Part shown: positions 1-54,066 of the stretch, in pieces
Layout: the number at the start of each line of letters is the position of its first letter
How positions within the stretch are numbered: position 1 is the first letter of the stretch
Source: Acetofilamentum sp.
GTDB taxonomy: Bacteria; CAIWAD01
Assembly: GCA_020726405.1 (NCBI GenBank)
Contig: DYSB01000003.1
Location: 1-54,066 of the forward strand
DNA: 54,066 bases
Direction: 5' to 3'
The notes under the pieces: model-generated
The model's database searches: none
What the model was told of the DNA's origin: nothing
The model's input: the letters and a program-made list of their open reading frames with translations, nothing else
Position numbers and translations under genes: made by a program

Positions 1-99
1 AGTGCCAGAGCAGTGCCAGAGCAGTGCCAGAGCAGTGCCAGAGCAGTGCCAGAGCGGTGCCAGAGCAGTGCCAGAGCAGTGCCAGAGCAGTGCCAGAGC
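1..99. repeat. 11-bp tandem repeat array, 9 copies, cut by window edge
   Basis: The unit AGTGCCAGAGC is repeated head to tail nine times from base 1 to 99. Copy six (56-66) differs by one base (GGTGCCAGAGC). The array starts at the window edge, so the true copy number is unknown. The period is not a multiple of three and no reading frame with coding character runs through it, so it looks like an intergenic minisatellite rather than a protein repeat. It lies next to the inverted-repeat element that follows. Confidence 0.95.
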
Positions 100-107
100 A
101 CTCGCTC

Positions 108-284
108 AACACAGAGACACAGAGACACAGTAATGGACTTTCCTTGGAATGATTTATAATTAAAAGATAATCAGTTCTTCAAGTAATTAGGTACGACGAA
201 ATTCATAAATTGAATAATCAGCGAAATAATTGTTAAACCGACAATAATTCTTCATTGGATAACTGTGCCTCTGTGGTGATTTCC
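108..284. repeat. Dispersed inverted-repeat element, CACAGAG type, AT-rich core
   Basis: The left arm (about 108-131) is built of CACAGAGA-like short units. The right arm (about 263-284, CTGTGCCTCTGTGGTGA) is the inverse of the same motif. The 131-bp core between them is strikingly AT-rich, with about a quarter G+C by eye, in an otherwise very GC-rich region. It contains no gene. Similar facing arms occur at 6538, 8133, 18037 and 45001, and single arms at 28071 and 33448. This looks like a non-coding dispersed element; no transposase is nearby. Confidence 0.7.
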
Positions 285-354
285 CCGTCCCCGGCAGCGG
301 TTTACAGGTCGGGGCGCATGCGCCACATTGCCTGCGGCACTGGAAGGAGGCGAG

Positions 355-711
355 ATGAGCGTGATTTGGCGAAGCGTTGGCCTGCTGGCGCTCAGCAACA
401 TCTTCATGACCTTCGCCTGGTACGCCCACCTGAAGAACCTCAGCCACAAGCCTTGGATCGTGGCCGCATTGGTGAGTTGGGGGATCGCGCTGTTCGAGTA
501 CCTGCTGCAGGTGCCGGCCAACCGCATCGGCCACCAGGTGCTCAGCGTACCCCAACTGAAGATCCTCCAAGAGGTCATCACGCTGACGGTCTTCGTGCCC
601 TTCTCGCTGTTCTACCTGAAAGAACCTGTCAAGCTGGACTATCTCTGGGCCGCGCTCTGCATCCTGGGGGCCGTGTTCTTCATGTTCCGCGAGCGGCTGT
701 TCAGCGCCTGA
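355..711 (+). CDS. DMT-family small membrane protein (DUF486)
   Basis: This 118-residue protein is almost entirely four hydrophobic helices separated by short loops, matching the DUF486 branch of the drug/metabolite-transporter superfamily. Features seen are an N-terminal helix with SNIFMTFAWYAHLK, then WIVAALVSWGIALFEY, and a C-terminal helix ending in FMFRERL. It acts in the inner membrane; the substrate is unknown. The ATG at 355 was chosen because GGAAGGAGG lies just upstream; an in-frame TTG at 328 would add nine poorly placed residues. It ends 24 bases before pyrC, so the two are probably cotranscribed. Confidence 0.85.
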   Translation: MSVIWRSVGLLALSNIFMTFAWYAHLKNLSHKPWIVAALVSWGIALFEYLLQVPANRIGHQVLSVPQLKILQEVITLTVFVPFSLFYLKEPVKLDYLWAALCILGAVFFMFRERLFSA

Positions 712-735
712 GGCCGCGCAACTTCCGGAGTCACC

Positions 736-2094
736 ATGCCCGATCTCCACGGACAGGACCTGCTGCTCAGCGGACGTCAGATCTGGCTGGACGGCGCGCT
801 GCGGTCCGCCGAGCTGGAAGTGCGCGCCGGCCGCGTGATCCGCGTCGGCCGGCCGGGCGAGGGAGCGGCCACCGACCTGCCGCGGCTGGAGCTTAAGGAC
901 CTCTGGGTGCTGCCGGGCATGGTGGACACCCAGGTGCATTTCCGCGAGCCCGGTTTCCCCGAGAAGGAAGACCTGGAGAGTGGCAGCCGCGCGGCGGTGG
1001 CCGGCGGGATGACGGCCTTCCTGGAGATGCCCAACACCAAACCCCTCACCATCACGGCGGAGGCGTTGGCTGACAAAGTGACCCGGGCCACGGCGCGCTG
1101 CTGGTGCGACTTCGGCTTCTTCATGGGCGCTTCGCCCGAGAACGTGGAGCAGCTGCCGGAGCTGGAGCGGCTGCCCGGCTGCTGCGGCGTCAAGATCTTC
1201 ATGGGCTCGTCCACGGGCGCGCTGCTGCTGCCCGACGACGACGGCCTGCGGCGGGCCCTCGCCCGCGGTGTCTCACGCGTGTCCGTGCACGCGGAGGACG
1301 AGCCGCGCCTGAAAGCGCTGAAGGCCACCCACCCGGAGGCGGACCACCCGCGCTGGCACCCCGTGCTGCGCGATCCCGAGTGTGCCCGGCTGGCCGTGGC
1401 CCGGCTGCTGGCCGCCTCGGAGGAGACCGGCCGGCCCGTGCACATCCTGCACATGAACAGCGCAGAGGAGATGGACCTGCTGCGCGCCCTGCCTGCGGGC
1501 GTGCTGGGCGGGCGTGTCACGGCGGAGCTGACGCCCCAGCACCTGCTGCTGGCCGCGCCGGACTGCTATGAAAAACTGGGCTCGCGGGTGGTGATGAATC
1601 CGCCGATCCGCGAAGAGCGGCACCGCGCGGCGCTCTGGCAGGCCTTGCAGGCCGGGTTGATCCACGTGCTGGGCAGCGATCACGCCCCGCACACGCGGAC
1701 CCAGAAAGGCGTGCCCTACCCGGGCGCCCCCAGCGGCATGCCGGGCACGGAGACCCTGCTGCCCCTCCTGCTGGATCAGGTACTGCAGGGCGCCATCAGT
1801 CTGGAACGATTGGTGGCCGTGCTGGCGGAAGGTCCTGCCCGCGCGTTCGGGATGGAAGGCAAAGGGCGGATCGAGCCGGGGGCGCGCGGCGATTTCACCG
1901 TGCTGGACCCGGCTGCCGAGTGGATCGTGGACGATGGCGGACTGCAGAGCCGCTGTGGCTGGAGTCCGTTCCACGGCCGCCGGCTGCGCGGTCGGGTGAG
2001 TCGCACCATCATCCGTGGACGCGTGGTCTATGCGGAGGGCGCGCTGCTGGGGCCACCCCGGGGCCGCGCGCTGGAATTCGCCCACGCCCGTTGA
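736..2094 (+). CDS. pyrC: Dihydroorotase, class I, Bacteroidetes-type
   Basis: This 452-residue amidohydrolase converts carbamoyl-aspartate to dihydroorotate in cytosolic pyrimidine synthesis. Visible motifs are DTQVHFREPG (residues 64-73), a lysine for carbamylation in GVKIFMGSSTG (K153), H185 in VHAEDE, H236/H239 in HILHMNS and D315 in SDHAPH. The first histidine of the usual HxH metal pair is glutamine (Q66). The same QVH form is typical of Bacteroidetes-type dihydroorotases, so it is not by itself a sign of inactivation. Length is normal for the family. Other related amidohydrolases such as allantoinase are possible but the REPG block favours dihydroorotase. Confidence 0.88.
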   Translation: MPDLHGQDLLLSGRQIWLDGALRSAELEVRAGRVIRVGRPGEGAATDLPRLELKDLWVLPGMVDTQVHFREPGFPEKEDLESGSRAAVAGGMTAFLEMPNTKPLTITAEALADKVTRATARCWCDFGFFMGASPENVEQLPELERLPGCCGVKIFMGSSTGALLLPDDDGLRRALARGVSRVSVHAEDEPRLKALKATHPEADHPRWHPVLRDPECARLAVARLLAASEETGRPVHILHMNSAEEMDLLRALPAGVLGGRVTAELTPQHLLLAAPDCYEKLGSRVVMNPPIREERHRAALWQALQAGLIHVLGSDHAPHTRTQKGVPYPGAPSGMPGTETLLPLLLDQVLQGAISLERLVAVLAEGPARAFGMEGKGRIEPGARGDFTVLDPAAEWIVDDGGLQSRCGWSPFHGRRLRGRVSRTIIRGRVVYAEGALLGPPRGRALEFAHAR

Positions 2095-2187
2095 TGCAGT
2101 GCAACATTCCGCTCCGTTGTCCGTTGTTCTGAGAGGTCGGTTCCGCAGGGCGCGGAGCTGGCCTACACCGCCTGTCCGGGAGTCCAC

Positions 2188-4566
2188 ATGTCCAAGCTTT
2201 CCCTTCTCTTCATTCTGCTGTTGACCGGCGCCACCGCCGCACCCGCCGCGCTGGAGCCGCCCGCGCACCCGCTGTTCACCGGGGACGCCGTCCACGAGAT
2301 CCAGCTGGACTTCCCCCAGCCCGACTGGTGGGAGCAGCTCACCTTCAATTTCGAGACCTACGAGGATCCGCCGGATATCCCGGCCACGTTTAGCTGGAAC
2401 GGCACGGTGCTGGATTCCGTGGGCGTGCGGTTCAAGGGCAACAGCAGCTACTGGAGCTACTACGGGCCGAAGAAGTCCTTCAAGCTGGATCTGAATTCCT
2501 TCCTCTCCGGACAAGAGCTGGCCGGCCTGGACAAGCTGAGCCTCAACAACTGCTTCCTGGACCCCAGCTATCTGCGGGAGAAGTGCGCCTATGAAGTGTG
2601 TGCCGCCGCAGGCCTGCCGACGGGGCGGAGCAATTTCGCCGCCCTCTATCTCAACGGGCAGTACTGGGGCCTCTACTTGCTGGTGGAGCAGGTGGACCAG
2701 GAGTTCATCGAGAGCCGCTTCGGCGCAGGCGAGGCGGGCAATCTGTGGAAGGGCGACCCCCACGGCACGCTGGAGTTCCAGGGGACGGATCCCGCCGCCT
2801 ATCAAGACGACTACGAGTTGAAGACCAACGAGGAAGAGAACGACTGGTCGGCGCTGGTGGATTTCACGGCGGCCTTGGGCAGCACGCCGACGGCAGCGCT
2901 GCGGGACAGCCTGCACAACCGCGTGGACATCAGCTCCGCCCTGGCCATGCTGGCCGTGGACAACCTGCTGGTCAACCTGGACTCCTACCTGGGCAGCGGG
3001 CACAACTTCTACCTGTATCACCGCGACCTGGACAGCCGGATGGTCTTCATTCCCTGGGACTTGAACGAGGCCTGGGGCGTCTTCAACATGGGGCTTGGTC
3101 TCACGCAGCTGCGGCAACTGAATCCACACTGGCTGCCCGGCGGCCAGCCGCGACCGCTGGCGGCGCGGCCCTGGCAGTTGTCGGAACTGGACCAGGTCTA
3201 TCTGGGCCATCTGCGCCGGTTGATGGCCGGCCCGGCTCAGCCGGACACGCTGCTGGCCCGCATGGAGGCCTTGCACGAGCTGGTCCGGCCCTGGGCCCTG
3301 GCGGACACGAACACCATGTTCACGAACGCCCAGTTTGAGGCTTCGCTGGAATCCGACCTCAACGCCCCGGGTGGTCCGCCACCGGGCCGGCTGATACCCG
3401 GCCTGCGCTCCTTCATCACGAGGCGGGACAGTTGGCTGCGCCAGCAGATCGGCTCCTGGAGCCCCATCGGCCAACTGGTGCTGAACGAGGTTCTGGCTGA
3501 CAACGGCGGCACGCTGGCGGACGAGGCCGGCGACTTCGACGACTGGATCGAGGTGCTCAACGCGGGCCCGACGCCGCTGCATCTGGCGGGCCTGCAGCTC
3601 ACGGACCACTGGGAGGGCGAGGCGGATTTCAGCTTCCCGGACCTTCTGCTGGAGCCGGGCGAACGCGTGCTGGTGTGGGCCGACGAGGAGCCCGGCGAGG
3701 GGCTGCTCCACGCACCCTTCAAGCTGGACGCCGATGGCGAAGGGCTCTATCTAGTGCAGGACGGATCCATCCTGCAGCAGGTGGACTGGCCCGCCGTGGG
3801 CGAGGATCAGGCCTGGGGGCGCTGGCCGGACGGCACGGGCGCCTGGACCCGACTGAGCGTGGCCACTCCTGAGGCGGAGAACCAGAACCCCAGCGGCGGC
3901 ACTGACCCTGTGTTGGTCCTGAACGAATTTCTCGCTTCCAACGACGGCGGGCTGCCGGACGAGACCGGCACGCCCGAGGACTGGCTGGAGTTGTTCAATC
4001 CAGGTTCGGCGGCCGTGGAGCTGGGCGGGCTGTATCTGACGGACGATCTGACCCGCCCCACCCAATGGGTCCTGCCCGACACCAGCCTGGCTGCCGGCGG
4101 TTTCCTGCTGGTGTGGTGCGACGACGATCCCCAGGACGGCCCGTTGCACGCCACGTTCAAGCTCAGCGCCGGCGGGGAGGAGATCGGACTGTTCGGGCGG
4201 CTGGAAGCCGGCAACCACGCCCTGGACACCCACGAGTTCGGGCCGCAGCTGACAGACCAGAGCGAAGGCCGGCTGCCGGATGGCATGGGTGCCTGGTCGG
4301 CGCTCTTCGTCCCCAGCCCGGGCGCGCCCAACCTCTCCGCTGTGACGGATCTGGCCATCGACTATGCCTCTGCCACGGGCCAAGTCACACTGGGTTGGAG
4401 TACCGTGCCCGGTGCGCTCACCTATGCCGTGCTGGCGACGGAGGACCTGACGGCGCCCTTCCCGGAGGGTTGGACCCGCCTGGCGGAGGGCCTGTCGGAG
4501 CCCGGCTGGAGCGGTCCGGCCGGGTCGGGGCGGCGCCTCTACCGGGTGGTGGCCGTCACGCCCTGA
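2188..4566 (+). CDS. Secreted CotH-kinase-like protein with two lamin-tail domains
   Basis: This 792-residue protein begins with a signal peptide (about 1-19, hydrophobic run ending TGATAAPA). A CotH domain spans roughly 32-400, with VRFKGNSS, DNLLVNLDSYLGSGHNFY (near 257) and FIPWDLNEAWG (about 287-297). CotH proteins are atypical protein kinases, first known from spore coats, and are often secreted in Bacteroidetes-like bacteria. Two lamin-tail domains follow, each starting with LNE (about 428 and 574) and containing DDWIEVLN or EDWLELFN. A C-terminal FN3-like piece (about 710-792) ends the protein. No sorting signal of the FlgD type is obvious. The substrate is unknown; it probably acts at or outside the outer membrane. 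Confidence 0.85.
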   Translation: MSKLSLLFILLLTGATAAPAALEPPAHPLFTGDAVHEIQLDFPQPDWWEQLTFNFETYEDPPDIPATFSWNGTVLDSVGVRFKGNSSYWSYYGPKKSFKLDLNSFLSGQELAGLDKLSLNNCFLDPSYLREKCAYEVCAAAGLPTGRSNFAALYLNGQYWGLYLLVEQVDQEFIESRFGAGEAGNLWKGDPHGTLEFQGTDPAAYQDDYELKTNEEENDWSALVDFTAALGSTPTAALRDSLHNRVDISSALAMLAVDNLLVNLDSYLGSGHNFYLYHRDLDSRMVFIPWDLNEAWGVFNMGLGLTQLRQLNPHWLPGGQPRPLAARPWQLSELDQVYLGHLRRLMAGPAQPDTLLARMEALHELVRPWALADTNTMFTNAQFEASLESDLNAPGGPPPGRLIPGLRSFITRRDSWLRQQIGSWSPIGQLVLNEVLADNGGTLADEAGDFDDWIEVLNAGPTPLHLAGLQLTDHWEGEADFSFPDLLLEPGERVLVWADEEPGEGLLHAPFKLDADGEGLYLVQDGSILQQVDWPAVGEDQAWGRWPDGTGAWTRLSVATPEAENQNPSGGTDPVLVLNEFLASNDGGLPDETGTPEDWLELFNPGSAAVELGGLYLTDDLTRPTQWVLPDTSLAAGGFLLVWCDDDPQDGPLHATFKLSAGGEEIGLFGRLEAGNHALDTHEFGPQLTDQSEGRLPDGMGAWSALFVPSPGAPNLSAVTDLAIDYASATGQVTLGWSTVPGALTYAVLATEDLTAPFPEGWTRLAEGLSEPGWSGPAGSGRRLYRVVAVTP

Positions 4567-4659
4567 GCTGGCGGCGCGCTTTGTAGATTGACTCCCGAAG
4601 CGGGTCCCGCGCGAAGTGGGGCCCGCACGGAGCGCGGTCCCACAGACGGGAGACGGATC

Positions 4660-6519
4660 ATGACCGAGCTGTTGCAACGCAACGAGATATTCCAGGTGCT
4701 CACACCCGAGGAAGCCGTGCTGCTGGCCGGCCTGCTGAAGGAGGAGCGCCTGCACGCTGGCGACGTGGTCTTCCGGCAGGGTGAGAAGCGCCGGCGCCTG
4801 ATTCTGGTGCAGAGCGGGGCCATCCGGGTGAGCGAGCGCACGCCCCGGGGCGAGCAGGTGCTGGTCACGTACCACGCCGGCCATTTCCTTGGCGAGGCGG
4901 CGCTGCTGGACGACACGCCGCACAGCACCACGGCGACGGCCGCGCTGGATTCGGTGCTGCTCACGCTGGAGCGCGGGCGCTTCCAGAAGTTCCTGGAGGA
5001 GCATCCGCAGTTGGCCGCCCGGGTGCTGGGGCAGGTGGCCCGCGTGGTGTTCGGGCGGATGAAGCTCGGGCTGGCTGCGGCGGGCGGAGCCGCCCAGTAC
5101 CGCACCGGTGCCGTGCGCGTGGAGCACGACCTGTTGGGGGACCGCGAGGTGCCGCGCGACGTGTATTACGGCGTGCAGACCCTGCGGGCGCTGGAGAATT
5201 TCGACATCACGGGGATTCCCCTGCACCATTTCCCTTTCTTCATCAAGGCGCTGGCCATGGTGAAGAAGGCCGCGGCCCAGGCCAACACGAGGCTGGGCCT
5301 GCTGCCGGAGGACCTCTCCACTGCAATCCAGCAGGCCTGCGACGAGATCATCGACGGCCAGCTCCACAACCAGTTCGTGGTGGACATGGTGCAGGGCGGG
5401 GCGGGCACCAGCACCAACATGAATGCCAACGAGGTGATCGCCAACCGCGCGCTGGAACTGCTGGGCGAGGAGATGGGCTGTCACACGCGCCTGCATCCCA
5501 ACGACCACGTCAACCTCTCCCAGAGCACCAACGACGCCTATCCCACCGCCATCCACCTGGCCATGCTGCTCAGCGTGCGGCCCCTGGTCTCGGAGATGGA
5601 GGAACTGGTGGAGGCCCTGCGGGTCAAGGCGCGGGAGTTCTCGCGGGTCATCAAGATGGGCCGCACCCAGCTCCAGGATGCCGTGCCCATGACCCTGGGC
5701 CAGGAATTCGCCGCCTGGGCCCAGTCCGTGGAAGAGGACATCGACCGCCTGAAGGAGAACGCCCTGCTCTTCCTGGAAGTGAATCTGGGCGGCACGGCCA
5801 TCGGCACGGGCATCTGCGCCGACCCCTCCTATCCGCGCGAGGCCATCAAGGCCTTGCGCCGGGTCTCGGGCTTCGAGTTCATCCTGGCCAAGGATCTGGT
5901 GGAGGCCTCCAGCGACACGGGCAGCCTGCTGATCTTCAGCGGCATCCTGAAGCGCGTGGCCGTCAAGACCAGCAAGATCTGCAACGACCTGCGCCTGCTC
6001 TCCAGCGGCCCGCGCTGCGGCTTCGGGGAGATCAACCTGCCGGCGCGCCAGCCGGGCAGCAGCATCATGCCCGGCAAGGTCAACCCGGTGATCCCCGAGG
6101 TGATGAACCAGGTGGCCTTCCAGGTCATCGGCAATGACCTGACGGTGACCATGGCCGCCGAGGCGGGCCAGCTGGAGCTGAACGTGATGGAGCCGGTCAT
6201 CGTGTTCAACCTGTTCCAGAGCATGAGCATGCTCGAACGGGGTTTCCGCACGCTACGCCGCTTCTGCGTGGAAGGGATCACGGCCAACGAGGAGCGCTGC
6301 CGCAGTCTGGTGGACAGTTCCATCGGGATCGTCACGGCCTTGCTCCCCTGGATCGGCTACACGGCGGCCACCACGGTAGCGCGGCGGGCGCTGGAGTCGG
6401 GCATTCCGGTGCGCGACATCGTGCTGGAGATGGGTCTGCTCTCCCCGGCGGAGCTGGAGGACGTGCTGCAGCCCGAGCGCATGGTGGCCCCGGTGCGGCT
6501 CTCGGCTGATCGCGGCTGA
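4660..6519 (+). CDS. aspA: Cyclic-nucleotide-binding domain fused to aspartate ammonia-lyase
   Basis: Residues about 5-120 form a CRP-type cNMP-binding domain (RNEIFQVLTPEEAVLLAG, then GHFLGEAALLDD). From about residue 147 a complete aspartase follows, with the superfamily signature GSSIMPGKVNP at 466-476 and MNQVAFQVIGND, which is aspartase-like rather than fumarase-like. It would deaminate aspartate to fumarate and ammonia, and the N-terminal domain could gate this allosterically. In the cNMP domain the usual phosphate-binding arginine after GE is replaced (PHSTTATA), so the ligand may not be cAMP. The ATG at 4660 has CGGGAG upstream; an in-frame TTG at 4588 would add a low-complexity leader. 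The lyase part is about 473 residues, normal for the family. Confidence 0.88.
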   Translation: MTELLQRNEIFQVLTPEEAVLLAGLLKEERLHAGDVVFRQGEKRRRLILVQSGAIRVSERTPRGEQVLVTYHAGHFLGEAALLDDTPHSTTATAALDSVLLTLERGRFQKFLEEHPQLAARVLGQVARVVFGRMKLGLAAAGGAAQYRTGAVRVEHDLLGDREVPRDVYYGVQTLRALENFDITGIPLHHFPFFIKALAMVKKAAAQANTRLGLLPEDLSTAIQQACDEIIDGQLHNQFVVDMVQGGAGTSTNMNANEVIANRALELLGEEMGCHTRLHPNDHVNLSQSTNDAYPTAIHLAMLLSVRPLVSEMEELVEALRVKAREFSRVIKMGRTQLQDAVPMTLGQEFAAWAQSVEEDIDRLKENALLFLEVNLGGTAIGTGICADPSYPREAIKALRRVSGFEFILAKDLVEASSDTGSLLIFSGILKRVAVKTSKICNDLRLLSSGPRCGFGEINLPARQPGSSIMPGKVNPVIPEVMNQVAFQVIGNDLTVTMAAEAGQLELNVMEPVIVFNLFQSMSMLERGFRTLRRFCVEGITANEERCRSLVDSSIGIVTALLPWIGYTAATTVARRALESGIPVRDIVLEMGLLSPAELEDVLQPERMVAPVRLSADRG

Positions 6520-6537
6520 TCACTCTCGTGCAGGATC

Positions 6538-6650
6538 TCAACACAGAGGCACGGAGGCACAGAGACGGAATTGGATATAGCGGGCCGCTGATGGCGGGTT
6601 CCTGGTCAATCCAATTTTATCTTTGTGTCTCTGTGATTCTTTGGTCCCCT
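6538..6650. repeat. Dispersed inverted-repeat element, CACAGAG type
   Basis: The left arm (6538-6568) reads CACAGAGGCACGGAGGCACAGAG-like. The right arm (about 6620-6645) contains TTTGTGTCTCTGTGATTC in the opposite sense. Inside, AATTGGAT (near 6568) and ATCCAATT (near 6611) also face each other, so the whole could fold as a long hairpin. It fills most of the gap between the aspartase fusion and pgsA. Confidence 0.7.
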
Positions 6651-6721
6651 CTCCGCGGGGCGCAGGTTGCACCCGGGCCGGGATTGTTCGATTTTTGGGC
6701 GGTCACACAAGGAAACTCTTC

Positions 6722-7315
6722 ATGACCCTCGCCAACTGGCTGACCTCCGTGCGTCTGCTGCTCAGCCCCGTGTTCGTCCTCGTCTTTCTTCAGGAGGGAC
6801 TGTGGGCGCGCATCATGGCGCTGGCCATCGTGGTGGTGTCGGAGTTGACGGACGCCTTCGACGGCCACCTGGCCCGCTCCCGGGGCGAGGTGACGGATTT
6901 CGGCAAGCTGTTGGATCCCCTGGCCGACTCCGTCAGCCGGATCAGCGTATTCGTGGCTTTCCTGGTGCAGGGCCTGATTCCCTGGTGGATGCTGGTGGTC
7001 TTCATCTACCGGGACAGCCTGATCAGCACCATGCGCACGGTCTGCGCCTACCGCGGCGAAGTGGTGGCCGCGCGCTCCAGCGGCAAAATCAAAGCTATCA
7101 TCCAGGCCACGGCGATCATCGCCATTCTGGTGGGCCGCAGCGCCAGCGCGCTGTTTCCCGCCCTGCTGCCCGAGCCCCTGCTGAACCAGATCGCCTGGTG
7201 GCTGGTGCTGGTGGCGGCTGTCTACACCTTCTACTCCCTCTACGAGTACCTCTCCGCCAACTGGGACATTGTCTCCAGCGCCGGGCGCGGCAAGCCGAGG
7301 CGCGAGACGGCGTGA
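6722..7315 (+). CDS. pgsA: CDP-alcohol phosphatidyltransferase, probably phosphatidylglycerophosphate synthase
   Basis: This 197-residue integral membrane enzyme transfers a phosphatidyl group from CDP-diacylglycerol, most likely to glycerol 3-phosphate in phospholipid synthesis. The family signature is complete: D44, D47-G48, A51-R52, G61, D65 and D69 (DAFDGHLARSR, then GKLLDPLAD). About five hydrophobic helices are visible. Start at ATG 6722 with AAGGAA seven bases upstream. It overlaps the next gene by GTGA, implying translational coupling. Phosphatidylinositol-type synthases share the motif, so the acceptor is inferred from length and resemblance. Confidence 0.82.
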   Translation: MTLANWLTSVRLLLSPVFVLVFLQEGLWARIMALAIVVVSELTDAFDGHLARSRGEVTDFGKLLDPLADSVSRISVFVAFLVQGLIPWWMLVVFIYRDSLISTMRTVCAYRGEVVAARSSGKIKAIIQATAIIAILVGRSASALFPALLPEPLLNQIAWWLVLVAAVYTFYSLYEYLSANWDIVSSAGRGKPRRETA

Positions 7316-8121
7316 CCGGGCGCCTGAAACCCCTGGCCCTCTGGCCGGGGGAGCTGGCCCGCGGGCTCAAGGTCCTGTTCACCGACATCGACGACACCGT
7401 TTCCAGCGAGGGTCGCATTCCGGCGGAGGCCTATGCCGCGCTCTGGCAGGCCCGGGAGTGCGGGCTTAAGGTGGTTCCCGTCACCGGCCGGCCGGCGGGC
7501 TGGTGCGACCTGATCGGTCGCATGTGGCCCGTGGACGGTGTGATCGGTGAGAACGGCGGCCTGGTCTTTCGGATGGAACACGGCCGTCTGGCCCACCATT
7601 TCCTCTACGACGACGCCACCCGGGCCGGCTTCCGAGCCGCCCTGGCGGATGTGCAGGCGGACATCCTGCGCCGGGTGCCGGGCGCGGGCATCGCCAGCGA
7701 CCAGGCCTACCGCGAGTACGACCTGGCCGTGGATTTCTGCGAGGACGTGCCGCGGCTGCCCCTGGCGGAGGCCCAGCGCATCCAGGCCATTTTCGAGGAG
7801 CACGGCGCCACGGCCAAGATCAGCTCCATCCACGTGAACGGCTGGTTCGGGGATTTCGACAAGGTGCGCGCCGCGCGCGCCTATCTGCGGGACTTCCTGG
7901 ATCTGGATCCCGAGCGGGACCGCGAGTGCTGCGCGTTCAGCGGGGACAGCCCCAACGACGAGCCCATGTTCGGCTGGCTGGAAGAGACCAGCGTGGGGGT
8001 GGCCAACCTGCGCGACTTCCTGCAGCTGGTCAAGCGCCAGCCAGCCTTCCTCACCCAAGCCCGCAGCGGTGCGGGCTTCGCCGAATTCGTCGCGCGGCTG
8101 GTGGAGCTGCGCTCGGCCTGA
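7312..8121 (+). CDS. HAD-superfamily phosphatase (type IIB cap)
   Basis: This 269-residue cytosolic hydrolase has HAD motif I FTDIDDT (D25, D27), motif II in VPVTGRP, and motif IV FSGDSPND (D212, D216). A IIB-type cap lies between. The pattern HVNGWFGDFDK resembles sucrose-phosphate and mannosyl-phosphoglycerate phosphatases, so a sugar phosphate or phosphoglycerate substrate is plausible but not proven. It starts at GTG 7312 overlapping the pgsA stop by four bases, so the two are translated together. That coupling could hint at phosphatidylglycerophosphate or a related lipid precursor, but this is only inference. Confidence 0.8.
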   Translation: MTGRLKPLALWPGELARGLKVLFTDIDDTVSSEGRIPAEAYAALWQARECGLKVVPVTGRPAGWCDLIGRMWPVDGVIGENGGLVFRMEHGRLAHHFLYDDATRAGFRAALADVQADILRRVPGAGIASDQAYREYDLAVDFCEDVPRLPLAEAQRIQAIFEEHGATAKISSIHVNGWFGDFDKVRAARAYLRDFLDLDPERDRECCAFSGDSPNDEPMFGWLEETSVGVANLRDFLQLVKRQPAFLTQARSGAGFAEFVARLVELRSA

Positions 8122-8132
8122 ATCTCCGGATT

Positions 8133-8236
8133 CTCACGAAGACACCAAGACTCAAAGACACACAGGGTGAGATAGAGGAGTCAAGTCGTCATTCTTGCCC
8201 AGAGGGTTCTTTGAGTCTTCGAGTCTTCGTGCTACA
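8133..8236. repeat. Dispersed inverted-repeat element, CACGAAG type
   Basis: The left arm (8133-8165) reads TCACGAAGACACCAAGACTC-like. The right arm (about 8207-8232) reads TTTGAGTCTTCGAGTCTTCG in the opposite sense. The two arms could pair over about 25 bases. The element occupies the gap between the convergent HAD phosphatase and mtgA genes and might also serve as a transcription stop, although no T-run is present. Confidence 0.7.
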
Positions 8237-8251
8237 AGGATCATCGGTGGG

Positions 8252-8989
8252 TCAGGGGGCGAGGTCGCCCAGGAAGGCGGGGCCGCCCAGTTGGGACATC
8301 TGGCCCTGGATCCAGGCGCTGCGCTCCTGCATGTAGGGTCCCGGGCGTGCCGCCGAGTACCGGCGCGGCGAGGGCAACACGGCGGCCAGCCGCGCAGCCT
8401 GTGAGCGGGTAACGCGATCGGGACGGGTGCGCAGCAGGTGGCGCGAGGCCGCGCCCACACCGTAGACGCCGTCGCCGAACTGGGCGATGTTGAGATAGAC
8501 CTCCAGGATCCGCCGTTTGGGCCAGGTCACTTCCAGCAGCACGGTGATCCCGGCCTCCAGCCCCTTGCGCAGCCAATTGCGTCCCGGCCAGAGGAAGAGA
8601 TTCTTGGCCACCTGCTGGCTCAGCGTGCTAGCCCCGCGGATCCGGCGGCTGCGTCCGTTGTGTTGCAGGGCCTTGCCGATGGACTCCAGATCAAAACCCC
8701 AGTGGTCGGGGAAGCGTTGATCCTCGGCGGCGATCACGGCCAGGGGCAGCTGGGCTGACATGTCATCCAGGTCCACCCACTGGTAACGCAGCGGCGGGGC
8801 GTCCTCCCGGAACAGGCCCTCCACCCGGCGCTGGAGCATGACGGAGCTGGTGGGCGGCGGGGCCCAGCGCAGCACCAGCACGAGCAGCAGCAACAGGGCC
8901 GTCAGGGCGCCCAGCACGTAGAGAGTCCGGCGCAGCCAGAGCCGCGCCCAGGCCAGCCGTCCGCCGGCCGGCTTCCGCTCTTGTCTCAC
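8252..8989 (-). CDS. mtgA: Monofunctional peptidoglycan glycosyltransferase
   Basis: This 245-residue protein polymerises lipid II into glycan strands at the outer face of the inner membrane. It has one N-terminal membrane helix (about 22-41) and a GT51 domain with the catalytic glutamate in AAEDQRFPDHWG (E89), then RGASTLSQQVAKNLFL and LEVYLNIAQFG. There is no transpeptidase domain, so it is the monofunctional type. The start is GTG at 8989, overlapping the stop of the large sensor gene by GTGA, so translation is coupled to that gene. Length is typical of MtgA. Confidence 0.92.
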   Translation of the reverse strand: MRQERKPAGGRLAWARLWLRRTLYVLGALTALLLLLVLVLRWAPPPTSSVMLQRRVEGLFREDAPPLRYQWVDLDDMSAQLPLAVIAAEDQRFPDHWGFDLESIGKALQHNGRSRRIRGASTLSQQVAKNLFLWPGRNWLRKGLEAGITVLLEVTWPKRRILEVYLNIAQFGDGVYGVGAASRHLLRTRPDRVTRSQAARLAAVLPSPRRYSAARPGPYMQERSAWIQGQMSQLGGPAFLGDLAP

Positions 8990-11900
8990 GCCATCCCCAG
9001 GAAATCGTAGCTGGTTTTCTTGCGCAGGTTCCCCAGCAGCGTGAAGAAACGTTTGAGCATGGCCTCCTCGGGCGCGCTCCATTCCTGGGGCGTGATCAGG
9101 TTCGACGGGTCGCGGCTTTCCAGCACGGCTGCCGTCTGCCGGGAGAGGCGTAGCCGCAGGATATCCTCGTAGTCCTGCGTCAACTCTCCGTGGCTCTCTT
9201 GGCTCAGACCGCCCAGTTCGTGCAGGCGGGCCAACCGGTCCAGCGTGTGGGTCTCATCGAGACCGTGCTTGAGTGCGTAGAGGCGCCCCGTGTTGACCAC
9301 GGGCAGCAGGGCCTCCTTCAGGTCCAGCGCCCGGACCCCCGCCGGCGTGGACGAACTGAGCAGCAGGTTGCCCCGCAGGCCCAGTGCCGGCTTGCTCAAT
9401 AGCGTGTTCTGAGCCAGGTGCAACAGGAAGGGCGGGTGCTGGCGGATCTCGTCCAGCACGAAGCCGCGCAGTTCGTGGGCCAGGGCGGGATCGCCGCCCA
9501 CGGCGCGGAAGTCGAAGGCGATGTTTAAGTCGAGCAATTCCTGGGGGCCGGCCTCGCGGATCCAGCGCGAGAAGCGCGCGCGCCAGTCCGCGGCGGACTG
9601 GTTCCAGCGCGCCTGGGAGGCCATCACGCCACCCGTGCATTCACGGTAACCGGCCGTGGCCAGGCCGGCGCAGACGCGGCGGCCCAGTTCGAGGAAGTAG
9701 GCCGTGCAGGCCTCGCGCTCCTCGGCGGGCGGGTCCTCGTAGAGCAGGCCGTTGTCCTGGTCGGTGAGCAGCGTCTGCTCCTGGCGGCCCTCGCTGCCCA
9801 TGGCCAGGAAGACAAAGCGCGCCGGCGGCGGGCCCATCTGCTCCACGGCCAGGGCCAGCAGGCGCTGCAGCGCGCCGTCCGCCACGCTGCTGATCAGGCG
9901 GTTGATTGCCCGCATGCGTGTGCCGGAGACCAGCAGGGCCTGGACCAGCCGCGGCAGGCGGCCCACGGCCTCGGCCAGTTCCCCGGCGTTGGCGGCCTGG
10001 CCCAGGGAGTGGGTCAGGATCACGGCGCTGTAGTGGCGGAAGTGCACGAGGTTGCGGTCCCGCAGCACGCCCGCCAGCCGGCCCGCGTCATCCAGGGCCA
10101 CCAGGTGGCCGATGTGCCGGTTCTGCATCTGCAGGATGGCCTCGTAGACCAGGGCGTGGACGGAGATGGTGGCCAGTGGCGCGCTCATGATCTCGCGCAC
10201 GGGCCGCGAGGCCTCCAGCCGTCCGGCGGTGACCCGGGCCCGGAAATCGCGGTCGGTCACCAGGCCGATGGGCTCGCCCTGCTCCGTCACCACCACCAGG
10301 GCGCTGGAGTCCGCCAGACTCATGCACTGGGCGGCCTCGGCGATGGAATGCCCCGGGGTGAGCGCGGGCACGGGCCGCACGGCGGGCGTGACAGGCTCCT
10401 GCAGGTAGAACAGCGAACTCTGCAGTTGGCCAATGAGCTCCTCGCGCCGGGCCTCCTCGCGCACTTGTTCGCTCATGTCCTCGAGCACGCCATCGCAAAC
10501 CGTCCGGCCCTCCTCGCGCACCAGCACGGCGAAGAGCCGCACCTCGGCGCGCGAACCATCGGCGCGGCGCAGGGCCAGCCGCGGCCACTCTGCGCTCTCC
10601 TCGCGCTCCAGGCGTTCCACCAGCTCGCGCCGGACCGGCTCCTCGGCCACGTGCTCGAGCCAGTCCACCCCGTCCACGGCGACCTCGGGCTCCAGACCCA
10701 GCAGGCGGCGCATGGCTGGATTGGCATCCAGCAGGAAGGCGCCGTCCTGCCAGGAGCTGCGGAAGACACCCATCCGGATGGAGCGCGTGAGCTTGCGGTA
10801 GTGCCCGCGGCTGCGCCGCAGCGCGGCGGTGAGTTCCTTGTGGCGGCCGATGTCCCGGGCCACCAGGATGAAGCCGCGCCGGCCCTCGAAAGCGATGGGC
10901 GAGGCAGAGAGCAGGACCTCGGCGTATCCCCCGTCCGGCCGTTTAAGCCGCGCCTCGCCGCCCGGCGGGACGGCGCCGCCGTGCAGCAGGGCCTCCAGCC
11001 ACTCCAGAGCGCGCCGATCGGCCGGACGGTCGTCGGCGAACAGATCCCGCACGTGCCGGCCGGCCAGCTCGCCCACGCCCGCGCCGCAGAGCAGCTCCAT
11101 GGGCCGGTTGGCGTAGGCACAGTCCCCGTCCAGCACCATCAGCGTGCCCTCGCTGCCGGCCTCCGCCAGGGAGCGGTACTTCTCGCGGCTGCTCTTGAGT
11201 TCGCGCTCGGCCCGTGCCCGGCGTGTCTCCAGGGCCAGGCTCTGGCGCATCACATAGAGCAGCAGCAGGCCCACCAAGGCGGCGATGAGCAGCGTGATCC
11301 AGACCAGCCGGCCGCGGACCCGGGCCATCTCGGCCTGGACGTCCTGGGTGTAGATGCCTGTGCCGATCACCCAGCCCCAGGGCCGGAAGGCCTGCACGTA
11401 GGAGAGCTTGGGGACGATCTGGCCCGGGTTGTCTTTCCACTGCCAGTCGTATTCCACATAGCCGGCGTCGCGCTCGCGCACCGCCTCCACGAACTCCACG
11501 AACACGCGTCGGCCGTGGGGGTCGCGGAATTCCGAGACGTCGCGACCGTTCAGGTCCGTGCGCCAGGGGTGCATGATCATCACGGGACGCAGGTCGGTGA
11601 TCCAGAAGTAATCCTTGCCCTCCGGACCGTAACGCAACCGCTCGATGCGGCCGGCAGCCTCCCGGCGGGCGCGCTCCGGCGCCAGATGTCCGCTGGCCGC
11701 TTCGTCCGCGTACTCCTGCAGGATGCTGGCCGCTGTGCGCGTCAGTTCGCGGATGGTCTCCTTTTTCCGCTCCAGCAGCTGGGCTTCCATCATGGGGATG
11801 AAGACGCCGAAGATGGCCAGCAGGAAGAGCACGCCGGCCAGCGCCACGGGCAACCCGATGTGGAGTAGGAAGCCGCGCCAGTTGCGCTCGCCACCCAGGG

Positions 11901-12654
11901 ACTTCCGGCCCCGACCCACGCGCAGGAAGTCGCGGCCCGCCCAGCCCAGCACGCGTGCCAGGGGCAGCCAGGCTTCCTCGGGTAGCTCCAGGCCGGGAGC
12001 GGGGGCGCCCAGGCCACTGCCCGGGCCGTGGTAGTCGCTGCCGCCGCTCACCAGCAGGTCGTGCTGCGCGGCCAGCCCGGCCAAGGCCGCGCGGGTCGCC
12101 TCGTCATAGCTGAGATAGTGGGCCTCCAACCCGTCCAGGCCGCGGGCTTTCCAGTCGGGCAGTCGGGCCGCCAGCTCCTCCAGTCCGGCCAGCCCGGCCA
12201 GCGGATGGGCGGCGAAGGTCAGGCCGCCGGCCTCGTGCACAAGGCGGCAGACGGTCTCCAGAGGCAGCGCGCCTTGACCGGGTCCCAGGGCGACGGCGCC
12301 CGGCTGCCGGCCGCCGCGCAGGGCTCCGGCCACCTGGGCCACGTGCGGATGCCGATTGGAATCCAGGGCCTGCAGCAGGGCCGGGTTGCGCTCGTTGAAG
12401 TGGTAGGCCAGCACGTGCAGGGTGCCCTCGGGGGTCAGGGCGTCGATCTCCGCGCCGCTGACCACGTGGATGCCGCGCGGCTCCAGGGTGCCGCGGAAGC
12501 GCTCCAGTCCGGCGACGGTGTTGTGGTCGGTAAGGGCCGCGTAGCGCACGCCGGCGTCCGCCAATTCCTCCGCCAGCTGCTCGGGCGAGAGCACGCCATC
12601 ACTGAAGGAACTGTGGCAGTGCAGGTCGATACGCCAGGCGCGCGCCGGACTCAT
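8986..12654 (-). CDS. PHP phosphoesterase-Cache-PAS-PAS-CBS-DUF294 nucleotidyltransferase fusion
   Basis: This is a 1222-residue protein with an unusual chain of domains. A PHP phosphoesterase of TrpH type occupies about 5-250 with every metal motif present: HCH (12-14), TDH (42-44), E69 in SGAEID, FAAHP and GGSDYHG. A membrane helix (about 262-286), an extracytoplasmic Cache domain (about 290-445, YFWITD, GWVIGTGIY) and a second helix (448-468) follow. Two PAS domains (about 493-600, 615-735), a CBS pair (about 765-885), a GlnD/DUF294 nucleotidyltransferase with GSEGRQEQ and D965/D967, and a DUF294 C-terminal domain complete it. CBS-DUF294 proteins are often encoded beside DUF485/acetate-type symporters, as here, so it probably senses substrate and controls transport or uptake metabolism. 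The PHP part is predicted cytosolic. Confidence 0.88.
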   Translation of the reverse strand: MSPARAWRIDLHCHSSFSDGVLSPEQLAEELADAGVRYAALTDHNTVAGLERFRGTLEPRGIHVVSGAEIDALTPEGTLHVLAYHFNERNPALLQALDSNRHPHVAQVAGALRGGRQPGAVALGPGQGALPLETVCRLVHEAGGLTFAAHPLAGLAGLEELAARLPDWKARGLDGLEAHYLSYDEATRAALAGLAAQHDLLVSGGSDYHGPGSGLGAPAPGLELPEEAWLPLARVLGWAGRDFLRVGRGRKSLGGERNWRGFLLHIGLPVALAGVLFLLAIFGVFIPMMEAQLLERKKETIRELTRTAASILQEYADEAASGHLAPERARREAAGRIERLRYGPEGKDYFWITDLRPVMIMHPWRTDLNGRDVSEFRDPHGRRVFVEFVEAVRERDAGYVEYDWQWKDNPGQIVPKLSYVQAFRPWGWVIGTGIYTQDVQAEMARVRGRLVWITLLIAALVGLLLLYVMRQSLALETRRARAERELKSSREKYRSLAEAGSEGTLMVLDGDCAYANRPMELLCGAGVGELAGRHVRDLFADDRPADRRALEWLEALLHGGAVPPGGEARLKRPDGGYAEVLLSASPIAFEGRRGFILVARDIGRHKELTAALRRSRGHYRKLTRSIRMGVFRSSWQDGAFLLDANPAMRRLLGLEPEVAVDGVDWLEHVAEEPVRRELVERLEREESAEWPRLALRRADGSRAEVRLFAVLVREEGRTVCDGVLEDMSEQVREEARREELIGQLQSSLFYLQEPVTPAVRPVPALTPGHSIAEAAQCMSLADSSALVVVTEQGEPIGLVTDRDFRARVTAGRLEASRPVREIMSAPLATISVHALVYEAILQMQNRHIGHLVALDDAGRLAGVLRDRNLVHFRHYSAVILTHSLGQAANAGELAEAVGRLPRLVQALLVSGTRMRAINRLISSVADGALQRLLALAVEQMGPPPARFVFLAMGSEGRQEQTLLTDQDNGLLYEDPPAEEREACTAYFLELGRRVCAGLATAGYRECTGGVMASQARWNQSAADWRARFSRWIREAGPQELLDLNIAFDFRAVGGDPALAHELRGFVLDEIRQHPPFLLHLAQNTLLSKPALGLRGNLLLSSSTPAGVRALDLKEALLPVVNTGRLYALKHGLDETHTLDRLARLHELGGLSQESHGELTQDYEDILRLRLSRQTAAVLESRDPSNLITPQEWSAPEEAMLKRFFTLLGNLRKKTSYDFLGMA

Positions 12655-12718
12655 GCGGAATCCTCCCGGGTGAGTGCAGGGTCAACTTCGGAAACGAAGG
12701 GCTCTCCTAGCCCGCAAA

Positions 12719-12750
12719 GGGCCGGCGCAGGTCCCTGACCGCGCCGGCCC
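12719..12750 (-). terminator. Strong hairpin between symporter and sensor genes
   Basis: A perfect 10-bp stem, GGGCCGGCGC (12719-12728) with GCGCCGGCCC (12741-12750), encloses a 12-base loop. In the direction of transcription only a short T stretch (TTTGCGG) follows, so it would be a weak or partial terminator. It sits in the 121-base gap downstream of the symporter and could reduce sensor expression relative to transporter expression. Confidence 0.5.
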
Positions 12751-12775
12751 CCACGATGTCACACGGATGATTCGA

Positions 12776-14683
12776 CTAGTGCTCCACCCCCGTCGTGGTG
12801 CGCGTGGTCAGCAGCGAGACCATGATCAGGGCCAGGAAACTCAGCGGGATGGAGATCACGCCGGGGTTGTCCAGCGGGAAGGGGGCCGTGGACGGGTCCA
12901 GTCCGTATTTCTCATACAAACTGGGGGAGAAGAGGATCAAGCCCACCGAACTGAGGATGCCCACCGTGATGCCCGCCGTGATGCCCTTGGCCGTTGTTCG
13001 TTTCCAGAACAGCATCATCAGGATGGCCGGCAGGTTGGCGCTGGCCGCCACGGCGAAGGCCAGACCCACCAGGAAGGAGACGTTCATGCCCTTGAACAGG
13101 ATGCCCAGCACGATGGCCAGGATGCCCACGGCGAAGGCGGCCACCTTGCCGGCGTGGACCTTCTGCGCCTCGTTCATGTTGCGGCCCGCGTAGCGGTCCA
13201 TCAGGTCGTGGGCCACGGCGCCGGAGGCGGCGATGATCAGCCCGCTCACGGTGCCCAGCACGGTGGAGAAGGCGATGGCCGAGATGACCGCGAAGAGCAG
13301 TTCGCCGAAGGAGCGCGCCAGGAGCGGCGCCGACATGTTGTTGTCCAGTGGATTCACCACGCCGCTGGTCATGGCGCCCAGGCCCATGTAGAGCGTGAGC
13401 ACGTAGAAGGCGCCGATGGCCGCGATGGCCACGATGGTGGACTTGCGTGCCGAGGTGGGGCTGGGCACCGTGTAGTAGCGGATGAGGATGTGGGGCAGCG
13501 CGGCGGTGCCGAAAAAGAGGGCCAGCATCAGCGAGATGAAGTCCAGCTTCTCCAGCGGCGTGCCTTCCACTTTGAACTTGAGACCAGGACGCATCACGCG
13601 GTTGCCCGGGGTTTCCTGGGGGTAGATCACCTTGACCTTGGCGCCGTCTTCCGCCGTGAAGGAGACATCCTTCCAGCGGCGCACCACGGTCTCCTTGTCC
13701 GACATCAGCGAGAGATACTCGAGGGGTCCCGCCGGGCCCGACAGGGCCGCATCGCCCGTGCGGCCGGCCACGCGGACCAGATTGCCCACTTGGCGAAACT
13801 TGTTCTCCGGCGAGGCGGGCGCGCCGTTGATCACATGCGTGCCGTCCGCGCTCTTGGCCTCCCACTGGGCCTGGGTCAGTGTCACACGGCCGTCATCCCC
13901 TTCCTCCACGTGCCACCAGCCCTCGCCGGCGGGACCGGCGAGGCGCACGAAGCGCGCCTGCTTCACCGCGGCGTTCTCCAGCACGGCGAAGGTGCTGTCC
14001 AGGGGCAGCACCGCGTCGCCGGCCAGCGTGGCCTGCAGCACGGCGGGCTCCACGAAGGGGACCTTGCCGCCCTGATCCGGGGCCGGGTTGAAGCCGCGCA
14101 CCAGCACGGCGATCACCAGCGCCAGGGAGAAGATCACCAGCAGGGCGCCCTTGATGAACTGCACGTAGGTGGTGGAGGTCATGCCGGCGGTGGCCACGAT
14201 GGTGATCACGATGGCGCCGACCATGATCACGCCCCAGGCGTGGGGGATGCCCAGCAGGGGTTCCACCAGCACGCCGGCGCCCACCATTTGCGGGATCAGG
14301 TAGAAGATCGAGACGATGAGCGTGCTGATGGCCGCGGCCAGCTTGATCCCGCGGGAGTCGAACTTGGCGTCCAGCGCATCGGTGAACGTGTACTTGCCCA
14401 GTCGCTTCATGGGCTCGGCTACGATGAACAGCGCCACGATCCAGCCGGCCAGGTAGCCGATGGAATAGAGGAAGCCGTCGTAGCCGGCGGTGGCGATCAT
14501 GCCGCAGATGCCCAGGAAGGAGGCGGCGCTGAGGTAGTCGCCGGCGAAGGCGATGCCGTTCACCGACCAGTGGATGGTGCCGCCGGCCGCGTAGTAGGCG
14601 CTGGCCGAGGTCGTGCGACGGGCCAGCCAGAACGAGAGCCCCAGCACGCTGGCCACAAAGAAGAGGAAGACCGTGATCGCCAT
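12776..14683 (-). CDS. Sodium:solute symporter, acetate-permease (ActP)-like
   Basis: This 635-residue inner-membrane transporter belongs to the SSS family and would couple Na+ entry to uptake of a short carboxylate such as acetate. Features seen are the N-terminal helix with GLSFWLARRTTSASAYYAAG, AFAGDYLSAASFLG, and the later helix GTVSGLIIAASGAVAHDLMD. A hydrophilic insertion of about 180 residues (roughly 197-374) sits between membrane helices and makes the protein longer than the 549-residue E. coli ActP. Its start overlaps the DUF485 stop by one base (TGATG), and GGGAGGAAC precedes it. This symporter-DUF485 pair is the classic actP-yjcH arrangement. Confidence 0.85.
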   Translation of the reverse strand: MAITVFLFFVASVLGLSFWLARRTTSASAYYAAGGTIHWSVNGIAFAGDYLSAASFLGICGMIATAGYDGFLYSIGYLAGWIVALFIVAEPMKRLGKYTFTDALDAKFDSRGIKLAAAISTLIVSIFYLIPQMVGAGVLVEPLLGIPHAWGVIMVGAIVITIVATAGMTSTTYVQFIKGALLVIFSLALVIAVLVRGFNPAPDQGGKVPFVEPAVLQATLAGDAVLPLDSTFAVLENAAVKQARFVRLAGPAGEGWWHVEEGDDGRVTLTQAQWEAKSADGTHVINGAPASPENKFRQVGNLVRVAGRTGDAALSGPAGPLEYLSLMSDKETVVRRWKDVSFTAEDGAKVKVIYPQETPGNRVMRPGLKFKVEGTPLEKLDFISLMLALFFGTAALPHILIRYYTVPSPTSARKSTIVAIAAIGAFYVLTLYMGLGAMTSGVVNPLDNNMSAPLLARSFGELLFAVISAIAFSTVLGTVSGLIIAASGAVAHDLMDRYAGRNMNEAQKVHAGKVAAFAVGILAIVLGILFKGMNVSFLVGLAFAVAASANLPAILMMLFWKRTTAKGITAGITVGILSSVGLILFSPSLYEKYGLDPSTAPFPLDNPGVISIPLSFLALIMVSLLTTRTTTGVEH

Positions 14684-14967
14684 CAGTTCCTCCCCTCTTT
14701 GGACGCCAGCAGCCGCTCGCGCACGGAGCAGATCCGGTCATAGATCAGCGCCAGCACCAGGGCCACCAGGATCAGGCCCATGCCGTAGACCACCGCCAGA
14801 TTGAGTCCGGCGAAGACCGTGCGCTCCATGGCCAGGGGATCGGCGATGTTGATGGCCACGAACCCGATGTAGATCAGGGCGTAGACGGCGAACATCCAGA
14901 CGCCCAGTCGGGCTTTGAAGGCGGAGCTTGGGTCTTTGCCCGTGGGGGCAGCGGGTTTGTGCAGCAT
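14683..14967 (-). CDS. DUF485 membrane protein (YjcH-like)
   Basis: This 94-residue protein has two membrane helices (about 27-49, VWMFAVYALIYIGFVAINI, and 61-81, LNLAVVYGMGLILVALVLAL) and a charged tail. It matches the DUF485 family, whose members are encoded with acetate-type symporters and are presumed accessory subunits. A strong AGGAGGT precedes the ATG. It is the first gene of the unit that continues through the symporter, the PHP/Cache sensor and mtgA. Confidence 0.88.
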   Translation of the reverse strand: MLHKPAAPTGKDPSSAFKARLGVWMFAVYALIYIGFVAINIADPLAMERTVFAGLNLAVVYGMGLILVALVLALIYDRICSVRERLLASKEGRN

Positions 14968-15049
14968 GGAGACCTCCTAGTCCTGGTTGACTGCGCGAGT
15001 GTATTGGGTGAAGACAATTGACGCATCGGGGCGCGACCTCACGCCACCG

Positions 15050-15119
15050 AGAATTGTGCTGAGCTTCCATTGTGACAAGCGAACACCGCGGACCCGCCGA
15101 CAGGGCCCGACTGGTGTTC
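15050..15119 (-). promoter_or_regulatory. Candidate promoter and upstream inverted repeat for the DUF485-symporter unit
   Basis: On the minus strand TTGTCA (15078-15073) and AATTCT (15055-15050) are spaced by 17 bases, a fair housekeeping-type promoter. Directly upstream of the -35 element, GAACACC (15081-15087) and GGTGTTC (15113-15119) form an inverted repeat with 25 bases between, a possible activator site. A second pair, CCAAAAT (15124-15130) and ATTTTGG (15159-15165), lies farther up. The assignment rests on pattern only. Confidence 0.3.
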
Positions 15120-15195
15120 AGCTCCAAAATAGGAGAGGCTCCGCCGGGCGACAACCCAATTTTGGCGGCGGTGACATCCCGCCCGTGAAAAGCTG

Positions 15196-16712
15196 CTATG
15201 CCTCGGGCGGCGCGGGAGGCAACTTGGCCAGCCAACGCCGGCGGCGCCATTCACGGATTGCGTCCAGCCACTGATCGGCCTTCAGGTGGAAGGCCGGCAC
15301 CACCAGCAGGCTGAGCGCCGTGGAGACCGCCAGGCCCGTCAGGATGCCGATGGCCATGGGCGAGCGGATCTCCGAGCCCGGACCCAGTTCCAGGGCGGAA
15401 GGCAGCGCGGCCATCATGGTGGCCGTGCTCGTCATCAGGATGGGCCGCAGACGCTTGGGACCGGCCTCCAGCAGGGCATCCCGGGCCGCCAGTCCGCGCG
15501 CCTGGGCCTGACGCGCGTAGTCCACCAGGATGATGGAGTTCTTCTTGACGATGCCCAGCAGCAGCAGGCCGATCATCGAGAAGATGTTCAGGCTCTTGCC
15601 CGCCAGCCAAAGTCCGCCCGCCGCGCCCGCCACGGAGAGCGGCAGGATGGTGAGCACGGTGATGGGACGCAGCAGGGAGTTGAACTGGGAGGCCAGCACC
15701 ATGTAGGCCACGGCGATGCCCAGGAAGAGCGTCATCAGCAGGCTGCCCATGGATTCCTTGACGGCCACGCTGGCTCCGCCCAGCACCAGCCGGTGCCCGC
15801 CGGGCAGATCACGGCCCATCTCCTCCACCGCGGCCAGCACCTCCTGCTGGGCGTGGCCGGGCGCCACGTTGGCCGTGATGGTGATGGCGCGTTCGCGATC
15901 CCGGCGGGTGATGGCCTGGAGGGCGGGGCGTTCCTCGGTGACCACCACGCTGGAGAGTGGCACCAGTTCGCCGGCCGCCGTGCGAACCCGCAGGCGCATC
16001 AGGTCCTCGGGGCGCGAGCGCTGGCTCGCCAGCAGGCGCATGCGCACGTCCAGGTGCCGGCCACGTCCTCAACGGGAATACCCAGATCGGCGCAGCGTGC
16101 CCGGTCCGGCATGACACGCAATTCGGGCATGCCCACCTGGTAGTCCGTGTCCACGTCCACGGCCAGGCCGCTGGCCTGCACCCACTCGCGCTCGGTGCTG
16201 GCCAGTTCCAGCTCGGCGCGGGTCAGGTCGTTGCTGCCCACCAGACCGGCCTCGCGCCGCACCTGGATCTCCGTCAAAGAGCGGATAGCCAGCTCCCGGC
16301 GTTCCACGGCGGCCCAGCTGTCATGTCGCGCCTGGCCCACCAGCGGCAGCGCCTGGGCGTCGAAGAGCAGCTGGCTGGCGCCTGCCCGGGCCTCCCAGCC
16401 CTCGTAGCTGGAACTGCCCGAGGCGCCGCCCTCGCTGGCGTATTCGCTGCGGTCCAGGTCCAGCCTGAGGCTGGGCAGCAGAACGGACCAGGCCTGGCCC
16501 ACCCGCGCGGAAGCGGCCTGGCGCCCGGCCCGGGCGATGGCCGCGCGTTCATGATGCTCCAGGGCGGCCTGGATGGCCTGCTCCAGGCTGAGGGACGTCG
16601 CGGCCTGCGCCGGCAGGGCGGCGGCCAGCCCGAGTGTGAGAAAAAGCCCCACGCGGGGCCAACAGGAGCGGAAGGGCTCGGAGCGCCTGGCTCGGTCGGG
16701 TCTGGTTGTCAT
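15196..16712 (-). pseudogene. Deletion-born chimera of a TolC-like protein and an RND efflux permease
   Basis: The 5' part, from ATG 16712, encodes a signal peptide and the first half of an outer-membrane efflux protein (SLSLEQAIQAALEHH to NDLTRAELELAS). Near 16160-16180 the frame passes directly into the periplasmic domain of an RND permease (DVDTDYQVGMPELRV). The second half of TolC, any adaptor gene and most of the permease are gone. Near 16050-16070 a second lesion shifts the frame and removes about 20 residues after VEDVAGT. The rest, to the stop at 15196, is a normal RND C-terminus (LGIAVAYMVLASQFNSLLRP, GIVKKNSIILVDYA). This is a remnant of a tolC-adaptor-RND operon and should not make a working pump. 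An assembly collapse could give the same picture. Confidence 0.82.
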
Positions 16713-16818
16713 GGATGGTCCCGGAATACTCTCGACAGGGCTAGGTAGCACCGCGAATGCAGGGCACCTGCGGCAAGCCTGGCGGGAAGGCGGGATGTGA
16801 ATTCTTGAGCACCCGGGC

Positions 16819-17627
16819 TCAGCGCGCGGGTGCCGGCAACGCCCCCAGGCCGACCAGGGCGTGCCGGACGAGTTCCTGGCGCAGTGGCAGGTCGGCCTCG
16901 TCGCGCAGGTTCAGGATGAGGGCGAAGACCAGTGTGCGGCCCTCGCGCTCCAGCCAGCCCACCCACCAGCCGTGGCCAGGTGTGGAGCGGGCGGCCCAGC
17001 CGGTCTTGGCGCGCAGCACGTACTCCGGCGCGGCCTCCACGATCAGCGCCTCGCGCAGGATGCGCTGGCTGCGCTCAGAGAGTGGCAGCTCCAGCCGGGC
17101 CAGCCGGGCCAGGAAGCGCACCTGTTCCACGGGGGAGATGGCCAGGGCCCCGTCCAGCCAGAAGTGGTCGATGCCGCCGCCGCAGTCGGCGTTGCTGTAG
17201 TCCAGCGAATCCAGCCAGGCTCGCATTTGCGCCTCGCCGATCCGTCGGGCGAAGTCCTGGTAGACGGGCACGACGGAGACGCCCAGAGCACTGCGCAGCG
17301 TGTGGTCGCGGTTCCAGGCGGCAATGGGGTGTGTCACGCCATTCCAGGGCAGCCGCTGGCGCTCGTCCCGCAAGACGCCGGTCTCCAGCGCGATCAGGCT
17401 GTTGGGAATCTTGAAGGTGGAGGCGGGCAGCCGGCGCTCCCGGGTCCGGACGGTGTCGCTGGCCAGCCAGTGGCCACTCTCCAGCTCCTGCATCACCAAG
17501 GTGCCCGTCGCCCCGGCCTCGCGGAACAGCGCCAGCCAGTCCGGCGCAGCTCGGGTTTTCAGGGTTCGGCGGCCCGCAGCCCGTTGGTCCAGCCACCCAG
17601 CAGCAGGAGCAGCAGCAGGTATCTCAT
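16819..17627 (-). pseudogene. Class D (OXA-type) beta-lactamase, frameshifted after the signal peptide
   Basis: The mature domain has all class D motifs: PASTFK (STFK coded at 17410-17421), SVV in GVSVVPVYQ, the YGN-like YSN, and KTGW (16996-17007) followed by WWVGW. Such enzymes are periplasmic serine hydrolases. The signal peptide (ATG at 17627, MRYLLLLLLLGGWTNG) lies in another frame and meets a stop at 17559. The mature frame resumes as DWLALFREAGATGTLVMQ. A single missing base (or two extra) between about 17556 and 17575, near an AAAA run, explains this. A TTG at 17499 could start a leaderless product lacking the first strand. Sequencing error is an alternative. It lies three bases from the DUF4440 gene. 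Confidence 0.78.
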
Positions 17628-17629
17628 GT

Positions 17630-17995
17630 TCACTCCCGTTCCGGCGGACAGACGGGTCCGCAGCTCAGGGCCAGGCTGCCGGAGTCCAGCGCTTCCACGG
17701 TCTCGGGCTCCCAGCTGAAGGGCGGCTGCGGGTCCTGGAAGAAAGGTGCCCAACCCTCGACCACGGCGGCACGCCCACGCAGCAGCGTGCGGCCGAAGAA
17801 CAGGGCTTCCGTGGAGACGAACCCGGCAAGGGCCGAGAGATCGCGCGCGGCCATGCTGGCGGCAAAGGCCGTTTCGGCGGCCCGTACGTCCACGACCGCC
17901 AGTGCGGCGGGGTCGGGCGTCGCGCCACCGTCCGGCTCGCCAGCCTGAGCGCAGAGCGCGCCGGCGAGCAGGACTCCCAGTCTCAAGTGAGTCAT
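17630..17995 (-). pseudogene. Secreted DUF4440/SnoaL-like protein, C-terminus apparently lost
   Basis: From ATG 17995 (AGGAGGT upstream) there is a signal peptide (LGVLLAGALCAQA) and then an NTF2-fold DUF4440 domain: VDVRAAETAFAASMAARD, FFGRTLLRGRAAVVEGW and LDSGSLALSCGPV. Family members normally continue for some 35-45 residues with a strand pair containing a W-R-R and FD motif. Here the text jumps from CGPV to CPPERE and stops. CPP-like ends are seen in related proteins, so an internal deletion is likely. It may still be translated. It is cotranscribed with the beta-lactamase remnant. A natural short variant cannot be excluded. Confidence 0.55.
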
Positions 17996-18036
17996 GTTCG
18001 ACCTCCTATGTTGGGACGACTCGACCTGCGATACCT

Positions 18037-18133
18037 TTCACCACAGAGGCACGGCTGAAGCAAGTGAAGAATTGGATTCCCCGCTCAGAAGATCCTGTTG
18101 TGACGTGGCTGTGTCTCCATGGTGATTTCAGCT
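18037..18133. repeat. Dispersed inverted-repeat element, CACAGAG type
   Basis: The left arm (18037-18055) reads TTTCACCACAGAGGCACGG. The right arm (about 18103-18133) reads GTGGCTGTGTCTCCATGGTGATTTC in the opposite sense. TCACCA at the outer left and TGGTGA at the outer right would form the tips. The core carries no gene. It lies just upstream of the DUF4440 gene and downstream of hppA. Confidence 0.65.
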
Positions 18134-18154
18134 GGAGATGGCGGTGGGGAACGC

Positions 18155-18179
18155 AAAGGGGTCCGCCGTGGCGGACCCC
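18155..18179 (-). terminator. Rho-independent-like terminator of hppA
   Basis: GGGGTCCGCC (18158-18167) and GGCGGACCCC (18170-18179) form a perfect stem around a tiny loop. On the minus strand the hairpin is followed by TTTGCGTT. It lies 35 bases past the hppA stop, the expected place. Confidence 0.7.
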
Positions 18180-18213
18180 CTGCGAAAGCCGTGCGCTCCT
18201 GCGTCGACAGCTG

Positions 18214-20265
<2,052 letters not shown>

Positions 20266-20495
20266 GGGTCTCCTCTCTGTCAGCTAGTCTTCTATGAATT
20301 GGACACGTCGGACGGCACGCGGGGCGGGATTCCTGCCAACCGGTGGGAACCGGTGACACATCGTGCACTGCGGGCAGGGCCAGGCAGGCCAGCTGCTCGT
20401 CAGGGGCGGATGAAAGCGGGAACGTCCGGCGCGACGCTGCACAAGAAAGGGCTTTTCCCCTTTTGTCGCAATCAGATCGCCTGTGGGCGAGCTGG

Positions 20496-20714
20496 CTACT
20501 TCGCCAGCCAGATGGCGTAGTAGATCACATAGAACCAGGAGAAAATGCCGTGCAGGATGGCCCAGAGCAGGGACTTGTTCAGGCTCCAGGAGATGGTCAC
20601 CGCCAGGGCCGTGCCCAGGCCAATGCCCGCCTTGGCCGCGCCGCCGCCCCGGTTCCAGCGCGACCGGCAGGCCGCGCCTTGGGAGACTTCGACGTGAATG
20701 GTGTCGTCGCTCAT
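20496..20714 (-). CDS. Small conserved membrane protein, unknown function
   Basis: This 72-residue protein has a polar N-terminus (about 1-27) and then one long or two short hydrophobic helices (LGTALAVTISWSLNKS, LLWAILHGIFSWFYVIYYAIW). I recognise the general look of a small conserved membrane protein but no function. GGAGG lies upstream of the ATG at 20714. It starts 31 bases after the interrupted small membrane gene and probably shares its transcript. Downstream an imperfect hairpin (around 20440-20470, with AAGGG and CCCTT) may end transcription. Confidence 0.7.
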   Translation of the reverse strand: MSDDTIHVEVSQGAACRSRWNRGGGAAKAGIGLGTALAVTISWSLNKSLLWAILHGIFSWFYVIYYAIWLAK

Positions 20715-20745
20715 GCGTCCTCCAGTTTCGGCCGGAGTGGCCGGG

Positions 20746-20952
20746 TCAATGCTCGAATTTCCAGGCCACCGCCCCCAGCAACAGGCTGATCGCCACCAGC
20801 AGCAGCGCGTTGGCGACGAATTAGGGCATCAGCATCAGGGCCACGCCGCCGATGGTGGGCAGCCATTCTTTCTGCCGGCGGCCGTATCCGAACCAGAACA
20901 TGCCCACCACGCTGACCAGGATCTTCCACAGGATGGGAAAGGGAAGTTCCAT
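20746..20952 (-). pseudogene. Small membrane protein gene interrupted by an in-frame TAA
   Basis: From ATG 20952 the frame reads MELPFPILWKILVSVVGMFW and so on to GVALMLMP, then TAA (20823-20821, codon 44), then continues in the same frame as FVANALLLVAISLLLGAVAW and KFEH to a TGA at 20746. The joined product resembles a family of 60-70 residue membrane proteins with a conserved PYFVxN turn between two helices. The stop sits exactly at the expected tyrosine (TAT/TAC to TAA), so this is a one-base change. It follows the sorting-domain gene by one base (TGAGATG), so it belongs to that operon. It is either a recent nonsense mutation or a sequence error. Confidence 0.7.
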
Positions 20953-20953
20953 C

Positions 20954-23113
20954 TCAACGCACCAGCAGCAATTTGATGGTTTCCCGCCGGCCACCCGCTT
21001 CCAGGCTGGTCACGTACAGGCCGCTGGGCCAGCCCTCCGCCTGGAGGCCTGTCAAGTGGCGGCCGGCGGGCAGGGCTCCCAGCTCCCGGAGCAAAACCTG
21101 TCGGCCGGCCACGTCATGCACCGTCAACCGGGCGCAGGAAACGGGGGTGGCAAGGGTGAAGGACAGGCGCGTGGCCGGGTTGAAGGGATTGGGCGCGGCC
21201 ACCAACTCCAGTTTGTCGGGCCGCTGGGGGCCGGGGTCGACGGCGATCTCGCGCACCACCGCGAGGCGCAACAGGTCCCCGTTCTCCAGGCCCAGCAAGG
21301 CGTGGTAGCCGCTGCCGTCGCTCAGGCAGCGGGCCAGGGCGCTGGGGGCGGCGGACAGGTTCTGCTCGTCGAAGCTGTAAAGGGGAGAGTCCCAATAGGA
21401 CTGGCTGAAATCAAAAACCACGTGGGGATCCCGGGTGGCGGCCAGGCCATAGCCCGTGAAGGAGCAGCGGACCACCGGGCCCTCCATCCACAACGAATCC
21501 ATCAACTGGAAGGGTGTCTGTCCGCTGCGCCGCAGCGCGTACAAAGCCCCCGCCGCGGCGAAGACGTGGTTCTCCTCCCAGGGGCTGGCGGAGAGGTCCT
21601 CCACGGGGCCCGACAGTTGCAGGACGCCGGCCAGCACGGGATGCGCCAAGTCCGTGGCGTCGATGTCGAACAAGCGTCCGTCGGCGCTGCCCACCAGCAG
21701 ATGGCGGCCCGCCCACTTGGCGCAGAGTGGCTCGGCTTGCAGATTGATTGTGCCGTGGTGCAGCAGGAACCATGGACTGCGGTTGGCCTGCTTGAGGGCT
21801 ACGAAGGCATCGGGCGTGACGTAGGCGATGAGGTCGTCGGGGCCCCAGGCCAGCAGCTTGACGGGGTCGGTGGGATGGATGCCGCGCAGCTGCACGCCGC
21901 TCTCCGTCTCCTCATAGAACCGCAGGCCCGCGCCGTAGTGGTTGCCGGCGAACAACAGGGGCTCGCCGGTCCCCCATTCGTGGGTGATGTCCCCGCCGTC
22001 CACGGGCAGGGGAAGAGGGATGCCGGCGGTCTCCCGCGGCTCCTCCTCCTGGGGCCAACGATTCCACCAGAAGATGCGGCGGTAGCCCTGTTTCTGATCC
22101 AGGCACCAGAAGGACGGGTCCTCGTTCTGGCCCACCCAGGGAATGGAGAGCAGGCGGGGCCGCGTGGCATGACGGGCCAGCAGGTCCAGCCGCGGGGCGC
22201 CGGCCTCCTGGCGCAGCACGTGCAGACTGACGCCGTCGGGCCCCTCGGCCACCAGCAGGCTGTCGTTTTGCAGGGCCAGGCGCCGGGCGGATTCCACCGT
22301 GCGCCAGCGACCCACCAGCAGCGGCGCGGCGGTGTTGGACAGATCCGCCACGGCCAGCCCGCTGTCCCCGCAGGCCAGCACGAAGAGGCCATCGCGCCAG
22401 GCCGCCGCATCCAACACAGGCAGGCCCGGTGACCAGGCGGGTCCGACGGTGGGGGAGAAGGGATCGGCCATGTCCACCGCACGCAGTCCATCGTCGCCCA
22501 GGCAGGCGGCCAGCCGCCCGCTCCCACCAGCCAAGCGGATCGCGCCCGAGAGCGCCAGCCGGCCCAACGGAACAGGCGGGTCACCCAGGCCCACGCCACG
22601 CAGGCTATCGGTGTCCGTCCACCACACACCACCCGTGACACAAATGGCCGTCGGCGAGGCGGGAAGATTGCCCAGCACGGGAGTCAGGTTTGGATCTGCG
22701 AGGTCCAGCCGCCCGCGCCAGAGCAGGTCGGCCGTGACGGCCACCAGCAAGTCGCCCTCCACCGCTAGTGCGCGTACCCCGGCCAACTGGGCGACGGGCT
22801 GTTCTCCGCCGCGCTCGCGCAGCAGCAGCCGCTCCCCTTCATCCAGCACGGCGCTCAGCCGACTTCCCGCCGCCAGGTCCACGCCAGCGGACTCCATCGT
22901 CTGACGCTGCTCCAGCAGCATGCCGCCCAAGGGACTCCGGCCCAGCCAGCGGAGGTCACCGGCACTCAAGAGGCAGGGGGCGTTTGCCTGCCAACCCACG
23001 GCCCGCACGTCCACGCCGGGCAGCGTGCCGATGATCTCCACGGCCCGGGCGGGTGCGGCCAGTGCCAGGGTTGCCAGGGCGGCGAGGGCCGACAGCGGAT
23101 TCCAGCGTCTCAT
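20954..23113 (-). CDS. Secreted propeller-like protein with FlgD/T9SS-type sorting domain
   Basis: This 719-residue protein starts with a signal peptide (about 1-24, LAALATLALAAPARA). The body has repeats around 40-60 residues long with patterns such as GDDGLRAVDMADPFSP and GDSGLAVADLSNTAAP, typical of LVIVD-type beta-propellers. The last 75 residues form a FlgD-like sorting module: PNPFNPATRLSFTL, VHDVAGRQV, and GLYVTSLEAGG. Proteins with this tail are exported and often anchored at the surface in FCB-group bacteria. The binding partner or substrate is unknown. It is 50 bases from the upstream peptidase-like gene and one base from the downstream small membrane gene. Confidence 0.82.
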   Translation of the reverse strand: MRRWNPLSALAALATLALAAPARAVEIIGTLPGVDVRAVGWQANAPCLLSAGDLRWLGRSPLGGMLLEQRQTMESAGVDLAAGSRLSAVLDEGERLLLRERGGEQPVAQLAGVRALAVEGDLLVAVTADLLWRGRLDLADPNLTPVLGNLPASPTAICVTGGVWWTDTDSLRGVGLGDPPVPLGRLALSGAIRLAGGSGRLAACLGDDGLRAVDMADPFSPTVGPAWSPGLPVLDAAAWRDGLFVLACGDSGLAVADLSNTAAPLLVGRWRTVESARRLALQNDSLLVAEGPDGVSLHVLRQEAGAPRLDLLARHATRPRLLSIPWVGQNEDPSFWCLDQKQGYRRIFWWNRWPQEEEPRETAGIPLPLPVDGGDITHEWGTGEPLLFAGNHYGAGLRFYEETESGVQLRGIHPTDPVKLLAWGPDDLIAYVTPDAFVALKQANRSPWFLLHHGTINLQAEPLCAKWAGRHLLVGSADGRLFDIDATDLAHPVLAGVLQLSGPVEDLSASPWEENHVFAAAGALYALRRSGQTPFQLMDSLWMEGPVVRCSFTGYGLAATRDPHVVFDFSQSYWDSPLYSFDEQNLSAAPSALARCLSDGSGYHALLGLENGDLLRLAVVREIAVDPGPQRPDKLELVAAPNPFNPATRLSFTLATPVSCARLTVHDVAGRQVLLRELGALPAGRHLTGLQAEGWPSGLYVTSLEAGGRRETIKLLLVR

Positions 23114-23162
23114 GTCGTGCCTTCCAAATTGCGGGTCGCGTCACAGGGTGGCCAATTCCGAC

Positions 23163-25622
23163 TCAATCCAGATTGATCCGCGCCAGCAACGAAGCTCCGG
23201 GCGCCACCTCCAAACCCGTCAATTCAGCCGGGTCCAGGGGCAGCACGAACTGTTCCTCCTGCGCCGTGGCCCGCAGGCTGTAGGCTGTGAAACCCTGTGT
23301 TGTGCGGGTCAGCACGGGGAGTACGGTGGAGGGTGCCGGGGGCGCACTCCAGTCCACGCGCAGGGCCAGGCGCGGGCCTTCCGCCGTCTCCACCCTGCCT
23401 GTGCGCACGCGGAGCTCCGGCACGACGGACTCGCGCCACTGCGCGTCCAGCCAGGCCCAGAGGGCGCGGGCATCGCCGAAGCCGCTGCTCTCCAGCAGAT
23501 CGTTGGCCACCAGGAAGTCGGCCAGCGCGCGCTTCACCTCCTGCAGCGGCTCGCGCGGACTGAGTGGCTCGCGCAGGCGCAGCGCCAGTTCACGCAGGCA
23601 GAGCCGGTAGGCGCTGTCCTCCAGGCTCTGCGGATTCCGCAGCCGCCAGCGCAGGTGCTCCAGCAGCAGGGCGAAGCGCCAAGCCAGCAGATCCTGGGTC
23701 TCCGCCGAGTGCCAGTCGCCCTCGGCCCGCTCGCCCAGGGCGGGCAGGCTGGCGAACGCGTTGGGCCGGAAGAGGGAAAGTTGCCGATTGAGGGCCGCCT
23801 GGCGTAGGCGGTGCGCCCGTGGCGCCCCCTGGCGTTCCTCCAGCAGCAGCAGGGCACAGGCCCGGGCCGCGCCGTGGCGGATCCAACGCGGCGCGGCCGC
23901 GGCCTCCGCCGGTCCCGGTCGCCACCAACCGCGGCAGAGAGTCTCCAGCCGCGCCAAGCGGGCGTCCGCCGTGGCCTCGCGCAGCTCCCGCGCGCCAATC
24001 TCCAGCGGTTCGTCCGGGGCCAGATCATGGCCCCGCAGCTGATCCTCCTCCTCGCGGCGGTCGGCTGGATTCCCCGTGCGCTCCAGCAACAGGACGGGCT
24101 CCGGCGCCGGCCCCAGCCAGGCTTCCAGTCGCGCGGCGGCGTCCGCCAGTTCCGTCAGCACCTGCTCCTCGCCCAGGATGCCCAGCGAGAGCGTGTCCTG
24201 CCCCTGGCTGAGGTCCACGGGTTCGGCAGGCTCTTCATGGCTGGGCGTTCGCACCTCGCGCTCCCGCGGCAAGTCCAGATTCTCGATCCCGGCGGTCTGG
24301 CGGCGCACCCGGGCCGGCTGCGGAACCTGGAAGGCCGCGCGCTGGCGCAGGGGCATCCAACAGAGGGCCGCACCACCGCCCAAGGGCAGCAGAGCGCGGG
24401 TCTCGGGCAGTAGGCGCTGGGGAGCCAGGGCGTCCAGCCGGGTCAGCCCCGGTTGCTCCAGACTGTCCGGCCAGACGGGTAGCAGCTGTCCGGGATCCAG
24501 CAGCCGCGCGGGCCGGGCGGCTTCCCACCAGGGCAGGCGGGGAAACCAGTTGCCGCGCACGGCATGGCGGGAGCCCGGCGCCTCGGCCGTCACCAGCGCG
24601 GCCGGGCTGTCGCCCTGCAGGCGCAGGATTGTGGACCCCGGCAGGGCCTCCACCAGCAGCCAGGGGCCGGGGTTGGCCGATCCGGCGCGCCGGTTGTGGG
24701 CGGCGGGCCGGCGCGTGCCGTCCGGCAGGGACCACTCGGCCGCCGTCAGGCGGGCCGCCGGATCCAGCAGCAGCCAGAGCGGCTCCGTCCGCGGCGGACC
24801 GGCCAGCTCCAGCGTCCAGTGCAGGCGGCCACCCCGGCGGTCCAGTTCCAGGACCAAACTGTCCACGGCCAGCGCGGGCGTGGCCAGGGTGGGCGGCAAC
24901 CAGGCGGGGTCCCGTGGCGGGGCCAGGGAATCACCCAGGCTGCGCAGCACGCCGCTCACTGGCACGTGCAGACTGCTGCCTGAGTGCAGCGAGCGCAGCC
25001 AGCGGGCGGCGTCCCCCTGCCGCTCCCAGAGCAGGCCGTCGGGCTCGGCCAGTAGCCAATCGGGCTCTGTGCCGATCGGACTCTGCAGTAGTGGATGATC
25101 TGGACTCAGGCGTCCCAGGGCGCGCTGCACGTTGAATCCGGGCCGGGCGAGAAAAGGCAGACGCGGTTTGAGCGGGCGCCAGTCCAGGCGGGCCAGCTGG
25201 GGCGGCAGCTGCGCGCAGAGCCAGGTGACCTGCCGCAGGCGCTTGTCCTCCGCATGGCGTCCCAGGGCGGCCCGGGCAGCCAGGGTCTCCAGCTCGCCAG
25301 GCAGCGCCGGATCCAGCCGGCCCCGGCCGGTCAGTTCCACCACGAAGAGGCTGTCACCGTTCACGAGCAGCGGCAGCACGCGGCAGTGGCCGCGCTCCCA
25401 GCCCAAGGTTCCCAGCTCGAAGGACAGGACCAGGTCCTCCACCGGGGCGCGGCGGGCCCGGACGGGCTCCCGCAGGTCGGCCAGGGCGCGCTCCCAATCA
25501 TCCAGCACACCGGCCCGGGCGGAAGACAAGAGCGCCAACAGGAGGACCAGCCGGCCCCAGGGTTGCGCCACCCGGACCTGACTGGACCGTAAATGCGGAA
25601 AAGCAGGATAGGTGCGGTTCAT
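23163..25622 (-). CDS. Secreted protein with degenerate M1-peptidase-like region
   Basis: This is an 819-residue protein with an N-terminal signal segment (LVLLLALLSSARAG, about 24-38). Residues about 555-590 (ETLCRGWW ... RWIRHGAARACALLL) can be laid on the M1 pattern HExxHQWWG ... WLNEGFA. The zinc histidines, the catalytic glutamate and the third ligand are all replaced. It would therefore be a non-catalytic M1-like scaffold, if the resemblance is real. The N-terminal half is rich in beta-strand-like sequence. The chosen start ATG 25622 has GGGAG upstream; an earlier in-frame start adds 20 residues overlapping the tmRNA side. It is the first gene of a unit with the sorting-domain protein and two small membrane genes. 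Confidence 0.6.
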   Translation of the reverse strand: MNRTYPAFPHLRSSQVRVAQPWGRLVLLLALLSSARAGVLDDWERALADLREPVRARRAPVEDLVLSFELGTLGWERGHCRVLPLLVNGDSLFVVELTGRGRLDPALPGELETLAARAALGRHAEDKRLRQVTWLCAQLPPQLARLDWRPLKPRLPFLARPGFNVQRALGRLSPDHPLLQSPIGTEPDWLLAEPDGLLWERQGDAARWLRSLHSGSSLHVPVSGVLRSLGDSLAPPRDPAWLPPTLATPALAVDSLVLELDRRGGRLHWTLELAGPPRTEPLWLLLDPAARLTAAEWSLPDGTRRPAAHNRRAGSANPGPWLLVEALPGSTILRLQGDSPAALVTAEAPGSRHAVRGNWFPRLPWWEAARPARLLDPGQLLPVWPDSLEQPGLTRLDALAPQRLLPETRALLPLGGGAALCWMPLRQRAAFQVPQPARVRRQTAGIENLDLPREREVRTPSHEEPAEPVDLSQGQDTLSLGILGEEQVLTELADAAARLEAWLGPAPEPVLLLERTGNPADRREEEDQLRGHDLAPDEPLEIGARELREATADARLARLETLCRGWWRPGPAEAAAAPRWIRHGAARACALLLLEERQGAPRAHRLRQAALNRQLSLFRPNAFASLPALGERAEGDWHSAETQDLLAWRFALLLEHLRWRLRNPQSLEDSAYRLCLRELALRLREPLSPREPLQEVKRALADFLVANDLLESSGFGDARALWAWLDAQWRESVVPELRVRTGRVETAEGPRLALRVDWSAPPAPSTVLPVLTRTTQGFTAYSLRATAQEEQFVLPLDPAELTGLEVAPGASLLARINLD

Positions 25623-25730
25623 GCGGGGACTCCCTGGAATGGCGTGCCGCAGCAAGATGAGCGCCGGGTCCGGATGATGCAAGCAAAAGCCGGTCGGTTA
25701 GCGGTGGATTCCCTATGTTGCCGGCCATTC

Positions 25731-26083
25731 GGGGACGTTCGTGGGATTCGACGGGATGGTCGGGACCCCGGGCTGCATGTCGTGGACGTGTCGGAGCACC
25801 ACGTTAAAAGTTTCGACAACAACATAATCGGCAACGATTACGCTCTCGCCGCCTAGTAACTAGGCAGCCGAAGACCCTGAGCATGCTCACTGCCCAGGGA
25901 CCCTTCGTCATCTTGTGAGCTGGCCCCAAGGATGTGGTTGAGTCGGCGGGGCGAGATCTTTCAACCTGGGGGCGCCGCAGCGTGACCGTTCGCGTCGGTG
26001 TCCTGAGATCAAACAACGGTCTACACATGTAGAAGCCCAGGGAAGCGCTGTTTCGGACGAGGGTTCAACTCCCTCCGTCTCCA
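25731..26083 (+). ncRNA. ssrA: Transfer-messenger RNA (tmRNA), one-piece
   Basis: The tRNA-like ends pair: GGGGACG (25731-25737) with CGTCTCC (26076-26082), followed by discriminator A (26083). CCA is not encoded. The 5' block TGGGATTCGACGGGAT and the 3' T-arm GGGTTCAACTCCC are characteristic. The tag frame ends NDYALAA with stops TAG TAA TAG at 25854-25863. The resume codon is uncertain: GGC gives GNDYALAA, while a more upstream start gives a longer tag such as DNNIIGNDYALAA. The RNA rescues stalled ribosomes with SmpB, which is not encoded here. A TATGTT (25714-25719) is a possible -10 box. There is no intron or permuted two-piece form. Confidence 0.95.
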
Positions 26084-26095
26084 TGAACCCGGATG

Positions 26096-26122
26096 AGGCC
26101 GGCCTGCGGGCCGGCCTTTTTT
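26096..26122 (+). terminator. Rho-independent terminator of tmRNA
   Basis: AGGCCGGCC (26096-26104), loop TGCG, GGCCGGCCT (26109-26117) and a run of six T (26117-26122) form a textbook terminator 13 bases beyond the tmRNA 3' end. Confidence 0.93.
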
Positions 26123-26215
26123 GTCACACGCGACCGCACCGGCATTCGCTCTTGCGTCCATCACTTCAGGCCCAGCCGCAGCGGCTTCGGGTCCGCGACC
26201 AGTTCGGGAGTTTCC

Positions 26216-28045
26216 ATGTCCCTTAGCGCACGTGACCTGGATGTCCGCCTGGCGGCGGCCCGTGAGGCCGCCACGGAAGCGGCGCGCCTGCTCTGGGTGG
26301 AATACCATCGCCCGGGCGGGCCGCGGGGCGCGGGCAGCCATGCCGACGTGGACGAGGAGGTGGAGGCGCGCATCCAGGAGATCCTGGGCCGGCACTGCCC
26401 GGGGGACGGCTGTCTGGGCGAGGAGCTGCACGCCCGCGTGCTGGGGGATGGGCCGCGCGTGGGCGGCCACCTGTGGATCGTGGATCCCAACGACGGCACC
26501 TCGCCCTTCCTGAAAGGCTGCCGCGGCTCGGCGGTCTCCATCGGGCTGGTGGAGGAGGGGCGGCCCGTGCTGGGCGTTGTCATGGCCTGGGATGGACCGG
26601 AAGGGGCGGGCGAACAATTGGCCTGGCGCGCCGGCGGACCCCTGCTGCGCAACGGGGTGGAGACGCGGCGGGAGTGGCCCGGCAGTGCGGACGGTGCCCT
26701 GGCCCTGATCTCCCACGAGGCCGACCGCAAGAACTCGCTGGCCAACGCCCAGGCCGTGGCGCCCTTGCGCTACGTGACACTGCCCAGCATCGCCCTGCGC
26801 ATGGCCCTGGTGGCCGCAGGCGAGGGCGACGTGGCGGTCTCCCTGGGCGGGCCGGAATCCTGGGACCTGGCCGGCGGACACGCCCTGCTGCTGGGCGTCG
26901 GCGGGGAACTGGTGAACGGTGCGGGCGAGCCCATCCGCTACGGGGCGGACGGGAGCTGCAACAACGACGGCCGCGCCTTCGGCGGAGCGCCTGTCCTGGT
27001 GCGCGAACTGGCCGCCCGGGATTGGAGTGGCGTGGACGTGCGGACCCCGGCGGAAACGGGCCTGGACCTGGCCTTCCCCATGGCAAGGGTCACTCGCCCG
27101 GACTGGGGCCGCCTGCGACGCGCCCAGGGCTGTCTGCTGGGCCTGCTGGCGGGGGACTCGCTGGGTGGACTGGTGGAATTCCGCGACCCGGCCTGGATCC
27201 GCGAGAACTTCCCCGCGGGCCTGCGCGAGCTGGAGGACGGCGGCCAGTGGAATACGCTGGCCGGCCAGCCCACCGACGACGGCGAGATGGCCCTGCACCT
27301 GGCGCGCACTTTGGTGCGGGACGGCGCTTTCCAGCCCGAGGCCGTGCTGGAGTCCTACCGCGGCTGGCTGCACTCGGGACCCTTCGACGTGGGAACCACC
27401 ACGCGCCTGGGGCTGAGGGCGCGTCCCGACGCCCAGAGCCAGGCCAACGGGGCCCTGATGCGCGTCGCACCGCTGGGGATCTTCGCGGCGGGCCAGCCGC
27501 GGGAGCGGGCCGAGGAGTGGGCGGCTCAAGACGCGGGGCTGACCCATCCGCACCCCGTCTGCCGCCAGGCCTCCGCGCTGTTCGCCGGAGCGATCGCCTC
27601 CGCCGTGAGCCGCGGCCACGGGCCGGAGCGGATCTATGCCGGCCTGCTGGGCCGCGCCGCCGCGCTGGGTGTGGACACTTCGCTCCTGGAGGTCCTGCGC
27701 GCGGCCCGCACGGCGCCGCCCGCGGATTACCACGCCCAGATGGGCTGGGTGCTGGTGGCTTTCCAGAACGCTGTCTGGCAACTGCTGCACGCGCCCAGCC
27801 TGGAGGAGGCCCTGGTGGACACGGTGGGGCGTGGCGGTGACACGGACACCAACGCGGCCATTGCGGGCGCACTGCTGGGGGCCGTCCACGGTTTGGACGC
27901 GCTGCCGGCCCGCTGGTGCCTGCGACTGATGGCCTGTCGGCCGCTGACGGGAATGCCGGACGTGGATCACCCGCGCCCCCGGGCCTGCTGGCCGGTGGAC
28001 GCCCTGGTGCTGGCCGAGCGCTTGCTGACGGCCGCCCGGGACTGA
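26216..28045 (+). CDS. Inositol-monophosphatase-like / ADP-ribosylglycohydrolase fusion
   Basis: This 609-residue cytosolic protein joins two complete enzymes. Residues 1-270 are an inositol-monophosphatase/CysQ-type phosphatase with metal sites E69-E70 (LGEEL), DPNDGT (90-95) and WDLAGG (216-221). Residues about 295-600 are an ADP-ribosylglycohydrolase of DraG/ARH type with GCLLGLLAGDSLGG (D314), PTDDGEMAL (D354, D355) and GGDTDTNAAIAGA (D542, D544). All metal ligands look intact in both halves. A natural hypothesis is sequential action on a phosphorylated ADP-ribose compound or on modified NAD products, but no substrate is shown. The ATG at 26216 has CGGGAG upstream. The gene follows the tmRNA terminator and is probably its own unit. 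Confidence 0.9.
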   Translation: MSLSARDLDVRLAAAREAATEAARLLWVEYHRPGGPRGAGSHADVDEEVEARIQEILGRHCPGDGCLGEELHARVLGDGPRVGGHLWIVDPNDGTSPFLKGCRGSAVSIGLVEEGRPVLGVVMAWDGPEGAGEQLAWRAGGPLLRNGVETRREWPGSADGALALISHEADRKNSLANAQAVAPLRYVTLPSIALRMALVAAGEGDVAVSLGGPESWDLAGGHALLLGVGGELVNGAGEPIRYGADGSCNNDGRAFGGAPVLVRELAARDWSGVDVRTPAETGLDLAFPMARVTRPDWGRLRRAQGCLLGLLAGDSLGGLVEFRDPAWIRENFPAGLRELEDGGQWNTLAGQPTDDGEMALHLARTLVRDGAFQPEAVLESYRGWLHSGPFDVGTTTRLGLRARPDAQSQANGALMRVAPLGIFAAGQPRERAEEWAAQDAGLTHPHPVCRQASALFAGAIASAVSRGHGPERIYAGLLGRAAALGVDTSLLEVLRAARTAPPADYHAQMGWVLVAFQNAVWQLLHAPSLEEALVDTVGRGGDTDTNAAIAGALLGAVHGLDALPARWCLRLMACRPLTGMPDVDHPRPRACWPVDALVLAERLLTAARD

Positions 28046-28070
28046 GAGCCGCCGCTTACGGGGGAATGCT

Positions 28071-28103
28071 CACCACTGAGTCACAGAGGCACAGAGCCAA
28101 GAG
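28071..28103. repeat. Solo arm of the CACAGAG repeat family
   Basis: CACCACTGAGTCACAGAGGC followed by ACAGAGCC matches the left arm of the inverted-repeat elements elsewhere in the window. No facing arm is visible before the PAS gene. It lies between two convergent genes. Confidence 0.55.
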
Positions 28104-28151
28104 ATAGATCGGCGTCGGCGGGGATGGGAACAAGATGAATCCGCGCGCTGC

Positions 28152-28520
28152 TTAGGTTGCGGCGTTGCCCCGATCCTCGTGGAACACGAACACCGTGCCG
28201 CAGTGATAACTCCCCTGATAGAGCGGCGAGACGCTGACCCGGCGCTCCAGGGTCTCCCCCCAGCGGGCCCGCAGGCGGCAGGGCTGGTTGACCAGGCACT
28301 CGCCGGAGTGGAGTAGTTCCTGCCAGACGGTGTCCGCCAGCACGCCCTCCGGATCCAGGATCTCCTGCACGGGCTGGCTCACCGCCTCCCAGAGCGGCCA
28401 GCCGATCAGGCGCTCGGCCGCGGGGTTCATGTACTGCACCATGCCGGTGGCGTCGCTGGCCAGGACGGGTTCCATCAGGTGGTCCAGGATGGCCCGGTGG
28501 AATTGCATCCGATCCAACAT
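28152..28520 (-). CDS. Stand-alone PAS domain protein
   Basis: This 122-residue protein is little more than one PAS domain: HRAILDHLMEPVLASD, then YMNPAAERLIGWP and a C-terminal strand pair (ERRVSVSPLY, TVFVFHEDRG). PAS domains bind ligands or mediate signalling; no output domain is attached. ATG 28520 has GGGGGAGG close upstream. A longer in-frame start adds 25 residues of arginine-rich low-quality sequence. No kinase or cyclase is adjacent, so its partner is unknown. Confidence 0.75.
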   Translation of the reverse strand: MLDRMQFHRAILDHLMEPVLASDATGMVQYMNPAAERLIGWPLWEAVSQPVQEILDPEGVLADTVWQELLHSGECLVNQPCRLRARWGETLERRVSVSPLYQGSYHCGTVFVFHEDRGNAAT

Positions 28521-28639
28521 GCGCCTCCCCCCTCGTTGGGAATCAGGCCCGGCGCCGGGGAAGGGCGCCGCGCGGCTTCTCGCTTCACGCAGCATGAATC
28601 GACAAGTTGCAGCCGGATCTCAAGCGGAAGGGAAAGAAA

Positions 28640-29113
28640 ATGGCCTTGACGCCCGGTGAGAGCGTGCCTGGATTCCTGCTGGAAGACGAGCAGCAGCGAC
28701 TGGTGCGACCGGAGGATTTCCGCGGTCGCTGGTGGGTCTGCTACGCCTATCCCAAGGACAACACCCCAGGCTGCACGCAGGAGGCCCGGGATTTCAGCTG
28801 CCTGCTGGAGGACTTTCGGGCCTTGGGGGCCGAGATCGTGGGCGTCAGTCCGGACAAGCCCGCCAGCCACCGCAAGTTCATCGATGGACAGGGCCTGGGC
28901 CTGCGCCTGCTCAGCGACCCGGAACACGTCCTGCTGGAGTCCTGGGGCGCCTGGGGCCTGAAGAAGCTCATGGGACGCGAGTTCCAGGGCGTCAAGCGCA
29001 GTACGTGGCTGGTGGATCCCGCCGGCACGTTGGCCGAGGTCTGGACGGGCGTCAAGGTCAAGGGTCACGCCGAGGCCGTGCTGGCCAGCCTGCGCGCCCG
29101 GCTGGGCCGCTGA
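28640..29113 (+). CDS. bcp: Peroxiredoxin, BCP/PrxQ type, apparently 1-Cys
   Basis: This 157-residue thiol peroxidase reduces hydroperoxides in the cytosol. The peroxidatic cysteine is C45 in DNTPGCTQEARDF. In most BCP proteins a resolving cysteine follows four residues later (CTxEAC), but here that position is arginine, so it would be a 1-Cys form; another cysteine lies at about position 54. Other family blocks are GAEIVGVSPD and STWLVDPAGTLAEVW. ATG 28640 has GGAAGGGAAAG before it. The stop is seven bases before mutM, so an oxidative-damage pair (peroxidase plus 8-oxoguanine glycosylase) is transcribed together. Confidence 0.9.
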   Translation: MALTPGESVPGFLLEDEQQRLVRPEDFRGRWWVCYAYPKDNTPGCTQEARDFSCLLEDFRALGAEIVGVSPDKPASHRKFIDGQGLGLRLLSDPEHVLLESWGAWGLKKLMGREFQGVKRSTWLVDPAGTLAEVWTGVKVKGHAEAVLASLRARLGR

Positions 29114-29120
29114 GGTCGTC

Positions 29121-29930
29121 GTGCCCGAGTTGCCCGAGGTCGAGACCATCGTGCGGCAGTTGGATCGGCTCCTTTCCGGTCGGATCCTGCGCGGCCTGCA
29201 GGTGCGGGATCCCAAACTGGCCCACCTGGAACCCCTGGCCGGGAGTCTGGCTGGCACACGACTGGGGCGGATCCGGCGCAGCGGCAAGCGCGTGATCCTG
29301 CCGTTGGAGGACGGAGAGGCAGTCCGGGGTTGGCTGGCCGTGCACTTGCGCATGACTGGACGCCTGCTGCTGGTGGAGGAGGGCGAACCCGAGCCCGCCC
29401 CCGCCCGCCTCTGTCTGGAGCTGGACCGCGGCCGGCTGCTGTTCGCGGACACACGCCGGTTCGGCACAGTGGACTGGCTCACTGGGCCTGCCGAGCTGGC
29501 CCCGCCGGGGCTGGACCCCTTCGACCCCGCCTGCACGCCCGCCGCCCTGGCGGAATTGGCCCGCGCCGCGCGTGCTCCGCTCAAGAGCTGGCTGCTGGAC
29601 CAGACGCGCATCTGCGGACTGGGCAACATCTACGTCTGTGAGATCCTGCACGCCAGCCGCCTGTCGCCCTGGCGGGCCGCGGGCAACCTGGAGCTGGCGC
29701 AGTGGCGGCTCCTGCACCGGGAGATGCGGCGCATCCTGCGCCTGGCCATCAAGAACTGTGGCACCACCTTTTCGGACTTCCAGGACAGCCGCGGGCTGGA
29801 GGGTTCCTTCGGCCGCATGCTGCAGGTCTACGGCCGTGCCGGCGCGGCTTGCCCGCGCTGCGGCGCCATCGTGCAACGCGAGACCCAGGCCCAGCGCGGC
29901 AGCTGGTGGTGCCCGGGCTGCCAAGAATAG
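29121..29930 (+). CDS. mutM: Formamidopyrimidine-DNA glycosylase
   Basis: This 269-residue enzyme removes oxidised purines such as 8-oxoguanine and cuts the strand. The N-terminal catalytic block PELPEVETI is intact (proline next to the initiator and the following glutamate), and [13 protein letters not shown] is present. The C-terminal zinc finger CPRCGA ... WWCPGCQ ends the protein. It starts at GTG 29121, needed to place the catalytic proline at position 2. It sits between the peroxiredoxin and the broken threonine aldolase, with short gaps. Confidence 0.95.
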
Positions 29931-29976
29931 AATGGAACGTCGCCGGGCACGGCCTGGCCGGCTGAAGGAGGAAGGG

Positions 29977-30407
29977 ATGGAGAGCCTGGATTTCCGCTCG
30001 GACACGCTGACCCGCCCGGACGAGGGCATGCGGCGCGCCATGGCCGCGGCCGACGTGGGCGACGACGTCTTCGGCGAGGACCCCACCGTGCGCCGGCTGG
30101 AGGAGCGCGTGGCCGGGCTGTTCGGGCGCGAGGCGGCCCTGCTTACGCCCAGCGGCACCATGTCCAACCTGATCGCCGTGGGCCTGCACTGCGCAGACTG
30201 CTGGACGAATCCGTCGTCGTGCAGGAGCCCGAGAGCAACATGATCCTGCTGCACACCGCCGAGCCCGCGCTGACGAAACACCTGCTGGCAGAGTGGGAGC
30301 GGCGCGGCGTGCGCGCCCTGGCGCTGGGGGAGACGCGCATCCGGCTGGTCACCCATCACGACCTGCCGGCGGACATCGGCACCCAGCTGGAGGCGCGGCT
30401 GGGCTGA
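29977..30407 (+). pseudogene. ltaE: L-threonine aldolase gene with the middle deleted
   Basis: From ATG 29977 (AGGAGGAAGGG upstream) about 70 residues match the N-terminus of low-specificity threonine aldolases: [30 protein letters not shown] and [12 protein letters not shown]. Just after GLHC (near 30190) the frame is lost. The true C-terminus appears in another frame as [19 protein letters not shown] to RLVTHHDLPADIGTQLE, stopping at 30407. Roughly 200 or more residues, including the PLP lysine, are missing. The product cannot be active. The deletion joins non-contiguous parts with a frameshift and no inserted sequence. An assembly error is the alternative. Confidence 0.85.
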
Positions 30408-30543
30408 AAATGACGCCCGGCCTGCTTGCCCAGCAGCAGGTTGATCCGGAACAGCTTCTGGCGGATGCGCAGGTCGTCGTAATTCCGACTCATCAAAGGG
30501 AGGTGAGCTTGATCGACCAGAACTCCAGGGCGGCGGAGTAATG

Positions 30544-30563
30544 AAAAGGGGGCCGCAGCCCCC
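30544..30563 (-). terminator. Terminator of ilvE
   Basis: GGGGGC (30548-30553), CGCA and GCCCCC (30558-30563) form a hairpin. On the minus strand it is followed by TTTTCATT. It lies 24 bases after the ilvE stop. The 136 bases between it and the ltaE remnant contain only short frames that I cannot assign. Confidence 0.8.
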
Positions 30564-30586
30564 GGTCGATTCACGCTGAAACGCGC

Positions 30587-31657
30587 TCAGCAGACCTCGA
30601 CGATCCAGCCGAAGGGATCCGCCAGCTCGCCGTAGTGGATGCCTGTGATGGTGTCGTAGAGCTTCTGGGCCATGGGGCCGATCTGCTTGCCGTTGATCTG
30701 GATCGTCTCGTTGTTGTACTGGATCTCCCCGACCGGGCTGATCACGGCGGCCGTGCCCGTGCCGAAGACTTCCTCCAACTCACCGGAGTGGGCGGCCTCG
30801 TAGAGCTGCTGGATGCTCACCCGCTGCTCGTGGACGGGCGTGCCCCAGGAGCGGCAGAGTTCGATCACGCTCATGCGCGTGATGCCCGAGAGGATGGTGT
30901 CGCCGTCCAGCGGCGGGGTGAAAAGTTCGCCGTTGATCTTGAAGAAGATGTTCATGGTGCCCACTTCTTCGATGTACTTGTGCTCCGTGGCGTCCAGCCA
31001 GAGCACCTGGGTGAAGCCCTTCTCCTTGGCGCGCTTGGCCGGCAGCAGGCTGGCGGCGTAGTTGGCCGGGGTCTTGGCCATGCCCAGGCCGCCCTTGGCG
31101 GCGCGGCTGTGGTGCTGGGCCACGTGCAGGCTGACGGGCTTCATGCCTTCGGCATAGTAGTTGGCCACCGGGCTGAGCAGCACGATCAGGCGGAAAGTCT
31201 GGCTGGACTGTACGCCCAGGGTGTTGTCCATGGCGATGACGAAGGGCCGGATGTAAAGGCTATGGCCGCGCTGGGCGGGGACGAAGTCGCGCTCCTCGCG
31301 GATCAGCTGGGTCAGGCCGGCCAGCACCACGTCCTCGGCGACTTCCGGGATGCAGAGGGCGCGGCAGGAGCGGTTCAGGCGGGAGGCGTGGCGATCCGGC
31401 CGGAAGAGCACGATCCGTCCGTTGACCTGCCGGAAGGCCTTCAGGCCCTCGAACACGGCCTGGCCGTAGTGGAAGGTCATGTTGGCCGGCGAAATGGCCA
31501 TCGGCTCGTTGGGCTCGATGCGCGGGCTGTGCCAGGCGCCGTTGCTGTAATCCATCACGAACATGTGGTCCGTGAAGTAGACCCCGAAACGCAGGTTGCT
31601 GAAGTCGATGCTGTCTTTGCGGCTGGTGGTGATCCGGGTGACGGGAAATGCTCCCAT
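30587..31657 (-). CDS. ilvE: Branched-chain amino acid aminotransferase
   Basis: This 356-residue class IV PLP enzyme transfers amino groups between glutamate and the keto acids of leucine, isoleucine and valine in the cytosol. The PLP lysine is expected at K195 in GMAKTPANYAAS. Other blocks are FHYGQAVFEGLKAFR, IEEVGTMNIFF and EVFGTGTAAVISPVG. The length places it in the longer, eukaryote/BCAT-like group rather than the 309-residue E. coli group. AGGAGGACC precedes the ATG. It is a single-gene unit with its own terminator. Confidence 0.95.
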   Translation of the reverse strand: MGAFPVTRITTSRKDSIDFSNLRFGVYFTDHMFVMDYSNGAWHSPRIEPNEPMAISPANMTFHYGQAVFEGLKAFRQVNGRIVLFRPDRHASRLNRSCRALCIPEVAEDVVLAGLTQLIREERDFVPAQRGHSLYIRPFVIAMDNTLGVQSSQTFRLIVLLSPVANYYAEGMKPVSLHVAQHHSRAAKGGLGMAKTPANYAASLLPAKRAKEKGFTQVLWLDATEHKYIEEVGTMNIFFKINGELFTPPLDGDTILSGITRMSVIELCRSWGTPVHEQRVSIQQLYEAAHSGELEEVFGTGTAAVISPVGEIQYNNETIQINGKQIGPMAQKLYDTITGIHYGELADPFGWIVEVC

Positions 31658-31834
31658 GCGGTCCTCCTTTATCCTGAAGTCTGCCGGGTTGGCAGCCCGC
31701 GGCCCCGCTTCGGGACTCCTGCGGCGAGCGGCAATGTGTTAAAAAAACCGGCGGCCCACCCGGCGGCCCACCCGGGGGCGGACGGTGCGGGGGAGAATTC
31801 CCGCCTGCCGTCGGTCGGTGGGTCAAATTGGTTT

Positions 31835-31859
31835 GATCAGATTGAGGGACAATCTGATC
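31835..31859. other. Perfect 9-bp inverted repeat downstream of the M32 gene
   Basis: GATCAGATT (31835-31843), seven bases, then AATCTGATC (31851-31859). It lies 16 bases past the carboxypeptidase stop and about 180 bases upstream of ilvE. It lacks a T-run on either strand, so it might be a protein-binding site for ilvE control or a weak stop. Closer to ilvE, CCGGCGGCCCACC is repeated twice in tandem (about 31749-31774). Confidence 0.45.
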
Positions 31860-31875
31860 TGCTTGCCGGAGCGGG

Positions 31876-33375
31876 CTACTCCAGGCCGTAGATCTCGCCG
31901 TACTTCTCCCGCACATAGTGGAGGAAGGGCTGGGGCGAGAGTTCGCGCCCGGTGGCCTGGCGCAGGATTTCCGCCGGGTCCTGCGAGCGGCCGTGCCGGT
32001 AGACTTTCTCCGTCAGCCAGTCCTTCAAGGGGGCCAGCTGGCCGGAGGAGATCTGCTCGTCCAGGTCGGGCAGCTCCTGCCGCGCCTGGTTGAAGATCAT
32101 CACGCCGTAGAGGTTGCCCAGGGCGTAGGTGGGGAAGTAGCCGACGGAGGCGTCCGCCCAGTGCATGTCCTGCATGCAGCCTTCGGCCACCGTGGGCGGG
32201 GTGATGCCCAAGGTATCGCGCATCTTCTGGTTCCAGGCCTCGGGCAGGTCGCGGACAGCCAGCCGGCCGGAGAGCAGCTCCAGCTCCAACTCGAAGCGCA
32301 CGAAAATGTGCAGGCTGTACGTGACCTCGTCGGCCTCGATGCGGATCAGGCTGGGCTTGACCCGGTTGATGGCCTCGTGGAAGCGCTGGAACTCCACGCC
32401 CTCAAGCGGGGCCGGGAAGCGGTGCTTGACCTCGCCGAACCAGCGATTCCAGAAGGGCCGGGAGCGGCCCACCAGGTTCTCCCACAGGCGGCTCTGGCTC
32501 TCGTGGATGCCCAGGCTGCTGCCCTGGGCCAGCGGTCCGCGGTCGAAGGCGGGGTTGATGTTCTGCTCGTAGAGGGCGTGTCCGCCCTCGTGCAGGCTGC
32601 CGAACAGGCCGGCGCGGAAGTCGCGCTCGTGGATGCGCGTGGTCACCCGCACGTCGGGGATGCCGAAGCCCGTGGTGAAGGGATGCGGGCTCTTGTCCTG
32701 GCGGCCCTGGTTGAAGTCGTAGCCCAGGGCGCCGAGGAGCTCGACGGTGAAGTCCCACTGGGCCTGGGGATCGAAGGCCTGGTAGAGGAAGGCGTCGTCC
32801 ACGCGCTCGGCGCGTTCGAAGAGCTGGCGCGCCAGCGGCACCAGTCCCGCGCCCAGCTCGGCGAAAATGGCCTGCAGGCGGCTGGTGAGCAGGCCGGGCT
32901 CGTAGCGGTTGAGCAGGGCGTCGTAGGGCTGCTCGGGGTAGCCCAGGGCGTCGGCCTCCTCGCGCACGATGGTGAAGATCTCCTCCAGGTGCGGCCGGTA
33001 AGCCTCGAAATTGTTGAGGGGTTTGTTGATCATCCAGCTGTCCAGGGCGCGTCCGGTGGCTTCGGACTTGCGCTGGACCAGCTCGCCGGGCAGGCGCACG
33101 GCCTGGTCCAGGTCGCGCCGGGTCACCACCACCAACCGGGCGTCCAGGGGCTCCAACTCGCCCAGCCGGGCCTCCAGGGCGCTCACCAGTTCCGAGGTCT
33201 CCGGCGCGGCCAGCAACTCGTGGGAGAGGCGCTGGAGCGTGGCCATCTGGCGCACGCGGGGCTCCAGTCCGCCCCGGGGCATGTAGGTGTGCTGATCCCA
33301 GCCCAGCAGGGCCTGCGCGGAATCCAAATCGTTGATGGTGGCCAGCCGGGCCTTGAGGCGGTTGAGCGTGTCCAT
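31876..33375 (-). CDS. Metallocarboxypeptidase, M32 (Taq) family
   Basis: This 499-residue cytosolic carboxypeptidase removes C-terminal residues from peptides. The zinc site HEGGH is at 262-266, followed by IHESQSRLWEN, the second family block. GFGIPDVRVTTRIHERDF and the C-terminal GYFPTYALGNLYG also match. ATG 33375 was chosen because the protein then begins directly with the helical MDTLNRLKARLATIND; GAGG precedes it. An alternative start adds ten residues. It lies upstream of ilvE on the same strand but is separated by 218 bases. Confidence 0.93.
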   Translation of the reverse strand: MDTLNRLKARLATINDLDSAQALLGWDQHTYMPRGGLEPRVRQMATLQRLSHELLAAPETSELVSALEARLGELEPLDARLVVVTRRDLDQAVRLPGELVQRKSEATGRALDSWMINKPLNNFEAYRPHLEEIFTIVREEADALGYPEQPYDALLNRYEPGLLTSRLQAIFAELGAGLVPLARQLFERAERVDDAFLYQAFDPQAQWDFTVELLGALGYDFNQGRQDKSPHPFTTGFGIPDVRVTTRIHERDFRAGLFGSLHEGGHALYEQNINPAFDRGPLAQGSSLGIHESQSRLWENLVGRSRPFWNRWFGEVKHRFPAPLEGVEFQRFHEAINRVKPSLIRIEADEVTYSLHIFVRFELELELLSGRLAVRDLPEAWNQKMRDTLGITPPTVAEGCMQDMHWADASVGYFPTYALGNLYGVMIFNQARQELPDLDEQISSGQLAPLKDWLTEKVYRHGRSQDPAEILRQATGRELSPQPFLHYVREKYGEIYGLE

Positions 33376-33447
33376 GGGGAACCTCGTTGTGTTGCCGGGC
33401 GGCAAGGTAAGGATCGGAACGGCTGGGGGACTCGCGGTTCAGGGTTT

Positions 33448-33475
33448 TCAACACAGAGACACGGAGGCACAGAGG
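33448..33475. repeat. Solo arm of the CACAGAG repeat family
   Basis: TTCAACACAGAGACACGGAG continues as GCACAGAGG. It matches the left arms at 108 and 6538. No convincing inverse arm is seen in the 140 bases before the SDR gene. It lies in the divergent gap between the M32 peptidase and the SDR gene; the rest of that gap holds nothing else recognised. Confidence 0.55.
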
Positions 33476-33617
33476 TGGAAGACGGAGGAGAGTTGTGTCA
33501 CGGATGGACCTACATCCCGACCCTGGTCCAGTTTGGTGATGGGTACTGCCGGAGTGGCCGTTCTGGGGAGGTGACGCCGGTTTTGCCTCATTGTCTCCAG
33601 CAACGAAGGAGACGGAA

Positions 33618-34385
33618 ATGACGATGGCCCTGGTCACCGGCGCCTCAGCCGGCATCGGACGCGAGATCTGCCGAGTGCTGGCCGAACAAGGCCTGGACAT
33701 CGTGGCTGTGGCTCGGCGCACGGAACGGCTGGAGAGTCTGGGAGGAGAGATCCGCGCCCTGGGACGGCGCTTCCTGCCGCTGGCCCTGGATCTGACCGAC
33801 CGCGCGGCCCTGGCCGCCTTGCCGGACCGGCTGCCGGCGGAATGGGCCGAGGTGGACCTGCTGGTGAACAATGCCGGGCTGGCCCTGGGCGTGGATCCGC
33901 TCCAGGCCGGGAATCCGGCCGAGTGGGACCAGGTGCTGGACACCAACGTGCGCGCCTTGCTGACGCTGATCCGCCACTTCGTGCCCGGCATGGTGGCTCG
34001 CGGGCGCGGGCAGGTGATCAGCCTGGGCAGCGTGGCCGGCCGCCAGCCCTATCCCGGCGGCGCCGTCTACTGCGCCAGCAAGGCTGCCGAGCTGGCCCTC
34101 AGCCGCGCCTTGGCGATGGATCTGGTGAACACGCCCGTGCGGGTCTGCAGCGTCGATCCCGGGCTGGTGCAGACGGAATTCTCCGTGGTGCGCTTCCACG
34201 GCGACGCGGACCGCGCGGCCCAGGTCTACCAGGACATCCAGCCACTGACGCCCCGCGACGTGGCCGAGGCCGTGGGCTGGGTGGCCAGCCGGCCCGCGCA
34301 CGTGCAGGTCAGCGAGCTGGTGCTGCTGCCCACCTGCCAGGCCAGCGCGTATCACGTCCACCGCGGCCCCTTCCCCGGCGCGTGA
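33618..34385 (+). CDS. Short-chain dehydrogenase, YdfG-like
   Basis: This 255-residue NAD(P)-dependent oxidoreductase has the cofactor loop TGASAGIG, NNAG, catalytic S138 in LGSVAGRQ and Y151/K155 in YCASKAA. The C-terminal VDPGLVQTEFS, VRFHGD and PLTPRDVAEA pattern resembles YdfG-type 3-hydroxy acid dehydrogenases (malonic semialdehyde, serine). The real substrate is not fixed by sequence. ATG 33618 follows GAAGGAGACG. Its stop overlaps the next start by GTGA, coupling it to the RNA methyltransferase. Confidence 0.88.
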   Translation: MTMALVTGASAGIGREICRVLAEQGLDIVAVARRTERLESLGGEIRALGRRFLPLALDLTDRAALAALPDRLPAEWAEVDLLVNNAGLALGVDPLQAGNPAEWDQVLDTNVRALLTLIRHFVPGMVARGRGQVISLGSVAGRQPYPGGAVYCASKAAELALSRALAMDLVNTPVRVCSVDPGLVQTEFSVVRFHGDADRAAQVYQDIQPLTPRDVAEAVGWVASRPAHVQVSELVLLPTCQASAYHVHRGPFPGA

Positions 34386-35611
34386 GAGCGCCGCGAACTC
34401 AGCCCTCCGACGCCCGGTCCGAGCGGCGCCCGGCCCCGGCCCCCGCACCAGGCCGCGAGCAGAAGCTGGCGGCCTGGCTGCGCGAGTTGGCGCAGTCCGT
34501 CGAGCGCGGCCAGCGCCCCGACCTGGAACTCTCCCGCCTGCTCCGGCGCGACCAGCCCGAGCCGGCCCTGCGCCGCCGGCTGGTGGCGGCCTCGGCGGCC
34601 TGGTTCCGCTGGTCGTCCTGGTTGGGAGCAGCGGCGGATCCCCTGCGCGACCTGGCGCGCGCCACGCGGTTGGAGGAGCTGGCGGGCGGGGAGGACGGGC
34701 CGGATGCCGCGCTGCGGGAATTGGCGGAGACCGCGAACGGAGCGCTGAGCGCGGCCGCCCACCTGCCCGAGTGGCTGCGTGCGGGTCTGCCCGCCGGGCT
34801 GGACGTCGAGGGATTGGCGCGGGCCTTCCTGCGTCCGCCCTCGCTCTGGCTGCGGGCCTACTCCGAAGAACAGTTGCGTGAAGGCCTGGGCGAACTGGCC
34901 ACCGGGTTGGAGGCGCATGCCCGGCTGGCCGGCGCTTGGCGGCTGCGAACGCGCGAGGACCTCTACGGCACGCCGGGCTTTCGGCTGGGTCATTTCGTGT
35001 TACAAGACCCGGCCAGTCAGGCCATCGGCGCCGTCTGCCAGGCGCAACCTGGCGATCACTGGCTGGACCTCTGCGCCGGAGCGGGCGGCAAGAGCCTGCA
35101 GCTGGCGGCCGCCATGGCCGGCAAGGGGCTGGTGCACGCCTTTGACATCCACCTGGGTCGGCTGGAGGAACTGAAGCGCCGCGCCCGCCGCCAGGGCGTC
35201 TTCAATCTGCAGACCCGCGCCTGGGACGGCCGCATCCTGCCCGCGCTGCCCCGGCTGGACGGCGTGCTGGTGGACGCGCCCTGCACCAACAGCGGCACGT
35301 TGCGCCGCAATCCCGACCTCTGGCGGCGGCGGGCGCCGGACCTGGCCGGACTGGCTGACCTGCAGGACAGTCTGTTGGACCAGGGCGCGCGCCAGCTGCG
35401 CCCCGGTGGCCGGCTGGTCTACGCTACTTGCAGCGTCCTGGAAGTGGAGAACGAGGCGCGGGTGGCGGCCTTTCTCGCGCGGCAGCCCGGCTTCCGCCTG
35501 CTGGACTTCGAGAATCCGCTGGACGGCCGCCCGGCGCCGGGCCAGCTGCGGGTCAGCCCGCTGGACGGCGACCAGGACGGCACCTTCATGGCCATCTTCC
35601 GCAAGGAGTGA
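34382..35611 (+). CDS. RsmB/NOP2-type RNA (cytosine-5) methyltransferase
   Basis: This is a 409-residue protein. The N-terminal half (about 20-190) resembles the helical NusB-like part of RsmB, and the C-terminal half is a SAM-dependent methyltransferase: LDLCAGAGGKSLQLAA, DGVLVDAPCTNSGTLRRNPD with C301, and YATCSVLEVENE with the catalytic C350. It would methylate cytosine in rRNA or tRNA; RsmB (16S C967) is the closest idea. The start is GTG 34382, overlapping the SDR stop. Confidence 0.85.
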   Translation: MRAPRTQPSDARSERRPAPAPAPGREQKLAAWLRELAQSVERGQRPDLELSRLLRRDQPEPALRRRLVAASAAWFRWSSWLGAAADPLRDLARATRLEELAGGEDGPDAALRELAETANGALSAAAHLPEWLRAGLPAGLDVEGLARAFLRPPSLWLRAYSEEQLREGLGELATGLEAHARLAGAWRLRTREDLYGTPGFRLGHFVLQDPASQAIGAVCQAQPGDHWLDLCAGAGGKSLQLAAAMAGKGLVHAFDIHLGRLEELKRRARRQGVFNLQTRAWDGRILPALPRLDGVLVDAPCTNSGTLRRNPDLWRRRAPDLAGLADLQDSLLDQGARQLRPGGRLVYATCSVLEVENEARVAAFLARQPGFRLLDFENPLDGRPAPGQLRVSPLDGDQDGTFMAIFRKE

Positions 35612-35622
35612 CGCGCGGTGGG

Positions 35623-36375
35623 CTACCCCTCTGCCAGGGTGCTGCCGCCCTCGTCCCGCAGCCGGAAGTAGAGCAGCGTGCCCAGGATGCCTTGGAAGGG
35701 TCCCAGCAATCCCATTCCCAGCAGGTAGGGCACCCACTGCACCCAACCCGGCTCCTGCTGGGTCAGCAGGCTGCGCAGGGTGGGCAGCGCCAGCAAAACC
35801 TGGAGCAGCGCCAACATGAGGAGCAGCAGGGCCACGGCCAGCGGGCGGCGTCGCACCAGCCGGGCGCTGGCCCCCAGGCTGCGGAGTGGATCGCGTCCCT
35901 CCAGCAGCAGGACCTGGGCCGCGACGGCGTAGAAGAGCGAGGCCGCCAGGACCAGCAGCACGCCCGGGACGGCCAGCAGGGGAATGGCCTGGGCCCAGCC
36001 CCGGGCTGTCAGCCAGGGCGCCGCGCCGCTCACCAGCAGCCAGCTGGAAACGCCCAGCAGGGGCACGATCAGGGCCAGGGTGGCCAGCCCGAAGGCCCGG
36101 CGCACGCCCTGGAACCCGCCCAGGAAGTCCTCGCGTGTGGGCCGCTCGTGGAGCAGGACGCTGCGCGTGGCCAGGATCAGGCCGCCGGCCAGCGGGCCCT
36201 CCACGGCCAGTGTGAGCACCAGCCCCACCAGGGGCAGCTGGCCCACCGTGAGGCCGGCCAGCAGCATGAACAGGCCGTAAAGCAGGAAGGCCGGGGACTC
36301 CAGGCTCCAGGTCTCCATGGCCTGGCGCAGCAGTGGTCGCAGCAGGGCCGGACGGCGGGCGAAGGAGCTTTTCAT
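35623..36375 (-). CDS. Multi-pass membrane protein, unknown function
   Basis: This 250-residue protein has about six hydrophobic helices, for example LLYGLFMLLAGLTVG, ATLALIVPLLGVSSWLLVSG, and PLAVALLLLMLALLQVLLA. Arginine-rich cytosolic turns (ARLVRRRP) fit an inner-membrane protein. I do not recognise a specific function; the shape resembles the loosely defined membrane families annotated as DUF975 or GDPD-type membrane domains. ATG 36375 is preceded by GGGGAAATG, a weak ribosome site. It is the only minus-strand gene in a long plus-strand block. Confidence 0.7.
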   Translation of the reverse strand: MKSSFARRPALLRPLLRQAMETWSLESPAFLLYGLFMLLAGLTVGQLPLVGLVLTLAVEGPLAGGLILATRSVLLHERPTREDFLGGFQGVRRAFGLATLALIVPLLGVSSWLLVSGAAPWLTARGWAQAIPLLAVPGVLLVLAASLFYAVAAQVLLLEGRDPLRSLGASARLVRRRPLAVALLLLMLALLQVLLALPTLRSLLTQQEPGWVQWVPYLLGMGLLGPFQGILGTLLYFRLRDEGGSTLAEG

Positions 36376-36461
36376 CAATCATTTCCCCGTCTGTTGGTCG
36401 GCGGAGCGGATTCCCGCACGCCCTCTCCCTATATTAGCGCGTTCTATTGTGAACTGGGCAC

Positions 36462-37175
36462 GTGCGCACAGATGCCGAACATGTCGCCGCCCGGCTGGCG
36501 GCCATCCAAGCCCGCATCGGAGCCGCCCGGCTGGAGGCGGAGCCCTCCGTGCGGGCCGACCGGGTTCGGGTGGTGGCGGTGACCAAGTATCTGGAAACCG
36601 AGCAGATGCTGGAGCTGCGGGCCGCCGGGCTGGAGCTGTTCGGCGAGAACCGCGCCCAGGCCGCGCTGGCCAAACTGGAGGCCTTCGCCACTCAGCCCCC
36701 GGAGCGGCAGCCGTTGGAGTGGCACTTCATCGGCACGCTGCAGGGCAACAAGGTGCGGCAGGTGGTGGGGCGCTTCCAGCTGATCCACAGCGTGGACCGG
36801 CTGGAACTGGCCGAGGAGCTCTCCCGGGAGGCCGGGAATCGCGGCTTGGTTCAGCCCGTGCTGCTGCAGGTGAATGTCTCCGGCGAGGCCAGCAAGCACG
36901 GCTTCACGGAGGACGGGTTGACGGAACTCTGGCCGCGGCTGCGCCGCCTGGAGGGCCTGCGCCTGGACGGGCTGATGGGCATGGCCGCGGCGGAGGGCGA
37001 CGCGGGCGCGGAGTTCCGCCGCCTGCGCCAGCTGCGGGACCGGCTGGATCCGGAGCGCGGGCAGTTGCGCGAACTTTCGATGGGCATGAGTGGGGACTTC
37101 GGGGAGGCGGTCCACGAGGGCGCTTCCCTGGTGCGCATCGGTACGTATCTCTTCAGCGAGGAAGCGGGGACCTGA
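36462..37175 (+). CDS. yggS: PLP homeostasis protein, YggS/PROSC family
   Basis: This 237-residue cytosolic protein binds pyridoxal phosphate through K42 in VVAVTKYLE and has the family blocks LFGENRAQAA, WHFIGTLQGNK, VNVSGEASKHG and LSMGMSGDF. It balances free PLP and affects amino acid pools. It begins at GTG 36462. It overlaps yggT by one base and opens a conserved run yggS-yggT-divIVA-like that is common in bacteria. Confidence 0.93.
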   Translation: MRTDAEHVAARLAAIQARIGAARLEAEPSVRADRVRVVAVTKYLETEQMLELRAAGLELFGENRAQAALAKLEAFATQPPERQPLEWHFIGTLQGNKVRQVVGRFQLIHSVDRLELAEELSREAGNRGLVQPVLLQVNVSGEASKHGFTEDGLTELWPRLRRLEGLRLDGLMGMAAAEGDAGAEFRRLRQLRDRLDPERGQLRELSMGMSGDFGEAVHEGASLVRIGTYLFSEEAGT

Positions 37176-37417
37176 TGGACGAGCTGATCACCCTGGCGGC
37201 GCAGATCTACATCCTGATCATCATCGCGGCGGCCATCGTCAGTTGGATCGAGGTGGACCGGCAGCATCCGCTGGTCAAGTTCCTCCACAAGGCCACCGAG
37301 CCCGTGTTCCGGCCCATCCGCGAACTGGTGCCGCCCATCAACGGGCTGGACCTCTCGCCCTTGTTCGCCCTGCTGCTGGTCAAGCTGGCGGAGAAACTGC
37401 TGAACTTGCTGCTCTAG
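37175..37417 (+). CDS. yggT: YggT-family membrane protein
   Basis: This 80-residue protein has two membrane helices (about 5-25, ITLAAQIYILIIIAAAIVSW, and 58-78). Between them is the family hallmark with EPVFRPIRELVPPINGLDLSP. Function is not settled; relatives are linked to division or osmotic stress. Its ATG shares a base with the yggS stop (TGATG), so the two are coupled. Confidence 0.93.
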   Translation: MDELITLAAQIYILIIIAAAIVSWIEVDRQHPLVKFLHKATEPVFRPIRELVPPINGLDLSPLFALLLVKLAEKLLNLLL

Positions 37418-37429
37418 GAACCGGGACCC

Positions 37430-37942
37430 ATGAAGTACACGTCGAACGACATTCGCGGGGCGACCTTCAGCCGCCGGCTGCGGGGCGCGGACGAGTCCGA
37501 GCTGCGGGCCTTTTTGGACGGCGTGGCCGGCCAGCTGGAGCAGCTGGAGCGCGAGTTCTCCGCCTCCCAGGCCCGCTGCGCCCAGCTGGAGCGCGAGCTG
37601 GAGCGCTACCGCAGCCTGGACCAGGGGCTGCGTGACACACTGCTTGAAGTGAAGACTACCAGCGAAGGCGCCCGGGAGGCGGCCCGCAAGGAGGCCGAGC
37701 TGATCGTGCGCGAGGCCGAGTTCAAGGCCGGCCAATTGTTGGCCGGCGGCCGCGAGGAGCAGCGCCGCCTGCGCTCCGATCTGGAGACGCTGCGCGAGCG
37801 CCGGGACAGTTTCACGCGGCGGATCCGCCACCTGCTGGAGCAGCAGCTGGAACTGGTGGACTTGTTGTCGCAGAGCGAACCGTCGGCGGATGCGCCGGCC
37901 GACCAGGAGGAACACCGTGCCGGACCCCCGTCCGACCATTGA
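37430..37942 (+). CDS. DivIVA-like coiled-coil protein
   Basis: This 170-residue protein opens with a DivIVA-like membrane-targeting segment (MKYTSNDIRGATFSRRLRG) and then has long coiled coils (about 30-145) rich in E, R, Q and L. The tail is proline/acid-rich. DivIVA proteins sit at curved membranes or poles and organise division or growth. Its place after yggS-yggT supports the call. The last 26 bases overlap the start of punA. Confidence 0.82.
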   Translation: MKYTSNDIRGATFSRRLRGADESELRAFLDGVAGQLEQLEREFSASQARCAQLERELERYRSLDQGLRDTLLEVKTTSEGAREAARKEAELIVREAEFKAGQLLAGGREEQRRLRSDLETLRERRDSFTRRIRHLLEQQLELVDLLSQSEPSADAPADQEEHRAGPPSDH

Positions 37943-38774
37943 GCAGATGCGCGAATGCGCAGACTACCTGAAGTCTTGGTTGGGCGCCCACGCGCCGCGG
38001 ACGCTGGTGATCCTGGGCACGGGCCTGGGCGCCCTGGCCCGCGAGGCGGAGATCCTGGCCCGGCTGGACTACGAGGAGATCCCCCACTTCCCCGTCAGCA
38101 CGGTGGAGAGCCACCACGGCCGGCTGCTGCTGGCGCGCCTGGCGCCGGACACGGCGCCCGTGCTGGTGATGCAGGGGCGCTTCCACTACTACGAAGGGTG
38201 GAGCATGCAGCAGATCACCTTTCCCGTGCGGGTCTGCGGCCTGCTGGGAGTGGACCTGCTGGTGATCTCCAACGCCTGCGGCTGCGTGAATCCGCAGTTC
38301 CGCAAGGGCCGGTTGATGGTGATGGAGGATCACATCAACCTGTTGGGCGACAATCCGCTCATCGGCGCCAACCTGGATGAGCTGGGTCCGCGCTTCCCCG
38401 ACATGAGTGCGCCCTATGATCGGGAGCTGATTGCCCTGACCGAGGAACTGGCCCTGGATGCGCGCATTCCCCTGCACAAGGGCGTCTACGTCGCCGTGGC
38501 CGGACCCAACCTGGAGACCCGCGCCGAATACCGCTTCCTGCGCGCCGTGGGCGCCGACGTGGTGGGCATGAGCACGGTGCCCGAGGTGATCGTCGCGCGG
38601 CACCAGGGCATGCGCGTGCTGGGCTTTTCCATCATCACGGACGAGGGCTTCCCCGAGGCCCTGCAGCCCGTGCGGCTGGACGAGATCCTGGCGGCCGCCG
38701 CCCTGGTGGAGCCGCAGCTGACCATCTTGGTACGCGCCGTCCTGCGCCGCCTGGCCCCTTCCCCCGCCGCCTGA
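37917..38774 (+). CDS. punA: Purine nucleoside phosphorylase
   Basis: This 285-residue cytosolic enzyme splits purine nucleosides with phosphate in salvage. Typical blocks are VILGTGLGALA (usually GSGLG), GRFHYYEGW, ISNACGCVNP and MSTVPEVIVARHQGM. It resembles the trimeric PNP-I class. Start is GTG 37917 because AGGAGG lies nine bases upstream inside the divIVA-like gene; the upstream in-frame start would only add nine basic residues. It ends 14 bases before ileS. Confidence 0.92.
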   Translation: MPDPRPTIEQMRECADYLKSWLGAHAPRTLVILGTGLGALAREAEILARLDYEEIPHFPVSTVESHHGRLLLARLAPDTAPVLVMQGRFHYYEGWSMQQITFPVRVCGLLGVDLLVISNACGCVNPQFRKGRLMVMEDHINLLGDNPLIGANLDELGPRFPDMSAPYDRELIALTEELALDARIPLHKGVYVAVAGPNLETRAEYRFLRAVGADVVGMSTVPEVIVARHQGMRVLGFSIITDEGFPEALQPVRLDEILAAAALVEPQLTILVRAVLRRLAPSPAA

Positions 38775-38788
38775 AGCCTGGAGTCCCC

Positions 38789-41700
38789 GTGAGCCGATTC
38801 GATCCCATCCCGCCCAACGTGAGCTTCCCCGCCCTGGAACTGGAGACCCTCCGCTTCTGGGAGGAGCGCGGGATTTTCCGCCGCAGCCTGGAGCAGCGCG
38901 CCGAGGCTCCCGACTGGGTGTTCTACGACGGCCCTCCCGGCACCAACGGCTCGCCGCACATGGGCCACATGCTGCACTCGGCCCTCAAGGATCTCTGGCC
39001 GCGCTACAAGACCATGAAGGGCTACCGCGTGCTGCGCCGGGCCGGCTGGGACACCCACGGGCTGCCCGTTGAGCTGGCCACGGAGAAGGCGCTGGGCCTG
39101 GCCGACAAGAGCGAGATCCCGGGCTACGGCGTGGAGGCCTTCCAGGGCAAGTGCCGGGAGACTGTACAGCGTTTCAAGGCGGAGTGGGAGCAGAGCATCC
39201 GGCGCATCGGGCGCTTCCTGGATCTCGAGGACAGCTACGCCACGCTGACCCCGGACTACATCCAGAGCGACTGGTGGGTGATCCGGCAGATCTGGGACAA
39301 GGGCCTGCTCTACCGCGACGTGAAGATCATGCCCTATTGCGCGCGCTGCGGGACCAGCCTGTCCAACCACGAGGTGGCCCAGGGCTACAAGGACGTCACG
39401 GACCTGACGCTCACCGCGCGCTTCCGCCTGAAAGGCGAGGACTCCACCTACTTCCTGGCCTGGACCACCACGCCCTGGACCCTGTTGGGCAACGTGGCGC
39501 TGGCTCTGGGGCCGGAGGTGGAGTACGCCTTCGTCCGCCGCGGCGGCGACGTGTTGATCCTGGCCGTGGACCGGCTGGAGGCTGTCCTGGGCGCCGGTCC
39601 GCACGAGGTGCTGCGCCGGGTGCCCGGCCAGCAGCTCGATGGCCTGGAGTACGAGCCGCCCTGGGACTTCTTCCAAGGCCCGGACGCCGAAGGCCGCACG
39701 CCCCACTTGACCGTGGCCGACAGCTACGTCACCGCGGCGGATGGCACGGGCATCGTGCACCTGGCGCTCTACGGCGAGGACGACTTCCGGCTGATCCGGG
39801 CCAACAACCTGCCCCGCGTGCAGCACGTGGACGACACGGGCCACTTCACGCCGTCCTGCGGGGACTACGCCGGCCGCTACTTCAAGGCCCCGGGCCTGGA
39901 CGTGGAGATCATCCGCGACCTGGCCGCCCGCGGCCTGCTGCACGACAAGCACCGCCACGAGCACAGCTATCCGCACTGCTACAAGTGCGAGAATCCGCTC
40001 ATGTATCACGCCAAGCCGTCCTGGTTCATCCGGACCACGGCCGTGCGCGAGGACATGTTGCGGGCCAACCGCGAGATCAACTGGATCCCGGCCAGCGCGG
40101 GCGAAGGCCGCTTCGGCGCCTGGCTGGAGAACAATGTGGACTGGGCGGTCTCCCGGGAGCGCTACTGGGGCAGCCCGCTGCCCATCTGGACCTGCGAGGA
40201 GGCCGACGGCTGCGGACACAAGCTCTGCGTGGAGAGCCTGGCCGACCTGCAGGCCCACTGCGCCGAACCCATCGGGGCGGACTTCGACCCGCACATCCCG
40301 TGGATCGATGCGCTGGCCGTCACTTGCCCGACCTGCGGCCGGCCCATGAAGCGCGAGCCCTACGTGCTGGACTGCTGGTTCAACGCCGGCCTGATGCCCT
40401 GGGGCCAGTTCGGCTACCCGGCCACGCCGGGCTCCCGCGAGCGCTTCGCCAGCCAGTACCCGGCGGACTTCATCAGCGAGGGCCTGGACCAGACCCGCGG
40501 CTGGTTCTACACCATGCTGGCCGTCTCCACGATCCTCACCGGCACCAGCAGCTACCGCAACGTGATCTGCACGGGCCTGGTGGGCGACAAGGACGGCCGC
40601 AAGATGTCCAAGACGCTGGGGAACGTGATCCACCCGGCGGCGGTCATCGAGGCCTATGGCGCCGACGCCGTGCGCTGGACCTTCTACAACAGCCATCCCT
40701 GGAACTCCAAGCGCTATAGCGAGGAGGTGATCCGGGACGCCGTGAAGGAGATCCTGCTGCCCTACTGGAACATCTACGCCTTCTTCACAACCTACGCCAA
40801 CCTGGACGGCTGGACGCCGGACACCGGGTTGTCGGAGCCCAGGAGCGAGCTGGACCGCTGGATCCTCTCCGCCACGGAGCGGCTCAATGAGCGGGTAAGC
40901 ACGGCCCTCGACGCCTTCGATGTGTTCACGGCCAGCGAGGCCATCGTGGACCACCTGGACGAGCTGTCCAACTGGTACATCCGCCGCAGCCGGGCCCGCT
41001 TCTGGAAGAGCGAGGACGACGACGACAAGCGCCGGGCCTACGACACGCTCTACCGCTGCCTGGGCGACCTGACCCGCATGCTGGCGCCCTTCCTGCCCTT
41101 CGTGACGGAGCACGTGCACCAGCACCTGCTGCGCCTGGCGGAGCCCGGGCTGCCGGAGTCCGTCCACCTTTGCGACTGGCCGGTCCTGGAGCAGGGGTGG
41201 CGCGACTCGCTGCTGGAGCGGGAGATGGATCTGGTCTACCACGCGGTGAAACTGGGCCGCACGCTGCGTTCCCAGCACCAGATCAAGACCCGCCAGCCGC
41301 TGGCCAAGATGCTGGTGGTGGTGGGCCGCGAGGAGGACGACGGCTGCCTGCGCCGGATGGCCGAGCTGATCCGCGAGGAGCTCAACGTGCGCGACATCGA
41401 GATCAGCCGCGACGAGCACGAGCTGGTGGAGATCACGGTGAAGCCCAATTTCCGCACGCTGGGCAAACGTTTCGGCGGGTCCATGAAGGAGGCCGCCGAG
41501 ATCATCGGGGCCTGGGGCACGGCGGAGATCAGCGAGCTGGAGCACGGCCAGATGCTGGACGTGCTGGGCCAGGAGGTGCGGTTGGAGGACCTGCTGATCC
41601 AACGCACGGAGCGCGAGGGTCTGAAGGTCATCACCGAGCACGGCTTCACCATCGCGCTGGACACGGAACTGACCCCGGATCTGCTGCTGGAGGGTCTGGC

Positions 41701-41950
41701 CCGGGAACTGATCAACCGCGTGCAGAACCTGCGCAAGGAGAGCGGGCTGGCGATCAGCGACCGCATCGAGCTGCTGCTCCTGGACGGCCCGGAACTGCGC
41801 GAATTGCTGGAGGTCCACGGGGAGCGGGTGGCCCGGGAAACCCTGGCCGTGGACATCCGGCTCGTCAATGACGATACTCAGGAGCAGCTCAAAGACGTTA
41901 CGTTGAACGAGGTGCGCACCGCCGTGGGCTTGCGAAGGGCGGAGCGCTGA
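38789..41950 (+). CDS. ileS: Isoleucyl-tRNA synthetase, eukaryote-like (IleS2-type)
   Basis: This 1053-residue class I synthetase charges tRNA-Ile. The HIGH motif is HMGH (57-60) in GTNGSPHMGHML, and KMSKS is KMSKT (605-609). The phrase YDGPPGTNGSPH and the long C-terminal region match the eukaryote-like group rather than the E. coli type, which has a zinc finger at the end. Such enzymes are known to resist mupirocin. An editing domain lies near 200-390. The start is GTG 38789. It is followed by dksA, lspA and rluD, a familiar bacterial order. Confidence 0.94.
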   Translation: MSRFDPIPPNVSFPALELETLRFWEERGIFRRSLEQRAEAPDWVFYDGPPGTNGSPHMGHMLHSALKDLWPRYKTMKGYRVLRRAGWDTHGLPVELATEKALGLADKSEIPGYGVEAFQGKCRETVQRFKAEWEQSIRRIGRFLDLEDSYATLTPDYIQSDWWVIRQIWDKGLLYRDVKIMPYCARCGTSLSNHEVAQGYKDVTDLTLTARFRLKGEDSTYFLAWTTTPWTLLGNVALALGPEVEYAFVRRGGDVLILAVDRLEAVLGAGPHEVLRRVPGQQLDGLEYEPPWDFFQGPDAEGRTPHLTVADSYVTAADGTGIVHLALYGEDDFRLIRANNLPRVQHVDDTGHFTPSCGDYAGRYFKAPGLDVEIIRDLAARGLLHDKHRHEHSYPHCYKCENPLMYHAKPSWFIRTTAVREDMLRANREINWIPASAGEGRFGAWLENNVDWAVSRERYWGSPLPIWTCEEADGCGHKLCVESLADLQAHCAEPIGADFDPHIPWIDALAVTCPTCGRPMKREPYVLDCWFNAGLMPWGQFGYPATPGSRERFASQYPADFISEGLDQTRGWFYTMLAVSTILTGTSSYRNVICTGLVGDKDGRKMSKTLGNVIHPAAVIEAYGADAVRWTFYNSHPWNSKRYSEEVIRDAVKEILLPYWNIYAFFTTYANLDGWTPDTGLSEPRSELDRWILSATERLNERVSTALDAFDVFTASEAIVDHLDELSNWYIRRSRARFWKSEDDDDKRRAYDTLYRCLGDLTRMLAPFLPFVTEHVHQHLLRLAEPGLPESVHLCDWPVLEQGWRDSLLEREMDLVYHAVKLGRTLRSQHQIKTRQPLAKMLVVVGREEDDGCLRRMAELIREELNVRDIEISRDEHELVEITVKPNFRTLGKRFGGSMKEAAEIIGAWGTAEISELEHGQMLDVLGQEVRLEDLLIQRTEREGLKVITEHGFTIALDTELTPDLLLEGLARELINRVQNLRKESGLAISDRIELLLLDGPELRELLEVHGERVARETLAVDIRLVNDDTQEQLKDVTLNEVRTAVGLRRAER

Positions 41951-41981
41951 GGGTGGGTTGCCGGCAGGCGACAGGGAGGGT

Positions 41982-42365
41982 ATGATGTCCCAGAACCAGT
42001 ATTACACGACGGAGCAGCTCGAGGCCTTCCGGGAGATCCTGCTGGAGAAGCGTCGGGAAGCGCTGGAGGAATTGGACTACTGCAAGAAGGAGCTGGAGGA
42101 GGGTCTCTCCCAGGCCTCCGGCGACACCAGCACCTATTCCTTCCACATGGCCGACCAGGGCACGGACGCCCAGGAGCAGGAGAAGACCTTCATGTTCGCC
42201 TCGCGCCAGGGGAAGTTCCTGCAAACCGTGGATGCCGCCCTGGAACGCATCGAGAAAGGCCGCTACGGGGTCTGCTCCGTCTGCAGCGGCAAGATCGACG
42301 AAGGCCGCCTGCGCATCGTGCCCACTGCCAAACTCTGCATCAATTGCAAATCCCCGGAAGAATAG
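41982..42365 (+). CDS. DksA/TraR-type zinc-finger regulator
   Basis: This 127-residue protein has a helical hairpin (about 8-65) and a C-terminal zinc finger CSVCSGKIDEGRL ... LCINCK. Members bind RNA polymerase's secondary channel and tune transcription, often with ppGpp; the ileS-linked version is widespread and its targets are less clear. Two adjacent ATG codons (41982, 41985) follow GGGAGGG; the second has slightly better spacing. The stop is 13 bases before the proposed lspA start. Confidence 0.9.
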   Translation: MMSQNQYYTTEQLEAFREILLEKRREALEELDYCKKELEEGLSQASGDTSTYSFHMADQGTDAQEQEKTFMFASRQGKFLQTVDAALERIEKGRYGVCSVCSGKIDEGRLRIVPTAKLCINCKSPEE

Positions 42366-42378
42366 TCGGAGTCGTCCC

Positions 42379-42945
42379 ATCACACGCAGTCGAGCCCTTT
42401 GGATCCTTGGTGGCTGTTTCGTCAGCGACCAGCTTCTCAAGCTGGCCGTGCGCTCCTCCCTGTCCCCCGGGGAATCCGTCCGCGTGCTGGGGGAATTCCT
42501 GCGCCTCAGCCATGTGGAAAACCGCGCCGGCGTGATGGGCATCTCGCTACTGCCCATGTGGGTGCTCACGCTGCTCAGCCTGCCCGCCGTGCTGTTCATG
42601 GGCTGGTGGCTCTGGCGCCAGCTGCCCTCGCAGAGCTGGCTGGCCCGCCTGCTGCCCTGGATCCTGGGCGGCGCCGCGGGCAACCTCTGGGACCGCGTGG
42701 TGCGACACCGGGTCACCGACATGTTCGACGTGAACATCCCCGACCTGCACGTGCCGGCCTTCCAACTGCTGGGTCTGCGCTTCGACGGCCTCTTCCTGGA
42801 ACGCTGGTGGGTCTTCAACCTGGCGGACAGCTTCATCTTCGTCTGCATGATCTGGCTGCTGATCCTGGGCTTCACGGGCCGTCTGGAAGACGAACCGGCC
42901 GCCGCGCCGGACTCGGCAGGGCCCGCGGACGGGAGTCAGGGGTGA
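42379..42945 (+). CDS. lspA: Lipoprotein signal peptidase II; start codon apparently ATC
   Basis: This inner-membrane aspartic protease cuts signal peptides from prolipoproteins. Catalytic residues are D105 in GNLWDRVVRH and D150 in FNLADSF. Four membrane helices are visible. The protein must begin near ITRSRALWILGG, but no ATG, GTG, TTG or CTG is in frame close to it; the next standard one upstream is ATG 42232, deep inside dksA. ATC at 42379 has CGGAG seven bases upstream, so I propose ATC as start, or a sequence error (ATG to ATC). It ends with GTGA overlapping the rluD start. Length from ATC is 188 residues, near normal. Confidence 0.82.
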   Translation: MTRSRALWILGGCFVSDQLLKLAVRSSLSPGESVRVLGEFLRLSHVENRAGVMGISLLPMWVLTLLSLPAVLFMGWWLWRQLPSQSWLARLLPWILGGAAGNLWDRVVRHRVTDMFDVNIPDLHVPAFQLLGLRFDGLFLERWWVFNLADSFIFVCMIWLLILGFTGRLEDEPAAAPDSAGPADGSQG

Positions 42946-44132
42946 GCCCGCGAGGCCGGGCATCCTTCGTGCGCTACGTTGGTCCGGGCAGTGCCCCCGC
43001 CCAGCCGGATGAGAATCCAGTGGAAGAGATCCGCCTGACCATCGGCGCCAACCAGAGCCCGGAGCGCGTGGATCTTTGGCTGGCCCGCCAGATCCGCTTT
43101 GTCTCACGGACCTTCATCCAGCACATCATCGAGGAGGGCATGGTCCTGGCGGACGGCCAGCCCGTCGCCAAGCCCAGCCAACGCATCGGCCCGGGGGACG
43201 AGCTAGTGGTGCGCGTGCCGCGGCGGCCGCGGCCGCAGATCCTGGCCGAGGACATCCCGCTCAGCGTCGTGCACGAGGACGAGCACCTGATGGTGATCGA
43301 CAAACCCGCGGGCATGGTGGTGCATCCGGCGCGGGGCAATTTCAGTGGCACGCTGGTCAACGCGCTGATGAACTACCTCGACGACCTGCCCGAGGAGGCC
43401 GGCGAGGAGTTTCGCCCGGGCATCGTCCACCGGCTGGACCGTGACACCACCGGGCTGATGGTGATCGGCAAGACGCCCGAGGCCGTGCGCGAGCTGAGCC
43501 GCATGTTTCACGACCGGGAGATCCACCGCATCTACCGGGCGTTGGTCTGGGGAAGTCCGCGCCAGTTGCAGGGCACGGTGACCACGGGCATCGGGCGGGA
43601 TCCGCGGGATAGGCTGAAGATGGCCGTGCTCTCGGAGCCTCTGGGCCGCCACGCCGTGACACATTACAAGACCACGGCGCGCTTCGATTTCCTGTCCCTG
43701 CTGGAACTGAAACTGGAGACCGGGCGCACGCACCAGATCCGTGTCCACTTGCTGCACCTGGGGCACCCGGTCTTCGGCGACACGGACTACGGCGGCCGTG
43801 ACCCGCGCCGGGCCGGGTTCACGGGGGACCGCCAGAGCCGGGCCCATCGCTACTTGGACCTGATCCAGCGCCAGGCCCTGCACAGCTGGCGGATGGGTTT
43901 CCGGCATCCCGTCAGCGGGCTGGAACTGGAATTCGAAGCCCCCTTGCCGCCGGACATGGCCGCCGTGTTGCGGGGCGAATCTCTGCAGGCCGGCCACGTG
44001 CCGGTCTCCTCAAGCTCGGCCTGGACCTGGGCGGAAGGCCATCACGGCCTGCCCGATTCCGGCCGGACCCCGCTGCCGGACCCGGAACGGCCCAGCGAGA
44101 ATCGCATCCGGGCGCGCCGTGGCCGCGTGTGA
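42942..44132 (+). CDS. Ribosomal large-subunit pseudouridine synthase, RluD family
   Basis: This 396-residue protein has an S4 RNA-binding domain (about 45-100, SPERVDLWLARQIR) and a RluA-type catalytic domain with HRLDRDTTGLMV (catalytic D166) and LETGRTHQIRVHL. It makes pseudouridine in 23S rRNA. GTG 42942 overlaps the lspA stop; an internal GTG at 43020 (VEEIRLTIG) is the alternative. The last 60 residues form a polar, proline-rich tail not usual in the family. It closes the ileS operon. Confidence 0.9.
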   Translation: MSPRGRASFVRYVGPGSAPAQPDENPVEEIRLTIGANQSPERVDLWLARQIRFVSRTFIQHIIEEGMVLADGQPVAKPSQRIGPGDELVVRVPRRPRPQILAEDIPLSVVHEDEHLMVIDKPAGMVVHPARGNFSGTLVNALMNYLDDLPEEAGEEFRPGIVHRLDRDTTGLMVIGKTPEAVRELSRMFHDREIHRIYRALVWGSPRQLQGTVTTGIGRDPRDRLKMAVLSEPLGRHAVTHYKTTARFDFLSLLELKLETGRTHQIRVHLLHLGHPVFGDTDYGGRDPRRAGFTGDRQSRAHRYLDLIQRQALHSWRMGFRHPVSGLELEFEAPLPPDMAAVLRGESLQAGHVPVSSSSAWTWAEGHHGLPDSGRTPLPDPERPSENRIRARRGRV

Positions 44133-44217
44133 GCCGCACGCCGCGCGCCCCACGGCCCGCGGCACCCATTTTGTCGGCCCGGAGATCCCGCGGCCACCCA
44201 TTGGAAGGAACCCAACC

Positions 44218-44988
44218 ATGAACTTGAACCAGCGCAACCTGGCCCTCTACATCGACTTCGACAACATCGCCATCGGCTTCAAATCCAAGAATGGCGCCAA
44301 GCTGGACATCCGCATGGTGCTTAACCGCCTGCTGGAGAAGGGGCGGATCATCACCAAGCGCGCCTACGCCGACTGGCACTTCTACAGCAAGTACAAGGAC
44401 GAGCTGCACGCCCATGGCATCGAGCTGATCGAGATCCCCAAGCGCAGCATGACGGGCAAGAACAGCGCGGACATCCGCCTGGTGGTGGACGCCATCGACC
44501 TTTGTCACACGAACCCGCACATCGACACCTTCGTGATCTTCTCCGGCGACAGCGACTTCAGCCCGCTGGTGAGCAAGCTGCGGGAGAACAACAAGACCAT
44601 CATCGGCGTGGGCATGCGCGAGAGCAGCTCCAACCTGCTGGTGGACAACTGCGACGAGTTCCTGTTCTACGAGAACCTGGGCGCCGAGGTGCAGCGCCAG
44701 GAGAGCACGCTGGGCAAGACCATCCCCAAGGACAAGCTGCCCAGCATGAAGCAGCTGGTCTCCGCCGTCAACGCCCTGCTGCGGGAGGACACGGAGGTCC
44801 TGCTGGCCAGCCTGGTCAAGGATACGATCAAGCGCAAGAACCCCTCCTTCAGCGAGAGCAGCCTGGGCTACGCCAACTTCGGCGAGTTCCTGGAGGACGC
44901 GGCGCGCTTCGACATCCTGGAGGTCACCCGCGACAAGACCCGCGGCGGCACCTGGGTGGTGACCAAGCTCAAGGGACTTACCAAGTAG
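44218..44988 (+). CDS. NYN-domain nuclease-like protein with LOTUS/OST-HTH domain
   Basis: This 256-residue protein has a PIN-like NYN domain (about 5-165) with acidic residues in YIDFDNIAIG, KNSADIRLVVDAID and VIFSGDSDFSPLV. The C-terminus (about 182-250) resembles a LOTUS/OST-HTH RNA-binding fold. Related LabA/DUF88 proteins are predicted RNases. GGAAGGAAC precedes the ATG. The gap to rluD is 85 bases. No partner gene is adjacent; the target RNA is unknown. Confidence 0.9.
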   Translation: MNLNQRNLALYIDFDNIAIGFKSKNGAKLDIRMVLNRLLEKGRIITKRAYADWHFYSKYKDELHAHGIELIEIPKRSMTGKNSADIRLVVDAIDLCHTNPHIDTFVIFSGDSDFSPLVSKLRENNKTIIGVGMRESSSNLLVDNCDEFLFYENLGAEVQRQESTLGKTIPKDKLPSMKQLVSAVNALLREDTEVLLASLVKDTIKRKNPSFSESSLGYANFGEFLEDAARFDILEVTRDKTRGGTWVVTKLKGLTK

Positions 44989-45000
44989 TTTTCGGACAGG

Positions 45001-45232
45001 TCACGAAGAGCACGAAGGCAGGGGAAGAGCACGGAGATGGTTTGGGACTGTCAGCGCGCGCTGAGTCCTCCACAATTCTCTCTTCGGGTCCTTCTCGAGT
45101 CTTCGTGCCCTTCGTGTCCATGTGTGAGTGTGACACAGAAAGGGGGGACTGCCACCGCGCGGCGACAGTCCCCTTTTCAAGTGTCTTCGTGTCCTTCTCC
45201 GGCCTTCGTGATCTTCGTGTCCAAGTGGAAAA
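45001..45232. repeat. Composite dispersed repeat, CACGAAG type, three arms
   Basis: A left arm (45001-45023) reads GTCACGAAGAGCACGAAGGC. Two right arms read in the opposite sense: about 45090-45123 (GAGTCTTCGTGCCCTTCGTG) and about 45182-45230 (TCTTCGTGTCC, CCTTCGTGATCTTCGTG). A separate hairpin (45140-45177) sits between the two right arms. This looks like two nested insertions of one family. It separates the convergent NYN and outer-membrane protein genes. Confidence 0.65.
45140..45177. repeat. REP-like palindrome (GGGGACTG...CAGTCCCC)
   Basis: GGGGACTG (45144-45151) and CAGTCCCC (45166-45173) form a stem, extended outward by A/G against T pairs, with a GC-rich loop. The GGGACTG/CAGTCCC palindrome is a widespread REP-like motif in environmental genomes, often linked to Y1-type REP transposases. 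None is encoded here. It could also act as a terminator for either convergent gene. Confidence 0.6.
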
Positions 45233-45246
45233 ATCCCGCGAGAGAT

Positions 45247-46686
45247 TTAGCGCAGCTGGAAGACGGTCTCCACCAGGAAGGTGCGGTCGCTTTCGGCGTC
45301 GCCGTGGATCTCGCCGTCGCCGTCGCGGTCGGCGTAGGTGGTGCGCCAGTCCAGGCGCATCACGGCGCCGGGCGCCAGCTCGTAGCCGATGCGGTAGCCG
45401 TGGATGGTCTGCGGCGTCTTCAGGTCGAAGAGTGACTCGGCGCCCACCTGGGTGTAGTAGGCGGACAGCTCCTTGAGCTTGGGCACCTTGGCCATGTTCA
45501 GGCCGGCGTCCGCCCAGAGGCTGTTCCAGTCGTCCACGCTGCCGTCGTCGGGCTTCATGGTGTTCCAGGCGACGTTGGCCGTGATGATGTTGAAGAGCGA
45601 AAGGCGCGCGTCGGCGTAGAGACCCTTCATGGCCGGCGCGTTCTTCAGCATCTCCTCCTTGGTGAACAGGCTGTCAACGAAGAGCTGGGTGCGCTCCACG
45701 TCATAAGTGCGATTGAAGAAATCGCCGATGAACTGCTCGCCCCAGACCCGGTACTCGGCGCCCGCGGTGAGCCAGTTGAAAGGCCGCCAGGAGACGCCCG
45801 GCGCCCAGCCGCTGCCGTAGCCCGTGAACTTGGCCACCTGGAAGTAGGCGTCCAGCTTGGGCAGGAGCTCGTAGCTCACATCCGCGCCCATGGCCTGCAG
45901 ACTCTCCTCGGCCTTGCTGTAGTCGATGGGCGGCTGGGTCAGCCACTCGTCGCCCGGATAGCCGGCGGATTGGCGCATACGCTCCCAGAGGTCGGGGTTC
46001 GAGGCCAGTTCCGTCTGCAGCTCGTGCCAGGTGTCGTACTCCGCGCCGTCGTCGTGATCCAGATAGCGGTCCAGCTGGTCGGGCACGTGGTCGTCGTCGG
46101 CGTCGGCCATCCCGGCGTAGAGGTTGCCGTCCTGCACGAAGGAGGCGCCCACCCGCAGTTTGCCGATCACCGGATAGCTGGCGCGCAGGCCCAGCAGGCC
46201 CGGGCTGTCCAGCTCGCGGAAGTTGGCCAGGAAGCCCTCGATCTGCGGCTTGCCGATGCGGATGTCGAACTCGCCGCCCACCCGGCGGATGGACGGGTAC
46301 TGCACGCTGTTGGCGTAGTGGCGCACCAGCATGCCGTAGCCCAGGGTCACGTCGTCCAGGGAGCCGGCCTTGAGGTAGAGTGGGTCGCCTTTATGCGCCC
46401 AGCGCAGGTAGTAGATCTTGTCGATCAGGTCCTTGCCCTCGTCCCAGTCCGACTTGCGGATCTTGCCGTCCTGATCGAAGAAAAGGGTCAGGTCCAGGGC
46501 GATGCCCAGCTTGCCGATGGGGATCTCGGGGCGCAGGGCGATCTGGGTCCAGGTCTGGCCGTCCATGGTGACGGCGCCGATTCCCATGGCCGCGCCCCAG
46601 GAATCGCCCGCCGGAGCCGGCGCGGCGTCCTGGGCCAGCAGGGGCAGGACCCCGCCGAGCAGCGGAAGCAACCAAGTGTGTCTCAT
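45247..46686 (-). CDS. Outer-membrane beta-barrel protein, unknown function
   Basis: This 479-residue protein starts with a signal peptide (HTWLLPLLGGVLPLLAQD). Alternating strand patterns run through the body, such as KLGIALDLTLFFDQ and RLDWRTTYADRDGDGE, and the end TFLVETVFQLR is strand-like. A calcium-binding-like loop DADDDHVPDQLDRYLDHD lies at about 193-212 and another acidic loop near the end. It probably forms a barrel or porin-like pore. I cannot name its substrate. ATG 46686 was chosen because the hydrophobic leader begins there; the longer frame upstream is arginine-rich noise. Confidence 0.72.
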   Translation of the reverse strand: MRHTWLLPLLGGVLPLLAQDAAPAPAGDSWGAAMGIGAVTMDGQTWTQIALRPEIPIGKLGIALDLTLFFDQDGKIRKSDWDEGKDLIDKIYYLRWAHKGDPLYLKAGSLDDVTLGYGMLVRHYANSVQYPSIRRVGGEFDIRIGKPQIEGFLANFRELDSPGLLGLRASYPVIGKLRVGASFVQDGNLYAGMADADDDHVPDQLDRYLDHDDGAEYDTWHELQTELASNPDLWERMRQSAGYPGDEWLTQPPIDYSKAEESLQAMGADVSYELLPKLDAYFQVAKFTGYGSGWAPGVSWRPFNWLTAGAEYRVWGEQFIGDFFNRTYDVERTQLFVDSLFTKEEMLKNAPAMKGLYADARLSLFNIITANVAWNTMKPDDGSVDDWNSLWADAGLNMAKVPKLKELSAYYTQVGAESLFDLKTPQTIHGYRIGYELAPGAVMRLDWRTTYADRDGDGEIHGDAESDRTFLVETVFQLR

Positions 46687-46906
46687 TGTGGCCTCGCGAT
46701 TTATCCGCCTTGTGTGTGGCGGTCGGCAAGATACCTCACGCCCGACGCAATGCGAAGCCGCGTGGATCGCTGCACTGTGGGGGAACAGGTGGCGCCGGGG
46801 AGGGCGGAGAAAAACGCAACCTGCCGCAGGAGCAGCCACCTTGGGGAAGGGACCGTTCGCGCGGCAGGTCACGGGTGTCACATCAATTCGGGTCGAAGGG
46901 GTCTTG

Positions 46907-47221
46907 TCAGAAGCTGATGTTCCAGAGGCGGTCCATCAGGCGCTCGCTGATCTGCTCGGCCAGCTCGCGCTGGAAGTAGCGGCCCTCGTCCACCTTGGCG
47001 AAGATTTCCACCAGGCGGCTGTCCTTCTCTTGGTCCAGCAGGGGCTGCTGCTTGGCGCGGGGGTTCACCGGGATGCGCACCAAGTGGCGCAGGTCGTCCC
47101 GTTCCTGCCGCACGGCCTGCAGCCGGGCTTCCAGGGTGCGCTTCTGCAGTTTGAATCGGCGCAGGGTGCTGGACAATTGCTGGGAGTCGGTCGTCGTGGG
47201 CGAGGGCGTGATGCGGACCAT
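46907..47221 (-). CDS. Small coiled-coil protein, unknown function
   Basis: This 104-residue soluble protein is mostly helical. A coiled coil covers about 15-50 (LRRFKLQKRTLEARLQAVRQ), and the C-terminus (RELAEQISERLMDRLWNISF) is amphipathic. No family is recognised. AGGAGG precedes the ATG at 47221, a strong ribosome site, which supports a real gene. It lies 220 bases upstream of the outer-membrane protein on the same strand. Confidence 0.6.
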   Translation of the reverse strand: MVRITPSPTTTDSQQLSSTLRRFKLQKRTLEARLQAVRQERDDLRHLVRIPVNPRAKQQPLLDQEKDSRLVEIFAKVDEGRYFQRELAEQISERLMDRLWNISF

Positions 47222-47558
47222 TTTTCCTCCTGCTGCTTTGGCGAAGAACCGTTAGTGCAAGGTCCATGCCAGCAATTCGAAACTTCGGAAGTTCGGGGGT
47301 TGCTGGAGTGCCAAGTGCAAGGGGAATAACAAGATCGCCACATCTCCGCCTCACCTCCCGCTGGCCCGCTTGCCGTGTCCCCCGGCTCCGCTCCCGCCCG
47401 CTCCCCGGGAGTGACACCCAGGCGTAGCAGCCCAGCCCCGAAATGCGGTCATCCCTGCCGCCCCGGCCCGCGGGGCCCGCGCGGACGACTGAACGCGGCC
47501 CCCCCGCTTGCCGATCACTACGTTGCGGCCCGGGCTGATCTCCATCCACGGAAGGACG
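47222..47558. other. 337-base intergenic gap, nothing recognised
   Basis: This gap lies between divergent genes. It is GC-rich, with runs of C and CCGG/CGCGG palindromes (about 47460-47490), but I see no gene, RNA, repeat of the window's family or convincing promoter. Promoters for the coiled-coil gene and the DnaJ-like gene must lie here. Confidence 0.6.
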
Positions 47559-48446
47559 ATGGGCGAACCCTTTCGCGACTACTATCAATTGTTGGGTGTG
47601 GAGGCCTTCGCCGGCGTGGAGGAGCTGAAGCGCGCCTGGCATCGGCTGGCCAAGCAGCTCCATCCGGACCGCAACCCGGAGGATCCGCTGACCGAGCAGC
47701 GCTTCAAACAGGTGCAGGCGGCTTATCGCACTCTGACGGAGCCGGAGTTGCGCGTGCGCTACGACGAGATCTACTCGCGGCGCAGTCGGCGCGCCCGGCC
47801 CACCACGCCTCCGCCCAAGCGCGGCCAGGCGGACAACCCGGCGGGCCCGCGCCCCGGGATGGGCAGTCCGCCGCCTCCGCCGCCGGAGGAGCGCGCCCGG
47901 CCCCGGGAGACCCTGCGGCCCCAGCCCGGCGCGGATCTGCGGATAGTGGTCCAGCTGCCGCTGGAGCGCTTCAACGGTGGCGGACGGCTGAGCATCCAGC
48001 CGCTGGGCCAGTCGCCGTTCGAGCTCACGCTGCCCCTGAGCCTGCTGGTGGGCGACGAACTGGTGGTCCCCGGCCGGGGGTCTCCCGGTCTTCACGGCGG
48101 CGCGCCTGGCCGCCTGATCGTGGAGATCCGGCCCCAGCTGCCCGAGGGTTGCCGGCTGGAAGGCACGGACCTGGTGCTGGAACTGGAATTGGACGCCCTG
48201 CTGCTGATGACGGGCGGCACGGCCCGACTCAAGCACCCGGTCGGCCGAAACCTGGAACTGCGGCTGCCCGCGGGCGTCCAGGTGGGGCAGCGGCTGCGCC
48301 TGCGCGGCCAGGGACTGCAAGACCGGCAGGGCCGGGGGGATCTGGTGGTGGAATTGAAAGTGCTGATCCGCCCGGCCACGGGCTTCCGCACGCGGCGGCT
48401 GGCGGAAAAACTGCGGCGGCTGCTGGACGACGGGACGGAGGATTGA
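47559..48446 (+). CDS. DnaJ-like co-chaperone (CbpA type)
   Basis: This 295-residue protein has a J domain (about 8-72) with the Hsp70-stimulating HPD at 35-37 (KQLHPDRNP). A proline/glycine-rich linker (about 78-120) follows. The C-terminal DnaJ substrate-binding domains include LPLERFNGGG, LPAGVQVGQRLRLRGQG and GDLVVELKV. No cysteine-rich zinc domain is present, so it is the CbpA/type II form. GGAAGGACG precedes ATG 47559. An Hsp20 gene starts 5.4 kb downstream. Confidence 0.88.
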   Translation: MGEPFRDYYQLLGVEAFAGVEELKRAWHRLAKQLHPDRNPEDPLTEQRFKQVQAAYRTLTEPELRVRYDEIYSRRSRRARPTTPPPKRGQADNPAGPRPGMGSPPPPPPEERARPRETLRPQPGADLRIVVQLPLERFNGGGRLSIQPLGQSPFELTLPLSLLVGDELVVPGRGSPGLHGGAPGRLIVEIRPQLPEGCRLEGTDLVLELELDALLLMTGGTARLKHPVGRNLELRLPAGVQVGQRLRLRGQGLQDRQGRGDLVVELKVLIRPATGFRTRRLAEKLRRLLDDGTED

Positions 48447-48464
48447 TCGGCCATACTCGGCCGA
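48447..48464. terminator. Weak hairpin between convergent genes
   Basis: TCGGCC (48447-48452), six bases, GGCCGA (48459-48464) lies right after the DnaJ-like stop and before the convergent small gene's stop. Stem is short and lacks a T-run. Confidence 0.25.
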
Positions 48465-48490
48465 CCATCACCGGAATCGTCGCCGACGGC

Positions 48491-48793
48491 TCAGCCGAAC
48501 AGCTTGCTCGAGAGCGGATAGCGCCGGATGATCCACAGGTAGGCCAAGTGGTAGACTGGCCAGATCAGGTTGTAGGCCAGCACCTCCGCCAGCAGGCCCA
48601 ACCGGTGGCTGCCCGTGCGCAGCTCCACCCATTCGTGCAGCGCCAGGCCGGGGACCATCCAACTGGGGAAGATGTCGGCGATCCAGATCTCGTCGGGTGC
48701 GCCCGTGACGCTGCCCACCCCGGGCATGCCGGAACCCGGCACGCCGTAGCAGTGGAAGCGGTAGGGATTCCAGGCGAACACGCGGATGACCAT
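48491..48793 (-). CDS. Hypothetical protein, 100 residues
   Basis: No family is recognised. The protein has an aromatic-rich N-terminus (FAWNPYRFHCYGVPGSG), a motif PGLALHEWVELRTG, and a weakly hydrophobic C-terminal helix (LLAEVLAYNLIWPVYHLAYLW) that may touch the membrane. HEW is not followed by a second histidine in the usual zinc spacing. It faces the DnaJ-like gene. ATG 48793 lacks a clear ribosome site. The composition is less biased than in non-coding frames, so I consider it probably real. Confidence 0.5.
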   Translation of the reverse strand: MVIRVFAWNPYRFHCYGVPGSGMPGVGSVTGAPDEIWIADIFPSWMVPGLALHEWVELRTGSHRLGLLAEVLAYNLIWPVYHLAYLWIIRRYPLSSKLFG

Positions 48794-48954
48794 GAGGCAA
48801 TGTCGGCAAGCCCGGGCAGCATCTTCAACCTGATTGCGTCCGGAGGGCGCCCTGGCTACATTGAAAACCCGCTCCAGCCTGCCCCGCCACTCCGCGGGCG
48901 CTCCTTCAGTGGAAGCGGAGACAGACTCCTTATTCCAGGGAGACCCCCCCGGTC

Positions 48955-50400
48955 ATGACGGTACCGCGCTTGAGCATCCTGGTGGTGGACGACGAGCGCG
49001 CCGTGCGCGAAGTGGTCGGCGACCTACTGCGGGAAATGGGCCATGCGGTGGTGCTGGCCGGGGACGGCGAAGAGGCCCTGCGCAAGCTGGACGAGCAGGA
49101 TTTCCAGTTGGTGCTCTCCGACGTGCGCATGCCCAAGCTGGACGGCCTCCAGCTGTTGGACGCAGTGATCGACCGCCATCCCGGCACGCGCATCTTGCTG
49201 TTCACCGGCTACGGGACCATCCAGGACGCGGTGGCGGCGATCAAACGCGGCGCCATCGGCTACATCACGAAGCCGGTGAACTTCCCCGCCCTGGTGGAGG
49301 AGATCACCCGGCTGGCCCATGACCTCAGCCTGACCTCCAGCGGCGCCCAGCTGATGAACGAAATGCTGCGCCGGCATCAGGAGGGCCTGCCCCTCAGCCG
49401 CAACCGGCACATGAACAACCTGGTGCAGCTCACCGTGAGCCGGATCGCCGAATCCCAAGCCAGCGTGCTGATCAGCGGGGAGTCCGGCACGGGCAAGGAG
49501 CTGATGGCGGCGCTGATCCACCGCTTCTCGCCGCGCCGGGATGGCCCCTTCGTCAAGCTCAGCGCCGCCGCCATTCCCGAGAGCTTGTTGGAGAGCGAGC
49601 TCTTCGGGCACGTCAAAGGCGCATTCACCGGAGCCGTGCGCGACCGCCGGGGCCGGGTGGCGGAGGCCGACGGCGGCACGCTGTTCCTGGACGAGATCGG
49701 CGAGATCCGGCCGGCCCTGCAGGCCAAGCTGCTGCGCGTGCTGCAGGAGCGCGAATTCGAACCCGTGGGCAGCACGCGCACGTGTCGCGTGGACCTGCGC
49801 CTGATCACGGCCACCAACCGCGACCTGCCCGCCGAGATCGCTGCCGGCAACTTCCGCCCCGACCTCTACTACCGGCTGAACGTGCTGGACATCCACCTGC
49901 CGCCTTTGCGCGAGCGCCGGGAGGATCTGCCCGAACTGGTGGACTTCATCCTGGAGCGTCTCTGCCGCCGGGCGGAGCGCCCGCTGCCGCGACCCACGGA
50001 GGCCCTGCTGACCCGGCTGGCGGAACTGGATTGGCCGGGCAACATCCGCGAACTGGAAAACGTGCTCGAACGCTGCCTGCTGCTGGGCCGGGAGGAGCAG
50101 CTGGACCTTAAGCATCTGCCCGAGGATTACCGGCTGAACGCCCGCTCGGGCCGCAACGCCTCGACTTCGCTGGCGCAGTTGGCGCAGTTGGCGCAGCTGA
50201 CCCTGGATGAGGCCCGCGAGCACTTCGAGCACGGATTGCTGCTGCGGGTGCTGGAAGAGGAGAATGGCAATGTCTCGGCCTGCGCGCGCCGGCTGGGGAT
50301 TGCCCGGAAGAACTTGCAGATCAAGCTGAAACGCTTGGGAATTGAAGCGCTGGGCTTTCGCGCGGGGCGGGAATCCGGCCGCCCGACCCAGGAGCGCTGA
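48955..50400 (+). CDS. NtrC-family sigma-54-dependent response regulator
   Basis: This 481-residue protein has a receiver domain with phospho-acceptor D56 (LVLSDVRMPKLDG). An AAA+ domain carries Walker A GESGTGKE (175-182), the sigma-54 contact GAFTGA (222-227) and Walker B GGTLFLDEIG. The Fis-type helix-turn-helix is NVSACARRLGIARKNLQIKL. A 9-bp tandem repeat codes LAQLAQLAQL in the linker before it. It activates sigma-54 promoters when phosphorylated. No histidine kinase is adjacent; the next two genes encode a receiver protein and an HDOD protein. Confidence 0.94.
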   Translation: MTVPRLSILVVDDERAVREVVGDLLREMGHAVVLAGDGEEALRKLDEQDFQLVLSDVRMPKLDGLQLLDAVIDRHPGTRILLFTGYGTIQDAVAAIKRGAIGYITKPVNFPALVEEITRLAHDLSLTSSGAQLMNEMLRRHQEGLPLSRNRHMNNLVQLTVSRIAESQASVLISGESGTGKELMAALIHRFSPRRDGPFVKLSAAAIPESLLESELFGHVKGAFTGAVRDRRGRVAEADGGTLFLDEIGEIRPALQAKLLRVLQEREFEPVGSTRTCRVDLRLITATNRDLPAEIAAGNFRPDLYYRLNVLDIHLPPLRERREDLPELVDFILERLCRRAERPLPRPTEALLTRLAELDWPGNIRELENVLERCLLLGREEQLDLKHLPEDYRLNARSGRNASTSLAQLAQLAQLTLDEAREHFEHGLLLRVLEEENGNVSACARRLGIARKNLQIKLKRLGIEALGFRAGRESGRPTQER

Positions 50401-50468
50401 AGGTCCGCCTCCGGGTTGCCGATAGGCCGAGTTGTCTCCTACGTCACCCCGCTTGAAGCAGGATCAGA

Positions 50469-51743
50469 TTGACTGTGGCACAAACACGGATCTACCTCAT
50501 CAGTAGCGACGCCGCCTGGGCGGATCGGATGGCCGGCTTGGTCCATGACGAAGGACTGGGGAAGGCGCTGTTTTTCCCGGTGGGCAAGGGCGCCCTGGCC
50601 GCCTACTGCGAGGCGCTGCCCGAGGTGGTGATTTTCGATCTGCGCCAGGAGAGACGTGACTCCACGGTGGCCCTGACCATGATCCGCGAGATTTTCCCGC
50701 GGATGGCGACGGGCGGCGTGGTGGTGATCGGTGCGGCGGACCCGGCGGACCGGGATTCCCTGCGTCAGGAGCGCGAACAACTCAACCGCATTCAGCTGGC
50801 CGAGTACCTGCCGCGCAACACGCCCGAGGACTTCCTGCTGGAGCGCCTGCACGCCCTCACGCAGCGGGCGGAGGAAAACCAGCGCCAGGAGGTGCCGATT
50901 CCTGCGCAGCGCGAGGTTCCGGAACCCTTCGTGACGGACGTGCCCGCCCCGCCCCGCCCGGCCCCCGTGCGGCAGACGGCGCCGCCGGCCCCCGGCGAAC
51001 CGGTACCCTGCCTGGTAAAGGTGCTGCTCAGCCGCGCGGATCAGCAGGCGGACCTGCTGCTGGACCTGGCGGATCTGGGCGCCGAGGCGCTGGTGGTGGA
51101 TGATTCGCGCAACGTCGCCACCCTGGGCACCCTGCCGGACTTCCTCATCGTGGACGGTAGCAGCGCGGAACAGCACGTCAGTTTCCTGACCCAGCTGCGT
51201 CGCCAGTATCCCGGCTTGCGGATCATCCAACTGCCCGATGAGGGCGACAAGTCCCTGCGCCGCCTCTCCAAGGACATCAGCGCCCTGCTGACCCCTCCGA
51301 GCGTGCCCCATGGCGGGCTGGACCAGCTGGCCCAGGCCATTCGCCGGCGCGTGTTACCCGACGAGGGCCCGGGCAACGTGCCCATCCTGCTGCTGGTGGA
51401 GGATGAGCAGAACATCCGCGAGCTGACCGCCCACTATCTGCTGCTGCAGGGCTACGAGGTCTACCAGGCCGAGGACGGCCAGGAGGCCATGACCGTCTTC
51501 CGGGCCCGCCCGCCGGACATGATCCTCAGCGATGTCTACATGCCGCGCATGAACGGATTCAAGTTCCTGCTGGAGGTCAAGAACTGGGCGCCCGACCTGC
51601 CCATGCTGATGATGACCGGCTACAGCTCCGCAACCCAGGTGCTCAACACCTCGAAATACCGCAACGTGACCTTCCTGCCCAAACCCTTCCGCTTGAGCGA
51701 ACTGGGAGAGCGCATTCGGGCCATGCTGGGAGCTTTCCGATGA
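50469..51743 (+). CDS. Triple-receiver protein (two degenerate, one canonical)
   Basis: This is a 424-residue protein. Residues 1-130 and about 180-295 have the receiver fold pattern with a single central aspartate (D57 in VVIFDLRQ, D229 in FLIVDGSS), but they lack the full acidic cluster. A P-rich linker (about 138-178) joins them. The C-terminal domain (about 300-422) is canonical: LLLVEDEQN, D355 in MILSDVYMPRMNG, MTGYSS and FLPKPF. No DNA-binding or enzymatic output is present, so it may act as a phosphorelay hub. The start could be TTG 50469 or GTG 50475. It overlaps the HDOD gene by ATGA. Confidence 0.85.
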   Translation: MTVAQTRIYLISSDAAWADRMAGLVHDEGLGKALFFPVGKGALAAYCEALPEVVIFDLRQERRDSTVALTMIREIFPRMATGGVVVIGAADPADRDSLRQEREQLNRIQLAEYLPRNTPEDFLLERLHALTQRAEENQRQEVPIPAQREVPEPFVTDVPAPPRPAPVRQTAPPAPGEPVPCLVKVLLSRADQQADLLLDLADLGAEALVVDDSRNVATLGTLPDFLIVDGSSAEQHVSFLTQLRRQYPGLRIIQLPDEGDKSLRRLSKDISALLTPPSVPHGGLDQLAQAIRRRVLPDEGPGNVPILLLVEDEQNIRELTAHYLLLQGYEVYQAEDGQEAMTVFRARPPDMILSDVYMPRMNGFKFLLEVKNWAPDLPMLMMTGYSSATQVLNTSKYRNVTFLPKPFRLSELGERIRAMLGAFR

Positions 51744-52660
51744 TCGAGAGCCGCAAGCTGGACCACGAGCGCCGCCAGCGGATCCTGGAGCGCATCGCCA
51801 CGCTGGACACGCTGCCCTCGCTGCCCCGGGTGGTGTCCGAGATGCTGCGCCTGCTGGCGGAGGATGACTACAGCATGGAAGAGCTGATGGAGCTGGTCCA
51901 GCAGGATCCGGCCCTGACGGCGCGCGTGCTGAAACTGGCCAACAGCGCCATTTACGGGCGGCCACGGCAGATCGACAGCCTGCAACAGGCCATGGTGGTC
52001 CTGGGCGGCAAAGAGCTGCACCGGCTGGTCACCACCATCGCGGTGATGCGTTCCTTCGACGACGTTTTCGCCCGGGACCGCATCCTGGACAAGGAGCTCT
52101 TCTGGTCGCACTCCGTGGGCACGGGGGAACTCACCCACCGGGTGGCCAGCTATTTCAACCTGGAGTTCCGCGGAGTGGACTTCACCGCCGGCCTGCTCCA
52201 CGACGTGGGCAAGGTCGTGCTGGACCAGCATTTCCACGCCGAGTTCCGGGACTGCCTGGAATTGGCCAACCGCCGCGGGCTGCCGCTCTTCGAGGCGGAG
52301 ACCAAGCTGTTGGGGCTGGATCACGCCGAAGTGGGCGCCGTGCTGGCCGCCAAGTGGGAGCTGCCTGGCAGCCTGCTCTCGGCCATCCGCAACCACCACT
52401 GCATGGATCCCAAGGACCCCCACGCCTTGTTGGTGGCCTGCGTGCGCCTGGCCAATCACCTGGTGAAGGACGAGGCCATGAGCTGCCTGGGCGAGGACAA
52501 TCTCTGGCAGATCGAACTGGACTCGGCCTGGCAGATCCTGAGCGAGGCCCGGCACCAGCAGGAGATGCAGGAGCGCACCTCCGCCCTGGAACAGATCCGC
52601 GAGGGCATCCAGGCCGCCCGGGACCGGGTGCGCAGCCTGGTGGGCGAGATCACGCGCTGA
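51740..52660 (+). CDS. HDOD-domain signalling protein
   Basis: This 306-residue cytosolic protein has an HDOD domain (about 20-215) beginning LPSLPRVVSEMLRLL, with VQQDPALTARVLKLANSA and FTAGLLHDVGKVVLDQH (H154-D155). HDOD proteins are HD-fold regulators without clear catalysis. A charged coiled coil (about 270-306) ends the protein. Its ATG overlaps the receiver protein's stop (ATGA), and together with the NtrC-type gene it forms a compact signalling unit. Confidence 0.9.
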   Translation: MIESRKLDHERRQRILERIATLDTLPSLPRVVSEMLRLLAEDDYSMEELMELVQQDPALTARVLKLANSAIYGRPRQIDSLQQAMVVLGGKELHRLVTTIAVMRSFDDVFARDRILDKELFWSHSVGTGELTHRVASYFNLEFRGVDFTAGLLHDVGKVVLDQHFHAEFRDCLELANRRGLPLFEAETKLLGLDHAEVGAVLAAKWELPGSLLSAIRNHHCMDPKDPHALLVACVRLANHLVKDEAMSCLGEDNLWQIELDSAWQILSEARHQQEMQERTSALEQIREGIQAARDRVRSLVGEITR

Positions 52661-52742
52661 CGTGTCCGCGCCCGATCCGAACAATCCCTGGGCCGCCCGT
52701 GCGGCCCTTCCTCATTCCAGCGGCGGCCTGCTACCTTGGGCC

Positions 52743-53711
52743 ATGTACCCTCCGCTTGTCCTGCAATCCCCCTATCTACTGGCGCCCATGGCAGGCTTCA
52801 CCACGTCCGGCGTGCGGCGTCTGCTGCTCGGGCAGGGTGCGGGCGCGGCCAGCACGGGACTGGTGGACGCCGAGGGATTGGCCCGCCAGTCCCCGGGGAG
52901 CCTGCGCCGGGCCGCGCGGGAGGCTGCGCCGGGTCCGCAGATCCTCCAGCTCTTCGCCAACCAGCCCGAGATCCTCGGGCAGGCCGCGGCCCTGGCCGCG
53001 CCGCTGGGCTTCCAGGGCGTGGAGCTGAACCTGGGCTGTCCGGCCGCGCCACTGGTGGCCCGGGGCTGCGGCGGGGCGCTGCTGGGCCGCTGGCCCGAGT
53101 TGCGTGCCCTGCTCAAGGTGTTGCGCGAAGCCTCCCCCCTGCCGGCCGGGATCAAATGCCGCAGCGGCCAGCTGCCCGGCGACGGACAGTTCCTGATCCT
53201 GCACGAACTGGCCGCCGAGGCCGGACTGGACTGGTTCTGCCTGCATCCGCGCTCGCTGTCGGGGGCCTATGTGGAACAACCAGACTGGAGTCTGGTGGAC
53301 CGCCTGCCGGCCGGCGGACCGCGGCTCTGGGCCGTGGGCGATCTGCGCACGGCGGCGGAGGCCCGGGCAGCCCTGGCCGCGCATCCGGGCCTCGAGGCCG
53401 TGCTGATCGGCCGGGCCGCCCTGACCCTGCCCTGGATCTTCCGGCTCTGCCGGGGCGAGGTGGCGCCGGCTCCGCGGGAGGGGGCCGCGCTGCTGGCCGC
53501 GCTGCTGCGCTCCCTGGTGGCGGACCTGGATTGGCAGGAGGCCCGCCGCCTGCTGCCCGGACTGCTGGGCCATCTGGGGCTGCCCGCCGACGAGGCTGCC
53601 GCCTTCCGGCTGGCCGACCGGCGCCGTCTGCCCGAGTGGATCGACCTCCTGGAGCGGCAATTGATCGCCGGGCCGCCGCCGGCCATCACGGGCAATCCCT
53701 TCCTGCGCTAA
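52743..53711 (+). CDS. tRNA-dihydrouridine synthase
   Basis: This 322-residue flavin enzyme reduces uridine in tRNA D-loops. Visible blocks are YLLAPMAGFTTSGVRR, LNLGCPAAPLVARGCGGALLG, IKCRSG and VGDLRTAAEARAAL. HPRSLSGAYVEQPDW replaces the usual HGRT..Q.Y.G, a divergence that leaves the exact subfamily open. ATG 52743 is preferred because the family starts a few residues before this block; a GTG at 52662 would add 27 residues of low-complexity sequence. Confidence 0.85.
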   Translation: MYPPLVLQSPYLLAPMAGFTTSGVRRLLLGQGAGAASTGLVDAEGLARQSPGSLRRAAREAAPGPQILQLFANQPEILGQAAALAAPLGFQGVELNLGCPAAPLVARGCGGALLGRWPELRALLKVLREASPLPAGIKCRSGQLPGDGQFLILHELAAEAGLDWFCLHPRSLSGAYVEQPDWSLVDRLPAGGPRLWAVGDLRTAAEARAALAAHPGLEAVLIGRAALTLPWIFRLCRGEVAPAPREGAALLAALLRSLVADLDWQEARRLLPGLLGHLGLPADEAAAFRLADRRRLPEWIDLLERQLIAGPPPAITGNPFLR

Positions 53712-53844
53712 CCTGGGAGTCTGTCGGGAAGCGCGAGGTTGCATTGAATCTCCGGTTCGTTTCGGCCGATCATAAATCTTGCCGCCCGGACGACTCCGCG
53801 GCGGGGAACGGGTTCCGGATCCATCAGCCATGACAGGAGCTCAC

Positions 53845-54066
53845 ATGCACGTCTTTGATCGTCGACAATTGGAGCAGATGCGCGGCATGAATCCGGAGCT
53901 CGAGCGGAGATTCAAGCAGCTGCTGGCGGGACACGACGAGACCAGCGAGGGCGGCGGCGCCTTCGTGCCGGCCGCCGATGTGGTGATGGGCCGCGGCGAG
54001 CTGGTGGTGGTGATGGAGCTGGCCGGCCTGCGGCGGGAGGACATCCGCCTGGGCGCCGGCGAGGGC
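53845..54066 (+). CDS. Hsp20/alpha-crystallin small heat-shock protein, truncated by window end
   Basis: The first 74 residues are present. After a polar N-terminus, FVPAADVVMGRGELVVVMEL and AGLRREDIRL match the start of the alpha-crystallin domain, in which ELPG is replaced by ELAG. Such proteins hold unfolded proteins as oligomers. AGGAG precedes the ATG. The 133-base gap to the Dus gene may hold its promoter, but I cannot define one. The rest lies beyond 54066. Confidence 0.88.
   Translation, partial: MHVFDRRQLEQMRGMNPELERRFKQLLAGHDETSEGGGAFVPAADVVMGRGELVVVMELAGLRREDIRLGAGEG

Follow-up and report, generated by a model that had tools for sequence, protein, structure and literature searches.

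What can a single polypeptide do that carries a phosphoesterase at one end, a nucleotidyltransferase at the other and a membrane-bound sensor between them? This question is raised by a gene on the minus strand (8986..12654) of the window, that is, the whole 54,066-nucleotide stretch of Acetofilamentum sp. DNA analysed here (contig DYSB01000003.1). The open reading frame of 1222 codons starts with ATG, is preceded by a Shine-Dalgarno-like GGGAGG (12662..12667, minus strand) 7 bases 5′ of the start codon and runs without interruption; the stretch joining the PHP and Cache parts was examined for a stop codon and contains none. The encoded order is PHP, membrane helix, sCache_2, membrane helix, PAS, PAS, two CBS domains, DUF294 and DUF294_C, and all Pfam domains exceed their cut-offs. 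The original prediction had described one continuous frame with the key residues of its modules in place, and both points held: H12, H14, D43-H44, E69, the later H150 and D207, G953-S954 and D965/D967 are present.

The receptor gene is the third in an operon on the minus strand, in the order DUF485, symporter, receptor. The first gene (14683..14967) encodes a small membrane protein recognised by Pfam DUF485 and overlaps the start of the second (12776..14683), which encodes an ActP/MctC-like sodium:solute symporter (Pfam SSF) with a loop insertion of ~140 residues. DUF485 and an SSS symporter thus lie upstream on the same strand, as in ActP/MctC operons. The NCBIfam MctC and ActP matches of the symporter are under the curated equivalog cut-offs, and its substrate class is a predicted one. 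The end of the receptor gene is overlapped by a gene for a monofunctional transglycosylase. Elsewhere on the plus strand, a single frame (4588-6519) encodes an aspartase/fumarase-type lyase with a cyclic-nucleotide-binding domain at its N terminus, and a tmRNA gene with the tag GNDYALAA is located at 25731-26083.

Because the genome is a fragmented draft of 281 contigs and a second chimera-like junction occurs at ~16.2 kb, we considered whether the receptor is itself an assembly chimera or a frame accident. The identical fusion was found in independent genomes (G001, G002, G386, G503, G505, G365, G523 and G564, and across two contigs in G094), which refutes this explanation; its probability is practically nil. 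The distribution also refutes the possibility that homologues are always encoded as separate proteins. Outside the phylum of the window, the PHP fusion occurs in G094, in G386, in G503, G505 and G245, and in G365, G523 and G564. Since the phylum searches were complete for the sampled members and their sets did not overlap, these genomes represent five phyla including the window's own, so that an assembly artefact is excluded. The PHP fusion is a conserved family rather than a singleton. At the other junction (15196-16751, minus strand), the open reading frames combine two half-proteins, the N-terminal one from a TolC-like outer membrane protein and the C-terminal one from an AcrB-like transporter; the counterpart in G001 is a complete AcrB-like frame of 1027 residues (L033 14671-17754), and the junction is probably a deletion or misassembly.

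Two genomes of the same genus, G001 and G002, encode full-length orthologues with 72% and 63% identity, respectively. Identity to these two is 70% and 58% in the PHP domain and 70% and 60% in DUF294, indicating that both domains evolve alike. pN was well under pS for the receptor orthologues, with synonymous change near saturation, and the full-length proteins, PHP included, are under purifying selection. More distant members show some variation. The G094 copy, which is split across two contigs, has the symporter directly upstream; in G365, PAS and CBS gave no recognisable matches. In G245, the HxH end of the PHP domain is in another frame and the DHD segment is missing (L111 5002-5517 and 5414-8941), reflecting either a broken gene or a sequence error. 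In a sixth phylum (G574 and G183), PHP is encoded by a separate upstream gene that overlaps the start of the Cache-DUF294 gene. The G183 version of this PHP lacks HxH (L091 5715-6800), and its Cache domain contains an in-frame stop.

The PHP phosphoesterase domain comprises residues 8-240 (11935..12633, minus strand). The Pfam match covers its first half (residues 10-75), and the second half was aligned with solved PHP enzymes (PDB relatives 3e0f, 2yb1 and 7ug9). The metal ligands H12, H14, D19, D43-H44, E69, H80, H150, D207 and H209 are kept in every complete copy. The best NCBIfam matches are 3′,5′-nucleoside bisphosphate phosphatase and RNase RNM, with scores (105 and 79) that fall far short of the respective cut-offs (400 and 375). 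RNase AM and CV1693 (PHP, YciV/TrpH) resemble the receptor domain in PHP fold, as judged by sequence, and in the same metal ligands, but they are not fused to a receptor and their capping insertion has ~70 residues, compared with ~25 here. In those enzymes, the insertion forms a cavity of positive charge, in which the 5′ phosphate lies buried and the base is stacked, and RNase AM acts on 5′-phosphorylated RNAs of up to five nucleotides and also on longer ones (PMC9410882). In all members of the fused clade, a short and variable remnant of this cap is left. The reduced insertion and the sub-cut-off scores place the fused PHP outside the RNase AM and bisphosphate phosphatase families, and we infer that its pocket is open and may accept a bulky substrate. 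The fused PHPs form one clade (97/95), separate from the free-standing PHPs of the sampled genomes. A single-sequence structure model of the PHP domain reached a mean pLDDT of 43 and a two-row model of CBS-DUF294 reached 52, both too poor for a fold search.

The two membrane helices predicted to flank the Cache domain were recovered as hydrophobic stretches at 260-295 and 446-475, with the helices themselves assigned by hydropathy to residues 261-286 (11797..11874, minus strand) and 448-470 (11245..11313, minus strand). Both segments have Arg/Lys-rich flanks at their outer sides, the first on its N-terminal side, which places PHP and the PAS-to-DUF294 part in the cytosol. The sCache_2 sensor between them (residues 295-445; 11320..11772, minus strand) matches the Cache domain of the chemoreceptor PscD (PDB 5g4y, E=1.6e-37), which represents the C2/C3-carboxylate sensors of the PscD/McpP type. 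The ligands of PscD are acetate, glycolate, propionate and pyruvate, which it contacts with Tyr90, His103, Tyr143, Lys156, Trp92, Trp145 and Phe126 (PMC5062169). All seven propionate-contact residues are matched in the receptor (Y349, W351, H362, F385, Y402, W404 and K416), and they are invariant among members of the receptor clade wherever the region is complete. The output of PscD, in contrast, is an MCP domain rather than a nucleotidyltransferase and phosphoesterase. Together with the MctC/ActP-like symporter upstream, the PscD-like pocket points to a C2/C3 carboxylate as the probable ligand. This ligand class is well supported, and the earlier proposal of an external carboxylate sensor is strengthened. 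The two PAS domains and the CBS pair that had been named were also found by Pfam: PAS at ~492-602 and ~619-730, and CBS up to ~872. We delimit them as residues 492-602 (10849..11181, minus strand), ~612-735 (PAS_8/PAS_9 in the second stretch; 10450..10821, minus strand) and ~764-872 (two CBS stretches; 10039..10365, minus strand). The anatomy of the receptor is well supported.

At the C-terminal end, DUF294 (residues 899-1037; 9544..9960, minus strand; Pfam E=8e-47) is followed by the helical DUF294_C domain (residues 1075-1218; 9001..9432, minus strand). The putative catalytic residues G953, S954, D965 and D967 and a third acid, D1048, are 97-99% conserved in 77 loci. A PDB sequence search with DUF294 gave no meaningful match. 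With a CBS pair, DUF294 and DUF294_C, all above the Pfam cut-offs, this part belongs to the COG2905-type CBS-DUF294 proteins, exemplified by the Pseudomonas aeruginosa PA3232-PA3235 cluster with the ActP homologue PA3234. As here, COG2905-type loci have DUF4212 or DUF485 and an SSS symporter as neighbours. They differ from the receptor in lacking PHP, Cache and a membrane anchor, and in annotated plasmid loci they have a separate, adjoining gene for a DEDDh 3′-5′ exonuclease. The Cache-PAS-CBS-DUF294 part is not unique to the window's protein and also exists in other phyla (G049, G075, G104, G111, G228 and the Bacteroidetes locus L032), with 33-40% identity from the first membrane helix on. 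These receptors have no PHP and instead neighbour an EndoIV-like TIM barrel or a calcineurin-type phosphoesterase. A scan of genome contigs yielded one relative only. The C-terminal module is a known, uncharacterised family, and the PHP-less Cache receptor is known in other phyla. The searchable open literature, which covers few subscription papers, yielded no demonstrated activity of a DUF294 protein and no functional study on DUF294, COG2905 or the combination of PHP, Cache and nucleotidyltransferase; the PHP fusion and the interchangeable pairing with phosphoesterases likewise appear to be undescribed there.

A close analogy in enzyme content is GlnD, where a metal hydrolase likewise shares one chain with a GlnD-type transferase and its helical C-terminal domain; DUF294_C has been grouped with the C-terminal helical domain of GlnD/GlnE (PMC3710099). 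GlnD, however, has HD and ACT domains, whereas the receptor has PHP in place of HD and membrane-receptor inputs in place of ACT; neither an HD domain nor an ACT pair gave a Pfam match in it. A PII-like target had been suggested. Searches of three genomes with a member of the family (G001, G386 and G574) detected no PII, and the window's genome gave a weak match of 29 bits, in what is an indirect test. No PII-GlnD pair was found in the window's genome. GlnD/GlnE are absent from its genus and are present alongside the PHP-DUF294 receptor in G503, G245 and G523. Because PII was not found in three carriers and others have GlnD/GlnE of their own, PII is unlikely to be the target of the receptor.

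To see which genes accompany DUF294, we surveyed 386 genomes without selection, found DUF294_C in 41 of them and analysed 53 loci. A DEDDh exonuclease lay <1 kb from the DUF294 gene in 17 loci and at a greater distance in 3; the partner was PHP in 7, mostly as a fusion, a calcineurin-type phosphoesterase in 3 and an EndoIV/xylose-isomerase-like TIM barrel in 3, and 20 loci had no recognised partner. The adjacency of 17 of the 20 exonuclease matches exceeds what random position would give (p ~1e-11, assuming 2 of 13 gene slots). All calcineurin-type, TIM-barrel and PHP matches in the surveyed windows were also adjacent, a count biased by profiles that were built from adjacent genes. A HAD phosphatase adjoining L061 was not accepted as a partner class, being one convergent case. 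Annotated plasmid records gave a similar picture, with a 3′-5′ exonuclease adjoining or near DUF294 in 7 of 8 loci from Pseudomonadota, Bacteroidota and Bacillota. The calcineurin-type partners fall into two groups with little resemblance to each other, which lie upstream and downstream, respectively. The link to the EndoIV-like TIM barrels is weaker: 5 of 6 have a convergent orientation, and isomerases also occur in this fold, so that these neighbours may be sugar isomerases. Convergent genes of this kind next to PHP-less Cache-DUF294 receptors were seen in L035, L055, L056, L057 and L086. N-terminal fusions are frequent among the DUF294-linked exonucleases (L067 6885-8324, L069 7232-9211, L036 12185-14071 and L059 4007-6142) with membrane segments as judged by eye and, in L036 and L059, PAS by Pfam; the exonuclease partner may itself be a receptor. 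Overall, the pairing of DUF294 with phosphoesterases is well supported.

In a tree of the DUF294 module (quick search, midpoint root), 13 PHP carriers and two PHP-less members form one clade (98% SH-aLRT); the clade members L061 and L063 have no recognised partner. The PHP clade adjoins receptors linked to calcineurin-type or TIM-barrel genes, and all of these are nested inside the exonuclease-linked set. This nested position suggests replacement of a separate exonuclease gene, in one instance by a PHP which became fused. Every gene of the PHP clade has a symporter or DUF485 gene within <200 bp, when the two contig halves of G094 are counted as one. The ~140-residue symporter insertion was found in 11 of the 13 PHP-clade loci, two calcineurin-linked and two unpartnered loci, and in 0 of 8 measurable exonuclease-linked loci. 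The inserted loop may serve for docking or as a site of modification.

The reading that these observations best support retains the earlier idea of a membrane receptor with opposed writing and erasing enzymes, on the strength of the PscD-like pocket and the recurrent, unrelated phosphoesterase neighbours, and drops PII as the target. An external C2/C3 carboxylate (acetate, glycolate, propionate or pyruvate) would bind the periplasmic Cache domain, and this signal, joined by a PAS input and an adenine-nucleotide input through CBS, would shift the balance of two cytosolic sites. The DUF294 site would attach a nucleoside monophosphate to its target. The PHP site, open because the RNase AM-type cap is missing, would hydrolyse the nucleotide off again. 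The likeliest target would be a carboxylate-uptake protein of the operon (the symporter, its inserted loop or DUF485) or another protein of carboxylate assimilation. The logic would be that of GlnD, with PHP replacing HD and Cache, PAS and CBS replacing ACT. To this carboxylate-tuned writer and eraser, whose reaction, target and direction we infer, we assign a probability of about 45%. Occurrence of the fusion in five phyla, together with the pairing of relatives with other phosphoesterases, suggests an undescribed signalling system in which a nucleotide is attached and removed. More tentative is the wider proposal that reversible nucleotidylation of this type is widespread, with DUF294 as the writer and erasers drawn from at least three, perhaps four, unrelated metal-dependent folds (DEDDh, PHP, calcineurin-type and EndoIV-like); the window's protein would be its most integrated form, one transmembrane acetate/propionate receptor with both enzymes.

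The substrate of the adjacent phosphoesterases could instead be RNA or a small nucleotide, and not a modified protein. DUF294 might make a small nucleotide signal, such as an oligonucleotide or a nucleotidylated metabolite, for which CBS or other domains serve as readers and which the PHP, DEDDh, calcineurin-type or EndoIV-like partner degrades. Characterised relatives of the partner folds do degrade short RNAs and nucleotides (RNase AM, PMC9410882), the best family matches of the PHP domain are enzymes of this kind, and adenine nucleotides are ligands of CBS domains. However, the receptor has lost the cap with which RNase AM and CV1693 hold the 5′ end of the nucleotide, and this speaks against a small-nucleotide pocket like theirs. 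The C-terminal domain moreover assigns DUF294 to the GlnD/GlnE type (PMC3710099), in which the members studied have proteins as their targets. We regard this alternative as unlikely. Alternatively, DUF294 might extend RNA ends that the phosphoesterase trims, thereby regulating carboxylate-responsive transcripts or tRNA. That the commonest partner is a DEDDh 3′-5′ exonuclease and that the PHP domain is closest to RNase AM-like enzymes would fit such a module, but the receptor has no RNA-binding domain, the RNase AM cap is absent, and the enzyme is held in the membrane next to a symporter, which together make it improbable.

It is also conceivable that PHP and DUF294 serve separate purposes, with PHP present as a passenger or in a structural role and with neighbours that are carbon-metabolism genes. 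The loss or breakage of PHP in some clade members and the weak link of the convergent EndoIV-like genes are consistent with this idea, but the PHP ligands are conserved under purifying selection like that on the remaining domains, and DEDDh, PHP and calcineurin-type partners each recur at the same position. We therefore consider it the least probable of these three alternatives.

DUF294/CBS proteins adjoin acetate-type symporters in a large number of bacteria, among them cultured and clinical species. The natural fusion, and the swapping of phosphoesterase folds at one position, point to a testable reaction in which DUF294 adds a nucleotide and its neighbour removes it. The complete C2/C3-carboxylate pocket of the clade provides a candidate signal, and the symporter, its extra loop and DUF485 provide candidate targets. 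If the preferred reading of a carboxylate-tuned writer and eraser is true, the receptor would represent a new type of transmembrane signalling, in which both opposing enzymes reside within one receptor.
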